Below are positions 1-64,000 of a DNA stretch of 64,000 nt, piece by piece (the first letter of the stretch is position 1; every line of letters starts with the position of its first letter). The stretch comes from Hyphomicrobiales bacterium (GTDB taxonomy: Bacteria; Pseudomonadota; Alphaproteobacteria; Rhizobiales; Beijerinckiaceae): contig UCBZ01000017.1 in NCBI GenBank assembly GCA_900470775.1, forward strand, positions 229,181-293,180. Direction: 5' to 3'. Below the pieces are notes generated by a model that saw only the letters and a list, made by a program, of their open reading frames with translations, was not told the DNA's origin and did no database searches. The translations under genes were made by a program, and so were the position numbers.

Positions 1-395
1 TCACCTCAATGGCGCCGATGATCGTGCTGAAGGATGGCAAGCTCGCCTTCGCGCTCGGCCTGCCCGGCGCATTGCGCATCTTCCCCTCGGCCCTGCAGGC
101 AATCGTCAACCTGATCGACCACGGCATGAGCCTGCAGGAGGCGGTCGAGGCGCCGCGCATCTGGACCGAAGGCGGCGCGCTCGAACTGGAAGAGGCCTTT
201 CCCGAGGCCGTCGCCGAGGCGCTGCGGGCACGCGGCCATCGCATCATCCGCATGCCGCGCATCGCCGGCGGCATGAACGCGATCCGTTTCAACGATGATG
301 GCACGCTGACCGGCGCCGCCTGCTGGCGCGCCGATGGCACGCCGGTTGCGATCTCGGGCGGGCTCGCCCGTGCCGGGGCCCGCTTCACCATCTGA
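1..395 (+). CDS. ggt: Gamma-glutamyltransferase, C-terminal fragment
   Basis: This is the 3' end of a gene that starts before the window; the reading frame is open from base 3 to a TGA ending at 395. The visible part begins T-S-M-A-P, matching the S-S-M-S-P segment of the small subunit of gamma-glutamyltranspeptidases. It continues with the usual pattern of a variable 'LKDGK' strand, a G-x-P-G-x-x-R-I turn and the 'EAVEAPR' helix. The family is an Ntn-hydrolase that cleaves gamma-glutamyl bonds of glutathione and related amides, usually in the periplasm. The nucleophilic threonine and signal peptide lie outside the window, so activity and location cannot be judged. No operon partner is evident; the next gene begins 57 bp downstream. 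Confidence 0.85.
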   Translation, partial: TSMAPMIVLKDGKLAFALGLPGALRIFPSALQAIVNLIDHGMSLQEAVEAPRIWTEGGALELEEAFPEAVAEALRARGHRIIRMPRIAGGMNAIRFNDDGTLTGAACWRADGTPVAISGGLARAGARFTI

Positions 396-452
396 GACCG
401 CACAATCCGCTATCGCTTCTTCAACGACACCACGCCAGAGACGAAACCGCCC

Positions 453-1418
453 ATGACCGAGACCATCGTCCTCCTCGACCTGACCACCCCCGAGCGCGCC
501 GACAGGCTGCGCGCTTTGCTGCCGCCGGGCTTCGTGCTGACCCATGGCACCGCGCGCGGCGACGAGCACATGAAGGAAATTATCGCCGAGGCGGATTATG
601 CCATCGCCGGCCAGGTCGCGGTCTCCGGCGACGTGCTGCGCGCGGCGAAGAAGCTGAAGCTGCTGCACAAATGGGGCGTCGGCGTCGACAATATCGATAC
701 CGTCACGGCCAAGGAGCTCGGCATCGGCGTGGCGCGCACTACCGGCAGCAATGCGCTCGCCGTCGCCGAATTCGCGCTCGGGCTGATGCTCTCGTCCCTG
801 CGCTTCATCGGCTACGGCCATGCCGAGCTGAAAAAGGGGCATTGGGCGACGGGACACATGCCAGGCGAGACCTTCCTGCTGTCGGGCAAGACTGTCGGCA
901 TCGTCGGTTTCGGCGCGATCGGCCAGAATGTAGCCAAGCTGCTCAAGGGCTTCGGCTGCACGATCCTCTATTCCAAGCGCCAGCCGCTGAGCGCTGCCGA
1001 GGAAGCCGCGCTCGGCGTCCGCTACGCCTCGATCGACGAAATCCTGGCCCAGTCCGACATCGTCTCGCTGCATTGCCCGCTGACACCGGAGACCACCAAC
1101 CTGATCGACACCAAGGCGCTGGCCGCGATGAAGAAGACCGCGGTGCTGGTCAATGTCGCGCGCGGCGGCGTCGTCAACGAAGCCGAGCTCGTCGTCGCCC
1201 TGCGCAATCGCGTGATCGCGGGCGCCGCGATGGATGTCTATTCGATCGAGCCGCTGCCCCCCGAGAGCGACCTGCTGACGCTCGACAACCTCGTCGTCAC
1301 GCCCCACTTGGCCGCAATGGCCGCCGACACCTTCGCCCCGACCGTCTCGCGCATGTTCGCCAACATGGTCCATGTCTCACGCGGCGAGCCGGTCCCGGAG
1401 AAGGATTTCGTGGTCTGA
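453..1418 (+). CDS. D-isomer-specific 2-hydroxyacid dehydrogenase
   Basis: A 321-residue NAD(P)-dependent dehydrogenase of the SerA/glyoxylate reductase family. The Rossmann motif G-F-G-A-I-G is at residues 152-157. The catalytic triad expected for the family can be placed: Arg237 in VARGG, Glu266 in DVYSIEP and His285 in TPHLAA. The length fits single-chain 2-ketoacid reductases and is too short for the ACT-domain form of phosphoglycerate dehydrogenase. Candidate substrates are hydroxypyruvate, glyoxylate or 3-phosphoglycerate; the sequence alone does not choose. The ATG at 453 is the first good start, but no strong Shine-Dalgarno is visible. It follows the gamma-glutamyltransferase on the same strand. 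Confidence 0.85.
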   Translation: MTETIVLLDLTTPERADRLRALLPPGFVLTHGTARGDEHMKEIIAEADYAIAGQVAVSGDVLRAAKKLKLLHKWGVGVDNIDTVTAKELGIGVARTTGSNALAVAEFALGLMLSSLRFIGYGHAELKKGHWATGHMPGETFLLSGKTVGIVGFGAIGQNVAKLLKGFGCTILYSKRQPLSAAEEAALGVRYASIDEILAQSDIVSLHCPLTPETTNLIDTKALAAMKKTAVLVNVARGGVVNEAELVVALRNRVIAGAAMDVYSIEPLPPESDLLTLDNLVVTPHLAAMAADTFAPTVSRMFANMVHVSRGEPVPEKDFVV

Positions 1419-1478
1419 GGCAAGCGGCCCTCGGAGACGCAGCACCGGGCCGCCCCAGGGCGCCCGGACCCCGCTCGA

Positions 1479-1509
1479 TTGACACGCGTCGCGATCTGAA
1501 ACATTGGAT
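1479..1509 (+). promoter_or_regulatory. Possible sigma-70 promoter before the epimerase gene
   Basis: A consensus -35 hexamer TTGACA lies at 1479-1484. The region 17-19 bp downstream (ATTGGAT, 1503-1509) is only a weak -10 match. It lies about 70 bp before the ATG at 1578, in the only sizeable gap on this strand, so it is a reasonable but unproven promoter. Confidence 0.3.
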
Positions 1510-1577
1510 TTGGCCTTGCGGGAGTTGGTTTTCGGCAGCTCCTGCCCTCTTTCCCCTGACAGGGCGGCACGGGCCTC

Positions 1578-2615
1578 ATGACCAGTGTTTCACCGCAACG
1601 CGTGCTGCTGACGGGCGCCGCCGGCTTTGTCGGCCTCCACGTCACGCAGGCGCTGCTGGCCCGGGGCACGACCGTGCTGGGCATCGACAATCTGACGCCC
1701 TATTACGATCCGGCGCTGAAGCAAGCCCGGCTCGACCAGCTGCTGCCACGCAACGGTTTCAGCTTCGAACCGATCGACATCGCCGACTATGATGCTTTGC
1801 AAGCCGCCTTCGCCGCCTTCAAGCCCGATGTCGTGATCCATCTCGCGGCGCAGGCAGGCGTGCGCTACTCGCTCGACAATCCGCGCGCCTATGCCCACTC
1901 GAACCTCGACGGCTTCCTCTCGGTGCTTGAGGCCTGCCGGCATCACCCGGTGGCGCATCTGGTCTATGCCTCGTCGAGCTCGGTCTATGGCTCCAACGCC
2001 AAGGTGCCGTTCAGCGAGCATGACGGCGCCGACCACCCGGTCTCGCTCTATGCCGCGACCAAGCGCGCCAACGAGGTGATGGCGCACAGCTATTCGCATC
2101 TCTACGGCATCCCCGCGACGGGCCTGCGCTTCTTCACCGTCTACGGCCCCTGGGGCCGGCCGGACATGGCCTATTTCAAATTCACCAAGGCGATCCTCGA
2201 AGGCAAGCCGATCGACGTCTACGCCGAGGGCGAGATGAGCCGCGACTTCACCTATGTCGATGATATCAGCGAGGCGATCGTCCGGCTCGCAGCGCTGCCG
2301 CCCGTGGCCAATCCCGGCCTCATTGCCGCCTCGCCCGACCCGGCGACGGCTGCCGCGCCCTACCGCGTCTACAATATCGGCAACCACACGCCGGTTCGGC
2401 TCGACCGCTTCATCGCCGTGATCGAGCAGGCCTGCGGCAAGGCCGCGATCAAGCGCCATCTGCCGATGCAACCCGGTGACGTGCGCGCGACCTATGCCGA
2501 CGTCTCTGATCTGATGGCGAGGGTCGATTTCAGGCCCGACACCCCGATCGAGACCGGCATCGCCCGCTTCGTCGCCTGGTATCGCGAGTTCTACGGCACC
2601 GGGCAGGCCACGTGA
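1578..2615 (+). CDS. NAD-dependent epimerase, UDP-glucuronate 4-epimerase type
   Basis: A 345-residue extended short-chain dehydrogenase/reductase. The N-terminal nucleotide-binding motif is TGAAGFVG (Gly13, Gly16, Gly19). The catalytic Tyr158-x3-Lys162 sits in 'SLYAATKRANE'. The segment after the second beta strand, 'DNLTPYYDPALK', is characteristic of the UDP-glucuronate 4-epimerases (LpsL, CapI and WbnF type), which make UDP-galacturonate for lipopolysaccharide or capsule. It therefore likely supplies a uronic-acid donor for the surface polysaccharide whose priming and rhamnose genes are found further on. The TGA abuts the stop codon of the convergent chemoreceptor gene with no spacer. Confidence 0.85.
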   Translation: MTSVSPQRVLLTGAAGFVGLHVTQALLARGTTVLGIDNLTPYYDPALKQARLDQLLPRNGFSFEPIDIADYDALQAAFAAFKPDVVIHLAAQAGVRYSLDNPRAYAHSNLDGFLSVLEACRHHPVAHLVYASSSSVYGSNAKVPFSEHDGADHPVSLYAATKRANEVMAHSYSHLYGIPATGLRFFTVYGPWGRPDMAYFKFTKAILEGKPIDVYAEGEMSRDFTYVDDISEAIVRLAALPPVANPGLIAASPDPATAAAPYRVYNIGNHTPVRLDRFIAVIEQACGKAAIKRHLPMQPGDVRATYADVSDLMARVDFRPDTPIETGIARFVAWYREFYGTGQAT

Positions 2616-4169
2616 TCAGCCCCTGACGATCTCGCGCGAGAACCGGGCGACGGATTCGTCGAGACGTCGCGCCGAGACATCGACGCCGTTTGCCGCCTCG
2701 GACACCTGTCGGCCATTGTCCATGGTGCGTGCAGCGTCGGCGACGACGAGATCGATCGCCCCTGCCGCCTGCTCTGTTTCCTGAACCGTCCGCGCGAGCA
2801 GCTCCACCATGGTGCGGATGGCATCTGCCTGCTGATCCACCGCCACGACGATTCCGCTGGTCGCACCCACGATCGCATCCGTCGAGACGCTGATGCTCAT
2901 GACCGCTGCGAGCGAGCGCGCGGTTGCGGACCGCACGTCCTCGATACGCTCCGAAATCTCCTGCGTCGCCGCTTCCGTCCGCGCCGCCAGCCCCTTCACC
3001 TCCATCGCGACGACGGCAAATCCGCGCCCCGCCACGCCGGCGCGCGCCGCCTCGATCGTCGCATTCAGAGCCAGAAGGTTCGTCTGGGCCGCGATCTCCC
3101 GGATTAGCTCCGAGACCTCTCCGATATCCCGCACCGCCTGTATGAGCTGCGTCTTGACGCCGATCGAGGCCGCGACGTCGGACGCGGCCGTTCGCACCAG
3201 TGCGGTCGTCCGGTCCGCTTCATTGCGGATCAGGGAAATGGTCTCGGTCAGACGATGCGAGCAGAGTTCCACCGAGACGATGTCGGTCCTGGCCTCGTCG
3301 ACCTTGGTCAGCACGCCGGCAAGCTTGTCCTGCGATCTCTGTGAAATCGCGACAAGCTGCTCGGCCGCACCGCCCATCTGATCGACGGACTGGAACACAG
3401 GCTGGAGAATGGCGCCGATCTCGCGCCGAAACGCTTCAGCCTGTCCCTCGACTTGCTCGCGCCGCGCCTCCTCGATGCGCGCCTGCGCCCGCGCCTCGAG
3501 ACCGAGCGTCTGCGCGCTGCTGACGGCGCGGACGCGATCGATGAAAAGCTGCGCCATGCTGCGCAAGGACACCAGCATGACCGAGCCGTAGATCACCTGA
3601 AAGACCAGGTTCTCCAGCAGATGATCGAGCGGCGACAGAACGATATGGATGATGCGCGCTCCCAGGATCAACCCTGCGAAGAGCAATGCGGCCGAAGGCA
3701 TGCTCGCCATGGTGAAGGTGCCGGCGCAGACCAGTCCCGCCAGTAGGGTCGCAGTCAGCACCTCCATCTGGGGAACTGCGGTGGGACTGATCACCACGGC
3801 CATCACCACCCAGGGAGCCGCCATGATGGCAGTATCGACCAGAATTCGGTCGATGAACTTCGCTGAGGGCGCATCCTCGCGCCTGCGTTCCCTGATCCGC
3901 GCGATCCGCAGCATCCCCAGCAAGCCGCTGGCGACGACCCAGCCACTCCACACCAGCGGAAACCAGAGCCAGCCATGGAACATCGCGGCGATCGCGACCA
4001 GCACCGCGGAGAGCAGATTGGACATCAGGATGGCGGGAAGAACCCGCGCGAACATCTCCGCCTGCGCCATGCGCAGCGCGGCCGCGTCGGCGTCGTCCAG
4101 CCGGGCCATGCCGAATTGGCGGTTGACCCAGGCATCGTAGCGCGTGGGCCAGGTCGCGCCTGCTGTCAT
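2616..4169 (-). CDS. Methyl-accepting chemotaxis protein with polytopic membrane domain
   Basis: The C-terminal half carries the methyl-accepting signalling domain, with the conserved hairpin tip read as '[19 protein letters not shown]' followed by '[13 protein letters not shown]'. It is preceded by a long alpha-helical coiled coil. The N-terminal ~200 residues contain about six hydrophobic segments with short loops, so there is no classical periplasmic ligand domain and no clear HAMP. It may sense membrane state or a small membrane-permeant signal. I start the gene at the ATG at 4169 (517 aa). The frame stays open further upstream, including an ATG at 4217, but codons there lose the strong third-position G/C bias seen inside the gene. 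No chemotaxis gene is nearby. Confidence 0.85.
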
Positions 4170-4294
4170 GGCCGGAGGGTCTGCTTCGTCATGGCCACGC
4201 TCAACTCCAGCGCGCATGGATGAGCTTCGACCCTTGCAGAGAGGTCTCAAGCGGCGGTTAACGCCGCCGCGAGTCGCATCGCGGATAAATGGCT

Positions 4295-4324
4295 GGCCGG
4301 ATGCGACAGCAGCCGCATCCGGCC
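4295..4324 (-). terminator. Stem-loop terminator after the SMP-30 gene
   Basis: A perfect 11-bp stem (4295-4305 pairing with 4314-4324) with an 8-base loop begins 10 bp past the SMP-30 stop codon. On the minus strand it is followed by an A/T-rich stretch (ATTTAT) rather than a clean T run. It separates the SMP-30 gene from the chemoreceptor gene downstream. Confidence 0.5.
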
Positions 4325-4334
4325 TCGGCACCGC

Positions 4335-5426
4335 TCAGACGGCGCCGTGCGCCTCGACATAGAGCGCATAAAGCGAGTGGCTGCTCGCCATGTAGAGACG
4401 GTTGCCCTTGGGGCCGCCGAAGCAGAGATTGGCACAGCGCTCCGGCAGGCGGATGAAGGCCAGCGGCTTGCCTGCCGGGCTGAACACCATCACGCCGTCG
4501 AGGTCTTCCGGCTTGCCCCTCAGGCTGAAGACCTTTCGGCCTCCGGCATCGACGGCTTCCGCGTTGAGCGCACCGTTGCTGCCATAGCCGCACCAGAGAT
4601 TGCCGTCACGATCGACCTTGAAGCCGTCGAGCGCTCCGAAATCGGCGGCATCGACCACCTTCGTCTTGTTCGAGGCCTTACCTTGCGCGTCGATGTCGAA
4701 GCTCCAGATGCTGCGATTGGGCGTGCCGCGCCACTCGACGACATAGAGCTTCTTCTCGTCCGGCGAGAAGGCGAGCCCATTGGGGTTGAGCAGATCGGTG
4801 ATCACCGCCGTCAGCTTGCCGTCGGCGCCGATGCGATAGACATTGGTCGTCGCCTGCTCCGGCTTGGCGCGCGACCCCTCCCATTCACCGTTGATGCCGA
4901 ACAGCGGATCGGTGAACCAGATCGTGTCGTCGGATTTGACGACGACATCGTTGGGCGCATTCAGGCGCTTGCCCTCGAACGCATCGGCCAGCACGGTGAT
5001 CTTGCCGTTTTTCTCGGTGCGGGTGACGCGCCGCGTCACCGAATGCTCGCAGGTGATCAGCCGGCCCTGCCTGTCCCTGGCATTGCCGTTGGCGAAGTTG
5101 GCGTTCTCGCGGAAGACCGTGAAGCTGTTCTTCACCTCGTCGTATTTCATGATCCGGTTGTTGGGGATGTCGCTGACCAGGACATAGCGCCCGTCCGGGA
5201 AATAGACCGGCCCCTCGGCCCAGCGCATGCCGGTGCCAAGCTGCTCCACCGTGCTCGAATAGATCCGGTACTTGCCGAAGCTCGGATCGAGGATCTCGAC
5301 CGACGGGTCGGGATAGCGCTGGTTCGGCTTGAACGGAAAGGCCTGGCCCAGGGCCGGCCCGGCCAATGCGGCACCCGCTGCGGCGAGGCCGCCTGCGAGC
5401 ACATGACGACGCGACGTTTCAACCAT
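4335..5426 (-). CDS. SMP-30/gluconolactonase-family protein, Tat-exported
   Basis: A 363-residue beta-propeller protein of the SMP-30/gluconolactonase/LRE-like group. Family-typical segments include 'EGPVYFPDGRYVLVSDI', 'NGLAFSPDEKKLYVVEW' and 'NAPNDVVV', which carry the acidic and Asn residues that bind the divalent metal in lactonases. The N-terminus has a twin-arginine signal (TSRRHVLAGG) followed by a hydrophobic Ala-rich stretch, so export to the periplasm is likely. The ATG at 5426 is chosen because GGAGGG lies 5-6 bp upstream; an upstream in-frame TTG overlaps that Shine-Dalgarno. A sugar lactone hydrolase would fit the neighbouring sugar-acid genes, but the substrate is unknown. Confidence 0.85.
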   Translation of the reverse strand: MVETSRRHVLAGGLAAAGAALAGPALGQAFPFKPNQRYPDPSVEILDPSFGKYRIYSSTVEQLGTGMRWAEGPVYFPDGRYVLVSDIPNNRIMKYDEVKNSFTVFRENANFANGNARDRQGRLITCEHSVTRRVTRTEKNGKITVLADAFEGKRLNAPNDVVVKSDDTIWFTDPLFGINGEWEGSRAKPEQATTNVYRIGADGKLTAVITDLLNPNGLAFSPDEKKLYVVEWRGTPNRSIWSFDIDAQGKASNKTKVVDAADFGALDGFKVDRDGNLWCGYGSNGALNAEAVDAGGRKVFSLRGKPEDLDGVMVFSPAGKPLAFIRLPERCANLCFGGPKGNRLYMASSHSLYALYVEAHGAV

Positions 5427-5447
5427 TGTTCCCTCCAAATCTTTTTA

Positions 5448-5473
5448 TGATTCTGGTTTTTTGTGATTCTGGT
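5448..5473. repeat. Two direct repeats TGATTCTGGT in the SMP-30 upstream region
   Basis: The 10-mer TGATTCTGGT occurs at 5448-5457 and again at 5464-5473, a 16-bp period. The repeats lie 22-47 bp upstream of the SMP-30 start codon, where a regulator or the core promoter would bind. They may be a binding site for an unknown regulator or a small tandem duplication. Confidence 0.4.
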
Positions 5474-5545
5474 CGTGCGAGGACGCGCCGCAAAGGCAGC
5501 GTCCCAGTCAGCCCGTCTCGCGGCCGGCTTCGCCGTCGTTCAGGT

Positions 5546-5571
5546 AAAAGCCGGGCAGCCGAAAGCCCGGC
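5546..5571 (-). terminator. Intrinsic terminator after the RraA-like gene
   Basis: A 7-bp GC stem (GCCGGGC at 5550-5556, GCCCGGC at 5565-5571) with an 8-base loop lies just past the RraA-like stop codon. On the minus strand it is followed directly by TTTT, the signature of a rho-independent terminator. It implies that the SMP-30 gene downstream has its own promoter. Confidence 0.65.
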
Positions 5572-5577
5572 CCGCGG

Positions 5578-6291
5578 TCAGGACCAACTCGGCCGCCATG
5601 CGGCGAATTCGGCCTTGGTCTCGGCATTGGCCGGATAGAGCCCGAAAATGCCCTGCCCGCCGCGCACGCGCTCGGCGACGAAATCCTCATAGGCGGTCTG
5701 CTCATAGACCTCCGGAGCGATCTCGTTGGCGAGATGCGCCGGGATCACACAGACGCCCTCGCCGTCGCCGACGACGATGTCGCCCGGATAGACCGCGACA
5801 TCGCCGCAGGCGATCGGCGCGTTGATGTCGAGCGCGTGGTGGCGGATCAGGTTGGTCGGCGCGCTCGGGCGGTTGTGATAGGCCGGAATCGTCATCTGCG
5901 CGATCTCGGGGCTGTCGCGGAAACCGCCATCGGTGACGATGCCGGCGACACCGCGCTGCGCCAGGCGCTGCACCAGGATACCGCCGGCCGAGGCCGCGCG
6001 CGGGTCCTTGCGCGAGTCGATCACCATGACATGGCCCGGCGGGCAGTCCTCGACCGCGCGCCGCTGCGGATGCTGCGTGCCCTCGAAGGTGCCGAGATGG
6101 TCGATATCCTCGCGGGCCGGGATATAGCGCAGCGTGAACGCCTCCCCGACCATCGACTCGGTCTTCTGGCCCAGCGGCCGCACATCCTGGATGAACTGGT
6201 TCCGGAAGCCGCGCTTGAACAGCGCCGTCGTCAGCGTCGCGGTCGAGACACGCTTGAGCTTGGCGCGGTTTTCGTCGGTGAGTGTCGTCAT
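5578..6291 (-). CDS. RraA-like protein / 4-hydroxy-4-methyl-2-oxoglutarate aldolase family
   Basis: A 237-residue member of the RraA/HMG-aldolase fold. The region 'GGILVQRLAQRG' followed by 'GIVTDGGFRDS' contains the D-G-x-x-R-D motif that binds the divalent metal and 2-oxo acid in HMG/CHA aldolases. The N-terminal 'STATLTTALFKRG' helix is also typical. True RNase E regulators are shorter (about 160 aa), so a catabolic aldolase or decarboxylase of a 2-oxo acid is more likely than RNase regulation. It lies between a TctC solute-binding gene and a lactonase-like gene on the same strand, which suggests a sugar-acid route. The ATG at 6291 is the only convincing start. Confidence 0.8.
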   Translation of the reverse strand: MTTLTDENRAKLKRVSTATLTTALFKRGFRNQFIQDVRPLGQKTESMVGEAFTLRYIPAREDIDHLGTFEGTQHPQRRAVEDCPPGHVMVIDSRKDPRAASAGGILVQRLAQRGVAGIVTDGGFRDSPEIAQMTIPAYHNRPSAPTNLIRHHALDINAPIACGDVAVYPGDIVVGDGEGVCVIPAHLANEIAPEVYEQTAYEDFVAERVRGGQGIFGLYPANAETKAEFAAWRPSWS

Positions 6292-6452
6292 GATCTTGGC
6301 TAAGGCTCCAGCGAAGGGTCGAACATCTCGTCAGCGTGAGACGAATGGCGTGGTGGTCGAGAACCGGAGCGGAGCGGACATCGGTCCGTCAGCACCGGAA
6401 GCGCAGACCGCCGCGTCAGGCGGCCGCGCTGGCGGGATGATCGGCCCTTCGA

Positions 6453-7424
6453 TCATTCGATGCGAACGTTGGCCTTCCGCGCCACCTCGGCCCAGCGCTT
6501 GGTCTCCGAGGCGATGTAGGCGGTGAACTGCTCCTGGGTCGAGCCGACCGGATCGACCCCGAGCTTCTTCATCTGCTCGACGACGGCGGGTTCGCGCATG
6601 ATCGCCTGGACCTCGGCCGAGAGTTTTGCGGTGATCGCCTTGGGCACAGCCGATGGTGCGAAGAAGCCGTGCCAGGACGCAGCCGCGTAGCCGGGAATGA
6701 ACTCGGCCAGCGCCGGCAGATCCTTGGCCACGGCGAGCCGCTCCGGGGTCGCCGTCGCCAGCGCCCGGATCTTGCCGGCTTCGACATGCGGCCAGGCGAT
6801 GGTGATGTTGTCGAAGGTGATCTGGATCTGGCCCGACAGCAGGTCCTGCGTCACCTGCCCGCTCGAGCGATAGGGCACATGCACCATGTCCGTCCCGGTC
6901 TCCACCTTGAACAGTTCGGCCGCCATATGGGTCGAAGTGCCGGCGCCCGACGAGCCGAAGGAATACTTGCCCGGATTGGCCTTGAGCAGCGCGATCAGCT
7001 CCGGAACCGTCTTGGCCGGCAGATCGAGATTGACCATCAGGATGTTCGGCACGCTGGCGACCTGCGAGATCGGCGTGAAATCCTTGATATGGTCGTAGGG
7101 CATCTTGGCATAGACGCCGGGATTGATCGCATGGGACGAGACCGTCCCCATCGTCAGCGTGTAGCCGTCGGGCTCGGAGCGCGCGACCGCGGCAGACCCG
7201 GTGTTGCCGCCAGCGCCCGGCCGGTTCTCGACGATGAACTTGCCGTTGAGCCGGGCGCCCAGCCGGTCGGCCAGCACGCGACCGAGCAGATCGGTCGTGC
7301 CGCCTGCGGCGAAGGGCACGACGATCGTCACCACCTTGTTGCCTGGATAATCGGCCTGCGCCAGCGCCGCAGGGGCGCTCAGCAGGCATGCGGCGGCGAT
7401 CATCGCCCGGCGCGTCATCGTCAT
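6453..7424 (-). CDS. TctC-type tripartite tricarboxylate transporter binding protein
   Basis: A 323-residue periplasmic binding protein of the Bug/TctC family. It has an N-terminal Sec-type signal peptide (TRRAMIAAACLL, cleavage near 'ALAQA'). The family's first strand 'VTIVVPFAAGGTTD' and the 'VENRPGAGGNTG' loop contact carboxylate ligands. GGAGGG about 6 bp before the ATG at 7424 fixes the start. No TctA or TctB membrane genes are nearby, which is common for orphan Bug proteins; transport may use distant TctAB or the protein may act as a sensor. Its place beside sugar-acid enzymes suggests a carboxylated sugar derivative as ligand. It diverges from the GntR gene. Confidence 0.9.
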   Translation of the reverse strand: MTMTRRAMIAAACLLSAPAALAQADYPGNKVVTIVVPFAAGGTTDLLGRVLADRLGARLNGKFIVENRPGAGGNTGSAAVARSEPDGYTLTMGTVSSHAINPGVYAKMPYDHIKDFTPISQVASVPNILMVNLDLPAKTVPELIALLKANPGKYSFGSSGAGTSTHMAAELFKVETGTDMVHVPYRSSGQVTQDLLSGQIQITFDNITIAWPHVEAGKIRALATATPERLAVAKDLPALAEFIPGYAAASWHGFFAPSAVPKAITAKLSAEVQAIMREPAVVEQMKKLGVDPVGSTQEQFTAYIASETKRWAEVARKANVRIE

Positions 7425-7516
7425 GGTGTTCCCTCCAGTTCCGTTTCCTTGAGCCGGCGTATTGCTGCCGGCGTGGTCCGTTCCCGAACCCTTGCTATCG
7501 GCATAGCACATGATTC

Positions 7517-7541
7517 CAGATTTGAAATCTGAAATTTCAGA
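7517..7541. promoter_or_regulatory. Overlapping palindromes, candidate GntR operator
   Basis: Two overlapping palindromes lie in the divergent intergenic region. One is CAGATTT-G-AAATCTG at 7517-7531. The other is a perfect 14-bp palindrome, TCTGAAATTTCAGA, at 7528-7541. They are 93 bp upstream of the tctC start and 105 bp upstream of the gntR start. This AT-rich symmetric island in GC-rich DNA is the best candidate for the binding site of the adjacent regulator. Confidence 0.55.
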
Positions 7542-7645
7542 CTTGTCGCGGCTTGCCCTTTGTGGTGTCTGGTGCGGTGATGGTGTCAGGGCCGAGCGGC
7601 CCCCCAACGGATTCGACTCATGCTGGCGCCACCACCGGAACCGCG

Positions 7646-8350
7646 ATGTCAGAGACGCTCCTGATCGAACCTGTCGCCCCGCATCTGCTGCGCTCCCTGC
7701 GCGAGCATGTGCATGAGCGCCTGCGCCGTGCGATCGTCGCCGGCCGGTTCCGCAATGGCGAAAAGCTGAACGAGCGCCATCTCGCCGAAATGCTCGGCGT
7801 CAGCACGACGCCGGTGAAGGATGCGATGCGCCGGCTCGAAAGCGAGGGGCTGGTCCGCACCGAGGCGCGGCGCGGCGTCTTCGTCGAGTTCTCGGCCCGT
7901 CAGGCGCTCGAGATGGCGCTCGGACGCGCCGCGCTCGAAAGCGTCATGACCCATATCGCCGCCAACCGGGTGAGCGACGCCGACATCGCCGAGATGGCAC
8001 GGCTGGTCGAGGAGATGGCGCATGCGACCGAGCACAGCGCGCTGGAAGATCTCGTCACCCTGAACGAGGCCTATCACGGCGCCATCCACCGGATTTCGGG
8101 CTGCACCTATCTGGAGAGAAGGCTCGACGGGCAGCGCATGTATGATCACGCCCAGCGCATCGCGCTACTGTCCGAGGCTTCCGAGCGGGGCCAGGGCTTC
8201 GAGGAACATCGCTCGATTTTCGACGCGCTGAGGACACGCGAGCCGGCGCTCGCGGAACAACGGATGCGCCGCCACATCGTCCGCTCGGCGAAAGCCCATG
8301 TGCGGCAGGTGTTCGGCGCCGATGCGGAAGGGTTGGACTATGATGAATGA
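7646..8350 (+). CDS. GntR-family transcriptional regulator (FadR/FCD type)
   Basis: A 234-residue regulator. The N-terminal winged helix-turn-helix occupies residues ~10-80 ('LNERHLAEMLGVSTTPVKDAM' is the recognition region). The remaining all-helical domain fits the FCD effector domain, which in relatives binds a metal and an organic-acid ligand. I start at the ATG at 7646 (MSETLL); the frame is open to 7553, but that extension runs toward the intergenic palindromes and reads poorly. Its stop overlaps the start of the DapA-family gene, so the two are translationally coupled. It probably senses the sugar acid or an intermediate and controls both the dapA-ilvD arm and the divergent tctC arm. 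Confidence 0.9.
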   Translation: MSETLLIEPVAPHLLRSLREHVHERLRRAIVAGRFRNGEKLNERHLAEMLGVSTTPVKDAMRRLESEGLVRTEARRGVFVEFSARQALEMALGRAALESVMTHIAANRVSDADIAEMARLVEEMAHATEHSALEDLVTLNEAYHGAIHRISGCTYLERRLDGQRMYDHAQRIALLSEASERGQGFEEHRSIFDALRTREPALAEQRMRRHIVRSAKAHVRQVFGADAEGLDYDE

Positions 8351-9257
8351 CAAGATTCGCAGCGGCCTGCGCGGCATTTCGGGCGTGCATGTCACCGCCT
8401 GGAGCGCCGATGGCGAGGCCGACTGGGCGGTGACGGGCAGGATCGTCGCGCGCATCGCGCAGGCCGGCATCCACAACATCGTCTCGGCCGGCAACACCGG
8501 CGAGTTCTATCCGATGACGACGGACGAGGTCGTGCGCAGCCATGCGGTCGCAGCCGAAGCCGCTGCCGGCAAGGCGCTCGTCACGGCCGGCATCGGGCGC
8601 TCGCTGCGCGAGGCCGTCTCCACCGGCAAGCTCGCGGCGACGGCCGGTTGCGACGCGGTGATGGTCCACCACCCGCTCGACCCCTTCGCCGCCCCACAAT
8701 CCCAGGCCGACTACATTATCGCCATCGCAGAGGCGCTGACGATCCCGCTGGTCGCCTATATCCGCTCCGACGCCATCGGCGTGAAGGACCTCGTCCGCGT
8801 CGCGACGCACGCCAACGTCGCCGGCGTCAAATTCGCCTCGAACAACATGATGCTGCTGGCCGAATGCGTCCGCGCCACGCAAGGGACATCAGCCAACTGG
8901 ATCTGCGGTCTCGCCGAGGGCTGGGCCGCGCCCTTCTATGCGCTCGGCGCCCGCGGCTTCACCTCCGGCTTGATCAATGTCGCGCCGGAGCGATCGCTGG
9001 CCGTCTGGCATGCGCTGGAAAAGGGCGACTATGCCGCGGCGCGCGTCGAGGTCGACGCCATCGCCGGCTTCGAGACGCTACGCACGAAATACGGCAACGG
9101 CGCCAATGTCACCGTGGTCAAGGAAGCGCTCGGCCTGCTCGGCACCAATGTCGGCCCCGTCCGCCTGCCCGGCCTGCCGGAGCTGAACGCAGCCGAAAAA
9201 GCCGAACTGCGCCAGATCGTCTCCGGCTGGAACCCGGTCCGCATCGCAGCGGAGTAG
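8340..9257 (+). CDS. DapA-family lyase (2-keto-3-deoxy acid aldolase/dehydratase type)
   Basis: A 305-residue TIM barrel of the dihydrodipicolinate synthase/N-acetylneuraminate lyase family. The Schiff-base lysine is Lys164 in 'GVKFAS'. The conserved tyrosine is Tyr140 in 'LVAYIRS', and the carboxylate-binding loop is GNTGE at 51-55. The family splits into biosynthetic DapA and catabolic lyases or dehydratases acting on 2-keto-3-deoxy sugar acids. The adjacent pentonate-dehydratase-like gene makes a 2-keto-3-deoxy-pentonate substrate likely, giving either pyruvate plus glycolaldehyde or 2-oxoglutarate semialdehyde. ATG codons at 8340 and 8343 both overlap the end of gntR; 8340 is used. Confidence 0.85.
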   Translation: MMNDKIRSGLRGISGVHVTAWSADGEADWAVTGRIVARIAQAGIHNIVSAGNTGEFYPMTTDEVVRSHAVAAEAAAGKALVTAGIGRSLREAVSTGKLAATAGCDAVMVHHPLDPFAAPQSQADYIIAIAEALTIPLVAYIRSDAIGVKDLVRVATHANVAGVKFASNNMMLLAECVRATQGTSANWICGLAEGWAAPFYALGARGFTSGLINVAPERSLAVWHALEKGDYAAARVEVDAIAGFETLRTKYGNGANVTVVKEALGLLGTNVGPVRLPGLPELNAAEKAELRQIVSGWNPVRIAAE

Positions 9258-9275
9258 CGCGCCGGCGCCTCTCGC

Positions 9276-9366
9276 GTCATGGTCGGGCTTGTCCCGACCA
9301 TCCACGTCTTCCTTCGTCGAGAGCAGTGTTCAAGACGTGGATGCTCGGCACGAGGCCGAGCATGAC
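9276..9366. repeat. REP-like palindromic element with two internal hairpins
   Basis: The element has outer arms GTCATG (9276-9281) and CATGAC (9361-9366) and inner arms CCACGTCTT (9302-9310) and AAGACGTGG (9332-9340). Each half also folds on itself: GGTCGGG/CCCGACC at 9281-9299 and GCTCGGC/GCCGAGC at 9343-9361. The whole 91-bp unit can form a cloverleaf-like or cruciform structure. It fills the 159-bp gap between the DapA-like and IlvD-like genes and resembles the dispersed intergenic palindromes common in Rhizobiales genomes. I see no second copy in the window. Confidence 0.7.
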
Positions 9367-9416
9367 GGAAGAGCCAAGCCCTCACGACAAGAATAGAAAC
9401 GATCTAAGGAAACGCC

Positions 9417-11150
9417 ATGACGACCCACCCCCGCAAGACGCCCGACACCCTGCGCTCGAAGCGCTGGTTCGGCGCCAGCGATCTGCGCTCCTTCGGCCAT
9501 CGCTCGCGGGCCCTCCAGATGGGCTTCGGCCATGACGAATTCATGGGCAAGCCCGTCATCGGCATCATCAACACCTGGTCCGAGATCAACCCCTGCCACA
9601 CCCATCTGCGCGACCGGGCCGAGGCGGTGAAGCGCGCGGTCTGGGCGTCCGGCGGTTTTCCCGTCGAGATCCCCGTGATGTCGGTCTCGGAGCAGTACCA
9701 GAAGCCGACGACCATGCTTTATCGCAACTTCCTGGCGATGGAGACCGAGGAATCGATCCGCTCCCACCCGCTCGACGGCGCGGTGCTGCTCGGCGGCTGC
9801 GACAAATCCACGCCGGCCCTGATCATGGGCGCCTGCAGCGCCGGCTTGCCCTTCATCTTCGTGCCGGCCGGGCCGATGCTGCGCGGCAACTGGGCCGGCA
9901 AGATCCTCGGCTCGGGCGCCGATGTCTGGAAATACTGGGCCGAGAAGGAAGCCGGCAACATCACCGATGACCAATGGAAGGACATGGAAAGCGGCATCGC
10001 CCGCTCGCATGGCACCTGCATGACGATGGGTACGGCCGCGACCATGATGAGCCATGCCGAGGTGCTGGGGCTGACCCTGCCCGGCGCCTCCGCCATTCCC
10101 GCCGCCGATGCCGCCCATCCGCGCATGGCGGCGGCAGCCGGCAAGCGCATCGTCGAGATGGTCTGGGAAGATCTGACGCCCGATCGCATCCTCACCCGCA
10201 AGAGCTTCGAGAATGCGTTGACGGTGCATATGGCGGTCGCGGGCTCGACCAACGCCATCATCCACCTGATCGCCATGGCCGGCCGCGCCGGCGTCTCGCT
10301 GACGCCCGACGACTTCGACAAGTTCTCCCGCACCGTCCCGGTGATCGCGAACCTGCGCCCCTCCGGCGACTTCCTGATGGAGGATTTCTTCTATGCCGGC
10401 GGTCTGCCGGCCCTGCTGAAGCAGTTGGAGAGCAAGCTCCACACCGACGCCATGACCGTCACCGGCAAGCCAATCTCGGAGACGATCGCGCTCGCCACCG
10501 TCTATGATGACAACGTCATCCGTCCGCTCGACAAGGCCGTCTCGACGGCCAATGGGCTCGCCGTCCTCAAGGGCAACATCGCGCCCGATGGCTGCGTGAT
10601 CAAGCCCTCCGCCGCCGAGCCCCGCCTGCTCAAGCACACGGGTCCCGCGATCGTGTTCGAGGACTACGACGCGATGATGCGCGCCGTGAACGACGAGGAT
10701 ACGGATGTCACGGCCGACCACATCATGGTGCTGAAGAACTGCGGCCCCGTCGGCGGGCCCGGCATGCCCGAATGGGGCATGATGCCGATCCCCCGAAAGT
10801 TGCTGAAGCAGGGCGTGCGCGACATGCTGCGCATTTCGGACGCCCGCATGTCGGGCACCAGCTACGGCGCCTGCGTGCTCCATGTCGCGCCCGAGGCCTA
10901 TATCAAGGGGCCGCTCGCGGCGGTGCAGACCGGCGACATCATCAGCGTCGATGTCGAGGCGCGCACGATCTCGGTCGACCTGACCGACGCCGAGATCGCG
11001 GCACGGCTGAAGATCTGGACACCGCCGGACCGCGACTATCCACGCGGCTACGGCAAGATGTCGGCCGCCCATATCCGCCAGGCCGACAAGGGCTGCGACT
11101 TCGACTATCTCGAAGGCACGGCGAAGATCCCCGAGCCGGAAATCCACTGA
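9417..11150 (+). CDS. IlvD/Edd-family sugar-acid dehydratase (L-arabinonate dehydratase-like)
   Basis: A 577-residue iron-sulfur dehydratase. Three cluster cysteines fit the family: Cys60 (INPC), Cys128 (GGCDK) and Cys201 (SHGTC). The spacing matches my recollection of the [2Fe-2S] L-arabinonate dehydratase of Rhizobium leguminosarum (Cys59/127/200). The N-terminus 'LRSKRWFGASDLRSFGHRSR' is typical of pentonate dehydratases rather than branched-chain IlvD. The expected reaction is dehydration of an aldonic acid to its 2-keto-3-deoxy form, which the DapA-family enzyme would then process. The genes share a strand and are separated by the palindromic element. Substrate assignment among arabinonate, xylonate, fuconate or galactonate is open. 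Confidence 0.85.
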   Translation: MTTHPRKTPDTLRSKRWFGASDLRSFGHRSRALQMGFGHDEFMGKPVIGIINTWSEINPCHTHLRDRAEAVKRAVWASGGFPVEIPVMSVSEQYQKPTTMLYRNFLAMETEESIRSHPLDGAVLLGGCDKSTPALIMGACSAGLPFIFVPAGPMLRGNWAGKILGSGADVWKYWAEKEAGNITDDQWKDMESGIARSHGTCMTMGTAATMMSHAEVLGLTLPGASAIPAADAAHPRMAAAAGKRIVEMVWEDLTPDRILTRKSFENALTVHMAVAGSTNAIIHLIAMAGRAGVSLTPDDFDKFSRTVPVIANLRPSGDFLMEDFFYAGGLPALLKQLESKLHTDAMTVTGKPISETIALATVYDDNVIRPLDKAVSTANGLAVLKGNIAPDGCVIKPSAAEPRLLKHTGPAIVFEDYDAMMRAVNDEDTDVTADHIMVLKNCGPVGGPGMPEWGMMPIPRKLLKQGVRDMLRISDARMSGTSYGACVLHVAPEAYIKGPLAAVQTGDIISVDVEARTISVDLTDAEIAARLKIWTPPDRDYPRGYGKMSAAHIRQADKGCDFDYLEGTAKIPEPEIH

Positions 11151-11164
11151 GGCGGACGCGGCCC

Positions 11165-11950
11165 TCAACCCCGCCCGAACAGCCCGTGAAACCGTCCGAG
11201 GAAGCTCTTCAGCCGATCGTTCTGTGGATTTCCGAAGATCTCCGACGGCGGCCCGGCCTCTGCGACCTTGCCCTGGTCGAGGAAGACGACGTGGTTGGAG
11301 ACGTCGCGCACGAACATCATCTCGTGGCTGACCAGCAGCATCGTTATGCCCGACTCCGCCAGCCCCTGCATCACGCCCAGCACTTCCGCCACCAGTTCGG
11401 GGTCGAGCGCCGAGGTCACCTCGTCGAACAGCAGCAGGCGCGGCTGCATCGCGACCGCGCGCGCGATCGCAACCCGCTGCTGCTGGCCGCCCGAGAGCTG
11501 GTAGGGATAATGCCCGGCCCGCTCGGCGAGCCCGACGCGTCCGAGCCAGTGCTGCGCGATGTCCTTTGCCTCGGAGTGACCCTTGCCCTGCACCTTGGTC
11601 AGACCGAGCATGACATTGTCGATCGCGCTCAGATGCGGGAACAGGTTGAACTGCTGGAAGACCATGCCGAGCCGTGCCCGCTGCGCCGAGATTTTCGTCT
11701 CGCTCAGGCGCTTCCGGCGCGTGCCGGATAGGGTGTAGCCGACCGGATCGCCGTCGAGCAGGATCTCGCCGCCATCATGCTCTTCCAAGAGGTTGATGCA
11801 GCGCAGGAAGGTCGTCTTGCCCGAGCCCGAAGCGCCGATCAGCGAGACCACCTGACCTTGCTGGACGGTCAGGTCGATGCCCTTCAGCACCTCGATCTGG
11901 CCGAAGGTCTTGCGCACCTCGCGGGCTTGCAGAAGGGCTGGCTCGTTCAT
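11165..11950 (-). CDS. Polar amino-acid ABC transporter ATP-binding protein
   Basis: A 261-residue ATPase of the GlnQ/HisP group. Walker A is GASGSGKTT near residue 40, the ABC signature is LSGGQQQR, and Walker B is LLLFDEVTSALDP followed by the SHEM H-loop. The 'EVTSALDPE' form is diagnostic for amino-acid importers. The start is the ATG at 11950 (MNEPALL); the open frame upstream overlaps the permease gene and is not coding. It is the last gene of a four-gene minus-strand unit (binding protein, two permeases, ATPase) and converges on the dehydratase gene with a 14-bp gap. Confidence 0.92.
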   Translation of the reverse strand: MNEPALLQAREVRKTFGQIEVLKGIDLTVQQGQVVSLIGASGSGKTTFLRCINLLEEHDGGEILLDGDPVGYTLSGTRRKRLSETKISAQRARLGMVFQQFNLFPHLSAIDNVMLGLTKVQGKGHSEAKDIAQHWLGRVGLAERAGHYPYQLSGGQQQRVAIARAVAMQPRLLLFDEVTSALDPELVAEVLGVMQGLAESGITMLLVSHEMMFVRDVSNHVVFLDQGKVAEAGPPSEIFGNPQNDRLKSFLGRFHGLFGRG

Positions 11951-11967
11951 CGCGGGCGCGTCCTGTC

Positions 11968-12645
11968 TCAGTAGCGCAGATAGGAGTACCGCCGCTCCAG
12001 CGTGGCGCCGAGCTGGGCAAGCGTGAAATTGATCGCGACGTAAAGCGCCGCGGTCAGCAGATAGAAATCGATGATCATGTAGTTGCGCGCCATCGCCTGC
12101 TGGGCCGAGAGCAGCAATTCGACCACGCCGATGATCGAGAGCAGCGTCGTGCCCTTGACGATCTCCAGCGCGGTATTGACCCAGGGCGGCAGCATGCGCC
12201 GCACCGCCTGGGGCAGGATCACATGGGTCAGGCGCTTGCCGAAGGTCAGCCCGATCGCCTTGGCCGCCTCCATCTGCCCGGCCGGAACAGACTGGACCGC
12301 GCCCCGGAAATTCTCGGCGACATGGGCCGTGGCGAAGGCGCCGAGCGCGATCACCCCGGCCCAGAAGGCGGGAACGTTGATGCCGAACAGCGCCAGCCCG
12401 TAATAGGTAAACAGGATCAGCACGAGCAGCGGCAGCCCGCGCATCACATCGACATAAAGCCGTGCCAGCAGCCGCAGCCACCACCAGCCGAAGGTCAGAA
12501 CCACGCCCATCGCGATCCCCAGCACCGTCGCCATGACGATACTCAGTGCCGAGCTCAGCATGGTCACGCCGAGCCCCGACAGGAGCGATTGCCGCGCCTG
12601 CCAGGCCTCAAACAGGAAGGTGCCGGGTGCCATCGAGAAATCCAT
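11968..12645 (-). CDS. Amino-acid ABC transporter permease
   Basis: A 225-residue HisM/GlnP-type inner-membrane protein with about five hydrophobic segments. The EAA loop that docks on the ATPase reads 'QMEAAKAIGLTFGKRLTHVILPQ', in which the E-A-A and distal G are intact. The 'YVDVMRGLPLLVLILFTYYG' stretch is the standard entry to the permease core. It lies 17 bp upstream of the ATPase gene and 6 bp downstream of the partner permease, so all are co-transcribed. A heterodimer of the two permeases would form the channel. Confidence 0.92.
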   Translation of the reverse strand: MDFSMAPGTFLFEAWQARQSLLSGLGVTMLSSALSIVMATVLGIAMGVVLTFGWWWLRLLARLYVDVMRGLPLLVLILFTYYGLALFGINVPAFWAGVIALGAFATAHVAENFRGAVQSVPAGQMEAAKAIGLTFGKRLTHVILPQAVRRMLPPWVNTALEIVKGTTLLSIIGVVELLLSAQQAMARNYMIIDFYLLTAALYVAINFTLAQLGATLERRYSYLRY

Positions 12646-12651
12646 GAGCCT

Positions 12652-13320
12652 CTACCGGATCGACGCGTAACGGCGCTCGAGCAGCCGCAGAACCATGGCG
12701 ATGAGATAGGCGCTGGCGAGGTACAGCGCGCTCGCGGTCAGCCAGACCTCCATCACACGGAAGGTGTTGGCGTTGATCTGCCGCGCCGTGAAGGTCAGCT
12801 CCGGCACCGCGATCGCGGCCGCCAGCGAGGTGTCCTTGAACAGCGAGATCAGGTTGTTGCCGATCGACGGCAGGGTGATGCGGAACATCACCGGCAGCAC
12901 GACATAGACCTGGCGCTGCCAGGGCCGCATGCCGATCGCCTTCGCCGCCTCGACATATTGCTTCGGGATCGAGGCCAGGCCCGCGCGGAACACCTCGCAC
13001 ATATAGGCCCCGGCATAGAGCGAGAGCGACAGAACGAAGCTCTGCGTCTTGTCGAGGAAGGAGATGTCGAATTCGGGCAGGCCGAAATACAAAAAGAAGA
13101 TCAGCAGCAGCAGCGGCGTGCAGCGGATGAACTCGACATAGGCCCAGACCGGCGCCGAGAGCCATTTCTTGCCGGAGACGCGGGCATAGGCCGCCAGAAG
13201 CCCGATCACGCAGCCGATCAGCAGCGAGACGACCGCAAGCCAGAGCCCGAGCAGCAGGGCATCGCCCAGCTTGCCCGAATTTCGCGCGATGACGGACCAG
13301 TCGAAATGGTAGTCGATCAT
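12652..13320 (-). CDS. Amino-acid ABC transporter permease
   Basis: A 222-residue partner permease of the same importer. 'YVEFIRCTPLLLLIFFLYFGLP' is the conserved second segment, and 'YVEAAKAIGMRPWQRQVYVVLP' is the EAA loop. I use the ATG at 13320 (MIDYHFDW) because the residues ahead of it lie in the hairpin-containing intercistronic gap. It follows the binding-protein gene by 82 bp, which holds a strong stem-loop, and precedes the second permease by 6 bp. Confidence 0.9.
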   Translation of the reverse strand: MIDYHFDWSVIARNSGKLGDALLLGLWLAVVSLLIGCVIGLLAAYARVSGKKWLSAPVWAYVEFIRCTPLLLLIFFLYFGLPEFDISFLDKTQSFVLSLSLYAGAYMCEVFRAGLASIPKQYVEAAKAIGMRPWQRQVYVVLPVMFRITLPSIGNNLISLFKDTSLAAAIAVPELTFTARQINANTFRVMEVWLTASALYLASAYLIAMVLRLLERRYASIR

Positions 13321-13353
13321 GATGGCGGCGACTGTTCCCGGCGCGGCGCAAGG

Positions 13354-13387
13354 CCGGGCCGGACGGAGCACGCCCCGTCCAGCCCGG
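13354..13387 (-). other. Intercistronic stem-loop between binding protein and permease genes
   Basis: A 13-bp stem with one mismatch (13354-13366 against 13375-13387) encloses an 8-base loop. It lies between the stop of the solute-binding gene and the start of the first permease. Such hairpins in importer operons commonly protect the upstream binding-protein message from 3' decay and lower expression of the membrane genes; that role here is inferred. There is no T run, so complete termination is unlikely. Confidence 0.55.
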
Positions 13388-13402
13388 ATAGGGCGGAAAC
13401 GA

Positions 13403-14326
13403 TCAGGCGAACTCTTGCGGGAAGCCGACTTTGGGGATCGGCAGTTCGATGCCGAACCATTTCTTGTAGGAGGCGGCGAAGTAGTCGAAATCGACGCCCA
13501 GCATCGCCTCCTTGTAGACGGTGTTGACCCAGTTCAGCCAGGTCGGGTCGCCGGGCTTGACCGCCGAGGCGTAGGAATTGGGCATCCAGCCGAAGCCGGA
13601 ATCGGCGAAGCGGCCGGGCGCCTGCTGCATCAGCCAGCGCATCGCCGACTGGTCCTGCATCGAGGCATCGACGCGCCGCGCGTTCAGCGCCTGCATCGCC
13701 GAATCCGGGCTGTCGAAGGCGTCCACCTTCGCTTCCGGCAGCGCCATATGCACCCACTGCTCGAGGAAGACGTTCTGCATGCCGCCGACGGTCACCGCCT
13801 TGCCGGCCGCCTTCATCTCGGCATAGTCCTTGTACTTGCCGCCGCGCGCCAGCAGCATCAGGCCGACACCTTCGCGGTAGTAGGGAATGGTGAAGTCGAC
13901 CTGCTGGGCCCGGCCCGCCGTCACGGTCATCCACTGCACGACGATGTCGACCTTGTCGGTCACGAGGCTCGGGATGCGGGCGTCCGAGCCCTGCAGCACG
14001 AACTCGACCTTCTCCGGATCGTCGAACAGGCTCTTGGCCAGCAGCCGGGCGAGGTCGATGTCCATGCCGACGAGCTTGCCGGTGGCATCCTGGAAATGCC
14101 AGGGCGGGTTGGTACTGCCGGTGCCGACGATCAGCTTGCCGCGCTCCTTGATGGTGTAGAGCTTGCTCTTCGCCACGGTCTGCGCCTGCGCGGCCGAGGG
14201 CGCGAGCAGGCTTGCCGCCGCGGCGCCGCCGATCGCTGCCCCTGCGAGGCCGAGCCCGAACAGGCTGCGCCGCTCGAGGCTCAAGCCCTGATCCTCAGTG
14301 GAAGAGATGTCGTCCTGAACGCCCAT
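13403..14326 (-). CDS. Amino-acid ABC transporter substrate-binding protein, Tat-exported
   Basis: A 307-residue family-3 periplasmic binding protein. Hallmarks are 'LIVGTGSTNPPWHF', 'GMDIDLARLLAKSL' and the 'KVDIVVQWMTVTAGR' strand that carries the ligand-binding Thr-x-x-Arg. A twin-arginine signal (LERRSLFGLGLAG) follows a polar N-terminus of about 16 residues, so folded export by Tat is predicted. The ATG at 14326 has GGAGGG 4-5 bp upstream. It is the first gene of the importer operon. The ligand is probably a polar or acidic amino acid, but the binding residues do not decide it. Confidence 0.9.
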   Translation of the reverse strand: MGVQDDISSTEDQGLSLERRSLFGLGLAGAAIGGAAAASLLAPSAAQAQTVAKSKLYTIKERGKLIVGTGSTNPPWHFQDATGKLVGMDIDLARLLAKSLFDDPEKVEFVLQGSDARIPSLVTDKVDIVVQWMTVTAGRAQQVDFTIPYYREGVGLMLLARGGKYKDYAEMKAAGKAVTVGGMQNVFLEQWVHMALPEAKVDAFDSPDSAMQALNARRVDASMQDQSAMRWLMQQAPGRFADSGFGWMPNSYASAVKPGDPTWLNWVNTVYKEAMLGVDFDYFAASYKKWFGIELPIPKVGFPQEFA

Positions 14327-14513
14327 GATTCCCTCCATGTCCGGTCTGCGCGCGCCTGCTGATCGACGGGTCGGCACTGAAAAACCTCAGCAAGAAGTGG
14401 GCCAGCCGAGCTCGCATCGAGACTTGGAAAGGGCGCGAGCGGCCCTCGACCGGAGGGCCCCTGCAGGGCATGGTCGCGCACCGCCGACCGCCTCGACCCG
14501 CGAGACCACCGCC

Positions 14514-15263
14514 TTGCCGCAAACGCCGCCCCCCTCGCCGCGCCTCTCCTGGCAGGCCGCCTTTGAGACACCGACGAACTCGCAGATCGAGCAGGAGCGC
14601 TGGGTTCTGGCGATGTGCCTGGGCCGGCGCGACGGCCGCTTCGCCGAGATCGGCGCCTTCGACGGCGTGCTGCACAGCAACACCTGTTTCCTGGAGAGCG
14701 ATCACGGCTGGAGCGGCGTGCTGGTCGAGCCCAATCCGATCCTGTTCGCCAAGCTCGCAGCCAGCCGCAGCGCGACCTGCCTGGAGCGGGCGGTGCATCG
14801 CGAGGGCGGGCAGTTTTTGTCCTTCGTTGCCTCGCAGGAGATCGGGACGCTGGCCGAATATGCCGAGAGCGACGGCTACGCCCAGCATCGCCGCGAGGCG
14901 ATCAGCGAGAACGGTCTGATCACGGTCGAGACCATCACCTTCGACGGGATGGATGCAGCCGATGGCCGGGCTGGCGACGGCTACGACTATGTCTCCCTCG
15001 ACACGGAAGGCTCGGAACTCGACATCCTCAGAACGATCGATCTCACCCGGCACAGGATCGCGCTCTTCACCATCGAGCATAATTTCGTCGAGCCGCGCCG
15101 CGAGACCATGCGCGTGCTGCTGGCCGAAGCCGGCTATCAGCGGCTCAATGTCGGCTTCGACGACTGGTACTGGCATGAGGGCCATCTCAGGACCCGTAAT
15201 GGCGGCGCCCTGCCCGAGATCGCCGCCATCAACGCCCATGTGAAGAGCATCTACCAGGACTGA
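14514..15263 (+). CDS. FkbM-family methyltransferase
   Basis: The core is a class I SAM-dependent methyltransferase of the FkbM type: 'RFAEIGAFDGVLHSNTCFLE' (SAM-binding loop), 'GVLVEPNP' with the acidic residue that binds the ribose, and 'DYVSLDTEGSELDIL'. In polysaccharide loci this family O-methylates sugars or lipids. The start is uncertain. The frame is open to an ATG at 14325, but that codon overlaps the Shine-Dalgarno of the divergent binding-protein gene, and codon bias is poor before about 14430. I use TTG at 14514 (249 aa); TTG at 14424 is also possible. It converges on the DUF2793 gene with a 17-bp gap. Confidence 0.75.
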   Translation: MPQTPPPSPRLSWQAAFETPTNSQIEQERWVLAMCLGRRDGRFAEIGAFDGVLHSNTCFLESDHGWSGVLVEPNPILFAKLAASRSATCLERAVHREGGQFLSFVASQEIGTLAEYAESDGYAQHRREAISENGLITVETITFDGMDAADGRAGDGYDYVSLDTEGSELDILRTIDLTRHRIALFTIEHNFVEPRRETMRVLLAEAGYQRLNVGFDDWYWHEGHLRTRNGGALPEIAAINAHVKSIYQD

Positions 15264-15280
15264 AGCGCCCGCCGCTTCCC

Positions 15281-16675
15281 TCAGAGCTCCGCATCGAACA
15301 CCACGCTGCCAAATGAGGCCTGCACGCGCCCGGTCGCAGCCGCAGTGGCGCTCCCCCTCGCCTCTCGCCGGGACAGCACCGCGATTGCCGCGCTGCCGCC
15401 CGCAACATTGACCGTCCCCGAGACGGTGAAGGCCACCGAGGGCACCGCCCGCATCCGCGTCGGCAGCACGAGCGTCTGCTGCGCCGCGCCACCCGCCGCC
15501 TGATAGGCATCGAGCGCGAGTGCGCCTTCGTGCCGCCAGTGATAGCGGGCGCACAGCGCCTCCTCCAGCGTCGCCGGACGCGCGATCCAGCCGCTGGCGG
15601 CATGGCCGAATTCGAGCTTGATCCGCCGCAGCGTCACCGGACCGGACGCCGGCGCAATCGAGACCGCCAGCACGCCGGTATCGCCTATGGCCGGCGTCAA
15701 CGTGACGCCGCGCCGGCCGCTCCCGGCCGCAATCGTGCCGGACACGCTGCCGATCGACACCGCGAGATCGCCGCCCGACAACCCCTCGACGGCCAGCGTC
15801 AGCGGCAGGCCGGCGAAGGAAGCGAGGCCCCACAATGCGGGCTCGACCGGCTGGACGATCGCACCCGCGCTCAAGGTCAGGTCATAGCCCGCCAGCGACA
15901 GCGTCGCTCCGGCCAGGCCGGCCTTCCAGCGGTCGAAGCCATAGGCGCCGGCCGCCAGCACACCGCTGGCGAAACCACGCTGGTTGATCTGCATGTCGCC
16001 ATTGACCAGCAGGTTCGGTGCGCAGGCCCAGCGCGTCGCCGGCAGCGAGACGCCGCCCGTCGCCCGGTCGACCACCATCGCCTCGGCCCAGGCGGAGCCG
16101 TCGGCGCTCACCTTGACGTGCAGGTCGTCGTCGCCGGCAAGCCCGATCTCGGCGCGGCCGGAAAAGCCGGCCTGGAACAGCAGGCTCGCCGTATCGCCCG
16201 CTGCTGCCTTGTTGAGCTTCATCTGATGGCCCGCGCCGGCATGGTTGAACAGGCTCGCCTGCGCCTGGACGACGAAGCGCGTCGTCACATCGGCCGTGCC
16301 GTTGATGCCCCAGAGACTGGCGCCGAGGCCGCTGAGCGGGCTGTCGCGCCGCCACTCCGTCCCGGTCCAGAGATGATGCTCGGCCTCATCAGCGACCCAG
16401 GCCTGCCAGCCCGCGCGTGGCGTCAGGAAGGTCCAGCCGCCATCCTCGAACAGCGCGACCTGATCGGTACGCCCGGCGAAGATGCCGCTGCCGCCGTCCG
16501 GGACGATATAAGCCGAAAGCTCGGTCGGCGTGGCCGGCGGCACCATCTGCGTTCGGCTGTCGGCGACGAGGTGGATCAGCGCATCGAGCCGCGTCAGGGC
16601 GTCGTTATGGGTGACATGCTTCTGCGCCTGCCCGGCGGCGAGCAGGGGCAGGGATAGCCGCGGCGTTACGGTCAT
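15281..16675 (-). CDS. DUF2793-domain protein, phage-tail-like
   Basis: A 464-residue protein. The N-terminal ~120 residues match DUF2793, with 'LPLLAAGQAQKHVTHNDAL' and the repeated Trp-containing motifs 'GWTFLTPRAGWQAWV' and 'HHLWTGTEWR'. DUF2793 proteins occur in alphaproteobacterial prophages and gene-transfer-agent-like clusters. The C-terminal half contains 'NLLVNGDMQINQRG', typical of carbohydrate-binding tail or fibre modules. No other phage structural gene is nearby, so it is either a relic or a domesticated surface or adhesion protein beside polysaccharide genes. I start at the ATG at 16675 (MTVTPRL); upstream residues read as non-coding. Confidence 0.8.
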   Translation of the reverse strand: MTVTPRLSLPLLAAGQAQKHVTHNDALTRLDALIHLVADSRTQMVPPATPTELSAYIVPDGGSGIFAGRTDQVALFEDGGWTFLTPRAGWQAWVADEAEHHLWTGTEWRRDSPLSGLGASLWGINGTADVTTRFVVQAQASLFNHAGAGHQMKLNKAAAGDTASLLFQAGFSGRAEIGLAGDDDLHVKVSADGSAWAEAMVVDRATGGVSLPATRWACAPNLLVNGDMQINQRGFASGVLAAGAYGFDRWKAGLAGATLSLAGYDLTLSAGAIVQPVEPALWGLASFAGLPLTLAVEGLSGGDLAVSIGSVSGTIAAGSGRRGVTLTPAIGDTGVLAVSIAPASGPVTLRRIKLEFGHAASGWIARPATLEEALCARYHWRHEGALALDAYQAAGGAAQQTLVLPTRMRAVPSVAFTVSGTVNVAGGSAAIAVLSRREARGSATAAATGRVQASFGSVVFDAEL

Positions 16676-16791
16676 GGGGCCTCGCGAGGGGTTCGGATGG
16701 CGGTTGCGAGCCGCCACTATCCGTCCCGCCCAACGCGACGGGGACAACCCCGCCGGCTTGTCCCCGCGCTCAGCCAAAGAGGGCCTTAGCC

Positions 16792-16850
16792 GAAGACACG
16801 CGGCCGCAGGCCCGATTCTTCTTCAGGTGAAGACGCGAGGCCGCAGCCCC
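16792..16850. repeat. Imperfect direct repeat duplicating the racemase C-terminal coding segment
   Basis: A 22-bp segment at 16829-16850 encodes the racemase C-terminal residues GLRPRVF on the minus strand. It recurs with 19 of 22 bases identical at 16792-16813, past the stop codon, where it could encode the same seven residues. This suggests a small local duplication that left a non-coding copy. Confidence 0.5.
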
Positions 16851-17572
16851 GCGTGGAACCAGGTGATCATCGAATAGATGTCATGAACCGGCAGCCCCGT
16901 CGCCGCCTGCACCGCCGCCGCATAGGGCGGCATATTGGTGCATTCGAGCACGATCGCCCCGACATCCGGGTGCCGCAGCACGAGATCCAGCGCCGCATTG
17001 ACGACATCGCGCTCGGCCAGGTCGATGTCCATGTCGTCCTTCTCCGCCTTGATCAGGACGCGGAAGAACTCCTTGCCATTCTCCGTGCCGGCGACGGGCG
17101 TATCGAGCGGCACGCCCGCGCCTTCCAGATGAGCCGGAGTGAGGCTGCCGGCCGAGACCGTCACCAGCCCGACGCGCTTGCCTGGCGGCAATGTCGCCTG
17201 CACCCAGGGCACCTGCATCAGCGAGGAGGTCGCGACCGGCACGCCGACGGCCGCTGCAAGCTCGCGCTGGAACAGCGAAAGGAAGCCGCAATTCGTGGTG
17301 ATCGCTTCCGCGCCGAGCCGCACGAGATCCTGCGCCGCCGCGATGAAATCCGGCAGCAAACCGGCCGCGCCCTTGAGCACGACCTTGTCCGGGCTGGCAC
17401 CGTCGACGACGCGGTAAAGCACGGGGAAGGGCCAGGTCGCGCCATTGCCCATGTCGCCGAGGATGCGCGGAAACCGGGCCTCCAGCATCAGGATGCCGAG
17501 CGGCGCCCCGTAGATCGCCTTGCCGCCGCGCGCGATCCGCCGGCTATGAGGGGTGACAGCGGTAATTGTCAT
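16823..17572 (-). CDS. Aspartate/glutamate racemase-family protein
   Basis: A 249-residue protein of the Asp/Glu/hydantoin racemase superfamily. The paired cysteines expected to flank the substrate are visible: 'ITTNCGFLSLFQ' in the N-terminal lobe and 'IVLECTNMPPYA' in the C-terminal lobe. Catabolic members racemise amino acids or hydantoins, and related maleate isomerases use the same cysteine pair. The start is the ATG at 17572; a long open frame upstream has no coding character. It is not tightly linked to another gene: the DUF2793 gene is 147 bp downstream. The exact substrate cannot be read from the sequence. Confidence 0.8.
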   Translation of the reverse strand: MTITAVTPHSRRIARGGKAIYGAPLGILMLEARFPRILGDMGNGATWPFPVLYRVVDGASPDKVVLKGAAGLLPDFIAAAQDLVRLGAEAITTNCGFLSLFQRELAAAVGVPVATSSLMQVPWVQATLPPGKRVGLVTVSAGSLTPAHLEGAGVPLDTPVAGTENGKEFFRVLIKAEKDDMDIDLAERDVVNAALDLVLRHPDVGAIVLECTNMPPYAAAVQAATGLPVHDIYSMITWFHAGLRPRVFT

Positions 17573-17785
17573 GGCTTGCGCGTCTCGTGATGGTCGGCTT
17601 TCGAGAGGTAGCGCGGAAGCGGGCCTAGCGCCATGCTCCGCTGGCAGACCCGCCCCACGCCAGGCGGTCCGGTTGATCATCCCGCGCGACATGCCCATAA
17701 GACGGCCTTCCCGCTCGGAGCGATCCGGCCTGCCCGCTTCGGGCCATTTTGGGGCGGTGCGATAGTTGCATCGGGCGGGAACGGC

Positions 17786-18178
17786 ATGAATGAGGCGCAG
17801 CACTTGAACGACGTGAACAGAACCACCCGACGGATCGCGATCGCCGTCGGCTGGAGTGCGGCGCTGATCATCACATTCGCGACCCTTGCCCCGATCGGAA
17901 GCCGGCCGCACCTGCCGGACGCCGGCCCCGACATCGAGCGCTTCTTCGCTTTCCTTCTGCTGGCGGGCGCGCTGGCGACCGCCTACCCGCGGCACCGTGG
18001 CATCGTCCTGCTCCTGACGATCGGGCTCGTGATCGGCCTGGAGAGCGCCCAACTCCTGGAGCCGACGCGCCACGGAAGGCCCCATGACGCGGTCATCAAG
18101 GGTCTGGGTGCCATCACGGGGATCGCCTTCGCAGTCGTGATGGACAGGCTCTCGCGCGGGCTGCGCCGGGCTCATTGA
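17786..18178 (+). CDS. VanZ-like small membrane protein
   Basis: A 130-residue protein with about four hydrophobic segments and the VanZ-type layout: 'SAALIITFATLAPIG', an acidic 'DIERFFAFLLLAGAL' segment, and 'LLTIGLVIGLESAQLLEPTRHGRPHDAVIKGLGA'-like ends with Glu, Gln, Arg and Asp conserved in the family. VanZ relatives are inner-membrane proteins often found beside polysaccharide or lipid genes; their biochemistry is poorly known. I use the ATG at 17786, since the frame upstream of it reads as non-coding. It precedes the exopolysaccharide priming transferase by 264 bp. Confidence 0.7.
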   Translation: MNEAQHLNDVNRTTRRIAIAVGWSAALIITFATLAPIGSRPHLPDAGPDIERFFAFLLLAGALATAYPRHRGIVLLLTIGLVIGLESAQLLEPTRHGRPHDAVIKGLGAITGIAFAVVMDRLSRGLRRAH

Positions 18179-18316
18179 TCCGCCGCGACGCGGGGTCGAA
18201 GCTGTACCGAAATGGCACGCGGCTCCTTTCCAGAACGATGGCGCGGTGCCCGGCCCCCACGCCGATCGTTGAATCAAGCCGGGTTTTCAGCAGTCATACC
18301 CATTTTGAAGCATGCC

Positions 18317-18334
18317 CAAGCGGCATGCCGCTTG
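18317..18334. promoter_or_regulatory. 18-bp perfect palindrome upstream of the exopolysaccharide transferase gene
   Basis: The sequence CAAGCGGCATGCCGCTTG is perfectly self-complementary and lies 109 bp before the transferase ATG. It is in the gap between the VanZ-like gene and the transferase and not inside a supported gene. An operator for a dimeric regulator of polysaccharide synthesis is the likeliest role. No T run follows, so a terminator is less likely. Confidence 0.45.
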
Positions 18335-18442
18335 CGATCCGTCTCCCCGAAGCGCCCCGACACGGCCGATTGTGCCGGATGGGAGCGCCGACAGAGGTGT
18401 GGGCCTTCCAGCCTGCGCCCGATGCGGAGCGATCGAGCCGAG

Positions 18443-19897
18443 ATGACCGTGAACGAACTGAACCTCGCCGCGGGCCCAGCAACCCAGGATCGCGCCAACG
18501 CATGGCGGCATTGGCTCGGCCTGATCACCGCGGCCACCGACGCACTGGTGGTGATGGCCACCGTCGGGCTGGTCTCGCTGGTCTATCATCTGCAGGCCTA
18601 TGGCGGAGTTCCGGCGAACCAGACCACACTCGAACTGGCGACGATGTTCGCGGCAATCTTCGTCTTCATCAACGCCATGCGCGGCCGCTACCAGATCGCC
18701 AACTACCTCGCCACCAAGGGCCAGATCGCCTCGGCCTTCGCAGTCTGGAACGTGACGATGGTTGCCGTCATCGCCATCCTCTTCCTGACCAAGACCGTCG
18801 AGCACTATTCGCGCGCCGTCATCCTCGCCAGCTACCTTGCCGGCATTCCGGTGATCGCGCTCGCCCGATCGGGCATGGTCCGCACCATCTCGCTGGCCAG
18901 CAAGACCGGGCGCATCACCAGCGAGCGCGTCTTCCTGATCGGCCGGGAACCTGACGTGATGTCGTTCGTCTCCCGGCATCAGCCCTGGAATATCGGCTTC
19001 GCCATCCTCGATGTCGCCTTCCTGCGCAGCGCCGACGAGCGCCGCATCAACGATCCCGCGGCGGCGCTGGCGGCCGATCTCGCCAACGCCGTCGCCAACT
19101 GCCGGATGAAGCGTCCGGACTCGGTCTTCATCGCTCTGCCCTGGTCGGACCATGAGACCATCGACGCCTGCGTCGATGCCTTCATGAACCTGCCCGTCGC
19201 CATCCATCTGACGCCCGAGCGGATCATGGACCGCTTCGAAACGCCTCATATCGTTCGAACGGGTTCGCTCTCCAGCCTGCGTCTGACACGGCCGGCCCTG
19301 TCGATCGCGGAAATTGCCCTGAAGCGGGCCTTCGACATCGTCTCTGCTGCGCTGATCCTGATCCTGACAGCGCCGCTGCTGCTGATCGTCGCCGCCGCGA
19401 TTCGGCTCGATTCGCCGGGTCCGGTGCTGTTCCGCCAGCGCCGCTACGGCTTCAACCAGCAGGCCTTCCGCATCTTCAAGTTCCGCACCATGACGACGAC
19501 GGATGACGGCAACGTCATCGTCCAGGCGACGCGCAACGATACGCGCATCACCCGGGTCGGCCGTGTGCTGCGGCGCTACAATCTCGACGAACTGCCGCAG
19601 TTGCTCAATGTGATCACCGGACAGATGTCGCTGGTCGGGCCACGGCCGCATGCGCTGGCGCATGATCAGGAATTCCAGCGCAAGATCGCGCTCTATGCCC
19701 GCCGCCATAACGTCAAGCCTGGCATCACCGGCTGGGCGCAGGTCAACGGCCTGCGCGGCGAGACCGACACCGACGAGAAGATGGCCAAGCGTGTCGCCTT
19801 CGACCACTGGTATATCGACAACTGGTCGTTCTGGCTCGACATCGCGATTCTGTTCCGGACCGTCCTGAGCAAGAAGGCGTTCTTGAACGCGGGTTAA
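18443..19897 (+). CDS. Exopolysaccharide priming glycosyltransferase (undecaprenyl-phosphate sugar phosphotransferase)
   Basis: A 484-residue polyprenyl glycosylphosphotransferase of the WbaP/ExoY/CpsE type. The N-terminal ~160 residues hold four or five membrane segments. A soluble CoA-binding-like domain follows, then the bacterial sugar transferase domain beginning 'KRAFDIVSAALILILTAPLL'. Catalytic-site motifs include 'KFRTM', 'LDELPQLLNVITGQMSLVGPRP' and 'PGITGWAQVNG'. It transfers a sugar-1-phosphate from UDP-sugar to undecaprenyl phosphate, the first committed step of exopolysaccharide repeat-unit synthesis at the inner membrane. The start is the ATG at 18443; ATG at 18422 is an alternative. 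ManC and an AGE isomerase follow. Confidence 0.92.
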   Translation: MTVNELNLAAGPATQDRANAWRHWLGLITAATDALVVMATVGLVSLVYHLQAYGGVPANQTTLELATMFAAIFVFINAMRGRYQIANYLATKGQIASAFAVWNVTMVAVIAILFLTKTVEHYSRAVILASYLAGIPVIALARSGMVRTISLASKTGRITSERVFLIGREPDVMSFVSRHQPWNIGFAILDVAFLRSADERRINDPAAALAADLANAVANCRMKRPDSVFIALPWSDHETIDACVDAFMNLPVAIHLTPERIMDRFETPHIVRTGSLSSLRLTRPALSIAEIALKRAFDIVSAALILILTAPLLLIVAAAIRLDSPGPVLFRQRRYGFNQQAFRIFKFRTMTTTDDGNVIVQATRNDTRITRVGRVLRRYNLDELPQLLNVITGQMSLVGPRPHALAHDQEFQRKIALYARRHNVKPGITGWAQVNGLRGETDTDEKMAKRVAFDHWYIDNWSFWLDIAILFRTVLSKKAFLNAG

Positions 19898-20048
19898 AGC
19901 GAAAGATCAGGGGTTTTGTATTGGCTCCGAGCGCGCGAAATGCGCAGATCTGACGCCGCACAAGACCAGACAGCGGGGCGAGCAACCTACCAGCGACGTG
20001 CGCTCTTGTTGGACAAGCCATATATCTTCAGTACCAGCAGCCTCCAAT

Positions 20049-21482
20049 TCATGCGCGGTTGTAGACGTCTTCAAGCCGAACGATGTCGTCCTCGCCGAGA
20101 TAGCTGCCGGTCTGGACCTCGATGATCTCGACATCGATCCGGCCGGGATTGGCCAGCCGATGAACTGCCCCGCGTGGAATATAGATCGATTCGTTCTCGG
20201 AGAGGTCGCGCACGCTGTCATCCACGGTGATGCGGGCTGTGCCCTTGACGACGACCCAGTGCTCGGATCGGTGCAGGTGCTTCTGGAGCGAGAGCTGGCC
20301 GCCGGGATAGACCACGATGCGCTTGGCCTGGAAGCGATCCTGCTGCTCCAGCGTGCGGTACCAGCCCCAGGGCCGATAGACGCGCGCATGGTGCGTCGCC
20401 TCGATGCGGCCTGCCTTCTTGAGCTGGTCGACCAGGCCCTTGATCTCGCCTGAGCGCGCCTTGTCGGCGACCAGGACGGCGTCCCTCGTCGCGACAACGA
20501 CGGTGTCGGTCATGCCGAGCACGGCGACGAGCTGGCCTTCGCTCGAAACATAGCTGCCGGTGGTGTCGATGAAGGTGACGTCGCCGGTTGCTGCATTGAA
20601 CGAGCCGTCCTGCGGCGAGACGGCCCAGAGCGCATCCCAGCCGCCGATATCGGACCAGCCGAAATCGCCGCCGACAACGACGGCATGCGTGGTCCGCTCC
20701 ATCACGGCATAGTCGATCGAGATTTTCTTGGCCGTCAGGAAGCTGGCTTCGTCGAGGACCGGCACGCCGAGATCGGTTTTCGCGCTGGAGATCGCGGCGC
20801 GGACGCCGGCGACGCTGTCGGCGTCATGGCCGGCATATTCGTCGATGATCGTGGCGGGCTCGAACAGGAAATTGCCCGAGTTCCAGAGATAGCCGGAGGC
20901 GACGTAGCGCAATGCGGTCTCGTGGTCGGGCTTCTCGACGAAGCGGGCGACCTCGCGAGCCTCGCCGGCGACGGTGGCGCCCGCTTCGATATAGCCGTAG
21001 CCGGTGGCCGGGCTGCTGGGGATGATGCCGAAGGTCACGATCTTGCCGGCGCGCGCCGCCTCGATGCCCGATGCCACCGCCGCGCGAAACGCCGGGACGT
21101 CGAGCACGACATGATCGGCGGCCAGCACGAGGACGAGCGCGTCGGGGCTGTGCTCGGCAATATAAAGGCTCGAGGCCAGGATCGCCGGGCCGGAATCGCG
21201 CGCCACCGGTTCGAGCAGGATGTCGGCCTCCAGCCCGATCTCCGCGACCTGACGCTCCACCATGAAGCGGTGGATCTTGTTGGTGATGACCAGCGGCCTG
21301 CCGAACAATGAGGGGTCGTTGACGCGCGCCAGCGTCTCCTGGAAGGTCGAGAGTTCCCCGATCAGCGGAGCGAACTGCTTCGGAAACGCCTCGCGCGAAG
21401 CGGGCCACAGGCGCGTGCCCGAGCCGCCGCACATGATGACCGGGCGGATGATGCCGCCGGCTTTCACATCAGTCGTTGTCAC
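20049..21482 (-). CDS. manC: Mannose-1-phosphate guanylyltransferase / mannose-6-phosphate isomerase
   Basis: A 477-residue bifunctional type II enzyme. The N-terminal nucleotidyltransferase has 'MCGGSGTRLWPASRE' and the 'FVEKPD' motif that contacts GDP-mannose. The C-terminal ~120 residues are the cupin isomerase domain, with 'RPWGWYRTLE', 'LHRSEHWVVVKG' and 'SIYIPRGAVHRLANPG' carrying the metal-binding His and Glu residues. It makes GDP-mannose from mannose-6-phosphate and GTP, and may interconvert fructose- and mannose-6-phosphate. The ORF starts with GTG at 21482, with GGAG about 10 bp upstream. It diverges from the AGE isomerase gene, which would also feed mannose metabolism. Confidence 0.92.
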   Translation of the reverse strand: MTTTDVKAGGIIRPVIMCGGSGTRLWPASREAFPKQFAPLIGELSTFQETLARVNDPSLFGRPLVITNKIHRFMVERQVAEIGLEADILLEPVARDSGPAILASSLYIAEHSPDALVLVLAADHVVLDVPAFRAAVASGIEAARAGKIVTFGIIPSSPATGYGYIEAGATVAGEAREVARFVEKPDHETALRYVASGYLWNSGNFLFEPATIIDEYAGHDADSVAGVRAAISSAKTDLGVPVLDEASFLTAKKISIDYAVMERTTHAVVVGGDFGWSDIGGWDALWAVSPQDGSFNAATGDVTFIDTTGSYVSSEGQLVAVLGMTDTVVVATRDAVLVADKARSGEIKGLVDQLKKAGRIEATHHARVYRPWGWYRTLEQQDRFQAKRIVVYPGGQLSLQKHLHRSEHWVVVKGTARITVDDSVRDLSENESIYIPRGAVHRLANPGRIDVEIIEVQTGSYLGEDDIVRLEDVYNRA

Positions 21483-21622
21483 GCTTCACTCCAGGCCGCT
21501 AAGCCGCAAGGTCAGATTTCTATGAGAATAGCGACCGCGCCACTTCGTCATGCCGATGATGTTCATAATGCCGCACCCGTCACATAGCATTTTACGTGCA
21601 AGTGGGTATATTTCTAGCGAAT

Positions 21623-21634
21623 GCCGTTAACGGC
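21623..21634. promoter_or_regulatory. 12-bp palindrome in the manC/AGE divergent region
   Basis: GCCGTTAACGGC is a perfect palindrome centred between the manC start (21482) and the proposed AGE-isomerase start (21677). It lies in DNA whose third-position G/C content is low, consistent with regulatory rather than coding sequence. It is a candidate shared operator. Confidence 0.35.
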
Positions 21635-21676
21635 CGAAGCAAGCCAAAAGTTATCCATACGGAGACAATAGAGCGG

Positions 21677-22819
21677 GTGCCCAAGCCGATTTCGAGGCTC
21701 TCACAATGGGTCTGCGACAAGGCCCTCCCTTTCTGGCAGACGCGCGGGCGAGACGCCGTCTTCGGCGGAGTCCATGAGCGGCTGCATTGGGACGGATCGC
21801 CCGATTTGGCGTCACCAAAGCGCGTTCGAGTTCAAGCCCGCCAAATCTACTGCTACGCGCATGCCACGGATCTCGGCTGGTTCGACGGCATCGGTTTTGC
21901 GGGAGCGACGCTGGACTGGCTGTTGGACAAGGCTGGCAGCGCCGGGCGCCGGCCCGGCTTCGCCCATTTGCTCCACCCCGACGGCGACATCGCCGACCCC
22001 CTCCATGACACCTACGACCACGCCTTCATCCTGCTCGCGCTGGCCTGGTATGCAAAGGCCAGCGGCGATGCTCAGGCTCGCGGCCTGATCGGCGCCACGC
22101 TGGCCTTCCTCGACGAGCGGATGCTGTGCCCAGACGGCTCCTATCGCGAAGGCCTGCCGCCCAGTCTTCCACGTCGCCAGAACCCTCACATGCATTTGTT
22201 CGAAGCCATGCTCGCCTTGCACGAGACGATCGCCTACCCCGGCGCGCTCGAACGTGCGGGCCGACTGCGGGCGATGCTGACCGAGCGCTTTCTTCAACCG
22301 GCGCCGGTACTGCGAGAATTCTTCGACGACACGTGGCAGCCGGCCGCCAATGGCATGGGCCGCATAGTCGAACCCGGCCATCAGGCCGAATGGTGCTGGC
22401 TTCTGCGCCGCTACGAAAGGGCCGCCGGTCTTCTTCCGGATGATCTGCCCTCGGCGCTGATCGACGCGGCCGAAACCACCGCAGACCCGGCCACCGGCTT
22501 TCTCATCGATGAGGCATTCGTGGACGGAACGCCGTCAAGGACCAGCCGGAGGCTATGGCCACAGACCGAATGGGCAAAGGCTTGGCTGTCCGAATTCCGT
22601 ATCGGTCGCAAGGGAGCACAGGCAAAGGCGAAGCACGCGCTCAATCAGCTATCGGCTTTCTATCTGGGCCAGCCTCTGCCGGGCGGGTGGATCGACCAGA
22701 TGGATGAAAACGGCCGGCCGATGGTCGATACGATTCCGGCGAGTACGCTCTATCACATCTTCGGCGCCGCCGTGGAAGCTGACGCCGCACTCCAGCATGA
22801 GGCCTCGCGCGAAGGTTAG
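21677..22819 (+). CDS. AGE-family epimerase/isomerase (mannose or mannose-6-phosphate isomerase type)
   Basis: A ~380-residue (alpha/alpha)6-barrel protein of the N-acylglucosamine 2-epimerase family. Conserved pieces include 'RVRVQARQIYCYAHA', 'DTYDHAFILLALAWYA', 'QNPHMHLFEAMLAL', 'EPGHQAEWCWLL' and 'LWPQTEWAKAWL', which carry the two catalytic histidines and the Arg/Glu network. Relatives interconvert mannose and fructose or their 6-phosphates. The frame stays open to GTG at 21596, but that stretch has low third-position G/C and contains a palindrome. I therefore start at GTG 21677, preceded by GGAGA 11 bp upstream. It probably supplies mannose for ManC. Confidence 0.85.
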   Translation: MPKPISRLSQWVCDKALPFWQTRGRDAVFGGVHERLHWDGSPDLASPKRVRVQARQIYCYAHATDLGWFDGIGFAGATLDWLLDKAGSAGRRPGFAHLLHPDGDIADPLHDTYDHAFILLALAWYAKASGDAQARGLIGATLAFLDERMLCPDGSYREGLPPSLPRRQNPHMHLFEAMLALHETIAYPGALERAGRLRAMLTERFLQPAPVLREFFDDTWQPAANGMGRIVEPGHQAEWCWLLRRYERAAGLLPDDLPSALIDAAETTADPATGFLIDEAFVDGTPSRTSRRLWPQTEWAKAWLSEFRIGRKGAQAKAKHALNQLSAFYLGQPLPGGWIDQMDENGRPMVDTIPASTLYHIFGAAVEADAALQHEASREG

Positions 22820-22897
22820 TCCCGACGCTGGGAATGATTTATTGCCAGTGTCCGCTACCGATTTGCACGATTGGAGCTTTGATCCTCACATGACGCA

Positions 22898-22916
22898 GCG
22901 TCTCAATTTGAGACGC
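22898..22916. terminator. Palindromic stem-loop between convergent genes
   Basis: GCGTCTCAA-T-TTGAGACGC is a 9-bp inverted repeat around one base. It lies between the stop of the AGE-isomerase gene (22819) and the stop of the convergent small zinc-ribbon gene (22934). The position suits a bidirectional terminator, but neither side has a T run, so an operator or mRNA-end stabiliser is also possible. Confidence 0.4.
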
Positions 22917-22933
22917 TCGCCCTCGCTGGCTGA

Positions 22934-23179
22934 TCAGAAGACCTCGAAGCTTTGCATCATGATCGGGTCGATGCAGATCAGCGGCGTGTTCGGAAAGCCA
23001 TGGGCTTCCAGCGTGATTGAACGGCTGACGAAGGATTTGTAGCCGAGCCAGGAGCCGATGACGTTGTTGCAGCCGCCGCAGGAGACCGGCGCGTCGTCGG
23101 CAAGGTCCGCCGGAATCGTGATCGAGGGAGAACCGCATTCGCAACAGGCGAATTCGGCTCTCGCAGGCAAGCTGGACAT
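22934..23179 (-). CDS. Small zinc-ribbon-like protein of unknown function
   Basis: An 81-residue protein with two Cys-x2-Cys knuckles, 'CCECGS' and 'CGGCNN', about 20 residues apart, the spacing of a zinc ribbon. The C-terminal half ('KSFVSRSITLEAHGFP') is rich in beta-strand-forming residues and has no recognisable catalytic motif. GGGAG 7 bp before the ATG at 23179 supports translation. The frame is open further upstream, but those residues are basic and low-complexity and read as non-coding. I do not recognise the family. It could be a nucleic-acid or protein-binding adaptor. It stands alone between the AGE-isomerase and LacI genes. Confidence 0.6.
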   Translation of the reverse strand: MSSLPARAEFACCECGSPSITIPADLADDAPVSCGGCNNVIGSWLGYKSFVSRSITLEAHGFPNTPLICIDPIMMQSFEVF

Positions 23180-23391
23180 GGAACGCTCCCCACTGCCGGT
23201 CAATCGATAAAATGTGAGACAGCAATATCGGGGCCAACCGCGACTGCCTGAATCCGATACAGATCGATCAGTTTTGGCTCTCCTGTTCCCGATGACTTCA
23301 GGATGGTCGCATCTTTTCGCACCATCTGCCGCATGTTCAGGCGCAAGCCGCTTTCGCGGCCCCATCAAACCTCGCTCTCTCTTCTCTCCCG

Positions 23392-24486
23392 CTACGGCAA
23401 GTTCTCGCGCAGCACGATCTCGGTGCGCGGCCGCTCGACGCCCTGCGAGGCCGGGCGGCCGGCGCGCAGATTGGCGAAGATCGAGACGCAATCCATCATC
23501 GAGGCCTGCGGGTTCTGGGTGATGACAGCGTCCATCGCCCCCTCGATCAGCAGGCTGCGCGTATCAGGCGTCAGGCCATGGCCGACGAAGACGACCTCGT
23601 GCTGCCGCCCCGATTCCTTCAATGCCCGCGCGATGCCCTCCGGCCCGCCGCCGATATTGTAGATGCCGGCGAGGTCGGGATGCTGTGCCAGGAGCGTCTT
23701 GGTCTGGCGGTAGTTGCGCGCCTCCTCATCATGGCCCTCGCGCAGGCCGACGACCTGGATCGCCGGGAACAGATCCTCGAACAAATGCAGGAAGCCCATC
23801 TCGCGCTCTTCATGGGCGCGGTAGCTCAGGCTGCCGGCGATCATCGCAACCTTGGCGGGCCTGGGCCCGATGAAGCGCGCCAGCAGATAGCCGGCGGTGC
23901 GCCCCGCCGAGCGGTTGTCGAGCCCGACATAGGCGACGCGCTTCGTGTTCGCGATATCGGAGATCAGGGTCACCGCCGGCACGCCGCGCTCAGCCAGCCA
24001 GTCGACCGCCTCCCGAACCGTCGGATGCTCCAGCGCCATGAAGGCGATGCCGTCGACATCGCGCCCGACCTTCTTGAGATGCTGGGCGAGAAGCTCCGGC
24101 TTGAAGCTCTCGATATAGTCGACCCGCGCCCGCATGTTGAACGAGGCGAGTTGATCCTGAGATCCGGCGATCTGGCGCCCGACCATGCCGAGGAAGCGGT
24201 TCGAACCGGCAGGCAGCAGGAAGGCAAGACGCAGCGGCCTGAGCGCGCCGGCAGGCAGGGCGTCGTCGATCGTGTAACCGATCTCACTGGCGGCCTTCAG
24301 CACGCGCTGCACCGTCACCGCGCGGACCCCCGTCCGCTGATTCAGCACCCGGTCGACGGTGGCAGTCGAGACACCGGCGCGTGCGGCGACGTCGTCGATC
24401 CGCGCCGATGCACGGCGGCGCGGCGCCCCCTCGGCGAAAGTCGCGTCCAATGCAGCCGCTGAAGGCGGACGATTCTGGTTGGCCAT
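23392..24486 (-). CDS. LacI-family transcriptional regulator
   Basis: A 364-residue regulator. The helix-turn-helix lies at residues ~28-50 ('RIDDVAARAGVSTATVDRVL'), followed by the hinge helix 'VQRVLKAASEIGY'. The rest is a periplasmic-binding-protein-like effector domain with 'RLAFLLPAGSNRFLGMVGRQ', 'IAFMALEHP' and 'YNIGGGPEGIARAL'. The 'NIGGG' loop and 'VVFVGHGLTPDTR' are typical of the RbsB-like LacI subgroup that senses sugars or polyols. It diverges from the TRAP/RLP operon with 117 bp between the start codons, so it is the likely repressor, with the transported sugar acid or an intermediate as inducer. Confidence 0.9.
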   Translation of the reverse strand: MANQNRPPSAAALDATFAEGAPRRRASARIDDVAARAGVSTATVDRVLNQRTGVRAVTVQRVLKAASEIGYTIDDALPAGALRPLRLAFLLPAGSNRFLGMVGRQIAGSQDQLASFNMRARVDYIESFKPELLAQHLKKVGRDVDGIAFMALEHPTVREAVDWLAERGVPAVTLISDIANTKRVAYVGLDNRSAGRTAGYLLARFIGPRPAKVAMIAGSLSYRAHEEREMGFLHLFEDLFPAIQVVGLREGHDEEARNYRQTKTLLAQHPDLAGIYNIGGGPEGIARALKESGRQHEVVFVGHGLTPDTRSLLIEGAMDAVITQNPQASMMDCVSIFANLRAGRPASQGVERPRTEIVLRENLP

Positions 24487-24493
24487 TCAAATC

Positions 24494-24549
24494 ACATCAA
24501 AAAACATCAAGAATTGAGTTTGACGGACATCACGGCACCTTTCTATCGT
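24494..24549 (+). promoter_or_regulatory. Promoter and direct repeats before the TRAP/RLP operon
   Basis: TTGACG (24520-24525) followed after 18 bp by TATCGT (24544-24549) forms a plausible alphaproteobacterial sigma-70 promoter reading into the TRAP operon. Just upstream are two direct repeats ACATCAA at 24494-24500 and 24504-24510, next to the LacI start codon. They may be regulator half-sites. No clean LacI-type palindrome is visible. Confidence 0.4.
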
Positions 24550-24603
24550 CTGCGCAAGAAGACGGCAATCAATCAGATCGCAAGCCGATCCAGGGAGGAT
24601 CAG

Positions 24604-25620
24604 ATGACTGAATTCACGCGCCGCAAGGTTCTGCACACGCTCGCCGCCTCGACGGCGATCCCGCTGATCGGCATGCCGCATATCGCCCGCGCGGCCGAGT
24701 TCGAGCTGAAATACGGCAACAACCTGCCGCTCAGCCACCCGCTCAATGTCCGCTCGCAGGAGGCGGCCGAGCGCATCGCCAAGGAGACCAACGGCCGGGT
24801 CGAGATCAAGATCTTCCCGAACAACCAGCTTGGCGGCGACACCGACATGCTGAGCCAGGTCCGCAATGGCGGCATCACCTTCTTCACCCCCTCGGCGCTG
24901 GTCATCGCGACGCTGGTGCCGGTCGCCGCGATCAACGCGGTCGGCTTCGCCTTCGCCGATTACGACCAGGTCTGGAAGGCCATGGACGGCAAGCTCGGCG
25001 CCCATGTCCGCGAGGCGATCTCCAAGGTCAACCTCTTCGCCTTCGAGAAGATGTGGGACAACGGCTTCCGCCAGATGACCACCTCGGGCAAGCCGATCGA
25101 AACCGCCAAGGACATGGCCGGCCTCAAGATCCGCGTGCCGGTCTCGCCGCTCTCGATCTCGATGTTCAAGGCGCTCGATGCGGCTCCCGCTAGCCTGCAG
25201 TTCTCGGAAGTCTATTCCGCCCTGCAGACCAAGGTCGTCGATGCGCAGGAGAACCCGCTGCCGATCATCCAGGTCGCCAAGCTCTTCGAGGTCCAGAAGA
25301 ACTGCGCGATCTCGAACCATATCTGGGACGGTTTCTGGTTCATCGCCAATGGCCGCGCCTGGCGCGGCCTGCCGGCCGACATCCAGAAGATCGTCGGCGA
25401 CGCCATCAACGAGGCCGGCGTCAAGCAGCGCGGCGACATCAAGAGCCTGAACGAGACGGTCCAGGCCGATCTCCAGTCCAAGGGGCTCGCCTTCAACAAG
25501 ACCAACCCCGAAACGTTCCGGGCCAAGCTTCGCGATGCCGGCTTCTACAAGGAGTGGCAGGAGCGCTTCGGCGCCGAAGCCTGGGGCCTGCTCGAAGGCG
25601 CCGTCGGCAAGCTCGCCTGA
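24604..25620 (+). CDS. TRAP transporter solute-binding protein (DctP), Tat-exported
   Basis: A 338-residue DctP-type binding protein. It has a twin-arginine signal (FTRRKVLHTLA) with cleavage after 'IARAA', then 'KYGNNLPLSHPLNV', the 'GRVEIKIFPNNQLGGDTDML' strand, and 'GLKIRVP', which contains the conserved Arg that binds the ligand carboxylate. GGGAGG 8 bp before the ATG fixes the start. It is the first gene of a co-oriented operon (dctP, dctQM, VOC, RLP, kinase) with gaps of at most 55 bp. The conserved carboxylate-binding arginine means the imported solute is probably a sugar acid rather than a neutral sugar. Confidence 0.93.
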   Translation: MTEFTRRKVLHTLAASTAIPLIGMPHIARAAEFELKYGNNLPLSHPLNVRSQEAAERIAKETNGRVEIKIFPNNQLGGDTDMLSQVRNGGITFFTPSALVIATLVPVAAINAVGFAFADYDQVWKAMDGKLGAHVREAISKVNLFAFEKMWDNGFRQMTTSGKPIETAKDMAGLKIRVPVSPLSISMFKALDAAPASLQFSEVYSALQTKVVDAQENPLPIIQVAKLFEVQKNCAISNHIWDGFWFIANGRAWRGLPADIQKIVGDAINEAGVKQRGDIKSLNETVQADLQSKGLAFNKTNPETFRAKLRDAGFYKEWQERFGAEAWGLLEGAVGKLA

Positions 25621-25675
25621 GCGCTCATCGAGCCTGCACGGCGCAAAAGACCCATCACAAGAAAGCGCCGCTGCC

Positions 25676-27562
25676 ATGGACGCCCATACCGCGACACTGC
25701 ACGCCCCCCCGCCGATCCCGACCACCGGGATCGGCCGGATGGCGAACCGCCTTGACCACGTCGCCGGCACTGGCGTGGAGGCCATCGCGGCGGCGCTCGT
25801 CCTGGTCGAGATCTGCATCCTCGCGGCGGGCGTGACCGCCCGCTACGTCCTCCACGCCCCGCTGGTCTGGTCGGACGAACTGGCTTCGATCCTGTTCCTC
25901 TGGCTCTCGATGCTCGGTGCCGTCGTCGCGCTCCGGCGCGGTGAGCATATGCGCATGACCGGCCTGGTCTCGCGGGTTTCGCCTGCGACGCGAGCCCTGC
26001 TGGAAGCGCTCGCGATCACCGCCGCGATCGCCTTCCTGCTGCTGATTCTGCCGCATGCGCTCGAATATGCCGAGGAAGAAACCTTCATCGTCACGCCTGC
26101 ACTCGAGATCACCAATGCCTGGCGCGCGGCGGCGATCCCCGTCGGCATGGGCCTGATGCTGCTGGCGGCGAGCTTCCGGCTGCTGCGCTTCGGTTCGCTC
26201 AAGCCTGTCCTGCTCGCGATCGGCATCACCGCGGCACTCGTGCTGCTGTTCTGGCTCGCCGGCCCTGCGCTCAAGCCGCTCGGCAAGCTCAACCTCGTCG
26301 TCTTCTTCGTCGGCGTCGTCGCGCTCAATGTCTTCTCCGGCGTGCCGATCGCCTTCTCCTTTGCGCTCGCCACCTTCGGCTACCTCGCCTGCACCACGAC
26401 GACGCCGATGATCGTCATGGTCGGCCGCCTCGACGAGGGCATGAGCCATCTGATCCTGCTCGCCGTGCCGCTCTTCATCTTCCTCGGCGCGCTGATCGAG
26501 ATGACCGGCATGGCCAAGGCGATGATCCAGTTCCTCGCCTCGCTGCTCGGCCATGTCCGCGGTGGCCTGTCCTATGTGCTGGTCGGCGCGATGTATCTGG
26601 TCTCGGGCATTTCCGGCTCGAAGATCGCCGACATGGCGGCGATCGCCCCCGTCCTCTTCCCCGAGATGAAGAAGCGCGGCGCCAAGCCCGGCGATCTCGT
26701 CGCCCTGCTCGCCGCGACCGGCGCGCAGACCGAGACGATCCCGCCCTCGATCGTGCTGATCACCATCGGCTCGGTCACCGGCGTCTCGATCGCGGCACTG
26801 TTCACCGGCGGCATGGTGCCCGCGCTCGTGCTCGGCATCGCGCTCTGCTTCGTCGTCTGGTGGCGCAATCGCGGAGAGGATCTCGGCCATGTCGTCCGGC
26901 ATTCCTGGCGTCAGATCGGCAAGCTCAGCCTGATTGCGCTGCCGGCCATCGCCCTGCCCTTCGTCATCCGCGCCGCCGTCGTCGAGGGCGTCGCGACTGC
27001 GACCGAGGTCTCGACCATCGGCATCGCCTATTCGGTGCTGGCCGGGCTCTTGCTCTATCGCCAGTTCGACTGGCGCCGCCTGCCGCGCATGCTGACCGAC
27101 ACCGCCTCGCTCACCGGCGCGATCATCTTCATCGTCGGCTGCGCCACGGCCATGGCCTGGGGGCTGACGCAATCGGGCTTCTCGCAGGATCTGGCGCGGG
27201 CCATGGCGGCCGTGCCCGGCGGAACCTGGGGCTTCCTGGCGATCTCGATCGTCGCCTTCATCATCCTCGGCTCGGTGCTCGAGGGCATCCCGGCGATCGT
27301 GCTGTTCGGACCGCTGCTGTTCCCGATCGCCAAGCAGATCGGCGTGCACGAGGTCCACTACGCCATGGTCGTCGTCTTCGCGATGGGCATCGGCCTGTTC
27401 GCCCCACCCTTCGGCGTTGGCTATTACGGCGCCTGCGCGATCAGCAAGGTCAATCCCGACGAGGGCCTGAAATACATCGGCGGCTACATGCTCGCCTTGT
27501 TCCTCGGCCTCATCGTCGTCGCCGCCGTGCCGTGGTTCTCGACCGGCTTCCTGAAATTCTGA
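25676..27562 (+). CDS. TRAP transporter fused small and large permease (DctQM)
   Basis: A 628-residue membrane protein. Residues ~25-195 are the DctQ domain with about four membrane segments ('ARYVLHAPLVWSDELASILF' is the signature). Residues ~200-628 are the DctM domain of the ion-transporter superfamily, with about 12 segments and motifs such as 'VPLFIFLGALIEMTGMAKAM', 'GAQTETIPPSI' and 'LFAPPFGVGYY'. Separate Q and M genes are more common; the fused arrangement is known in a subset of TRAP systems. It uses a Na+ or H+ gradient to import the ligand delivered by DctP. Start at ATG 25676, 55 bp after dctP. Confidence 0.93.
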   Translation: MDAHTATLHAPPPIPTTGIGRMANRLDHVAGTGVEAIAAALVLVEICILAAGVTARYVLHAPLVWSDELASILFLWLSMLGAVVALRRGEHMRMTGLVSRVSPATRALLEALAITAAIAFLLLILPHALEYAEEETFIVTPALEITNAWRAAAIPVGMGLMLLAASFRLLRFGSLKPVLLAIGITAALVLLFWLAGPALKPLGKLNLVVFFVGVVALNVFSGVPIAFSFALATFGYLACTTTTPMIVMVGRLDEGMSHLILLAVPLFIFLGALIEMTGMAKAMIQFLASLLGHVRGGLSYVLVGAMYLVSGISGSKIADMAAIAPVLFPEMKKRGAKPGDLVALLAATGAQTETIPPSIVLITIGSVTGVSIAALFTGGMVPALVLGIALCFVVWWRNRGEDLGHVVRHSWRQIGKLSLIALPAIALPFVIRAAVVEGVATATEVSTIGIAYSVLAGLLLYRQFDWRRLPRMLTDTASLTGAIIFIVGCATAMAWGLTQSGFSQDLARAMAAVPGGTWGFLAISIVAFIILGSVLEGIPAIVLFGPLLFPIAKQIGVHEVHYAMVVVFAMGIGLFAPPFGVGYYGACAISKVNPDEGLKYIGGYMLALFLGLIVVAAVPWFSTGFLKF

Positions 27563-27596
27563 TGTCGCACCAACGCGCAAGCACAAGGGTATCGCC

Positions 27597-28136
27597 ATGA
27601 GCCGCTTCTTCGGCCAGATCCGCCAGGCGGGCTATGTCGTCCCCGATATCGAGGCGGCGATGGACTATTGGAGCCGCGTGCTCGGCGTCGGGCCGTTCTT
27701 CTACAATCCGAAGGTCCCGATCAGGAACTACCGCTACAAGGGCGAGGCCTATGAGCCGCACAACTCGGTCGCGCTGGCCAATTCCGGCCCGCTCCAGATC
27801 GAGCTGATCCAGTGCCGCAACGCCGTGCCGTCGATGTACAAGGACTTCACCGATGCCGGCCATTCCGGCCTGCAGCACGTCGCCTACTGGACCTCGGACT
27901 ATGACGCCGATCTCGAACGCCTGACGGCGCAGGGCTTCAAGGTCGTGATGTCGGGAGAGGTCGGCGAGCGTGGCCGCTTCTGCTATTTCGACACCTATTA
28001 TCACCCCGGCACCGTGATCGAGCTCTCCGAGGTCGCCGGCCCCAAGGGCGAGATGTTCCGCCTGATCCGCGAGGCCGCCGAGACCTGGGACGGCAGTGAC
28101 CCGGTGCGGCCGTTCCCGGATCTGAGCAAGCTGTGA
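27597..28136 (+). CDS. VOC-superfamily protein within the RLP operon
   Basis: A 179-residue vicinal-oxygen-chelate protein with two beta-alpha-beta-beta-beta modules: 'AGYVVPDIEAAMDYWSRVLG' at the N-terminus and 'GLQHVAYWTSDYDADLERL' in the second half. Candidate metal ligands are Glu in 'QIELIQ', His in 'LQHVAYW' and Glu in 'TVIELSEV'. The first-module histidine usual in methylmalonyl-CoA epimerase is replaced by Gln (RQAGYVV). VOC enzymes catalyse isomerisation, epimerisation, lyase or dioxygenase steps through metal-bound enediolates. Lying 34 bp after dctQM and 7 bp before the RLP gene, it probably acts on an intermediate of the same pathway; the reaction is unknown. Confidence 0.85.
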   Translation: MSRFFGQIRQAGYVVPDIEAAMDYWSRVLGVGPFFYNPKVPIRNYRYKGEAYEPHNSVALANSGPLQIELIQCRNAVPSMYKDFTDAGHSGLQHVAYWTSDYDADLERLTAQGFKVVMSGEVGERGRFCYFDTYYHPGTVIELSEVAGPKGEMFRLIREAAETWDGSDPVRPFPDLSKL

Positions 28137-28143
28137 CGGCGAC

Positions 28144-29433
28144 ATGACCGCAGACCGCTTCCAGGCCACCTATCTGATCGAGACCCCCCTCGACCCGGCG
28201 AAGGTCGCCGAGGTCATGGCCGGCGAACAGTCGAGCGGGACCTTCACCCGCGTCGCCGGCGAGACCGACGAGTTGCGCAGCCGTACCCGCGCCGTCGTGA
28301 CAAGCGTCGAGGACCTGGAAACCGTTGCCGCGCCCAGCCTGCCCAATGCCTGGCTGGCGAAGAAGGGCGTCACCGGCCCCTGGCGTCGCGCCCGTGTCGC
28401 GATCTCGTTCCCCGTGGACAATGTCGGCGCCAATCTGGCGACGCTGGCCTCTATCGTCGCGGGCAATCTCTACGATCTCGGCGAGGTCACCGGCCTGCGG
28501 CTCGACACCATCACCCTGCCGGCCGCATTCCGCAGTCGCTTTGCGATGCCGCGCCAGGGTATCGCCGGGACGCGGACCCTGACCGGCGTGATGGAAGGCC
28601 CGATGGTCGGCTCGATCATCAAACCCAATGTCGGCCTGAGCCCCGAAGAGACCGCCGCGCTCGTCGGCAAGCTCTGCGCCGCCGGACTCGACTTCATCAA
28701 GGACGACGAGATCTCCGCCGATCCCGTCCACGCCCCCTTGGCGCAGCGCGTGCCGGCGGTGATGGATGTCGTGCGCCGGCATCAGGACCGCACCGGCAAG
28801 GCGGTGATGATCGCCTTCAACATCACCGACGAGACCGACGCCATGAAACGCCACGCCGATCTGGTCGCGCGCGAGGGCGGCACCTGCGTCATGGCGAGCC
28901 TGAACTGGTGCGGCTTCTCCGCCATCGAGACACTGCGCCGCGCGACCGATCTCGCTTTGCACGGTCACCGCAATGGCTTCGGCGCGTTATCGCGCCATCC
29001 CCTGCTCGGCATCTCCTTCCAAGCCTATCAGACGCTTTGGCGGCTCGCGGGCGTCGACCACATGCATGTCCATGGCCTGCAGGGGAAATTCGCGCAGGAG
29101 GACGATGAGGTCGTGTCCTCGGCCAAGGATTGCGTCACGCCGCTGAGCCAAGGCCCCGGCGGCAAAGGCATCGACGACCGCGTCCTGCCGGCGTTCTCGT
29201 CCGGCCAATGGGCCGGTACGGCACAGCCGACCTTTGATGCCATCGGCCATGCCGACCTGCTCTTCATGGCTGGCGGCGGCATCCTCGCCCATCCCGGCGG
29301 CCCGGCAGCCGGCGTCGCCAGCATCCGCCATGCCTGGGAGGCCGTCGCGGCCGGCCAGTCCTTGACGGACGCCGCCGCCATGCATCCCGAGCTGCGCCAG
29401 GCGCTGGACTTCTTCGGCAAGGTCACCGGATGA
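28144..29433 (+). CDS. RuBisCO-like protein (form IV, acid-sugar type)
   Basis: A 429-residue RuBisCO large-subunit homologue. Equivalents of RuBisCO active-site residues can be placed by eye: Glu28 (E60), Asn108 (N123), Lys160 (K175), Lys186, Asp188 and Glu189 in IKDDE (carbamylated K201, D203, E204), His275-Arg276 (H294-R295), His308 (H327), loop-6 Lys315 (K334), Ser353 (S379) and Gly378-379 (G403-404). The second loop lysine K177 is replaced by Asn162 (KPNVG). RLPs of the OiaX/OiaT group decarboxylate, or cleave with transcarboxylation, 3-oxo-isoapionate-4-phosphate in D-apionate catabolism. The downstream DUF1537 kinase, translationally coupled by ATGA, fits that role. It is unlikely to be a CO2-fixing RuBisCO because K177 is lost and no small subunit is present. 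Confidence 0.92.
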   Translation: MTADRFQATYLIETPLDPAKVAEVMAGEQSSGTFTRVAGETDELRSRTRAVVTSVEDLETVAAPSLPNAWLAKKGVTGPWRRARVAISFPVDNVGANLATLASIVAGNLYDLGEVTGLRLDTITLPAAFRSRFAMPRQGIAGTRTLTGVMEGPMVGSIIKPNVGLSPEETAALVGKLCAAGLDFIKDDEISADPVHAPLAQRVPAVMDVVRRHQDRTGKAVMIAFNITDETDAMKRHADLVAREGGTCVMASLNWCGFSAIETLRRATDLALHGHRNGFGALSRHPLLGISFQAYQTLWRLAGVDHMHVHGLQGKFAQEDDEVVSSAKDCVTPLSQGPGGKGIDDRVLPAFSSGQWAGTAQPTFDAIGHADLLFMAGGGILAHPGGPAAGVASIRHAWEAVAAGQSLTDAAAMHPELRQALDFFGKVTG

Positions 29434-30731
29434 GCCCGGCGATGGCAGCGGCGCGCCCGTCCTATGGCTGGTATGGCGACGATTTTACCGGCGCCACTGA
29501 TACGCTGGCCGCGCTCGCCGAATACGGCGTCCGGGCGCTGCTCTTCCTGCGCATCCCAACAAGCAAGCAGCTCGCAGCCGCCGGCCCGCTCGACGCAATT
29601 GGCATCGCAGGCGCGACGCGGTCGATGGCGCCTGACGCCATGACCGCCGAGCTGGACGCGGCAGGCCGCTTCTTCGCCGAGGCAGGCGTCGACATACTCC
29701 ACTACAAATGCTGCTCGACCTTCGACAGCGCCCCGCATGTCGGCAGCATCGGCGCGGCCGTGCGGGCGCTACGCCCGCACTTCGCCAACCCCTTCCTGCC
29801 GATCGTCGGCGGCCAACCCAATCTCGGGCGCTACTGCCTGTTCGGCAATCTCTTCGCGGCCGCCGGCAGTGGCGGCCCGGTCCATCGCATCGACCGCCAC
29901 CCGACCATGAGCGTCCACCCGGTCACGCCGATGGCCGAAGCCGATCTGCGCCGGCATCTGGCGGCTCAGGGACTGGAGCGGATCGAGCTCATCGACTACC
30001 GCAGCTATGAGGGCACGGACGCTGAGAATGGACTCGTGGCCGGCCTCGCCGCAGACCGGGACGCCGTCCTTCTGGATGTCTCGCGAACCGAAGACCTCGC
30101 CGTCATCGGCCGGCTGCTGCGGCGGAAGATGAACAATGGCCCGATGCTCGCCATCGGCCCGAGCAGCGTCGCCCAGGCGCTGGCCACCTCCTGGCCGAGC
30201 GCCCGGCAGACTGCAGCCGTGTCGGACGCCCCAGCGCCGCGTCCCGGCCCGGTCCTCGCCCTCGTCGGAAGTCTCTCGCCGGTGACGCGCGCGCAGGTCG
30301 AGGCCTCCGCGGCCTATGAGCGCATCGGCATCGACACCGCAAGCCTACTGTCGGAGCCGGCCTATAGCCTCGCGCTGGAGCAGGAGGCGCATGCCCGCCT
30401 CTCGGCCGGCCAGCATGTCATGCTTGTCACCGACAGGCCGTCACAGGCACCGGGCAACATGGAGAACGTCGCGCTCGCAACGGGCCGCCTGCTCAGCAGC
30501 ATCTTGACCACGGCCGCGATCCGGCGCCTCGTCGTCGCCGGCGGCGATACGTCGAGCCTTGCGGTCAAGTCGCTCGATATCTGGGGTTTGTCCTATCGCG
30601 CCGCGCTGGTGCCGGGAGCCCCGCTCTGCCGGACCCATAGCGACGACCCGCGCCTCGACGGACTCGATATCGTCCTCAAGGGCGGACAGATGGGACCGGT
30701 CGGCTTTTTCGACGCGGTTGCCGCTTCATAG
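29430..30731 (+). CDS. Four-carbon acid-sugar kinase family protein (DUF1537; OiaK-like)
   Basis: A 433-residue DUF1537 kinase. The N-terminal sugar-acid-binding domain opens with 'YGDDFTGATD', and the segment 'HYKCCSTFDSAP' is also characteristic. The C-terminal nucleotide-binding domain includes 'VVAGGDTSSLAVKSL' and 'LVPGAPLCRTHSDDP'. Family members phosphorylate erythronate, threonate, 3-oxo-tetronate or 3-oxo-isoapionate. Its ATG overlaps the RLP stop by 4 bp, so the two are made together. Kinase followed by RLP is the order of the last two reactions of the OiaK-OiaT or OiaK-OiaX routes. Which acid sugar it phosphorylates is not determined by sequence alone. Confidence 0.9.
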   Translation: MSPAMAAARPSYGWYGDDFTGATDTLAALAEYGVRALLFLRIPTSKQLAAAGPLDAIGIAGATRSMAPDAMTAELDAAGRFFAEAGVDILHYKCCSTFDSAPHVGSIGAAVRALRPHFANPFLPIVGGQPNLGRYCLFGNLFAAAGSGGPVHRIDRHPTMSVHPVTPMAEADLRRHLAAQGLERIELIDYRSYEGTDAENGLVAGLAADRDAVLLDVSRTEDLAVIGRLLRRKMNNGPMLAIGPSSVAQALATSWPSARQTAAVSDAPAPRPGPVLALVGSLSPVTRAQVEASAAYERIGIDTASLLSEPAYSLALEQEAHARLSAGQHVMLVTDRPSQAPGNMENVALATGRLLSSILTTAAIRRLVVAGGDTSSLAVKSLDIWGLSYRAALVPGAPLCRTHSDDPRLDGLDIVLKGGQMGPVGFFDAVAAS

Positions 30732-30763
30732 GCTGGCGAGGCACTTCATAGGCTCGCAAGACA
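30724..30763. repeat. Tandem 20-bp duplication across convergent stop codons
   Basis: Two copies of a 20-bp unit beginning CTTCATAGGCT lie head to tail at 30724-30743 and 30744-30763, with 17 of 20 bases identical. Each copy contains TCATAG, a TAG stop on the plus strand and a TGA stop on the minus strand. The first copy ends the kinase gene and the second ends the HAD phosphatase gene. Confidence 0.65.
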
Positions 30764-31282
30764 CTCCTGCACGAAGCCATCGAGATCGCCGCCCTTGAAC
30801 AGGAATCCAGCGACGCCCGCCGCCTGCGCCGCTTCGAGGTCGGTCGCGCGATCACCGATCAGGAAGGAGCGCTGCTTGTCGGTCGGAAAGGCCTGCATCG
30901 CCTTGAGCAGCATGCCCGGTCGCGGCTTGCGATCCTCATGGTCAATGCAATAGGCGGGAACCGTCGCCTGCGGATGATGCGGCGCATAGTAGAAGGCGTC
31001 GATCCGCGCCCCGTTCTCCGCCATGATCCTGTTCATCTCGACATGGAGAACGCGGACATCCTCCTCCGTATAGAAGCCGCGCCCGACGCCTGACTGATTG
31101 GTCACCACGACGACGCGGTAACCGAGCTCGTTCAGCCGTCGCACCGCCGCGAAGGCGCCCTGCACCCAGACGATCTGGTCGATGCGAAAGGCATAATCGA
31201 CATCCTCGTTGAGGACGCCGTCGCGGTCGAAGAACACCATCGGCGCAAGCGCGCCGGCCTCCGGAATGGCAACCACCGTCAT
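30746..31282 (-). CDS. HAD-family phosphatase related to heptose bisphosphate phosphatase GmhB
   Basis: A 178-residue HAD hydrolase of the HisB-N/GmhB type. The nucleophile motif is FFDRDGVLN with Asp19 and Asp21, followed by 'VVVTNQSGVGRGF', 'RKPRPGMLLKA' and 'FLIGDRATDLEAA'. GmhB normally binds a structural zinc with Cys-x-His and Cys-x-Cys. Here the first Cys is Ala (APHHP) and the pair before RKP reads HED, so at least two zinc ligands are missing. It follows rfbA by 5 bp on the minus strand and closes the dTDP-rhamnose operon. A role in heptose or another sugar-phosphate step of surface-glycan synthesis is plausible but unproven. Confidence 0.8.
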   Translation of the reverse strand: MTVVAIPEAGALAPMVFFDRDGVLNEDVDYAFRIDQIVWVQGAFAAVRRLNELGYRVVVVTNQSGVGRGFYTEEDVRVLHVEMNRIMAENGARIDAFYYAPHHPQATVPAYCIDHEDRKPRPGMLLKAMQAFPTDKQRSFLIGDRATDLEAAQAAGVAGFLFKGGDLDGFVQECLASL

Positions 31283-31287
31283 CGCCT

Positions 31288-32175
31288 CTAGCCCTTCGGC
31301 AGCAGGGCGATCTCGGCCGCCATCCGCAGCAGATACTGGCCATAATCGCTCTTGGCGAGCCTGGAGCCCAGTGCTTCGAGCTGGCCGACATCGATCCAGC
31401 CACGGCGGCAGGCGATTTCCTCGGGGCAGGCGATCCGCAAATCCTGTCGGCTCTCCAGCGTCCTGACGAACTCCCCGGCCTGGAGCAGGCTGTCGGGCGT
31501 GCCTGTATCGAGCCAGGCGAAACCCCGGCCCATGCATTCGACCGAAAGCTGGCCGCGTTCGAGATAGACCCGGTTGACGTCGGTGATCTCGAGTTCGCCG
31601 CGCGGCGAGGGCTTCAGCGAGGCTGCGATCTCGACGACCTGCGCGTCGTAGAAATAGAGCCCGGTCACAGCCCAGTTCGAGCGCGGAACCTTGGGCTTCT
31701 CCTCGATTGAGATCGCCTTGCCCTGTGCATCGAAGGAGACCACGCCATAACGCTCGGCATCGCGCACCTGATAGGCGAAGACGGTGGCGCCGCTTTCGCG
31801 TTTCCGCGCCTGGCGCATCATCTGGGTCAGGCTGTGGCCGTAATAGAGGTTGTCGCCGAGGATCAGCGCCGAGGGCTCGCCTGAAACGAAATCCGCGCCG
31901 ATCAGATAGGCCTGCGCCAGTCCGCCCGGATGCGGCTGCTCCGCATAGCTCAGGCTCAGCCCCCACTCCGAACCGTCGCCCAGCAGCCGCTGGAAATGCG
32001 GCAGGTCTGATGGCGTCGAGATGATCAGGATCTCGCGGATATCCGCCAGCATCAGCGTGGTCAGCGGATAATAGATCATCGGCTTGTCGTAGACGGGCAG
32101 AAGCTGCTTCGAGATCGCCAGCGTCATCGGGTGCAGGCGGGTGCCGGAACCTCCCGCCAGAATGATGCCCTTCAT
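31288..32175 (-). CDS. rfbA: Glucose-1-phosphate thymidylyltransferase
   Basis: A 295-residue nucleotidyltransferase matching RfbA/RmlA in length and motifs: '[15 protein letters not shown]' (nucleotide binding), '[14 protein letters not shown]', '[11 protein letters not shown]' and '[22 protein letters not shown]', which includes the catalytic acidic residues and the EKP motif. It couples glucose-1-phosphate and dTTP to dTDP-glucose, the first step of dTDP-L-rhamnose synthesis. It overlaps the start of rfbA with the end of rfbD by 4 bp (ATGA) and is followed by the HAD phosphatase gene. Confidence 0.96.
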
Positions 32176-33080
32176 GATCCCTGCCCTGCCCGTTCTTCGG
32201 TGAGAAGCCGCGCCACGCAAGCCCGCAGCGATCCCTGCCACTCCGGCAGCCGCACGCCATGGGCGAGCGCGAGCTTGCGGCAGTCCAGCCTGGAATTCGC
32301 GGGCCGGCGTGCAGGTGTCGGATAATCGGCCGTCGCGATACGTTTGACCCGAACCGGCTTGCCGCCATGCCGTTCCCGTTCGGCGAAAATCGCTTCGGCG
32401 ACATCGGCCCAGACGGCCTCGCCCGCTGCGCTCATATGGAACACGCCACGGAGCGAAGCGTCGTCCGTCCGGCTGGTCAGGTTGCGCGCAACAGCGAAGA
32501 TCGCATCGGCGATGTCGAGCGCACCGGTCGGACACCCCGCCTGGTCCGCGACGACGCCGATCTCGTCCCGCGTTTCGGCAAGGTGCAGCATCGTCTTGAC
32601 GAAGTTCTTGCCGAAGGGACTGTAGATCCAGGCCGTGCGCAGGATCGCGTGATTGTTGGTGGCCGCCGCGACCGCCTGCTCGCCGGCGAGTTTGCTCGCG
32701 CCATAGGCCGAGATTGGGCCGGTCGCGTCATCCTCGCGATAGGGCCGGTCGAGCACGCCGTCGAAAACATAGTCGGTCGAGAGCTGGATGACGGGAATGC
32801 CGAGCGCGGCCGCGGCCCGCGCCGCTTCGCCGGCCGCTTCGCCATTGACGCGCATGGCGAGGTCGGACTCGCTTTCGGCCTGATCCACGGCCGTGTAGGC
32901 CGCCGTGTTGACGATGACGTCGGGCCTGGCCGCGCGCAAGGCCGGCGCGACCGTCTTCGGGACGGCGAGGTCGAGGTCCGGGCGGCGCAGCGCGATAACC
33001 TCGACGCCCACGGGTACGCGCTCCAGCATGGCGCAGACGACTTGGCCGGTCCAACCGGTGACGGCGATGCGAAGTGTCAT
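32172..33080 (-). CDS. rfbD: dTDP-4-dehydrorhamnose reductase
   Basis: A 302-residue SDR-type reductase. The cofactor motif is 'VTGWTGQV' and '[12 protein letters not shown]' is the RmlD signature. '[10 protein letters not shown]' followed by '[12 protein letters not shown]' gives the Ser/Thr, Tyr-x3-Lys catalytic set. It reduces dTDP-4-dehydro-L-rhamnose to dTDP-L-rhamnose with NAD(P)H. Its start overlaps the rfbC stop by one base (TGATG), and its end overlaps the rfbA start, so all three are translationally coupled. Confidence 0.95.
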
Positions 33081-33637
33081 CAGTCGAAATACCGCGGCAG
33101 ATCGGCGAGGCGCGGATGCTTGCGGTCCTTGTCGGACAGGGTCAGCCGCTCGGCCGGCAGCCGCCAGTCGATGCCGAGTGCGGGATCGTCGAAGGCGAGA
33201 CCGTGATCATGGGCAGGCGCATAGGGCGCGCTGACCTTGTAGAGCACCTCGGTATCGGGCTCGAGCGTCACGAAGCCATGTGCGAAACCCGCCGGCACCA
33301 GCAGTTGCAGCCAGTTCTCGGCGGAAAGTTCGACGGCGACGGCCTTGCCGAAATCCGGCGAGGACGCGCGGATATCGACGGCGATGTCGAGGATGCACCC
33401 GCGCGGCACGCGGATCAGCTTGTCCTGCGCGAAGGGCGGCGACTGGAAATGCAGGCCGCGCAATGTGCCGACGACCGGCGAGAGCGAGTGGTTGTCCTGC
33501 ACGAAGTCATGGTCGATGCCGGCCTCGGCGAAGGCCTTGCGGCTATAGGTCTCCGAGAAGAAGCCGCGATGGTCGCCGAACTTCTTCAACTGGATGATCT
33601 TCACATCGCGCAGCGCGGTCGCTTCGACATGCAGCAT
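33080..33637 (-). CDS. rfbC: dTDP-4-dehydrorhamnose 3,5-epimerase
   Basis: A 185-residue cupin epimerase. Signature segments are 'HRGFFSETYSRKAFAEAG', 'VGTLRGLHFQSPPFAQDKLIRV', which contains the catalytic His, and 'VPAGFAHGFVTLEPDTEVLYKVSA', which includes the Tyr and the substrate-binding core. It epimerises dTDP-4-keto-6-deoxyglucose at C3 and C5. The ATG at 33637 has AAGGAAGG about 6 bp upstream, so the longer open frame reaching into rfbB is not used. The C-terminal 'LSDKDRKHPRLAD' tail is typical. Confidence 0.95.
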   Translation of the reverse strand: MLHVEATALRDVKIIQLKKFGDHRGFFSETYSRKAFAEAGIDHDFVQDNHSLSPVVGTLRGLHFQSPPFAQDKLIRVPRGCILDIAVDIRASSPDFGKAVAVELSAENWLQLLVPAGFAHGFVTLEPDTEVLYKVSAPYAPAHDHGLAFDDPALGIDWRLPAERLTLSDKDRKHPRLADLPRYFD

Positions 33638-33668
33638 GCTTTGCCTTCCTTTGGCGGCCCGGGGCCGT

Positions 33669-34730
33669 TCAGCCCGCGCCGAGCCGTTCTCCGCGATAGA
33701 CGCCGGACCGGATATCGCCCCACCAGCCGGCATTGGCCAGATACCATTCCACGGTACGGCGCAAGCCGCTCTCGAAACTCTGCTTCGGCGCCCAGCCGAG
33801 TTCACGCCCGATCTTGCCGGCGTCGATGGCATAGCGGGCGTCATGACCCGGCCGGTCCGTGACATAGGTGATCAGCCGCTCATGCGGACCGGCCGGATCG
33901 GGGCGCAATTCGTCCAGAAGCGCGCAGATCGTCCTGACCACATCGAGATTGGCCATCTCGTTGTCCCCGCCGATTGCATAGGTCTCGCCGGGTCTGCCCT
34001 TTTCGGCGACGAGCAGCAGTGCATCGGCATGGTCGTCGACATAAAGCCAGTCGCGCACATTGGCGCCGTTGCCATAGACCGGCAGCGGCTTACCCTCGAG
34101 CCCGTTGATGATCATCAGCGGGATCAGCTTCTCGGGGAAATGATACGGCCCGTAATTGTTCGAGCAGTTGGTGACCAGCGTCGGCAGGCCGTATGTGTGC
34201 TGCCAAGCCCGCACCAGATGGTCGGACGCGGCCTTCGAGGCCGAATAGGGCGAGGTTGGCTGGTAGGCCGTGTCCTCGCGGAAGAAGCCCTCCGCCCCCA
34301 GCGACCCGAAGACCTCGTCGGTCGAGATGTGGTGGAAGCGGAAGCGCTCGCGGCGTTCGCCATCGAGCCCGCGCCAATGGCGCAGCGCCTCCTGCAACAG
34401 GACGAAGCTGCCGACGATATTGGTGTCGATGAAGGCGGCAGGCCCATCGATCGAGCGATCGACATGGCTCTCGGCTGCCAGATGCATGACGATGTCAGGG
34501 TCGAACGAGGCAAACACCCCGCGCATCGCCTCGCCATCTCCGATATCGGCCTTTTCGAAGCGGAAGCGGGCATCGCCGGAGACGGACGCCAGCGAGGCCA
34601 TGTTGCCGGCATAGGTCAGCTTGTCGACGACGCAGACGCTGTGGCTGGTCTCCGCGATCAGCTTGCGCACCACGGCCGAGCCGATGAAGCCCGCGCCCCC
34701 GGTGACCAGAAATCTCAAAGATGCCGGCAA
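33669..34730 (-). CDS. rfbB: dTDP-glucose 4,6-dehydratase
   Basis: A ~350-residue extended SDR. It opens with '[16 protein letters not shown]' (NAD binding) and has '[18 protein letters not shown]', '[10 protein letters not shown]' with the Asp-Glu pair that drives dehydration, and '[13 protein letters not shown]' with Tyr-x3-Lys. It converts dTDP-glucose to dTDP-4-keto-6-deoxyglucose and is the first gene of the rfbBCDA operon. The start is a TTG: either 34730 or the TTG at 34718 (giving MRFLVTGG), and the second matches homologues better. No strong Shine-Dalgarno decides it. Confidence 0.95.
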
Positions 34731-34826
34731 TACCGCTCTCGCTCCCGTTCGGCGGGGATATAGGGGATTCCCTCGCTGATCGTAAACCCGACCGCGGCCG
34801 CGGCAGCCAGCGCGCTCACTTGCAGC

Positions 34827-35606
34827 TTACTTGCCCTGCCATTGTGGCGGCCTCTTGCCGAGGAAGGCTTCCATGCCCTCGCGGAAATCGGCACTGGTGT
34901 AGCACATCACCACGAGGTCATCCCCATCGTCCGGTACTGCGGCCTTCGCGAGCCGCCGGAGCGCCTCCTTCGTCGCCCGCATCGTCAGCGGCGCGTGGCC
35001 GGAGATGGTCGCGGCGAGTTCCCGCGCCCGCGCCATCAACGCGGCATGATCGGCGACGATTTCATTGAAGAAGCCAAGGCGATGGCCCTCATCGGCCCCG
35101 ACCAGCCGCGCCGTGAAGATGATGTCCTTGACCCGCGCCGGCCCAAGCAGCGCCGCGAGCCGGGCATAATTCGCCATCGACAGGCAGTTGCCGAGCGTCC
35201 GCGCGATCGGAAAGCCGAAGCGCGCCGACACCGTCGCGATCCTGATGTCGCAGGCGCAGGCGATGCTGCCGCCGCCACCTGTCACGGCGCCGGAGATCGC
35301 CGCGATGGTCGGGATCGGGCAGCTCTCAATCGCCGTAATGACGCGCTCGATCTCGCCCTCATAGGCGAGCGCATCCTCCGACGTGGCGAAGGCGCGGAAC
35401 TGCGAGATGTCGGTGCCAGCCGCGAAGGCCTGCTCGCCCGCGCCGGTGACGATCAGCACCTTTGGCGAGCCATAGGCGGCAGGATCGCCGCAGATCGCTG
35501 CCAGCCGCTCATACATCGCGAAGGTCAGCGCATTGCGCGCCTGCGGGCGGTTGAGCGTGATCGTGCCGATGCCAGCGTCGACGGAATAGAGGATTTCGTC
35601 GTCCAT
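34827..35606 (-). CDS. Enoyl-CoA hydratase/isomerase-family protein lacking the usual Glu pair
   Basis: A 259-residue crotonase-fold protein. CoA-binding and oxyanion-hole elements are present ('TLNRPQARNALTFAM', 'FAAGTDISQF', 'ISGAVTGGGGSIACACD'). Aligned to rat enoyl-CoA hydratase, catalytic Glu144 falls on Ser and Glu164 on Ile, so classical hydration is doubtful. Crotonase relatives without these glutamates include isomerases, decarboxylases and CoA-ester hydrolases. It lies 43 bp downstream of the peptide-transport ATPase gene on the same strand and may be read through from that operon, though a functional link is not obvious. Confidence 0.82.
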   Translation of the reverse strand: MDDEILYSVDAGIGTITLNRPQARNALTFAMYERLAAICGDPAAYGSPKVLIVTGAGEQAFAAGTDISQFRAFATSEDALAYEGEIERVITAIESCPIPTIAAISGAVTGGGGSIACACDIRIATVSARFGFPIARTLGNCLSMANYARLAALLGPARVKDIIFTARLVGADEGHRLGFFNEIVADHAALMARARELAATISGHAPLTMRATKEALRRLAKAAVPDDGDDLVVMCYTSADFREGMEAFLGKRPPQWQGK

Positions 35607-35649
35607 GGCGCTCGCTTCTCCCGGGCCGGAAAGGAGCGGGACTATCCGG

Positions 35650-37290
35650 TCAGGCCTGGACGGCGTCAACGGCCGCAAGGCCGGTTGCGAAATCCCGGCC
35701 CGGCGCGGCCTCGATCAGCGCGCGCGTATAGGCATGCGCCGGCGCGGAAAACACCTGCGCGGTCGCACCCTGCTCGACGATGACGCCCTTTTCCATCACC
35801 ACGATCCTGTCACAGATCTGCGCCGCGACCCGCAGGTCATGGGTGATGAACAGGATCGCCAGGTTGAAGCGCTCCTGCACATCCGCCAGCAACGCCAGAA
35901 CCTGCTTCTGCACGGAGACGTCGAGCGCCGAGACGGCCTCGTCGGCAATCAGGATCTCCGGCTCCATGGCGAGTGCACGCGCAATCGCGATGCGCTGGCG
36001 CTGGCCGCCGGAGAACTGATGCGGATAGCGTTCAAGCGCGTTGGGTTGCAGGCCGACCAACGCCATCAGGTCACGCGCCCGCTGCATCGCTTCCTTGGCG
36101 CCCAGACCGAAATTCATCGGCCCCTCGACGATCGAGGCCCCGACCGTGCGGCGCGGATTGAGCGAGCGGAACGGATCCTGGAAGACGACCTGGATCTTGC
36201 GCCGATAGGGTCGCAACCGCCCCTCCGACAGCTTGGCGATATCGATGTCCGGCACCAGGATCGAACCCTCGCTCGGCGGCATCAGCCGGGCGACGCAGCG
36301 CGCGACCGTCGTCTTGCCCGAGCCGGATTCGCCGACGATGCCGACGGTCTCACCGCGCCGGACCCTGATCGCCACGTCCTTTGCCGCATGCACGATGCGC
36401 GCCTTCGAAAACAGCGTCTTGGAGCCGTAGGTCTTGGCAAGACCGACCGTCTCCAGCGCCAGCGGCCCAAGCGCCGGCTTCCGGTCGGCCGGCTTGAGGC
36501 TGGGCACCGCAGCGATCAGCATCTGCGTATAAGGATGCTGCGGATGGGTCAGGATGTCTGCGGCCGGCCCCTGCTCGACGACGCGGCCCTTCTCCATCAC
36601 CACGACGCGGTCAGCGATCTCGGCAACGACGCCGAAATCATGGGTGATGAACAGAACGCCCGTCCCGCGCCGGCTCTGCATGTCCTTGATCAGCCGGAGG
36701 ATCTGCGCCTGCGTCGTGACGTCGAGCGCGGTCGTCGGCTCGTCGGCGATCAAAAGCGCCGGATCGAGGATCAGCGCGGCCGCGATCATCACGCGCTGGC
36801 GCTGGCCGCCCGAGATCTGGTGCGGATAGGAGGCGTGCATCCGCTCGGGCTCGGGCAGGCGCATCGATTCCAGCATGGCGAGAACCTGCGCGCGCCGCTC
36901 GGCCGGGCCGAGGTCGGTGTGGATACGCAGCACCTCCTCGATCTGGTCACCGATCGTCAGCACGGGGTTCAGCGCCGTCATCGGCTCCTGGAAGATCATC
37001 GCCATGCGGTCACCGCGCAGCGCCCGCAGCCGCTGCGGCGTGGCTGTGAGCAGATCCTCGCCTTCGAGCTTGATAGCGCCGGCGACAGGCTTCAGTGCCT
37101 TGGCCAGCAGACCCATCACGGAAAAGGCGGTGACCGACTTGCCCGAGCCGGATTCGCCGACGACGCAGACGATTTCGCCGGCCGCGACGCTGAGCGAGAC
37201 GTCGTCGACGGCGCGTGCCCTGTCGCCGCCGCCGGGCAGCGCGATGCTGAGGCCCGCGATCTCGAGGACGGGTGTCTGCGCGTTGCTCAT
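35650..37290 (-). CDS. Dipeptide/oligopeptide ABC transporter, fused dual ATPase (DppD-DppF type)
   Basis: A 546-residue protein with two complete ABC domains. The first has GESGSGKS (residues ~46-53), signature '[11 protein letters not shown]' and '[14 protein letters not shown]'. The second has GESGSGKTT, '[11 protein letters not shown]' and '[14 protein letters not shown]'. The extra C-terminal segment after the first domain ('[15 protein letters not shown]') is the oligopeptide-specific tail, and the fused form is often called GsiA- or YejF-like. It powers import with the two permeases encoded just upstream. The ATG overlaps the dppC-type stop by 4 bp. Confidence 0.93.
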
Positions 37291-38213
37291 CGTCCAGCCA
37301 TCTTGGGATCGAGCGTATCGCGCAGGCCATCGCCCAGCATGTTCACCGCCAGCACGGTGATGCCGAGGAAGATGCCGGGATAGAGGATGTTGTGCGGGAA
37401 GACGCGGAACAGGTTGCGCCCCTCGGCCATGATGTTGCCCCAGGTCGGGATTTCCGGGGGTATGCCGATGCCGAGGAAAGACAGGATCGCCTCCACCAGG
37501 ATCGCCGAGGCCGCGATGAAGGTGCCCTGGACGATCAGCGGCGCGATCGTGTTGGGGAGGATGTGGCGGATCATCAGCTGGGGCAGGCGCGTGCCGGCCA
37601 TGATCGCAGCCTCGACATAGGGCTCCTCGCGCACCGACAGCACGATCGAGCGCACCACCCGCACGACGCGCGGGATCTCCGGCACGATGATCGCGATGAT
37701 CACAGCGGTCAGGCCGCTGCGGAACAGCGAGACCACGGCGATCGCGAGCAGGATGCCCGGTATCGCCATCAGCCCGTCCATGAAGCGCATGATGACGCCG
37801 TCCAGCGGGCGCACATAGCCTGCGATCAGCCCGATCACGAGGCCGATCGCGATCGAGACCGACGCCACCGAGACGGCGATCAGCAGCGAGACCCGCGCGC
37901 CATAGACGACGCGGCTATAGACGTCGCGGCCGAGCGAATCCGTGCCCATGCGGTGCTTGAAGGTCGTCGTCGAGCCGTCATCGGCGCGGATCGTCCGCTC
38001 GAAGCCGGGCACGCGGTTGCGCGTGCTGGGGTTGATCGCGGTCGGGTCGAGCGTGCCGAGCCAGGGCGCGAACAGGCCGAGCAGCGTCATCAGCATCAGC
38101 ACGGTACCGCCGATCGCGACGACCGGGTTGCGGACGAGCCGCATCAGCACGGTCCGGGCCGGAGCCACCGGCTCGGCCGCGATTGGGGCGAGAAGGCTGG
38201 GTTCAGCGCTCAA
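37287..38213 (-). CDS. Dipeptide-type ABC transporter permease (DppC family)
   Basis: A 308-residue inner-membrane protein with about six membrane segments and a long N-terminal extension of roughly 25 residues. Typical DppC features are '[24 protein letters not shown]', '[28 protein letters not shown]' and the EAA-loop '[23 protein letters not shown]'. It overlaps its neighbours by 4 bp on both sides, so translation is coupled across permease, permease and ATPase. Confidence 0.93.
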
Positions 38214-39151
38214 TAGCGGATCCTCGGGTCGAACAGGCTGTAGGCAAGGTCGATCAGCAGATTGATGCCGACATAGACGCCCGAGAACAGCAGGATGACG
38301 GCCTGGATCGTCGGATAGTCGCGCGCCAGCACGGCATCGACGGTGAGGCGCCCGAGGCCGGGGATCGAGAACACGCTCTCCGTCACCACCACGCCGCCGA
38401 TCAACAGCGCGATGCCGATGCCGACAACGGTAACGATCGGCACCGCCGCGTTCTTCAGCGCGTGGCGGAACAGGATCTTGCGCTCGACCTGCCCCTTGGC
38501 GCGCGCGGTGCGGATGTAATCCTCGTTCAGCACCTCGAGCACGCTGGCGCGCGTCATCCGCGCGATCAGCGCGATGTAGATCACCGACAAGGTCACCGCC
38601 GGCAAAACCAGCCGCTGCAAGAAGCCGCCGAACCCGCCCGAGAGCGGCTGGTAGCCCTGCACGGGGAACCAGCCCAGTGTGATCGCGAAGACGTAGATCA
38701 GGGCATAGCCGATGACGAAGACCGGCACCGAGAAGCCCAGCACCGAGAAGCCCATCACGACGCGGTCGATCCAGGAGCCGTGCTTGTAGGCGGCGAGCAC
38801 GCCGAGCGGGATCGCAACGCTGATCGCGATCAGCATCGTCGCGAAGGCGAGCGACAGGGTCGGCTCGATCCGCCCCACAATGAGCTCCCCGATCGGCTTC
38901 TTGAAGAAGAAGCTCTCGCCGAGATTGCCCTGGAACAGGTTGCCGGCCCAGATCGCGAACTGCGCCAGGATCGGCTGGTCGAGCCCGAGCCGGTTGCGGA
39001 TCAGCGCGATCTGCTCGGTCGTGGCGTTGTCGCCGGCGATGACCGCCGCCGGATCGCCCGGCGTCAGCCGCAGCATCAGGAAGACGAGGACGGCGACGAT
39101 CACGAGGACCGGGATCGTCGCCAGCAGGCGCCGCAGGATGTAGCCGAGCAT
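38210..39151 (-). CDS. Dipeptide-type ABC transporter permease (DppB family)
   Basis: A 313-residue membrane protein. It begins 'MLGYILRRLLATIPVLVIVAVLVF', the family's first segment. It continues with 'LRLTPGDPAAVIAGDNATTEQ' and the EAA region 'YIRTARAKGQVERKILFRHALKN'. The C-terminal '[35 protein letters not shown]' is diagnostic for DppB. It follows the binding-protein gene by 33 bp. The partner of the preceding DppC-type protein, it forms the channel for peptides or another solute delivered by the 39185-40753 gene product. Confidence 0.93.
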   Translation of the reverse strand: MLGYILRRLLATIPVLVIVAVLVFLMLRLTPGDPAAVIAGDNATTEQIALIRNRLGLDQPILAQFAIWAGNLFQGNLGESFFFKKPIGELIVGRIEPTLSLAFATMLIAISVAIPLGVLAAYKHGSWIDRVVMGFSVLGFSVPVFVIGYALIYVFAITLGWFPVQGYQPLSGGFGGFLQRLVLPAVTLSVIYIALIARMTRASVLEVLNEDYIRTARAKGQVERKILFRHALKNAAVPIVTVVGIGIALLIGGVVVTESVFSIPGLGRLTVDAVLARDYPTIQAVILLFSGVYVGINLLIDLAYSLFDPRIRY

Positions 39152-39184
39152 CAGCGCCGGTTCCGTGCGATCAGCGTCGCCACC

Positions 39185-40753
39185 TCACTTCTTCTCGACG
39201 TTCCAGAACACCGGAGCCGGCGCCGTCAGGATACCGGACAGGTTCTTACGCGCCGCGATCGGCACATTGTACTGGCCAAGATGGACATGCGTCACGACCT
39301 CGCGCCAGCGCATCTGCACGGCTTCGGCGATGACCTTCTGCTTGGCCGGATCGGGCTCGCGGGCGAAATCGTCGCGCAGCTTTTCCATCTGCTCGTCGCA
39401 GGGCCAGCCGAAGGCGGCCTTGTCGCAGCTCGCATTGAAGAAGCCCGCCATCACCGGGTTGAGGATGTCGGCCGAGACCCAGGAGGTCTGCATCAGGTTC
39501 CAGCCACCCTTGTCGACCGGGTCCTTGCGGACGCGACGCGACACCACCGTCTGCCAGTCCGAGGATTGCATATCGACCTTGAAGCCGCCCTTCTCGAGAA
39601 GTTGCTTGGCGACGGGGCCGAGGTTGGTCAGCGACTGCAGGTCGGTCGAATGCAGGAGCACGATCGGCTTGCCGTCGTAGCCGGCTTCCTTCAACAGCTC
39701 CTGCGATTTCTTGAAGTTCGACTCGAGCAATCCCTCCATGCCCTTCTCGCTGGCGAGCGGCGTCTTGCAGACGAACATCGCCTTGCAGGCGTCGTAATAC
39801 TCGGGATTGCCGACCGTCGCTTCGAGGAAGTCCTTCTGGTTGAGCGCATAGGTCACGGCCTGGCGCACCTTCGGATTGTCGAAGGGCGGCTGGGTGTGAT
39901 TGAAGCGCATCGTGTATTGCAGGCCGAGCGGGTTGTAGTTCCACAGCTTGATGTTTTTATCGCCCTGCACCAGCGGGATCAGATCGAAAGCCGGCTGCTC
40001 GACCATGTCGATCTCGCCGGCGAGCAGGGCGTTCACGGCCTGCTGCTGGTCGGCCACAGCGAGCCACTCGACGCGGTCGATCTTCGCGACCTTGCCGCCC
40101 GCGAGGCCCGAGGCCGGCTCCGCGCGGGGCTTGTAGTCCTTGAACTTGGTGTAGACGATCTTGTCGCCCGGCTTCCATTCGTCCTGCTTGAGCACGAAGG
40201 GGCCGGAACCGATGAACTCCGAAATCTGCGTATTCGGATCGGTCTTCGCCACGCGCTCCGGCATCATGAACGGCACGTTGGACGAGGGCTTGCCGAGGCC
40301 GAAGATCAGCAGCCCGGTCGGCGACTTCAACTTCACAGTGAAGCTCTTGGCATCGTCGGCCGCGATCGTGTCGACGAAGGTCATCAGCTTCTGGCCGACA
40401 GGATCCTTGGCGGACCAGCGCTTGATCGAGGCGATGCAGTCCTCCGGCGTCACCGGCTTGCCGTCATGCCAGACGAGACCGTCGCGCAGCGTGAACTTGT
40501 AGGTCAGCTTGTCCGGTGACTCGGTGAAGCTGTCGACCATCTGAGGCTTGATCGCGCCGGCCTCGTCCATCGCGAACAGCGTGTCGTAGATCATGTAGCC
40601 GTGGTTGCGGACGATATAGGCGGTCGTCCAGATCGGATCGACGATCTTGACGTCGGAGTGCATCACCACCTTCAGCGTGGTCTGCGCCTGTGCGAGCGAG
40701 GCGCCGGCAATGATTGCCGCCGCTGCCACCAGTGATTTCAAACGCCATGCCAT
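39185..40753 (-). CDS. ABC transporter substrate-binding protein, family 5 (peptide/nickel type)
   Basis: A 522-residue periplasmic binding protein with a Sec signal peptide (RLKSLVAAAAIIAGASLAQAQT). Family-5 landmarks are 'YKFTLRDGLVWHDGKPVTPEDC', 'GSGPFVLKQDEWKPGDKIVY', 'FNHTQPPFDNPKVRQAVTYAL' and 'LLKEAGYDGKPIVLLH'. Ligands in this family range from di- and oligopeptides to glutathione and opines. The operon also encodes M20 and M81 hydrolases, which suggests a peptide-like or N-acylated amino-acid ligand. It is the first transport gene and lies 88 bp downstream of the M20 hydrolase gene. Confidence 0.92.
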   Translation of the reverse strand: MAWRLKSLVAAAAIIAGASLAQAQTTLKVVMHSDVKIVDPIWTTAYIVRNHGYMIYDTLFAMDEAGAIKPQMVDSFTESPDKLTYKFTLRDGLVWHDGKPVTPEDCIASIKRWSAKDPVGQKLMTFVDTIAADDAKSFTVKLKSPTGLLIFGLGKPSSNVPFMMPERVAKTDPNTQISEFIGSGPFVLKQDEWKPGDKIVYTKFKDYKPRAEPASGLAGGKVAKIDRVEWLAVADQQQAVNALLAGEIDMVEQPAFDLIPLVQGDKNIKLWNYNPLGLQYTMRFNHTQPPFDNPKVRQAVTYALNQKDFLEATVGNPEYYDACKAMFVCKTPLASEKGMEGLLESNFKKSQELLKEAGYDGKPIVLLHSTDLQSLTNLGPVAKQLLEKGGFKVDMQSSDWQTVVSRRVRKDPVDKGGWNLMQTSWVSADILNPVMAGFFNASCDKAAFGWPCDEQMEKLRDDFAREPDPAKQKVIAEAVQMRWREVVTHVHLGQYNVPIAARKNLSGILTAPAPVFWNVEKK

Positions 40754-40841
40754 GATGCGATCCCCTCACCCGTTTCAGTGATATATTTCGTCCGCCGATG
40801 CATGCAGGCTGCCACGAGCAAGCCATGCTGGCCCGCAGCAC

Positions 40842-41996
40842 TCATGCGGTCAACCGCGCCAGCAGCCCGGCCATCAGCCTTGTCCGCTGCGCCAGGCTCT
40901 CGACCTCGATATGCTCTTCCAGCGTATGGTAGCCGGCTCCGAGCAGGCCCAGCCCGTCGAGCGAGGCAATGCCCTCGGCGCCGGTGAAATTCGCGTCGGA
41001 ACCACCCCCGGCCGAGCCATGCTCCAGCGTCCAGCCGAGTTCGCCGGCGATCCCGCGCGCCAGCCCGAACAGCTTCAGCGTCTCCGCGTTCGGCTCCCAG
41101 ACCGGGCGGGTGACGCCGCGCGTCACGGTGAAGCGCGTCCCGTCTTCATTCTGCGTCGTCAGCGCCAACATGCGCTCGACGCCACGGTCGAGATCCTCCT
41201 GCCTCTTTGCCATGCTCAGCGCCTCGGCCCGGCAGGTCGTCGGCACGCAATTGACCCATTGCCCGCCCGAGATCACGCCGACGCTGAAGGTGCAGTCCTC
41301 GTCGGTCATTGCCTCGATCGCGAGAAGCTGCGTCGCCATCATGCTGATCGCCGAGCGCCCATTCTTCAGCTGCGATCCCGCATGGCTCGGCCTGCCCTCG
41401 GCGAGCAGGTTGAAGCGCGCGATCGCGTAGCGGCCGGTGACGAGGCCATTGCCCGGCCGGCCGGGCTCCGGCACCAGGATGAAGCGGTGTTTGCGCGCCT
41501 CCGCCATGATGATCTCGCGCGTGCCGGGGCTGCCGATCTCCTCGTCGCTGGTGAAGAGCACACTGATCGGCAGCGGCGTCTCGACCCCGGCCTTCGCCAG
41601 CGCGACGATCGCCTGCAGGCCGGCATAGGCGCCACCCTTCATGTCGAGGATGCCCGGCCCGTAGCACCGCGAGCCGTCGCGCTTGAACGGGAGCATCTTC
41701 AGCGTGCCGACCGGATGGACCGTGTCGAGATGCGACATCACCAGGAAGCCGGGCTCACTCCGACGCGGATGCGGGAAATCGCCGCGCACGCAATCGCCAA
41801 GACCCGGCGGGCCGGGAATGCGCGTCACCACCGCACCGGCGGCAGCCAGTTCGGCAGCAGCCAGATCCATCATCCGGTTGACGGCGGCGGGGTCGAAGGT
41901 TGGGCTCTCGCATTCGATCCAGGGACGCAAGCCCGCAAGCAGCGTATCGGTATCGAGCGGCAGATCGGCAGGGCGGAAATCGGCAGGCATCGTCAT
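40842..41996 (-). CDS. M20-family metallopeptidase (ArgE/CPG2 type)
   Basis: A 384-residue dinuclear-zinc peptidase. Metal and catalytic motifs are 'VMSHLDTVHPVGT' (first His and Asp), 'GPGILDMKGGAYAGL' (bridging Asp), 'TSDEEIGSPGTR' (catalytic Glu pair) and 'VPEPGRPGNGLV'. The layout is that of glutamate carboxypeptidase CPG2, which cleaves N-acyl or N-folyl bonds to C-terminal glutamate; related enzymes deacylate amino acids. Start choice: ATG at 41996, or GTG at 42005, which would overlap the upstream stop as GTGA. It sits between the M20D amidohydrolase and the ABC importer, so imported conjugates are likely hydrolysed here. Confidence 0.9.
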   Translation of the reverse strand: MTMPADFRPADLPLDTDTLLAGLRPWIECESPTFDPAAVNRMMDLAAAELAAAGAVVTRIPGPPGLGDCVRGDFPHPRRSEPGFLVMSHLDTVHPVGTLKMLPFKRDGSRCYGPGILDMKGGAYAGLQAIVALAKAGVETPLPISVLFTSDEEIGSPGTREIIMAEARKHRFILVPEPGRPGNGLVTGRYAIARFNLLAEGRPSHAGSQLKNGRSAISMMATQLLAIEAMTDEDCTFSVGVISGGQWVNCVPTTCRAEALSMAKRQEDLDRGVERMLALTTQNEDGTRFTVTRGVTRPVWEPNAETLKLFGLARGIAGELGWTLEHGSAGGGSDANFTGAEGIASLDGLGLLGAGYHTLEEHIEVESLAQRTRLMAGLLARLTA

Positions 41997-42001
41997 CGAG
42001 T

Positions 42002-43162
42002 TCACGCTACCGTCCGTGTCTCGACGAGGCGCGCCAGCAGGCTCGCCCCCACCGGCAGGATGCCGTCATCGAGCACGAAGGCCGGGTTGTGGACCGGCAC
42101 GCTGCCGGCGTGGCCGACCCAGGCATAGGCGCCGGGCACCACGCGCAGCATGTCGGCGAAGTCCTCGCTGCCCATCACGGGCTTGGGCTCGGTCAGAACA
42201 TTCTCCGCGCCGACGATCTCGGCGGCGACGGCAGCGGTCGCGACCGCCTGCGCCGGGTGGTTGACCAGCACGTCGAAGATGCCGCGGATATCGACATCGA
42301 TCTGCACGCCGAAGCTCAGCGCCATGCCGGCTGCGATCTCGCGCATGCGCTCGCGGATCAGCTTGGCGATCTCCGGCGAGAAGGTACGGACCGTGCCGGC
42401 GAGCGCGGCCTCCTCCGGGATCACATTGTAGGCCGAGCCGGCATGAATCTGCGTGATCGAGAGGACGGCGGCCTCGCGCGGATCGGCGTTGCGGCTGACG
42501 ATCGTCTGCAGCGCCGCCGCCAGCGAGATCGCGACGATGACCGGATCGCGCCCGACATGCGGCATCGCGCCATGGCTGCCCTTGCCGGTGATCTTGATGT
42601 CGAAGAAATCGGCACCCGCCATCGCCGCGCCGGGAAAGACCGCGATCTGGCCGGGGTCGAGATTGGGCGCGTTGTGGATGCCGTAGATCTCGTCGCAGGG
42701 GAAGCGCTCGAACAGATTGTCGGCGAGCATGGCGCGAGCCCCGCCCAGCCCCTCCTCCGCCGGCTGGAACACGAACACGGCCGTGCCGGCGAAGCCCCGG
42801 TTCTCGGCGAGATAGCGCGCGGCGCCGAGCAGCATGGTGGTGTGGCCGTCATGGCCGCAGGCATGCATCCGGCCGGGAATGGTCGAGCGCCAGGGCAGGT
42901 TCGTGGTCTCGTCCATCGGCAGCGCGTCCATGTCGGCGCGCAGGCCGATGCGCCGGCCCGGCCCGCCAGTGCCATGGAGAATGCCGACGACGCCTGTGCC
43001 GCCGATGCCGCAATGCACCTCGATGCCCCAGGAGGTCAGTTTCTCGGCGACGATGCCCGAGGTCCGAACCTCCTCGAAGCCGATCTCGGGATGAGCGTGG
43101 ATGTCGCGACGGATGGCGATGAGGTCATCCTTGAAGGCATCGATCTCGGGAAGCGCGGGCAT
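42002..43162 (-). CDS. M20D amidohydrolase (hippurate hydrolase / IAA-amino-acid hydrolase type)
   Basis: A 386-residue member of the M20D group. Signature motifs are 'RRDIHAHPEIGFEE', 'GLRADMDALPM', 'HACGHDGHTTMLLGAA' with metal-binding Cys and His, 'FQPAEEGLGGARAM' with the catalytic Glu pair, and 'GSHGAMPHVGRDP' in the dimerisation domain. It would cleave N-acyl or N-aroyl amino acids in the cytoplasm. It lies 29 bp after the M81 gene and runs directly into the CPG2-type gene. Having two M20 enzymes of different subgroups beside one importer suggests stepwise degradation of an acylated dipeptide or similar conjugate. Confidence 0.92.
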   Translation of the reverse strand: MPALPEIDAFKDDLIAIRRDIHAHPEIGFEEVRTSGIVAEKLTSWGIEVHCGIGGTGVVGILHGTGGPGRRIGLRADMDALPMDETTNLPWRSTIPGRMHACGHDGHTTMLLGAARYLAENRGFAGTAVFVFQPAEEGLGGARAMLADNLFERFPCDEIYGIHNAPNLDPGQIAVFPGAAMAGADFFDIKITGKGSHGAMPHVGRDPVIVAISLAAALQTIVSRNADPREAAVLSITQIHAGSAYNVIPEEAALAGTVRTFSPEIAKLIRERMREIAAGMALSFGVQIDVDIRGIFDVLVNHPAQAVATAAVAAEIVGAENVLTEPKPVMGSEDFADMLRVVPGAYAWVGHAGSVPVHNPAFVLDDGILPVGASLLARLVETRTVA

Positions 43163-43191
43163 GCGGGATGAACTCCGGAAGGGGGAGGTGG

Positions 43192-44691
43192 TCAGCCGAA
43201 GACGGGGCCGAGCGGCGCGGTACGCAGGCCGGGCCGCAGATGCTTCCACGGCAGGACGGAGGGATCGACCGGCATCGGGCCGGGCGCGGCGCAGACCAGC
43301 ACGGAATGCGCGATCGGCTCGAAATCGGCGCGGAAATGCACCGAGCTCTTGTTGACCAGGATGGCCTGCTCGGTCGGCTCGATGCCGACCTGGCGGTACA
43401 TCGCCTGATCGGCCATCTGCGCCTTGCGCGAGGCCACGACGATGCGCACCCCGCCGATGCGCAGCGCCGCGCAAGGTCCGAGATTCATCCGCGAGCCCCC
43501 GAAGAACGGCCCCGGCGCGATGAAGCGCCCGTCCGACAACTGCTCGACGACGAAATCACCCTCCAGCGGCACATCGCCGGGTATGCCCGACTTCGCTCCG
43601 AGGGAGGCGGTGATCGTCGCGCCGACGCCCGCCTTATGCGCCATGGCCGCCGCGGCCGGATCGACGATCAGCCCGATCGCGGCCCGCATCGCGCCGTTGC
43701 GAACGAGCGCGCGCGCCATCCCCATCGTGTCGGAATCGCCGCCGGCGCCGGGATTGTCCTGGGTGTCGGCGATCACGATCGGTTTCGTCGCCCCGGCCGA
43801 CAGCGCCATGGCCTCCAGCACGCCCGCATCGGGCTCGAAGACCTTGCCGTTGAACGCCGCCTCGCTCGCCATCACGCGAGCCGCGACTGCATCCGCGGCC
43901 CGGTCGGCGTCTCCTTGCGTCGCGCCATAGGCCACGACGGTCGGCCCGCAATCGGCGAAATCAGCGGCCGGAAAGCCCGGCAGGAAGGAGAGCGTCGGCA
44001 CGCTGTCGCCTTCCAGCGCGGCAAGCTCGCCATAGATCTTCCTGCACGGTTCCATCGCGGTCGCCTGCCAGGCGATCGGGATCAGATAGGGGATTTGGCG
44101 GAAGGCCTTGGCGTCGCGCTTTTTCGTGCCGATCAGCGTCGCGAGATAGGTCGTGGCGCGGCTGCCGGTCAGCGCCATGTCGACATGCGGATAGGTGCGG
44201 TAGGCGACGAGGCCATCGGCACTGTCGACCATCAACTGTGTGACATTGCCATGCAGGTCGAGGCTGGCGACGAGCGGCACATCGGGCCCGATCGCAGCGC
44301 GCACCCGCCGCAGCGTCTCGCCCTCACCATCGGGAAAGCCCTCCGCGACCATCGCGCCGTGCAGATCGAGATAAACGCCGTCGAGCGGCAGCGCGGCGGT
44401 GATCGCCGCGACCAACTCGCCCAGCAGCGCCTCGAAGGCTTCGTTGGTGACTTCCGCCGAAGGGCTTGCGGCGCACCACAGCGTCGGCACGATCTCCCAG
44501 CCCAGCCCACGCGCTGTCTCGACGAAGCCCGACGCGCCGACATTGACCTTGTCGACCGCGGCGAAGATCGCCTCGCCGCGCGCCAGCGCCGGCCAGCCTC
44601 CGCCCTGGATGAAGGCGTCGAGCGGCGCCTTGCTCGGCGCGAAGGTGTTGGTCTCGTGCAGGAAACCGCCGAAAGCGATGCGTGGCGACAT
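43192..44691 (-). CDS. M81-family metallopeptidase (MlrC-like)
   Basis: A 499-residue protein of the microcystinase C family. The N-terminal DUF1485 half has 'RIAFGGFLHETNTFAPSKAP', 'YLDLHGAMVAEGFPDGEG' and 'VASLDLHGNVTQ', which hold the conserved Asp and His zinc ligands. The C-terminal MlrC domain has 'VIADTQDNPGAGGDSDT' and a Gly-rich core. MlrC hydrolyses linearised microcystin peptides, but most family members sit in transport operons and act on unknown small peptides or amides. Start at ATG 44691. It precedes the M20D gene by 29 bp and follows yggS by 113 bp on the same strand. Confidence 0.9.
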   Translation of the reverse strand: MSPRIAFGGFLHETNTFAPSKAPLDAFIQGGGWPALARGEAIFAAVDKVNVGASGFVETARGLGWEIVPTLWCAASPSAEVTNEAFEALLGELVAAITAALPLDGVYLDLHGAMVAEGFPDGEGETLRRVRAAIGPDVPLVASLDLHGNVTQLMVDSADGLVAYRTYPHVDMALTGSRATTYLATLIGTKKRDAKAFRQIPYLIPIAWQATAMEPCRKIYGELAALEGDSVPTLSFLPGFPAADFADCGPTVVAYGATQGDADRAADAVAARVMASEAAFNGKVFEPDAGVLEAMALSAGATKPIVIADTQDNPGAGGDSDTMGMARALVRNGAMRAAIGLIVDPAAAAMAHKAGVGATITASLGAKSGIPGDVPLEGDFVVEQLSDGRFIAPGPFFGGSRMNLGPCAALRIGGVRIVVASRKAQMADQAMYRQVGIEPTEQAILVNKSSVHFRADFEPIAHSVLVCAAPGPMPVDPSVLPWKHLRPGLRTAPLGPVFG

Positions 44692-44804
44692 GAGGCGAAG
44701 GCTCCGACCGGACAGCGAGTCGGCTCAGGTAACCACGGCCCGTCCAGCCCTCCAAGGGCGAAATCTCGCCGGCTGCCCAATCGATCGGCAGCATCGCCGC
44801 CGCC

Positions 44805-45593
44805 TCAGGCGGTCGGCAGCAGTCCCGGCCAGAAATGCCCATCCGCTGTCGGGCGCTTGCCGAAGATCGCCTGCCCGACGCGCACGATGTCGGCGCCCTC
44901 CTCGATCGCGATCTCGAAATCGCTGGTCATGCCCATCGAGAGTAGATCGATGCCGCAAGCCGGCTGGGTTCTCTGCAGACGCTCCCGAACCGCATGCAGC
45001 CGGCGGAAGCAGGCCCGGACCTCATCGGGACCGCCCTTGAGGATCGCCAGCGTCATCAGCCCCCTGGGTTTCAACGACGGGAAGCGTCCAAGCTCGCCAA
45101 CAAAGGCGTCCGCCTCCTCCGGCGTGATGCCGTATTTGCTCTCTTCGCCGGATGTGTTGACCTGCACGAAGACGTCGAGCGTGCGCCCGGCCGCGACCAG
45201 GCTCTCATGCAGCAGTCCCGCCAGACGCAGGCTGTCCAGTGCCTGGAACTCGCAGGCGAAGGAGGCCACCGCCCTGGCCTTGTTGGTCTGGAGATGGCCG
45301 ATCACGCTCCAGCTCACGCCAAGCCCGGCCAGCGCCTTCGCCTTGCCCTGCGCTTCCTGGACCTTGTTCTCGCCGAGCGTGGTCATGCCGATGCCGACGG
45401 CAAGTCCGACGACCTCGACCGGCACGGTCTTGCTGACCGGCAGCAGCTCGACCGCCGAGCGTGGCCGCCCTGCCCGGGTGCAGGCTGACGAGATTCGCTC
45501 CTCGACGGCGGCTAGATTGTCGCGCAGCGTCCGCTCTGGATCCTCACCGAAGCGCGAGCGGATCTCCGCGTCGAGATCACCAGCCTGATCCAT
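44805..45593 (-). CDS. YggS/PROSC-family pyridoxal-phosphate homeostasis protein
   Basis: A 262-residue alanine-racemase-like TIM barrel without the C-terminal racemase domain. The PLP lysine is in 'ELLPVSKTVPVE'. Other family marks are 'LGENKVQEAQGKAKAL', 'WSVIGHLQTNKAR', 'VFVQVNTSGEESKYG' and 'LSMGMTSDFEIAIEEGADIVRVGQAIFG'. YggS binds and distributes PLP and influences amino-acid and vitamin B6 balance. It lies 35 bp after the ferredoxin reductase gene. The link to the downstream peptidases is probably positional only. Confidence 0.93.
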   Translation of the reverse strand: MDQAGDLDAEIRSRFGEDPERTLRDNLAAVEERISSACTRAGRPRSAVELLPVSKTVPVEVVGLAVGIGMTTLGENKVQEAQGKAKALAGLGVSWSVIGHLQTNKARAVASFACEFQALDSLRLAGLLHESLVAAGRTLDVFVQVNTSGEESKYGITPEEADAFVGELGRFPSLKPRGLMTLAILKGGPDEVRACFRRLHAVRERLQRTQPACGIDLLSMGMTSDFEIAIEEGADIVRVGQAIFGKRPTADGHFWPGLLPTA

Positions 45594-45628
45594 CGGTTCC
45601 CCTTCCTAGCGCTCCGCGACGCCTCGCG

Positions 45629-46402
45629 TCACTTTTCGACGAAGGCGCGTTCCACGACATAGGTCGCCGGCGTCGAGCTCGATCCCTCGACGAAGCCTTT
45701 AGCCTCCAGCATGACCTTCATGTCGGCAAGCATGGCGGGGCTGCCGCAGAGCATCACCCGGTCATGCTCGGCATCGACCGTCGGCAGGCCCTGAGACGCA
45801 AACCACTCGTCGGAGGCGAACAGCTCCGTGACGCGGCCGCGATTGATATACTCCTCGCGCGTCACGGTCGGGTGATAGATCAGTTGCGACGAGACCATCT
45901 CGCCGATCAGCTCGTCGGCCGGCAGCTCCTCGCGGATGAAATGCTCATAGGCCAGCTCCGACACCAGCCGGACGCCATGAACGAGCACGACCTTCTCGAA
46001 GCGCTCATAGGTCGCCGGGTCGCGGATCAGGCTCATGAAGGGGGCGAGCCCCGTCCCCGTCGACAGGAAGTACAGGTTGCGGCCGGGAACGAGATTGTCG
46101 TGGAGCAGCGTGCCGGTCGCCTTGCGACCGATCAGCACCTCGTCGCCGGGGACGATCTTCTGCAGCCGCGAGGTCAGCGGGCCGTTCTGAACCTTGATGC
46201 TGAGGAACTCGAGCTCCTCGTCATAGGGCGCGCAGGCCATGCTGTAGGCGCGCAGCAGCGGACGCCCCTCGACCATCAGGCCGATCATCGCGAACTGGCC
46301 GGCCTCGAAGCGGAAGGCGGGATTGCGGGTCGTACGGAAGCTGAACAGCGTGTCGTTCCAGTGATGAACCGACAGGACCTTCTCGACATACTGATTGCTC
46401 AT
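45629..46402 (-). CDS. fpr: Ferredoxin--NADP(+) reductase
   Basis: A 257-residue flavoprotein, the normal length for bacterial subclass I FPRs. FAD-binding 'RAYSMACAPYDEELEF' (R-x-Y-S), pyrophosphate-binding 'GTGLAPFMSLIRDP' and NADP-site 'VMLCGSPAMLADMK' are in the expected order, and the C-terminus ends in '-VEK', like other FPRs. It shuttles electrons between NADPH and ferredoxin or flavodoxin, supporting iron-sulfur, oxidative-stress and P450 reactions. Start at ATG 46402. It heads a minus-strand run and diverges from the MocR regulator with a 299-bp gap. Confidence 0.93.
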   Translation of the reverse strand: MSNQYVEKVLSVHHWNDTLFSFRTTRNPAFRFEAGQFAMIGLMVEGRPLLRAYSMACAPYDEELEFLSIKVQNGPLTSRLQKIVPGDEVLIGRKATGTLLHDNLVPGRNLYFLSTGTGLAPFMSLIRDPATYERFEKVVLVHGVRLVSELAYEHFIREELPADELIGEMVSSQLIYHPTVTREEYINRGRVTELFASDEWFASQGLPTVDAEHDRVMLCGSPAMLADMKVMLEAKGFVEGSSSTPATYVVERAFVEK

Positions 46403-46701
46403 GCTCGCTTCTTTCAGTCCAACCCGTTTCGTATCCGCGCTTGCTTGCCCTTCCCGGCGATGCGCGGCCACTCCTCTGCGAAGCGGGCGTCGAACGCAAG
46501 CCGTCGCATGCCTTCTTTGTCGTCATGGCCGCCATGCCGACCTGCTGGGGGACAGCGGGATCGATCAGGGTCGGAAACATGCACGGGCGAGTGGATTGCA
46601 AAAAGAGCCAGTTGGCCGGCTTCCTTGCAGACCACTTCGGGGGCTCTGCCGCTTGACATGGCATAGCGGTTGCTTGGAACTGTTCCAGTGGAGCCAGTGC
46701 G
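46403..46701. promoter_or_regulatory. Divergent fpr/mocR intergenic region with candidate MocR site
   Basis: This 299-bp gap holds no supported gene. A consensus -35 TTGACA is at 46653-46658. Just beyond it, 46675-46689 reads TGGAACTGTTCCAGT, containing the palindrome GGAAC-T-GTTCC (46676-46686). CCAGTG occurs twice in direct orientation (46685-46690, 46694-46699) immediately before the mocR ATG. The 15-mer recurs with 13 of 15 matches before the molybdoenzyme gene, so it is the best candidate for the MocR binding site and points to autoregulation. Confidence 0.5.
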
Positions 46702-48264
46702 ATGCGACAACCGCCGTCACGCGCCAAATGGGCGGACCTCTTCGATCTGACGCTCGATCAGGCGAGCGCCCGCCCGATCTTCCAGCAGATCTACCTCTCG
46801 CTGCGCGAGGCGATCGTGGCGAACACGCTGGCGCCCGGCAGTAAGCTGCCCTCCAGCCGCGACCTCGCGCTGCGCCTGAAAGTCTCGCGAACCTCGATCG
46901 TCTCGGCCTATGACCAGCTTCTGGCCGAGGGCTATGTCGTCGGCCGCGAGGGCTCCGGCACCTATGTCTCCGACGATGTGCCCTCAGCCATTGTCACCCC
47001 GGCGCGCGTCGCGGGCGCAGACGGCACCGCGCCGCGCCAGAAGGTCTCCGTGGCGGGTGCCCGCTATGGCCGCTTCGCGGCGGATCTCGTCCCGCCCGGC
47101 AGCCTGCCCTTCGCGGCCGGCTGCTGCTCGGTTGATGCCAAGACGGTCGAGGCCTGGCGCCGGATCGGCGCCGAGCAGATGCGCCAGTTCGATCCGGTCA
47201 ACCTGTCCTATGCCGATCCCAGCGGCGAGCCCTCCCTGCGCCGCGAGATCGCCGCATATCTGCGCGCCGCTCGCGCCGTCCAGTGCGACGACGATCAGGT
47301 CATCGTGCTGTCGGGCGCCCAGCAGGCGATCGACCTGTCGATCCGCACGCTGCTCAACCCCGGCGATCCGGTCTGGGTCGAGGATCCCGGCTACGCAGCG
47401 ACGCGCGAGGCGCTGGCGGCGGCGGGCGCCAGCCTCGTGCCCGTGCCGGTCGACGAGAACGGGCTTGATGTCGCCGCCGGCATCGCGGCCGCGAGCCAGG
47501 CCCGCGCCGTCTACATCACGCCGTCGCACCAATATCCGACCGGCGCCGCGATGAGCATGTCGCGCCGGCTCGAACTGCTGACCTGGGCCTCGCAGACCGG
47601 CGCCTGGATCGTCGAGGACGATTACGACAGCGAGTTTCGCTATGCCGGCCGTCCCCTCGCCTCGCTGCAGGGGCTCGATCGCGGCGGCTGCGTCGTCTAT
47701 GTCGGCACGCTGAGCAAGGTGCTGTTTCCCGGCATCAGGCTGGGCTTCGCAGTGGTGCCGCACCATCTGATCGACGTCTTCCGCGGCGCCCGCTTCCTGA
47801 GCGACCGCTCGCCGCCGACGCTGCAGCAGGCGATGACGGCCGAGTTCATGCGGGCGGGCTTCCTGACCAGCCATATCCGGCGGATGCGGCAGCGCTACCG
47901 CGAGGCGCGCGACGTCGTCGTCGAGGCGATCGAGCGGCATCTCGGCGATCTCGTCGATATCGAAGTGCCGGAATGCGGCATTCAGCTCGTGATCCATTTC
48001 CGCGACGAACTGTCCGACATCGCCGTCGCCGAGGCCGCGCGCCGCCAGGGCCTGATCGTCAAGCCGGTCAGCCCGCATTACGTTGCCGCTGCGCCACGGC
48101 AGGGGCTGGTGCTCGGCTATTCCGGCTTTGACAACCACAAGCTGCGCGCCGGCGCAGCCGAGCTCGGCCGCATCGCACGGGCCATCAGTGATGGCGGAAC
48201 CAGCGAGGTCATGCGCTCCACCGCTCGCGAAACAGTCTCTCTCCCGGCCGCGATCCGCAGCTAG
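46702..48264 (+). CDS. MocR/PdxR-family regulator (GntR HTH fused to aminotransferase domain)
   Basis: A 520-residue chimeric regulator. Residues ~15-85 are a GntR-type winged helix ('LREAIVANTLAPGSKLPSSRD' then 'LALRLKVSRTSIVSAYDQLL'). After a linker, residues ~130-500 form a fold-type I aminotransferase domain with 'SYADPSGEPSLRREIAAYL', 'PSHQYPTGAAMS', 'IVEDDYDSEFR' and the PLP lysine in 'GTLSKVLFPGIRLGF'. Such proteins use PLP, or its adduct with an amino compound, to control PLP synthesis, GABA, taurine or other amino-compound genes. The downstream molybdoenzyme, amidase and FAD oxidoreductase are the probable targets, since a copy of its putative site lies before them. Confidence 0.92.
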   Translation: MRQPPSRAKWADLFDLTLDQASARPIFQQIYLSLREAIVANTLAPGSKLPSSRDLALRLKVSRTSIVSAYDQLLAEGYVVGREGSGTYVSDDVPSAIVTPARVAGADGTAPRQKVSVAGARYGRFAADLVPPGSLPFAAGCCSVDAKTVEAWRRIGAEQMRQFDPVNLSYADPSGEPSLRREIAAYLRAARAVQCDDDQVIVLSGAQQAIDLSIRTLLNPGDPVWVEDPGYAATREALAAAGASLVPVPVDENGLDVAAGIAAASQARAVYITPSHQYPTGAAMSMSRRLELLTWASQTGAWIVEDDYDSEFRYAGRPLASLQGLDRGGCVVYVGTLSKVLFPGIRLGFAVVPHHLIDVFRGARFLSDRSPPTLQQAMTAEFMRAGFLTSHIRRMRQRYREARDVVVEAIERHLGDLVDIEVPECGIQLVIHFRDELSDIAVAEAARRQGLIVKPVSPHYVAAAPRQGLVLGYSGFDNHKLRAGAAELGRIARAISDGGTSEVMRSTARETVSLPAAIRS

Positions 48265-48340
48265 GTTTTGTGCGGCCGATCGTATCGGGTTCGTCGCGTG
48301 CGCCAAAAACTGGTCCGCCGGCTCTGTGCAAAGTGGTCAT

Positions 48341-48355
48341 TGAACCTGTTCCAGT
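48341..48355 (+). promoter_or_regulatory. Second copy of the putative MocR motif before the molybdoenzyme gene
   Basis: TGAACCTGTTCCAGT at 48341-48355 matches the motif in front of mocR at 13 of 15 positions. It is followed by TCGAA, so GAAC and GTTC flank an 8-bp core. It lies 67 bp before the molybdoenzyme ATG, in the 158-bp gap after mocR, a suitable place for an activator or repressor. Confidence 0.5.
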
Positions 48356-48422
48356 TCGAAGCTGAGATGAGCGCATGCATGCCCGGAATATGTCCGGGGC
48401 CATGCTCGATCGAGGATGCCCG

Positions 48423-50456
48423 ATGAAGACCGTTCGCGTGGCCTGCGCCCATGACTGCCCCGACATGTGCTCCCTCATCGCCTATGTCGAAGGCGACCGG
48501 ATCACCAAGATCTCGGGCGATCCGGACCAGCCCTTCACCGCCGGCTTTGCCTGCGCCAAGGTCAACCGCGACGCCGAGCTGGTGCATTCGCCCGAGCGCC
48601 TGAAGACGCCGCTGCGCCGTACCGGCCCGAAGGGCTCCGGCCAGTTCGAAGCGATCACCTGGGACGAAGCGCTCGACGAGATCGCGGCGAAATGGCAGGC
48701 GATCATCGCCGAATCCGGCCCTCTCGCCCTGCTCGGCTATGCCTACAGTGCCCATCAGGGCCAGATGAACCGCCACATCGTCAACGGCCTGTTCTACGCC
48801 ATGGGCACCAGCCGCCTGCAGGCCGGCACGGTCTGCGACTCCTGCTGCGAGACGGCCTGGGACCTGACGCTCGGCCCGGTCGGCGGAGCCGACCCCGAAT
48901 CCGTCGTCGATTCCGATCTCGTCATCGCCTGGGGCTGCGACCTGATGGCGGTGAACGTGCATTTCTGGGCCAAGCTCGACACGATCCGCAAGAAGGGCGT
49001 CCAGGTCGTGGTCATCGACCCGCGCCGCAGCCGCACGGCGGTGAGCGCCGACTGGCACCTACCGATCCGCATCGGCACCGATGCCGCGCTCGCGCTCGGC
49101 ATCGTCCACATCCTCGTCCGTGATGGGCTCTGCGACCGCGCCTATCTCGCCGCCAACACGCTCGGCTTCGACCAGTGGGAGCGCGAGACCGTGCCCCGCT
49201 TCACGCCAACTTACGTCTCTGAAGTCACCGGCCTCCCCGTCGCCGACATCGAGAAGCTCGCGGCGATGTATGGCGCGGCGAAGCATTCCTTCATCCGCAT
49301 CGGCGAGGGGATGACGCGGCTCGCCCGCGGCGGCCAGGCGCTGCGGGCGGTGGCGACGCTGCCGGCCGTCACCGGCGCCTATGGCCGTCCCGGCGGTGGC
49401 GCGCTGCTGCTGACCGCGGGCTCCATGGACTTCAACTTCTCCGCCGTGCGCAAGCCGCCCTCCGGCCCCGCCACGACGCGCCTCGTCAACCAGAGCCTGC
49501 TTGGGCGCGAATTGCTGGAGATGAGCGACCCGCCACTGCGCGCGCTCTTCGTCGCCGCCAACAACCCGGCCGTGACCTGTCCCGAAGCCGGCAAGGTCCG
49601 CGAGGGGCTTTCGCGCGCGGACCTCTTCATCGTGGTCCACGACCCGTTCATGACCGATACGGCGGCGCTCGCCGACATCGTCCTGCCGGCAACCACGTAT
49701 CTGGAAACCGAGGATTTCTACCGCGGTTACGGCAACTACTACATGCAGTACTCGCCGGCCGCCGTCGCGCCGCAGGGCGCGGCGTGGTCGAACTTCCGGC
49801 TGGCGCAGGAACTCGCCCGGCGCATGGGCGTGACCGACCCGATCTTCTCGAAGAGCGAGAAGGAAATCCTGCCGGAATTCTTCAAGGGCTCGACCGGCGC
49901 TGTCGCCACCGTCGATCCGACGAGCCTGTTCGACGGCGTGCCGGTGAAGGTCGCCCCGCCCGCCGGGCAGAGCTTCGGCACGCCGTCAGGCAAGCTGGAA
50001 ATCTATTCGCAGGCGCTCGCCGATCAGGGCGTCTCGCCGATGCCGGACTGGCAGCCCGACGAGCAGGAGGTTCTGGACGCCAAGAGCTGGCCGCTGCGCC
50101 TGCTGACCGCTCCCTCCTATTTCCAGCCGCACACGGCCTTCTCGGGCGTCTCCTTCCTGCGCAAGCGCGAGGGCGAGCCCTTCTGCGTGCTGCATCCCGA
50201 AGATGCCGCGCGGCGCGGGCTGGAAAGCGGCGCCAAGGTCAGGCTCTTCAACCAGCGCGCCGCGATCGGCCTCGTCCTCAAGGTCGCGGAGGAAATCCAA
50301 CCCGGCGTCATCCTCGTGCCCGGCCAGCGGCCCGGCACGGAAGCGGTCGACGGCACCGTCAACATGCTCTGCTCCGACCGCCTGACCGATATCGGCGAAG
50401 GCGCCTCCTACCAGAGCACCTTCCTCGAGGTCGAAGCCTGGGAGAAGCGCGCCTGA
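48423..50456 (+). CDS. Molybdopterin-dependent oxidoreductase with N-terminal [4Fe-4S] site
   Basis: A 677-residue MopB-superfamily enzyme. The N-terminal cluster site has Cys8, Cys12, Cys16 and Cys44 (C-A-H-D-C-P-D-M-C, then FAC). Molybdopterin-guanine-dinucleotide-binding stretches include 'VIDPRRSRTAVSADWHLPIRIGTDAAL', 'NNPAVTCPEAGKVREGL' and 'GTPSGKLEIYSQ'. No Tat signal is present before the cluster site, so it is cytoplasmic. Homologues are annotated as formate-dehydrogenase- or thiosulfate-reductase-like, often without known substrate. I use the ATG at 48423 with GAGG upstream. It precedes the amidase gene by 32 bp, so the pair may oxidise and then hydrolyse an N-containing substrate. 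Confidence 0.88.
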   Translation: MKTVRVACAHDCPDMCSLIAYVEGDRITKISGDPDQPFTAGFACAKVNRDAELVHSPERLKTPLRRTGPKGSGQFEAITWDEALDEIAAKWQAIIAESGPLALLGYAYSAHQGQMNRHIVNGLFYAMGTSRLQAGTVCDSCCETAWDLTLGPVGGADPESVVDSDLVIAWGCDLMAVNVHFWAKLDTIRKKGVQVVVIDPRRSRTAVSADWHLPIRIGTDAALALGIVHILVRDGLCDRAYLAANTLGFDQWERETVPRFTPTYVSEVTGLPVADIEKLAAMYGAAKHSFIRIGEGMTRLARGGQALRAVATLPAVTGAYGRPGGGALLLTAGSMDFNFSAVRKPPSGPATTRLVNQSLLGRELLEMSDPPLRALFVAANNPAVTCPEAGKVREGLSRADLFIVVHDPFMTDTAALADIVLPATTYLETEDFYRGYGNYYMQYSPAAVAPQGAAWSNFRLAQELARRMGVTDPIFSKSEKEILPEFFKGSTGAVATVDPTSLFDGVPVKVAPPAGQSFGTPSGKLEIYSQALADQGVSPMPDWQPDEQEVLDAKSWPLRLLTAPSYFQPHTAFSGVSFLRKREGEPFCVLHPEDAARRGLESGAKVRLFNQRAAIGLVLKVAEEIQPGVILVPGQRPGTEAVDGTVNMLCSDRLTDIGEGASYQSTFLEVEAWEKRA

Positions 50457-50488
50457 CGGCAGGAGCCACGGCAAGCGGAGAGCGGGCG

Positions 50489-51892
50489 ATGAGCACGACC
50501 ACGACCGGCCAGCTATCCTGCCTCTCCGCCCATGAACTGGCGGCACTGGTCCGGACGAAGCAGGCCTCGCCGGTCGAGATCGTCGAGGACGTACTCGCCC
50601 GCATCGCCGCCCTCGAACCCGGCCTCAACGCCTTCGTCGCGCTGGACGCACAGGGCGCACGGACAGCGGCGCACAAGGCGGAGGCCGCCGTCATGCGCGG
50701 GGACACGCTCGGCCCCCTGCATGGCGTGCCCGTCACGATCAAGGACGTGCAGGCCGTCGCGGGACTGCCGACGCGGCGGGGCTCCAGGCTTTCCGACACC
50801 ACCCCCGCAATCGACGACGCCCCCGCCGTCGCCAGGCTTCGCGCGGCCGGTGCCGTCATCCTCGGCAAGACCGCCACGACCGAGCAGGGCTGGACCGCCG
50901 TCAGCGAAAACCCGCTGACCGGCGCGACCCATAACCCGTGGAAACAGGGCTATACCGCCGGCGGGTCCTCGTCGGGAGCCGCCGCACTGGCCGCCGCCGG
51001 TTGCGGCCCGCTGCATCTTGGCACGGATGGCGCAGGCTCCGTGCGCCTGCCGGCGCATTTCTGCGGCGTCGTCGGCTTCAAGCCGACCTTTGGAACGGTC
51101 CCCTATGTGCCCGTACCCAACAATGGCGCGCTCTCGCATATCGGCCCGATCGCGCGCGACGCCGCCGATGCGGAACTGATGCTGGAGGTGATGGCGGGCG
51201 CTCACCCCGCCGATCACACCACGCTGCCGGGCGGTTTTCGGCGCGATCCCGCTGGCCCCGATCTCACCGGCCTGCGGATCGCCTATAGTCCCGATCTCGG
51301 CCATGCCCGCGTCGATCCCGAGATCGCCGTCTCGGTCGAGGCCGCGGCCCGCGTCTTCGAAGGATTGGGCGCGAGCGTCGACTACGCCACGCCGGCCTGG
51401 GGCCCGCTCGGCCCCGAGCTGATCCGTGCGCTGTGGGGACCACCGCTCCTGCCCTATTGCCCGGCCGATACCACGGCCGAGGCCGCGATGGACCCGGGCT
51501 TCGTCGCCTGCCTGCGCGAGACCGGCCAGGCCTCCTGGCGCGACCTGCACGCAGCCCAGTCGCGCCGCCACGCCTATGCCGGCACGGTCGGGCGCTGGTT
51601 CGCGGAGGGCTGGGACTTGCTGATTACGCCCTCGGCGTCGGTCGCCGCCTTCCCGCATGGCCGGCAGATGCCCGATCACTGGCCGGCCCATCCCTGGGAC
51701 TGGCTGGTCTGGGCGGAGTTCTCCTATCCCTTCAACCTGTCGCATTGCCCGGCCGTCTCGGTGCCCTGCGCCCTGACGTCGGACGGACTGCCGATCGGCC
51801 TGCAGATCGTCGGACCCCGCCTGTCCGACCCGTTGGTGATGCGCGCCGCGCGAGCCTTCCTCACGGCTAGACCCTTCTCGACGCCGCCCTAG
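50489..51892 (+). CDS. Amidase-signature-family hydrolase
   Basis: A 467-residue amidase. The Ser-cisSer-Lys triad is visible: Lys85 in 'PVTIKD', the cis-Ser in 'AGGSSSG' (residues ~158-163), and nucleophile Ser184 in 'TDGAGSVR'. Length and motifs match the GatA-like amidase-signature family, which hydrolyses a wide range of amides. The TAG stop overlaps the stop of the convergent FAD oxidoreductase through the shared CTAG. It is co-transcribed with the molybdoenzyme. The substrate is unknown. Confidence 0.92.
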   Translation: MSTTTTGQLSCLSAHELAALVRTKQASPVEIVEDVLARIAALEPGLNAFVALDAQGARTAAHKAEAAVMRGDTLGPLHGVPVTIKDVQAVAGLPTRRGSRLSDTTPAIDDAPAVARLRAAGAVILGKTATTEQGWTAVSENPLTGATHNPWKQGYTAGGSSSGAAALAAAGCGPLHLGTDGAGSVRLPAHFCGVVGFKPTFGTVPYVPVPNNGALSHIGPIARDAADAELMLEVMAGAHPADHTTLPGGFRRDPAGPDLTGLRIAYSPDLGHARVDPEIAVSVEAAARVFEGLGASVDYATPAWGPLGPELIRALWGPPLLPYCPADTTAEAAMDPGFVACLRETGQASWRDLHAAQSRRHAYAGTVGRWFAEGWDLLITPSASVAAFPHGRQMPDHWPAHPWDWLVWAEFSYPFNLSHCPAVSVPCALTSDGLPIGLQIVGPRLSDPLVMRAARAFLTARPFSTPP

Positions 51893-53217
51893 ATGTCTCT
51901 GGCGTCCAGCGCCCGATAGAGCGGCAGTGCGAGCGGTGCGAGCCGGCGGATGACCTCCCGCATCGGCTGCGCCTTGGGCTCGGAGAGCGGCAGCCCCAAT
52001 GCGCCCAGCGGTGTGCCTTGCGTCGCCTGCGCCAGTTCGCGTCCCAGCGAGATCGAGAGCGCCACCGCCCGGCCGTTGCAGCCGACCCAGCCGAAGCCGT
52101 TGGGCCCGAGTTGATGGATGCGCGGATAGCCCGGCACCTGCGGCTTCAGCACGTCGTCGGGCGTCATGCCGATATAGCCTGACCAGACATAGTCGAACGA
52201 GACCTCGCCAAGCTGCGGCCAGAGCCGCTTCAGCCGCTCGCCGACCGGCCCGCGCAGATTGTCCCCGCCGGCTCCAGGGAACACTGCGGCGCCGCCCGTG
52301 ACGAGCCGGTTGCGCGCATCCCAACGCGCGAAATAAAGCTCGCGATGCGTGTCCGACAGCGCCTGCCGGCCGGGGATGATCGTCTTGGCGATGGTGTCGC
52401 TGATCGGCTTCGTCGCCATCTGCCAGGACAGGACGGGGATGACCTCGCCTGCGATCTCCGGCGCGAGCCCGCTCTCGAATTCATCCGTGTAAGCGTTCGT
52501 CGCCAAAACCAGCGCGCGTGCCGTCACCGAACCCTTCGCCGTCCTCACAGTCCAGCGGTCGCCCTCGCGCGCCATGCTGGCCACGGGCGAGCGCGCATAT
52601 ATCGTCGCTCCGAGCTTAAGCGCGACCTCGGCCAGCCCGCGCGCCAAAGCGAGAGGATTGATATGGCCGCCCGTCCGGTTCCAGAAGCCGCCGAACCAGG
52701 CCTCCGAGCCGGTCATCTGCGCCGTCGCCGCGCGGTCGAGAAGCTCGACCGGCGCGCCGATCGCCGACCATTCACGCACCCGCTTCTCGGCGATCTTGAA
52801 CCGCCCCGGCGAATGCACCGGCTGGACCCAGCCCGCCTGCTCCGCTTCGGCCGGGACATCGTATTTGCGCATGAGATCAAACAGGTACTGCGCGCTGTCG
52901 CGCAGCATCGCGTTGAAGCGCTCGCCCGCCTCGCCATGGCGCGCGACCATCGCCGAAGGGTCGTGTCCGGCGAGCGTCGGGATCACCTGCCCGTTGTTGC
53001 GCCCCGACGCCCCCCAGCCCGGTTCGGCCGCCTCGACGACCACGACCTCAACACCGCTCTCGCGCAGATGGATCGCCGTCGACAGCCCGGTGAAGCCCGC
53101 GCCGATCACCACCACATCGGTCTGCACGTCGCCCTCCAGCGCAGGGAGCGCGGGACCGGCCGGGGCCGTCGCAGCCCAGAGCGAGGGCGGCCAGGTGACG
53201 GAGGCGGAAGCGGGCAT
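51889..53217 (-). CDS. FAD-dependent amine/amino-acid oxidoreductase (DAO family)
   Basis: A 442-residue flavoprotein of the DadA/PuuB-like group. The dinucleotide-binding motif is 'VVVIGAGFTGLSTAIHLRESG' split around G-A-G-x-x-G, near residue 35. 'WGASGRNNGQVIPTL' is the PuuB-type flavin-contact segment, and 'YIGMTPDDVLKPQVPGYP' and 'GFGWVGCNGRAVALSISLGRELA' form the C-terminal FAD-binding region. Substrates of relatives are gamma-glutamylputrescine, sarcosine-like N-methyl amino acids or D-amino acids. It converges on the amidase gene with overlapping stops and fits an amine- or amide-degrading set regulated by MocR. Confidence 0.9.
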   Translation of the reverse strand: MPASASVTWPPSLWAATAPAGPALPALEGDVQTDVVVIGAGFTGLSTAIHLRESGVEVVVVEAAEPGWGASGRNNGQVIPTLAGHDPSAMVARHGEAGERFNAMLRDSAQYLFDLMRKYDVPAEAEQAGWVQPVHSPGRFKIAEKRVREWSAIGAPVELLDRAATAQMTGSEAWFGGFWNRTGGHINPLALARGLAEVALKLGATIYARSPVASMAREGDRWTVRTAKGSVTARALVLATNAYTDEFESGLAPEIAGEVIPVLSWQMATKPISDTIAKTIIPGRQALSDTHRELYFARWDARNRLVTGGAAVFPGAGGDNLRGPVGERLKRLWPQLGEVSFDYVWSGYIGMTPDDVLKPQVPGYPRIHQLGPNGFGWVGCNGRAVALSISLGRELAQATQGTPLGALGLPLSEPKAQPMREVIRRLAPLALPLYRALDARDI

Positions 53218-53540
53218 TGCGTTCTCTTTCCGGATGGAGATCAGCCGGCGCAGGATGAGGTGAGCCGTTCGAACCTATCCTTGCCGCCTCGTCCGGCCAG
53301 GGCAAGAGGAGCTTCCCACGCTGACGGCAAGCAGGAGATCGATCTTCCACTAAAGATCATCGAGGCGAACAATATCTTCCAAAACTTGCGATATATCATT
53401 CTCTGCTTGGAATTTTCATCCCCGCCCCGCTATGTGTGCAGCGCAACAGGGGGCAGCCGGAACGCGCGGAGCGGGCGATTGCATCGCGCCATCGCTTCGG
53501 CTGAACTCGCGCATCGCTGGATTTCGGATTAGGGGCCGTC
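53218..53540. other. Intergenic region between divergent FAD oxidoreductase and glyoxalase-like genes
   Basis: This 323-bp gap has no supported gene. It contains an unusually AT-rich core (about 53365-53425) with an inverted repeat TTCCAA (53377-53382) and TTGGAA (53407-53412). The core probably holds one or both divergent promoters. An AGGGG Shine-Dalgarno lies 6 bp before the downstream ATG at 53541. Confidence 0.4.
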
Positions 53541-54383
53541 ATGCCACTCAAGCACATTCTCGGCCTCGATCATGTCGTCGTCACCGTTCGTGATCTCGAC
53601 GCCGCCGCCGCCCAGTGGACGAGCCTCGGCTTCACCGTTTCGCCGCGCGGCACCCATTCGCCGATCCTCGGCACCGGCAACTACACGATCATGTTCGGCG
53701 AGGATTACGTCGAACTGCTCGGCATCCTGACTGAGACCGAGCAGAACAAGCCGACCCGCGACTATCTCGCCAGGCGCGAGGGCCTGGAACGCGCCGCCTT
53801 CACCACGGACGATGCCGCGGCCGGCGCGGCCGAACTCAAGAGCCGCGGCCTCGCCGCACTGGGCCCGATCCATTTCGGCCGCCCGGTCGATCTGCCCGGC
53901 GGCGGCACCGGCGAGGCCAGGTTCAACGTCTTCCGCTGGCCGCTCGACCAGAATCCTGGCGGCTTGCGCATCTTCGCCTGCCAGCATTTGACGCGCGAGA
54001 CGGTCTGGTTCCCGGAACTCCAGAGCCATGCCAACAGCGTCACCCGCATCGTCCGCCTTGAAGTGCTGGCCGCCGACCCCAGGGCCGCAGCCGAACATCT
54101 CGCTAGGCTGATCGACGAACCCGTGCATGCAGACGGCGATGGCTGGCTAGTGCCCTCGGGCGGCAAGCGCGCCGATTTTCTGTTCTACGACGCGGCCGGT
54201 TTTGCGCGCCGCTATCCTGAAGCGGTGCGCGATGGCGCGGCGAAGGAAGGGGCGGTTGCGCTGGTTCTGGCCACGGACGATCTCGGCCGCGCGACAGCTG
54301 CGCTCGGTCCCCGCGCGATAAGCCATGACGGCGCCGTCTGCGTCGCGGCGAACGGTCTCGTTGTGAGCTTCCTGCCGCAATAA
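53541..54383 (+). CDS. Glyoxalase-like VOC-family protein
   Basis: A 280-residue protein with a VOC module at each end. The first starts 'LGLDHVVVTVRDLDAAAAQW' with His11 as a likely metal ligand and Glu in 'GEDYVELLGI' as the second. The middle and C-terminal region ('HANSVTRIVRLEVLAADPRAAAEHLARLI') begins another module. The length and pattern fit the glyoxalase-3-like (PF13468-type) group, whose reactions are mostly unknown. It stands upstream of the second peptide importer by 96 bp on the same strand. A function in detoxification or ring-cleavage chemistry cannot be told from sequence. Confidence 0.82.
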   Translation: MPLKHILGLDHVVVTVRDLDAAAAQWTSLGFTVSPRGTHSPILGTGNYTIMFGEDYVELLGILTETEQNKPTRDYLARREGLERAAFTTDDAAAGAAELKSRGLAALGPIHFGRPVDLPGGGTGEARFNVFRWPLDQNPGGLRIFACQHLTRETVWFPELQSHANSVTRIVRLEVLAADPRAAAEHLARLIDEPVHADGDGWLVPSGGKRADFLFYDAAGFARRYPEAVRDGAAKEGAVALVLATDDLGRATAALGPRAISHDGAVCVAANGLVVSFLPQ

Positions 54384-54415
54384 CACGCAGGCCTGTTTTT
54401 CAGGCGGCGGCACCG

Positions 54416-54444
54416 TTGACGGGGTCCATCGCCGCCCGCATCGT
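54416..54444 (+). promoter_or_regulatory. Candidate promoter before the second peptide-importer operon
   Basis: TTGACG at 54416-54421 followed after 17 bp by CATCGT (54439-54444) resembles the promoter proposed for the TRAP operon (TTGACG, 18 bp, TATCGT). It lies 36-64 bp before the binding-protein ATG. A short stem (GCCTG/CAGGC, 54391-54405) around five T residues precedes it and could weakly end the upstream transcript. Confidence 0.4.
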
Positions 54445-54479
54445 TTCCCTAACGTGACCGCACGACCGAGGATCCCGCC

Positions 54480-56084
54480 ATGGACATGACCCGCCGCGCC
54501 GCGCTTCTGACCAGCGCCGCCATCGCCTCCAGCGTCGCCTTCCCGATGCGCACTTTCGCGCAGCAGACGCCGCGCAAGGGCGGGGTCTTCACGGTCCATT
54601 ACGGCGCCGAGCAACGCCAGTTGAACCCGAGCCTGCAGGCCTCGACCGGTGTCTACATCATCGGCGGCAAGATCCAGGAGCAGCTCGTCGATCTCGACGC
54701 CGCCGGCAATCCGGTCGGCGTGCTCGCCACGAGCTGGGAAGCGACGCCCGACGGCAAGACCATCACCTTCAAGCTGCGCGACGGCGTGAAGTGGCATGAT
54801 GGCAAGCCCTTCACCTCCGCCGACGTGCAGTTCACCGCGATGGAGATGTGGAAGAAGATCCTGAACTACGGCACCACGCTGCAGCTCTTCCTCACGGCCG
54901 TCGACACGCCCGACCCGCTGACGGCGGTGTTCCGATACGAGCGGCCGATGCCGCTCGGCCTGCTGCTGCGGGCGCTGCCCGATCTCGGTTACGTCTCGCC
55001 GCGCCATCTCTACGAGGGCAAGGGCGACATCCGCCAGAACCCGGTCAATCTCGCCCCCATCGGCACCGGCCCGTTCAAATTCGTCGCCTATGAGCGCGGC
55101 CAGCACGTCATCGCCGATCGCAACGCCGATTACTGGCGCCCCAACGCGCCCTATCTCGACCGGATCGTCTGGCGCGTCGTCACCGACCGCGCGGCGGCCG
55201 CCGCCCAGATGGAAGCCGGCCAGATCCACTACAGCCCGTTCTCGGGCCTGACGATCTCGGACTCCGCGCGCCTGTCGAAGGACCCGCGCTTCATCGTCTC
55301 GACCAAGGGCAATGAGGGCAACGCCCGCACCAACACTGTCGAGTTCAACTTCCGCCGCAAGGAACTCGCCGACATCCGCGTGCGCCGCGCCATCGCGCAT
55401 GCGCTCGACATCCCGTTCTTCATTGAGAACTTCCTCGGCGACTTCGCCAAGCCCGGCACCGGTCCGGTCCCTTCGGTCTCGACCGATTTCTACCCCGCCG
55501 ACAACGGCCCGCAATATCCGTTCGACAAGAAGCTCGCCGCCAAGCTGCTCGACGAGGCCGGCTTCAAGGCGGGCGCAGGCGGCACGCGCTTTTCGCTGCG
55601 GCTCCTGCCCGCGCCCTGGGGCGAGGACATCACGCTCTTCGCCACCTTTATCCAGCAGTCGCTGGCCGATGTCGGGATCAAGGTCGAGGTCGTCAGAACC
55701 GATGGCGGCGGCTTCCTGAAGCAGGTCTATGACGACCATGCCTTCGACCTTGCCACCGGCTGGCACCAGTACCGCAACGACCCCGCCGTCTCGACCACGG
55801 TCTGGTATCGCTCGGGCCAGCCCAAGGGCGCGCCCTGGACCAACCAGTGGGACTGGACCAACCCGGCAATGGACAAGATCATCGACGATGCCGCCACCGA
55901 GGTCGATGTCGCCAAGCGCAAGGCGCTCTATGGCGATTTCGTCCGCCTCGCCAACACCGAGATCCCGATCTGGACGCCGATCGAGCAGATCTTCCTGACC
56001 GCAATCAGCGCCAAGGCGCGCAACCACTCCAACACCCCGCGCTGGGGCTCATCGTCCTGGCACGATCTGTGGTTGGCGGAGTGA
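54480..56084 (+). CDS. ABC transporter substrate-binding protein, family 5 (peptide type), Tat-exported
   Basis: A 534-residue periplasmic binding protein with a twin-arginine-like signal (MTRRAALLTSAA) and a cleavage region near 'TFAQQ'. Family-5 motifs are 'TFKLRDGVKWHDGKPFTSADVQ', 'PIGTGPFKFVAYERGQHV' and 'RVRRAIAHALD'. It starts a second complete dipeptide-type import operon (binding protein, two permeases, fused ATPase) that ends with peptidase T. That pairing makes di- or tripeptides the most likely ligand. Start at ATG 54480. Confidence 0.92.
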   Translation: MDMTRRAALLTSAAIASSVAFPMRTFAQQTPRKGGVFTVHYGAEQRQLNPSLQASTGVYIIGGKIQEQLVDLDAAGNPVGVLATSWEATPDGKTITFKLRDGVKWHDGKPFTSADVQFTAMEMWKKILNYGTTLQLFLTAVDTPDPLTAVFRYERPMPLGLLLRALPDLGYVSPRHLYEGKGDIRQNPVNLAPIGTGPFKFVAYERGQHVIADRNADYWRPNAPYLDRIVWRVVTDRAAAAAQMEAGQIHYSPFSGLTISDSARLSKDPRFIVSTKGNEGNARTNTVEFNFRRKELADIRVRRAIAHALDIPFFIENFLGDFAKPGTGPVPSVSTDFYPADNGPQYPFDKKLAAKLLDEAGFKAGAGGTRFSLRLLPAPWGEDITLFATFIQQSLADVGIKVEVVRTDGGGFLKQVYDDHAFDLATGWHQYRNDPAVSTTVWYRSGQPKGAPWTNQWDWTNPAMDKIIDDAATEVDVAKRKALYGDFVRLANTEIPIWTPIEQIFLTAISAKARNHSNTPRWGSSSWHDLWLAE

Positions 56085-56124
56085 ACGCTTCGCCTTCAGA
56101 AACGGCCTGCTACAGTCGGACCCC

Positions 56125-57102
56125 ATGCGCATCCTGACCCTTGCGGGGCGGCGTCTCGCCGCCTCGATCCCGACCCTCGTCCTGATCCTGATCGGCGTCT
56201 TCGTCCTCTTGCAGTTCGCGCCGGGCGACACGGTCGATGCGCTGATGGCGCAGATGGGCGGCGGCGATGCCACGACCGCCAAGCAGCTGCGCCAGTATTA
56301 CGGGCTCGACGTCTCGGCCTGGGCCCAGCTCGGCAACTACCTCTGGCGCCTGGTCCGGCTCGATCTCGGCTTCTCGGCGATCTACGGCAAGCCGGTCGCG
56401 ACCGTGATCGCCGAGCGCCTGCCGGCGACGATCCTGCTGATGACCGCCTCGCTCTCGCTGGCCTTTGTCTTCGGCCTGATCTTCGGCGTGGTCGCCGCCC
56501 GCGGCGTCAACCGCTGGCCCGATACGCTGATCTCGACGCTCGGCCTCGTCTTCTATGCGATGCCGACCTTCTGGTTCGGGCTGATGGCGATCGTGGTCTT
56601 CTCGATCTACCTGCAATGGCTGCCGGCGGGAGGATTCGAGGACATCACGGTCGGGCTGACCGGCTGGCGCCGTACGCTCGACATCGCCAGCCACCTCGTC
56701 CTGCCGACGCTGACGCTCGGCCTGTTTTACATGGCGATTTATCTCCGCATCATGCGCGGCTCGATGCTCGAGGTGCTGACGCTCGATTTCGTCCGCACCG
56801 CCCGCGCCAAGGGCATGGACGAGACGCGCGTTGTGGTGCGCCATGTCCTGCGCAACGCGCTGCTGCCGATGGTGACGCTGATCGGCCTGCAGGCCGGCAC
56901 GATGCTCGGCGGCTCGGTCGTGGTCGAGAGCGTGTTCTCCCTGCCGGGCCTCGGCCGCCTCGCCTATGAATCGGTGATCCAGCGCGATCTCAACACGCTG
57001 CTCGGCATCGTCTTCGTCTCAGCGCTGCTGGTCATCCTCGTCAACTTCATCGTCGACCTGCTCTATGCCCGGCTTGACCCGCGCATCACGACGGGGGGCT
57101 GA
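56125..57102 (+). CDS. Dipeptide-type ABC transporter permease (DppB family)
   Basis: A 325-residue membrane protein. It begins with the hydrophobic 'RILTLAGRRLAASIPTLVLI' and has 'LLQFAPGDTVDALMAQMGGGD', a central EAA loop 'FVRTARAKGMDETRVVVRHVLRN' and the C-terminal 'VIQRDLNTLLGIVFVSALLVILVNFIVDLLYARLDPRI' typical of DppB. It lies 40 bp after the binding-protein gene and 4 bp before its DppC-type partner. Confidence 0.93.
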   Translation: MRILTLAGRRLAASIPTLVLILIGVFVLLQFAPGDTVDALMAQMGGGDATTAKQLRQYYGLDVSAWAQLGNYLWRLVRLDLGFSAIYGKPVATVIAERLPATILLMTASLSLAFVFGLIFGVVAARGVNRWPDTLISTLGLVFYAMPTFWFGLMAIVVFSIYLQWLPAGGFEDITVGLTGWRRTLDIASHLVLPTLTLGLFYMAIYLRIMRGSMLEVLTLDFVRTARAKGMDETRVVVRHVLRNALLPMVTLIGLQAGTMLGGSVVVESVFSLPGLGRLAYESVIQRDLNTLLGIVFVSALLVILVNFIVDLLYARLDPRITTGG

Positions 57103-57106
57103 AGCG

Positions 57107-57933
57107 ATGTCCTTCCTGAAGCTCTATTTTCGCAGCCCGCCGGCGATCATCGGCCTTGTCCTGCTGATCCTCGTCCTGGCGATGGCCGCCACCGCCGACT
57201 GGTTTTATCCGCGCGATCCGCTGGCGCTGGCCGGGCGGCCGCTGATCTGGCCGTTCAGCAATCCGCGCTTCCTGCTCGGCACCGACAATTCCGGCCGCGA
57301 CATCGCAGCCCAGATCTTCCACGGCGCCCGCATCTCGCTGCTGATCGGGCTGGTCGCCACCGTCATCTCGGTCTTCATCGGCATCACCATCGGCGCTCTG
57401 GCCGGCTATTACGGCGAGTGGGTCGATACCGCGCTGATGCGCGTCACCGAGGCCTTCCAGACCCTGCCGAACTTCATCCTGCTGCTGGTGCTCGTCGCGG
57501 TCTTCGGCTCGACCATCACCACGGTGACGGTCGCGATCGGCATCGTCTCCTGGCCGGCCTCGGCTCGTTTGACGCGGGCCGAGTTCCTATCGCTGCGCAA
57601 CCGCGAATTCGTCCAGGCCGGCCGCACGCTGGGTCTCAGGGATGCCAAGCTGATATTCGGCGAGATCCTGCCAAACGCGCTGCCGCCGGTCATCGTCTAT
57701 GCCAGCGTGGTGATGGCAATCGCGATCCTGCTCGAAAGCGCGCTGGCCTTCCTCAAGCTGTCGGACCCCAACGTCGCCTCCTGGGGCAACCTGATCGGCG
57801 CCGGCCGCGATGTGCTGCGGGTGCAATGGTATGTCTCGGCCATTCCCGGCGTCGCCATCCTCGTCACCGTGCTCGCCGTCTCGCTCGTGGGCCAAGGCCT
57901 GAACGATGCGCTGAACCCGAGACTGAAGGGCCG

Positions 57934-57937
<4 letters not shown>
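57107..57937 (+). CDS. Dipeptide-type ABC transporter permease (DppC family)
   Basis: A 276-residue partner permease, slightly shorter than usual because the N-terminal cytoplasmic extension is brief. Typical DppC segments are 'FLLGTDNSGRDIAAQIFHGARISL', 'GYYGEWVDTALMRVTEAFQTLPNFILLL' and the EAA loop 'FVQAGRTLGLRDAKLIFGEILPN'. I use the ATG at 57107, just after the upstream stop; the longer frame overlaps the DppB-type gene. Its stop overlaps the ATPase start by 4 bp. Confidence 0.92.
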
Positions 57938-59556
<1,619 letters not shown>

Positions 59557-59595
59557 CGCAGGACAGCCGATCCGACGGACAGCATCGGAGAGATC

Positions 59596-60822
59596 ATGAG
59601 CATCCGCGAGCAGTTGATCGAGCGCTTCTTCCGCTATGTCGCGGTCGAGAGCCAGAGCGATGCTGGGGCTCCGACCCTGCCGAGCACGCCCGGCCAGCAG
59701 CGCCTCGCCGCTTTGCTCGCTGACGAGCTGCGCGGCCTCGGGCTTGAGAACATCGTCATCGACGAGCATGCGACCGTCACCGCGCTGAAGCGCGGCAACC
59801 GTCCCGGCGCGCCCAGGATCGGCTTCATAGCCCACCTCGACACCGTTGATTCAGGCCTGTCGCCAATCATCGACCCGCAGATCCTGCACTTCGAGGGCAG
59901 GGATCTTTGCCTCAACCCGCAGCAGGACATCTGGCTGTGCGTCGCCGCGCATCCCGAGATCGAACGCTGGAGCGGGGCGGACATCATCTTCAGCGATGGC
60001 ACCAGCGTGCTCGGCGCCGACAACAAGGCCGCCATTGCCGTCGTCATGACGCTGCTGGCGACGCTTTCGCCCGATGACACCCATGGCGACATCCTCATTG
60101 CCTTCGTTCCCGACGAGGAGATCGGATTGCGCGGCGCCAAGGCGCTCGATCTCGCGCGCTTCCCCTGCGACTTCGCCTACACGATCGACAGCTGCGAGGT
60201 CGGCGAGGTCGTCGTCGAGAACTTCAATGCCGCAGCCGGCGAACTCGTCTTCACCGGCGTCAGCGCCCATCCGATGTCGGCCAAGGGCGTGATGGTCAAC
60301 CCGCTATTGATGGCGCACGACTTCATGGCTGAGTTCGATCGCGCCGAGACGCCCGAGCGCACCGAAGGCCGCGAAGGCTATATCTGGTTTACCGAGATCG
60401 CCGCCAATGCAAGCCAGGCCCGCCTCAAGCTTGCGATCCGCGAGTTCGACCGGCAGCGCTTCGAAGAGCGCAAGCGGCGGATCGGCGAGGTCGCCGATCT
60501 GATCGCGGCGCGCTATCCCAAGGGCCGGGTCGAATGCCGCGTCACCGACACCTATGGCAACATCTCCGACAGCCTCGGCGACGACCGCCGCTCCGTCGAT
60601 CTGTTGCTGTCGGCCATGGCCGCGCTGAACATCGAACCGAAACTGATCCCGATGCGCGGCGGCACGGACGGCGCGGCGCTCTCGGCCCGGGGCATCCCCA
60701 CCCCCAACTTCTTCACCGGCGCCTACAATTTCCACTCGCGCTTCGAATTCCTGCCCATCCCGGCTTTCGAAAAGTCATTCGAAGTCGCGCGCATGATCTG
60801 CCTTCGGGCGGCCGCGACCTGA
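59596..60822 (+). CDS. pepT: Peptidase T (tripeptide aminopeptidase)
   Basis: A 408-residue M20B metallopeptidase, the same length as the well-known enterobacterial PepT. Motifs are 'IGFIAHLDTVD' (metal His and catalytic Asp), 'VLGADNKAAIAV' (bridging Asp), 'VPDEEIGLRGAK' (Glu pair) and the C-terminal 'RGGTDGAALSARGIPTPNFFTGAYNFHSRFE', which includes the last metal His. It removes the N-terminal residue of tripeptides in the cytoplasm. It lies 39 bp after the transporter ATPase, with GGAGAG just before the ATG, and so hydrolyses what that importer brings in. Confidence 0.95.
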   Translation: MSIREQLIERFFRYVAVESQSDAGAPTLPSTPGQQRLAALLADELRGLGLENIVIDEHATVTALKRGNRPGAPRIGFIAHLDTVDSGLSPIIDPQILHFEGRDLCLNPQQDIWLCVAAHPEIERWSGADIIFSDGTSVLGADNKAAIAVVMTLLATLSPDDTHGDILIAFVPDEEIGLRGAKALDLARFPCDFAYTIDSCEVGEVVVENFNAAAGELVFTGVSAHPMSAKGVMVNPLLMAHDFMAEFDRAETPERTEGREGYIWFTEIAANASQARLKLAIREFDRQRFEERKRRIGEVADLIAARYPKGRVECRVTDTYGNISDSLGDDRRSVDLLLSAMAALNIEPKLIPMRGGTDGAALSARGIPTPNFFTGAYNFHSRFEFLPIPAFEKSFEVARMICLRAAAT

Positions 60823-61354
60823 CTGCGACGCTCGTGCCCTCGAAGCGCGGGATCGATCGGGAAGGCGCTAAACGGATCAGGACAGGGTGCGCGTGACGTC
60901 GCCGCCAAAATCCGATGCCCAATCGTCGCCAGTTTCGGCATAGCCCGGGGCGAAACCCGCGCAAGCTGGATCGGCGGAACCCGATCCCTTGCCGGCGTAT
61001 CGGCGCAGGAACGCTGACTTGAGTAGACAGGGCTCGCCGCCCACCATTCCCGAGGCGCCCCCGAGGTCGAACAGGCATGACGCGCAGGGCAGAGCTGAGA
61101 TGCGGGGCAGGCCTGCCCGCAGTTCCAGCAGGATCCCGGACGGTTCCGTCGAAGCAGGCATGGATCAGGTTCCGGTTTGCCGCGGTCAGCGTCAAAGGCA
61201 ACCGTTGCACGGCAAGCCTCACCGGGTTGTTAATTCTATCTGCGCGATAATCGGCAACGTAACCCAGTGCCACGACGGGCAGCCTGCCAGATCACAAGAA
61301 CATCTTAACGGTAAAGGCGGATGTTGCCGCAAGCTGCCCTACAAGGGATTCGTG
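60823..61354. other. 532-bp gap between pepT and the GGDEF/EAL gene
   Basis: No supported gene is seen. A minus-strand frame at 60877-61161 (94 codons) is the only candidate: its composition is not obviously wrong, but third-position G/C is clearly lower than in neighbouring genes and no good Shine-Dalgarno or known motif is present. A plus-strand extension of the GGDEF frame runs through the gap to 60989 but is poorly coding. The last 100 bp are more AT-rich and likely contain the GGDEF/EAL promoter. Confidence 0.4.
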
Positions 61355-63688
61355 ATGCCGTCCAAAACCTCCCCTCGCGTTGTCGATCAGGGCTTGCGCG
61401 ACGAGGTCTATATTTCGCTGGTGCGCTCGCTCTACGCCGACCCGCGGACCCTGATCATTGGGTCCAGCGGGACCGTGCTCGCGGCTGTGCTCAGCGCCGT
61501 CTTGACCGGCCATCCTGCATTCTATGCGTCCGCCGCCATTCTGCTGTGCCTGACGCTGGCCAGGGCCGCCGATGTCGCTCAATTCAAGGCGGCCGGACAC
61601 AAGATGTGCGACCGTGGCGACGCGGCGCGCTGGGAGAGGCGCTACACCATCTTCGCCTCAATCTATGTCTTCGTTCTTGGAATCTGGTCCTTCCTGACCT
61701 TCGCGATCCCCGCCAGCCCACCGGTCCAGCTCCTCGCCTTCTCGATGACGCTTGCGAACCTGATCGGAGTCGCCGGCCGCAACTATGGCAGCCGCCTGCT
61801 GGTCACCACCCAGTTGACCTGCGCGGGTCTGCCGCTGCTCGCCGGTCTCGTGCTTGCGGGCAACACGCATTACGCTGTCGTCGCCTGTGTGCTCGGGCCG
61901 TTCCTGCTGAGCTTCAAGAGCATCGCCGACAAGCTCCGCGCGACCCTGACCACGGCCGTCGTCTCGGCCAAGCGCGAGCGCCTGCTGGCCGCGCGGCTCG
62001 AAGCCGCACTCGACAACATGGCGCATGGGCTGTGCATGTTCGAGCGAGATGGCCAGCTGTCGCTCGTTAACCGTCGGCTGCCGGCGATCGTCGGACTGCC
62101 GGCAGGACTGGCGGAGCCGGGCCGCGGCATCGGGCGCTTCCTCGTTCGCTGCCAACGCGCAGGGCTGATCGGCCGCGCGCCATTGCGCAGCCTCGTGCTG
62201 GCCGCTCGCCTCGCCATGCGAGATCACAGCGAGGCAAGGCTCAATGCCCGCCTCGCCGATGGCCGCGTCCTCGATCTGACCTTCCGGACATCGGGTGTTA
62301 CCGGCACCGTCGTGGTAATCGAGGACGTCACCGAACAGCGCCTGCAGGAGGACACGATCCGCCAGCTCGCGCATTACGACCCGCTCACCGGTCTGCCGAA
62401 CCGCAGCCTGCTGAAAACGCATCTGCAGACCCTGATGGCGGGGGCGGATCAGAGCTTCGCGATCCTGTTTATTGACCTCGACCACTTCAAGAAGGTCAAC
62501 GATACGCTGGGCCATCCCTATGGCGACGCCCTGCTGATCGAGATCGCACGCCGCCTGACCACGCTGCTGGATGCGGCCTCCCTGATCGCACGGCTCGGCG
62601 GCGACGAATTCGTGGTGGTCATTCCCGATCTCGTCGACCGCCGGGCGCTCGAGCAGATCACCGCGCGCGTCAGCGCCAGCCTGATCCAACCCTACGAGGT
62701 TGAAGGCAACGCCATCGTCAGCAGCGCCAGCATCGGCATCGCCATCAGCCCCGATGACGGGCGCGACCCCGACATCGTCATCCGCAATGCCGACCTCGCG
62801 CTCTACGCGGCCAAGTCGAGCGGACGTGGCTGCGCGCGCTTCTACGACAGCAGCATGATCGAAGCCGCGCGCACGCGGCGCATCGTCGAGCTCGACCTGC
62901 GCGAAGCGCTGGCGAGCGACCAGTTCGAGATGTTCTACCAGCCCATCGTCGCGATCGGTTCGGGCAGGATCACGAGCTGCGAGGCCTTGCTGCGCTGGCG
63001 TCATCCCGAGAAGGGCATCATCGCGCCCGGCGACTTCATCGGCATCGCCGAGGAGGTCGGGCTGATCACTCAGATCGGCCGCACGGTCCTGGACAAGGCC
63101 TGCCGCGAGGCAATGCTCTGGCCGACCAGCGTCTCCGTCGCGGTCAACATCTCGGCGATCCATTTCCGCGGCGACATCATCGTCAACGATGTCGCCCAGG
63201 CGCTCGCCAGGTCGGGACTGGACGCATCCCGGCTCGTGATCGAGCTGACGGAATCGGCGCTGATGCATGACGACGCGCAGGCGCTCTCGACGCTGACGCG
63301 GCTGCGCGATCTCGGCGTGCAGATTGCGCTCGACGATTTCGGGACGGGCTATTCCAGCCTGAGCTACCTGCAGTCCTTCCCGCTGCACAAGATCAAGATC
63401 GACCGGTCCTTCGTCTCGGGTGGGCGCGAGACGCAAAAGGACCAGACCCTGCTGGTCGGGATCGCGCGCCTCTGCAAGGAGCTCGGCCTGACCGTCGTGG
63501 CCGAAGGCGTCGAAACGGTCGAGCAGCTCGACGGCCTGACGAGAATGGGGGCAATCGACGAGGTTCAGGGCTATCTGCTCGCCCGCCCCCAGGCGACGCC
63601 CCTTGTGCGCGACCTGATCAAGGCTTTCGCGGTGCGCTCGCTCACCGCGACAGTCGAGCGAATCCCGTTGCGCCGTCACGCGCCCTGA
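61355..63688 (+). CDS. Bifunctional GGDEF/EAL cyclic-di-GMP protein with membrane domain
   Basis: A 777-residue signalling protein. Residues ~30-195 contain about five membrane segments. Residues ~205-325 form a PAS-like region ending 'VVVIEDVTEQ'. The GGDEF domain follows with intact GGDEF at 415-419 and 'HYDPLTGLPNR', 'FIDLDHFKKVNDTLGH'. The EAL domain has EAL at 543-545, 'DDFGTGYSSLSYL' and 'KIDRSFV', so both synthase and phosphodiesterase sites look intact. The product-inhibition motif RxxD is absent at the expected position before GGDEF (residues 406-409 read DAAS). The ATG at 61355 with AAGGGA upstream is preferred. It may control the surface polysaccharides encoded elsewhere in the window. 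Confidence 0.92.
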   Translation: MPSKTSPRVVDQGLRDEVYISLVRSLYADPRTLIIGSSGTVLAAVLSAVLTGHPAFYASAAILLCLTLARAADVAQFKAAGHKMCDRGDAARWERRYTIFASIYVFVLGIWSFLTFAIPASPPVQLLAFSMTLANLIGVAGRNYGSRLLVTTQLTCAGLPLLAGLVLAGNTHYAVVACVLGPFLLSFKSIADKLRATLTTAVVSAKRERLLAARLEAALDNMAHGLCMFERDGQLSLVNRRLPAIVGLPAGLAEPGRGIGRFLVRCQRAGLIGRAPLRSLVLAARLAMRDHSEARLNARLADGRVLDLTFRTSGVTGTVVVIEDVTEQRLQEDTIRQLAHYDPLTGLPNRSLLKTHLQTLMAGADQSFAILFIDLDHFKKVNDTLGHPYGDALLIEIARRLTTLLDAASLIARLGGDEFVVVIPDLVDRRALEQITARVSASLIQPYEVEGNAIVSSASIGIAISPDDGRDPDIVIRNADLALYAAKSSGRGCARFYDSSMIEAARTRRIVELDLREALASDQFEMFYQPIVAIGSGRITSCEALLRWRHPEKGIIAPGDFIGIAEEVGLITQIGRTVLDKACREAMLWPTSVSVAVNISAIHFRGDIIVNDVAQALARSGLDASRLVIELTESALMHDDAQALSTLTRLRDLGVQIALDDFGTGYSSLSYLQSFPLHKIKIDRSFVSGGRETQKDQTLLVGIARLCKELGLTVVAEGVETVEQLDGLTRMGAIDEVQGYLLARPQATPLVRDLIKAFAVRSLTATVERIPLRRHAP

Positions 63689-63798
63689 CCAAAACCTCCG
63701 CTGGCTAGGGACAGGCCACGTCCTGCAACATTGCCTGCAATAAACGACCAGCGATTAATTCTTGTGCATACCATGGCTTGACGGTGCAGCCGCGCGGC

Positions 63799-63828
63799 AG
63801 CAAAGGTTAATTTAAATTAACCTTTGCT
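63799..63828. promoter_or_regulatory. 30-bp perfect palindrome before the FeeM-like gene
   Basis: Each 15-base half, AGCAAAGGTTAATTT and its complement, meets without a spacer, giving a perfect inverted repeat centred between 63813 and 63814. It ends 12 bp before the ATG at 63841. It is sharply AT-rich against its surroundings. A TTGACG hexamer lies at 63778-63783, so the palindrome would cover the -10 and transcription start if that is a promoter. An operator for a dimeric regulator is more likely than a terminator, because no T run follows on either strand. Confidence 0.6.
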
Positions 63829-63840
63829 TACGGTTGCATC

Positions 63841-64000
63841 ATGGTCCAGGCCATCGCTCATCAGACTTTGTCGCTGACCGACAGGGTGATGCGCGCGCTC
63901 GACCGGATCGATTACCGTCTCGCCGTCACCGAGCAGGATCGCGAACGCATCTTCGCACTGCGCTATCATGCCTATCTCCGCGAAGGCGCGATCGCTCCGA
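63841..64000 (+). CDS. FeeM-like N-acyl amino acid synthase family protein, N-terminal fragment
   Basis: Only the first 53 codons are in the window. The translated start contains 'RIDYRLAVTEQDRERIF' followed by 'ALRYHAYLREGAI'. This pattern of a variable leader, then L-R-Y-x-A-Y-L-R-E-G, opens the GNAT-like N-acyl amino acid synthase (FeeM) and autoinducer-synthase-like proteins. Those enzymes join an acyl group from acyl-ACP to an amino acid or similar amine. The gene lies 152 bp downstream of the GGDEF/EAL gene behind the 30-bp palindrome. The call rests on a short stretch and should be taken as probable family membership only. Confidence 0.6.
   Translation, partial: MVQAIAHQTLSLTDRVMRALDRIDYRLAVTEQDRERIFALRYHAYLREGAIAP

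Follow-up and report, generated by a model that had tools for sequence, protein, structure and literature searches.

The locus at positions 23392 to 30731 of the window (the whole analysed stretch of DNA, 64,000 nucleotides long) raises the question of what a TRAP transporter, a VOC protein, a RuBisCO-like protein (RLP) and a DUF1537 kinase degrade together, and whether they rely on genes located elsewhere. The host is a soil bacterium, a Bosea species. A LacI-family repressor with a sugar-binding Peripla_BP_4 domain (23392..24486, reverse strand) diverges from an operon on the forward strand comprising the TRAP substrate-binding protein DctP (24604..25620, Pfam DctP), the fused TRAP permease DctQM (25676..27562, Pfam DctQ and DctM), a VOC protein that is a candidate metal-dependent isomerase (27597..28136, Pfam Glyoxalase_4), an RLP that is a candidate transcarboxylase/hydrolase (28144..29433, Pfam RuBisCO_large and RuBisCO_large_N) and a DUF1537 kinase with OiaK as its nearest model (29430..30731, Pfam SBD_N and NBD_C). 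The Pfam domains of all six ORFs, including that of LacI, exceed the gathering cut-offs. The divergent LacI/DctP gap is 117 bp, the gaps DctP/DctQM, DctQM/VOC and VOC/RLP are 55, 34 and 7 bp, and the RLP stop and the kinase start share a 4-bp ATGA overlap. The ORF coordinates and Pfam domains bear out the initial annotation, which described LacI diverging from dctP-dctQM-VOC-RLP-kinase with short gaps and an ATGA overlap.

The arrangement was compared with named loci of alpha-, beta- and gammaproteobacteria, which are the best 80 of at least 554 confirmed relatives. In all of these best 80, the DUF1537 kinase gene follows the RLP gene; the VOC gene precedes the RLP gene in 76, and LacI is located upstream on the opposite strand in 73 (67 of the 70 with at least 6 kb of upstream sequence). 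The loci missing the VOC gene are L118 and L131 (in both, the contig begins at the RLP), L139 and L142. An apparent VOC remnant is visible in L139. Judged by the sequences, the gene set is a conserved cassette, and its arrangement goes far beyond chance. The transporter is the varying part, being TRAP here and ABC in some other loci. No additional enzyme family recurred across the best 80 of at least 554 relatives under the applied threshold; the three enzymes present should thus be enough. No shared palindrome that could be a LacI operator was found in the 23 LacI-dctP gaps compared, and a literature search on titles and abstract openings revealed no description of this cassette.

Our tentative reading, which we hold with somewhat less than even confidence, is that the operon is self-contained and degrades a branched acid sugar through import, a VOC step, a kinase and an OiaT-like RLP. 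The gene set, its conservation, the exchange of its parts and the separate RLP clade are seen in the sequences themselves, and the mechanism proposed on top of them would be as follows. The TRAP transporter (elsewhere ABC) would import a small branched acid of the hydroxy-oxo or aldehydic kind. The VOC protein, with a metal site of the glyoxalase I/methylmalonyl-CoA epimerase type, might isomerise the imported acid by a 1,2-proton shift to a 2-hydroxy-2-branched 3-oxo acid, namely 3-oxo-isoapionate or a near homologue, the C4 hydroxyl of which the kinase would phosphorylate. The RLP would then split the 3-oxo acid phosphate in the OiaT-like manner to 3-phosphoglycerate and a short hydroxy acid, either glycolate or, in the case of a larger branch, lactate. 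Since the RLP would give 3-phosphoglycerate, a tetrulose-phosphate isomerase would not be needed. Binding of the substrate or of an intermediate would release the repression by LacI.

The best NCBIfam model of the window RLP is the OiaX model NF042437, with 440.7 bits against a cut-off of 700, which the OiaX-scoring RLPs of loci L060 and L061 exceed with 782 and 774 bits. The MtnW models TIGR03332 and NF007095 give 121 and 150 bits (cut-offs 513.6 and 409), and these scores rule out an assignment to MtnW. The RLP alignment contained 129 rows, 126 of them different, after exclusion of L078 and L128 (a stop inside the matched stretch) and L066 (a fragment); the tree was built from 61 and rooted at midpoint. 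In this tree, the window-type RLPs make up their own clade, apart from the OiaX-scoring and ApnO-associated RLPs, which, along with the score, rules out membership in OiaX. The initial annotation considered the RLP and the kinase to be of the apionate kind and named clustering of the RLP with MtnW enolases as the refuting outcome; the clade proved to be separate, and OiaX and OiaK are the nearest models, far above MtnW. The clade includes 112 further rows with 60–93% identity to the window RLP, a few being copies of one locus. Its closest relatives are the ApnO-associated RLPs or the L057/L058 lineage, and the tree supports neither above the other, so kinship by itself does not imply OiaT-like chemistry. 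The identification of ApnO-associated RLPs as OiaT itself rests on context.

Residues K160, K186, D188, E189, H275 and K315 are kept in all 129 rows. The second lysine of the KPK motif, which we take to be K177 of carboxylating RuBisCO, is replaced by N162 in all 113 clade rows, whereas 8dht has KPK; the window RLP thus lacks this feature of carboxylating RuBisCO. Beside the SGQ motif, all 113 cassette RLPs have W and 14 of the 16 others have T or S, so the pocket of the cassette RLP differs.

The scores also bear on the view that the RLP is a plain OiaX-like decarboxylase and that housekeeping enzymes handle the ketose phosphate. This would be simpler chemistry and agrees with OiaX being the best model, but the RLP remains below the OiaX cut-off, its clade is apart from the two OiaX-scoring RLPs, and a DerI-type isomerase match is absent from all of the best 80 of at least 554 cassettes. 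Nor does such a match occur in the 19 other RLP or kinase loci. The OiaX-scoring locus L061, by contrast, contains an isomerase that scores 254.7 bits on DerI (cut-off 240), and L060 a 61% homologue. We consider a plain decarboxylase unlikely.

The window kinase reaches 328.7 bits with the OiaK model NF042436 (cut-off 700) and 169.4 bits with the OtnK model NF043035 (cut-off 350), which rules it out as a member of either. Apionate-type and PdxA-set kinases score higher on the OiaK model, with 606.8 and 451–478 bits, respectively, which counts against our main reading. A linear 2- or 3-oxo tetronate as the substrate, with the VOC protein in the role of OtnI and the RLP in that of OtnC, might be suggested by the kinase family, which includes 3-oxo-tetronate kinase, and by the possibility that VOC interconverts 2-oxo and 3-oxo acids. 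However, OtnK is much the poorer model of this kinase, the host genome contains a separate OtnK on contig C89 (589 bits, cut-off 350), and a linear C4 acid would make needless the aldolase found in the exchanged version of the cassette described below. A linear tetronate is therefore very improbable.

Of all genes in the operon, the VOC gene, which the initial annotation listed as out of the ordinary, tells the most. Its residues Q10, E69, H94 and E142, presumably metal ligands with roles known from VOC enzymes such as 1jc4 and 3gm5, do not vary in any of the 105 rows (some loci being entered twice), and the four positions align with those of 1jc4 and 3gm5. In a census of the 32 best of 41 VOC places within the taxonomic order, 15 loci contain the window-type RLP and kinase, and another 15, 13 of them complete and 12 from one genus, contain a kinase, PdxA, a DhnA-type aldolase and DeoR; one has an apionate-type pair, one has neither, and none has both. 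Five of the weakest nine of the 41 places were read, and these have no RLP, kinase or PdxA. Azospirillum thermophilum is a named example of a VOC gene tied to the kinase-PdxA-DhnA-type aldolase set. Since PdxA and the aldolase exchange with the RLP, the RLP seems, on this genomic evidence, to replace decarboxylation and C–C cleavage. The usual role of the PdxA family is the oxidation of a 3-hydroxy acid phosphate, so a 3-oxo kinase product fits only if PdxA acts here as a redox-neutral decarboxylase. In locus L193, an apionate-type RLP-kinase pair occupies the place of the cassette pair, and in L030 such a pair adjoins the LacI-DctP-VOC block; because of these placements, the two kinds of pairs should use like substrates. 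An SDR dehydrogenase (>50% identity) lies by the cassette in 5 of the best 80 of at least 554 loci, and in L161 and L162 one is found at the expected position of VOC, so the 3-oxo acid may be made by oxidation instead of isomerisation. The VOC protein could also be an epimerase or an enzyme with another substrate.

The VOC protein, the missing dehydrogenase and the need for an aldolase when the RLP is absent would also be explained if the substrate were a 3-C-carboxy aldose, e.g., aceric acid of rhamnogalacturonan-II. VOC would convert the aldose to the ketose, the kinase would act on C1, and the RLP would yield 3-phosphoglycerate and lactate; with the RLP exchanged, the aldolase and PdxA would yield DHAP, acetaldehyde and CO2. 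If true, this would be an undescribed pathway in which VOC serves as aldose-ketose isomerase and the RLP splits the kinase product, a task that would fall to kinase, aldolase and PdxA in other bacteria. The distinct RLP pocket is consistent with it, as are a RhaD-like aldolase gene close to four of the 15 PdxA-type loci (L166, L216, L217 and L219) and the rhaA- and rhaB-like genes, identified by eye, alongside it in L216 and L219. However, all four RhaD-like loci come from one genus, and marine and halophilic hosts match poorly with a plant-wall sugar. The GH127 gene that adjoins a related RLP in Croceibacterium is not used as support because its product is nearest to 5opj and, of six chains, lowest to 5mqo, which we take to be acerase. 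We regard a substrate of this kind as quite improbable.

The nearest solved chain to DctP is 4oan_A (435.8 bits, 63% identical), which we assume to be a TRAP binding protein of R. palustris HaA2 with density modelled as 2-acetolactate, a branched 2-hydroxy-3-oxo acid. The host genome contains a closer match to 4oan on contig C51 (76%), adjoining an SDR gene, so the ligand cannot simply pass to the window DctP, and its candidacy is weakened. The fold of DctP predicted from the single sequence had a pLDDT of 35 and was unusable.

The initial annotation noted correctly that no oxidoisomerase or lactonase gene is adjacent to the operon, gave reliance on distant genes as one of three options, and suggested a genome search for ApnO and ApnL. 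A single ApnO match was found in the host, on contig C81, together with its own RLP and an OiaK-like kinase. This RLP is 51% identical to the window RLP, compared with 44% for an OiaX-scoring RLP, which favours our OiaT-like reading. ApnL has no match in the host (G000), and 26 of the 27 Bosea genomes that carry a window-type RLP lack one too; G013 and G059 exceed its cut-off. The window-type loci were read in all of these 27 genomes but G020, and counts at the genus level take no account of kinship. It might be that the window pair is the Bosea apionate OiaK/OiaT, that a distant ApnO makes 3-oxo-isoapionate, and that TRAP and VOC scavenge a related intermediate. Of the 29 Bosea genomes that carry a window- or apionate-type RLP, 21 contain ApnO, against none of the 8 that carry neither (Fisher p 0.0003, kinship ignored), and in L173 and L175 ApnO and GntR are neighbours with no RLP or kinase present. 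All 15 Bosea genomes with ApnO and no apionate-type RLP have the window-type RLP, so apionate may be handled by the cassette as well; however, a further RLP lineage and kinase in two of the 15 (G010 and G016) could serve ApnO. Moreover, the host has its separate ApnO-RLP-kinase set, ApnO is missing from 8 of the 27 Bosea genomes, and it was found within up to 10 kb of none of the best 80 of at least 554 cassettes. Such a division of the apionate pathway is rather unlikely, and because the cassette stands by itself in many genera, it does not normally depend on distant genes.

The self-contained operon can be compared with several known systems. Methylmalonyl-CoA epimerase and glyoxalase I have the same metal-site positions as the window VOC, but the epimerase 1jc4 is remote (22.6 bits), and CoA substrates are not expected for the window VOC. 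The solved RuBisCO-like protein 3nwr resembles the window RLP (651 bits, with a common SGQWAGT stretch), and its entry is named just 'A rubisco-like protein', with no function stated in it; the cassette thus defines a widespread RLP clade with fixed partners near this structure, and the function of an RLP group and its VOC partner becomes testable with few substrates. In D-apionate catabolism (Carter et al. 2018, as cited through PMC6302742), OiaK operates with OiaX or OiaT. The window shares the succession of DUF1537 kinase and RLP, OiaK and OiaX being the best models, but its pair is below the equivalog cut-offs, and VOC, TRAP and LacI genes take the place of ApnO and DerI beside it. The excerpt of PMC10580937 lists otnK, otnI, otnC, denD, ltnD and mfs in the Brucella erythronate cluster and mentions neither TRAP nor PdxA; the PdxA-type loci look like another system.

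PdxA-type acid-sugar loci are alike in that the kinase and PdxA can adjoin LacI-TRAP-VOC genes in the place of the RLP and kinase. Pathways of the PdxA type with a DUF1537 kinase degrade D-threonate and D-erythronate. The window differs from them by its RLP, and the exchanged version also has a DhnA-type aldolase, which suggests that one RLP may be exchangeable for a PdxA and an aldolase.

The operon occupies positions 23392–30731 of the window and comprises a LacI-family regulator gene on the reverse strand and, opposite it, genes for DctP, a fused DctQM, a VOC protein, a RuBisCO-like protein (RLP) and a DUF1537 kinase. This divergent arrangement, described in the initial annotation, is borne out by the open reading frames, the short gaps (117 bp on the divergent LacI side, then 55, 34 and 7 bp), the 4-bp ATGA overlap at the last junction and the Pfam gathering cut-offs, which all six proteins pass. 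Upstream (20049–22819) lie a mannose-1-phosphate guanylyltransferase-like gene (reverse strand) and an N-acylglucosamine 2-epimerase-family gene (forward strand). Downstream (30746–34730, reverse strand), genes resembling RmlA, D, C and B of dTDP-rhamnose synthesis and a HAD phosphatase gene were named by eye.

The best NCBIfam matches of the RLP and the kinase are OiaX (440.7 bits) and OiaK (328.7 bits) of late D-apionate catabolism, both below the cut-off of 700; OtnK is next for the kinase (169.4 bits). Grouping of the RLP with MtnW, regarded earlier as evidence against an acid-sugar pathway, did not occur, the MtnW models giving 121 and 150 bits, far under the OiaX score. The source genome, of a Bosea species (5.55 Mb, 96 contigs), holds a second RLP on contig C81, 51% identical to the window RLP, whose neighbours are an OiaK-like kinase gene (606.8 bits), the gene of a GntR regulator and, divergently transcribed, one resembling the oxidoisomerase ApnO. 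The ApnO label is based on gene position and on a like gene in locus L055, whose cluster contains the lactonase ApnL above its cut-off (838.6 bits; cut-off 750). The ApnL model has no match in the source genome, though it matches the relatives G013 and G059. Contig C89 encodes a third DUF1537 protein, clearly an OtnK by its score of 589 bits against a cut-off of 350. Because C81 carries its own RLP, OiaK-like kinase and ApnO-like gene, the genome has an apionate-type set elsewhere and the window set is a distinct paralogue. The acid-sugar reading is partly borne out: it holds as regards the nearest relatives of the kinase and RLP, but the ApnO homologue of the genome belongs to a separate set.

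The comparison with named genomes rests on 80 loci, taken as the best among 554 confirmed relatives. In these, the kinase follows the RLP in all 80, VOC precedes the RLP in 76, and LacI lies upstream on the opposite strand in 73 (67 of the 70 whose upstream sequence spans 6 kb or more). The window-type TRAP transporter is present in 48 and another TRAP type in 16; neither type is found in ten loci that have LacI and VOC. Two of the ten (L076 and L094) encode an amino-acid-type ABC transporter, whose binding protein recurs in six genera. No match to ApnO or PdxA was found in the 80 loci, and five have an SDR that shares over 50% identity with the L030 or L050 SDR. At the clustering used, the only extra family in at least four genera was a TctC-like receptor (nine genes, five genera), which we take to be unrelated to the cassette. 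Since nothing else recurs beyond the cassette and transporter genes, three enzymes (VOC, RLP and kinase) should suffice, judging by gene content. On plasmid records with an RLP at least 58% identical, a VOC match stands immediately before the RLP in 18 of 18. Loci L032, L034, L065 and L163 contain LacI, DctP, VOC, RLP and kinase, with no DctQM match between DctP and VOC. On a Croceibacterium plasmid (L194, 36–15101), the RLP and kinase overlap a GH127 gene, within a cluster for glycan degradation that also encodes GH42, fucosidase and esterases.

The midpoint-rooted tree, built with 61 of 129 RLP rows, set the cassette RLPs apart, with support of 100/99, from the 16 used for comparison, among them two OiaX-scoring ones and seven of the non-OiaX group that lie beside ApnO; it supports no branching order among the cassette clade, the ApnO-associated group and the L057/L058 lineage. 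The latter, a further RLP lineage (46–47% identical) found in two Bosea genomes, is accompanied by TRAP genes and a divergent kinase. The OiaX cut-off is passed by L060 (782 bits) and L061 (774 bits) and missed by eight other scored RLPs and by those of the window and C81; by identity, the window RLP is closer to the C81 protein (51%) than to L061 (44%). All 129 rows keep the window RLP residues K160, K186, D188, E189, H275 and K315, which in the alignment with 8dht match K175, K201, D203, E204, H294 and K334. At the K177 position, every one of the 113 cassette rows has N162, against S in 15 of the 16 comparison RLPs. Directly past the SGQ stretch, which lines a phosphate site of RuBisCO, all 113 cassette rows read WAGT; in the comparison RLPs the first place is T in 12, S in two and W in two, and the fourth is Q in all 16. 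By these residues, the cassette RLP pocket differs from that of the comparison RLPs; the ligand it holds is inferred. The solved chain 3nwr (651 bits to the window RLP) has the cassette residues.

Across the order, 39 of 397 genomes have a VOC match, at 41 places in total. Among the 32 best of the 41, the window-type RLP and kinase are present at 15 (window counted), the apionate-type pair at one, and a DUF1537 kinase with PdxA, a DhnA/FbaB-type aldolase and DeoR at 15; L208 has neither set, and none has both. Thirteen of the 15 PdxA-type loci are complete, L209 having PdxA only and L222 being cut at a contig end. As 12 of them come from a single genus (g347), they are not 15 independent events. 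The PdxA set adjoins an otherwise ordinary LacI–TRAP–VOC block in L211, L212 and a named Azospirillum thermophilum plasmid, and the three PdxA-set kinases scored match OiaK best (451 to 478 bits, above the window kinase). In L193, the genes after LacI–DctP–DctQM–VOC encode an RLP (71% to C81) and a kinase (58%) of the apionate type, and in L030 a LacI–DctP–VOC block adjoins an SDR and an apionate-type RLP and kinase. Because the sets alternate at VOC loci, the RLP appears to stand in for PdxA plus aldolase, that is, for carboxyl-group loss and C–C cleavage. More distant VOC relatives (54–56%) in L178 and L180 have no kinase or RLP nearby; the L178 neighbours, named by eye, include SDR, carboxymuconolactone decarboxylase-like and P450 genes.

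VOC residues Q10, E69, H94 and E142 are invariant in 105 of 105 rows and coincide in the alignment with metal-site positions of methylmalonyl-CoA epimerase (1jc4) and of 3gm5. A site of this kind is suited to a 1,2-proton shift. VOC could therefore convert a branched acid, either aldehydic or 2-oxo, to the 2-hydroxy-3-oxo acid on which an OiaK-like kinase depends, with no dehydrogenase involved. Phosphorylation at C4 by the kinase would follow, after which an OiaT-like RLP would release 3-phosphoglycerate and a short hydroxy acid. The OiaX-scoring L061 has the isomerase DerI and L060 a 61% homologue; DerI was found in none of 80 cassettes (best 80 of 554) and none of 19 other loci tested, which agrees with OiaT-like products. 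That the exchanged version requires an aldolase hints at a substrate branch bearing its own hydroxyl; aceric acid would be a natural, if tentative, candidate. A weakness of the proposal is that the PdxA step is compatible with it only if PdxA works here without net oxidation.

The nearest solved chain to the window DctP is 4oan (435.8 bits), reportedly modelled with 2-acetolactate. The acetolactate skeleton is of the same branched 2-hydroxy-3-oxo type. A review counts 2-acetolactate among new TRAP ligands, the entry being unnamed (PMC5812351). A second TRAP set of the same genome (L148, contig C51, 4056–8122), adjoining an SDR gene, matches 4oan more closely (76% vs 63% for the window DctP), so a 2-acetolactate-like ligand for the window protein is a lead only. 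TRAP genes with an L148-like SDR recur in L155–L157 and L160; in L161 and L162 they occur alongside an RLP and kinase of apionate type.

ApnO is encoded in 21 of 37 Bosea genomes, all of which have a window-type or apionate-type RLP, and is absent from all eight without either RLP (Fisher p 0.0003, with no correction for kinship). ApnO occurs without an apionate-type RLP in 15 genomes; all 15 carry the window-type RLP, and two of them (G010 and G016) additionally carry the L057/L058 lineage. Neither kinase nor RLP was present in ten ApnO loci from genomes without a previously noted RLP next to ApnO. In L173 and L175, ApnO adjoins GntR, and the RLP and kinase that separate them on C81 are missing. 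ApnO thus co-occurs with these RLPs, yet eight genomes with the window-type RLP are without it; therefore, the cassette may accept 3-oxo-isoapionate in some species, and its main substrate may be another acid. By the sequence comparisons, the operon joins the known kinase-plus-RLP acid-sugar pathways as a new version, with a proposed substrate and proposed VOC and RLP reactions.
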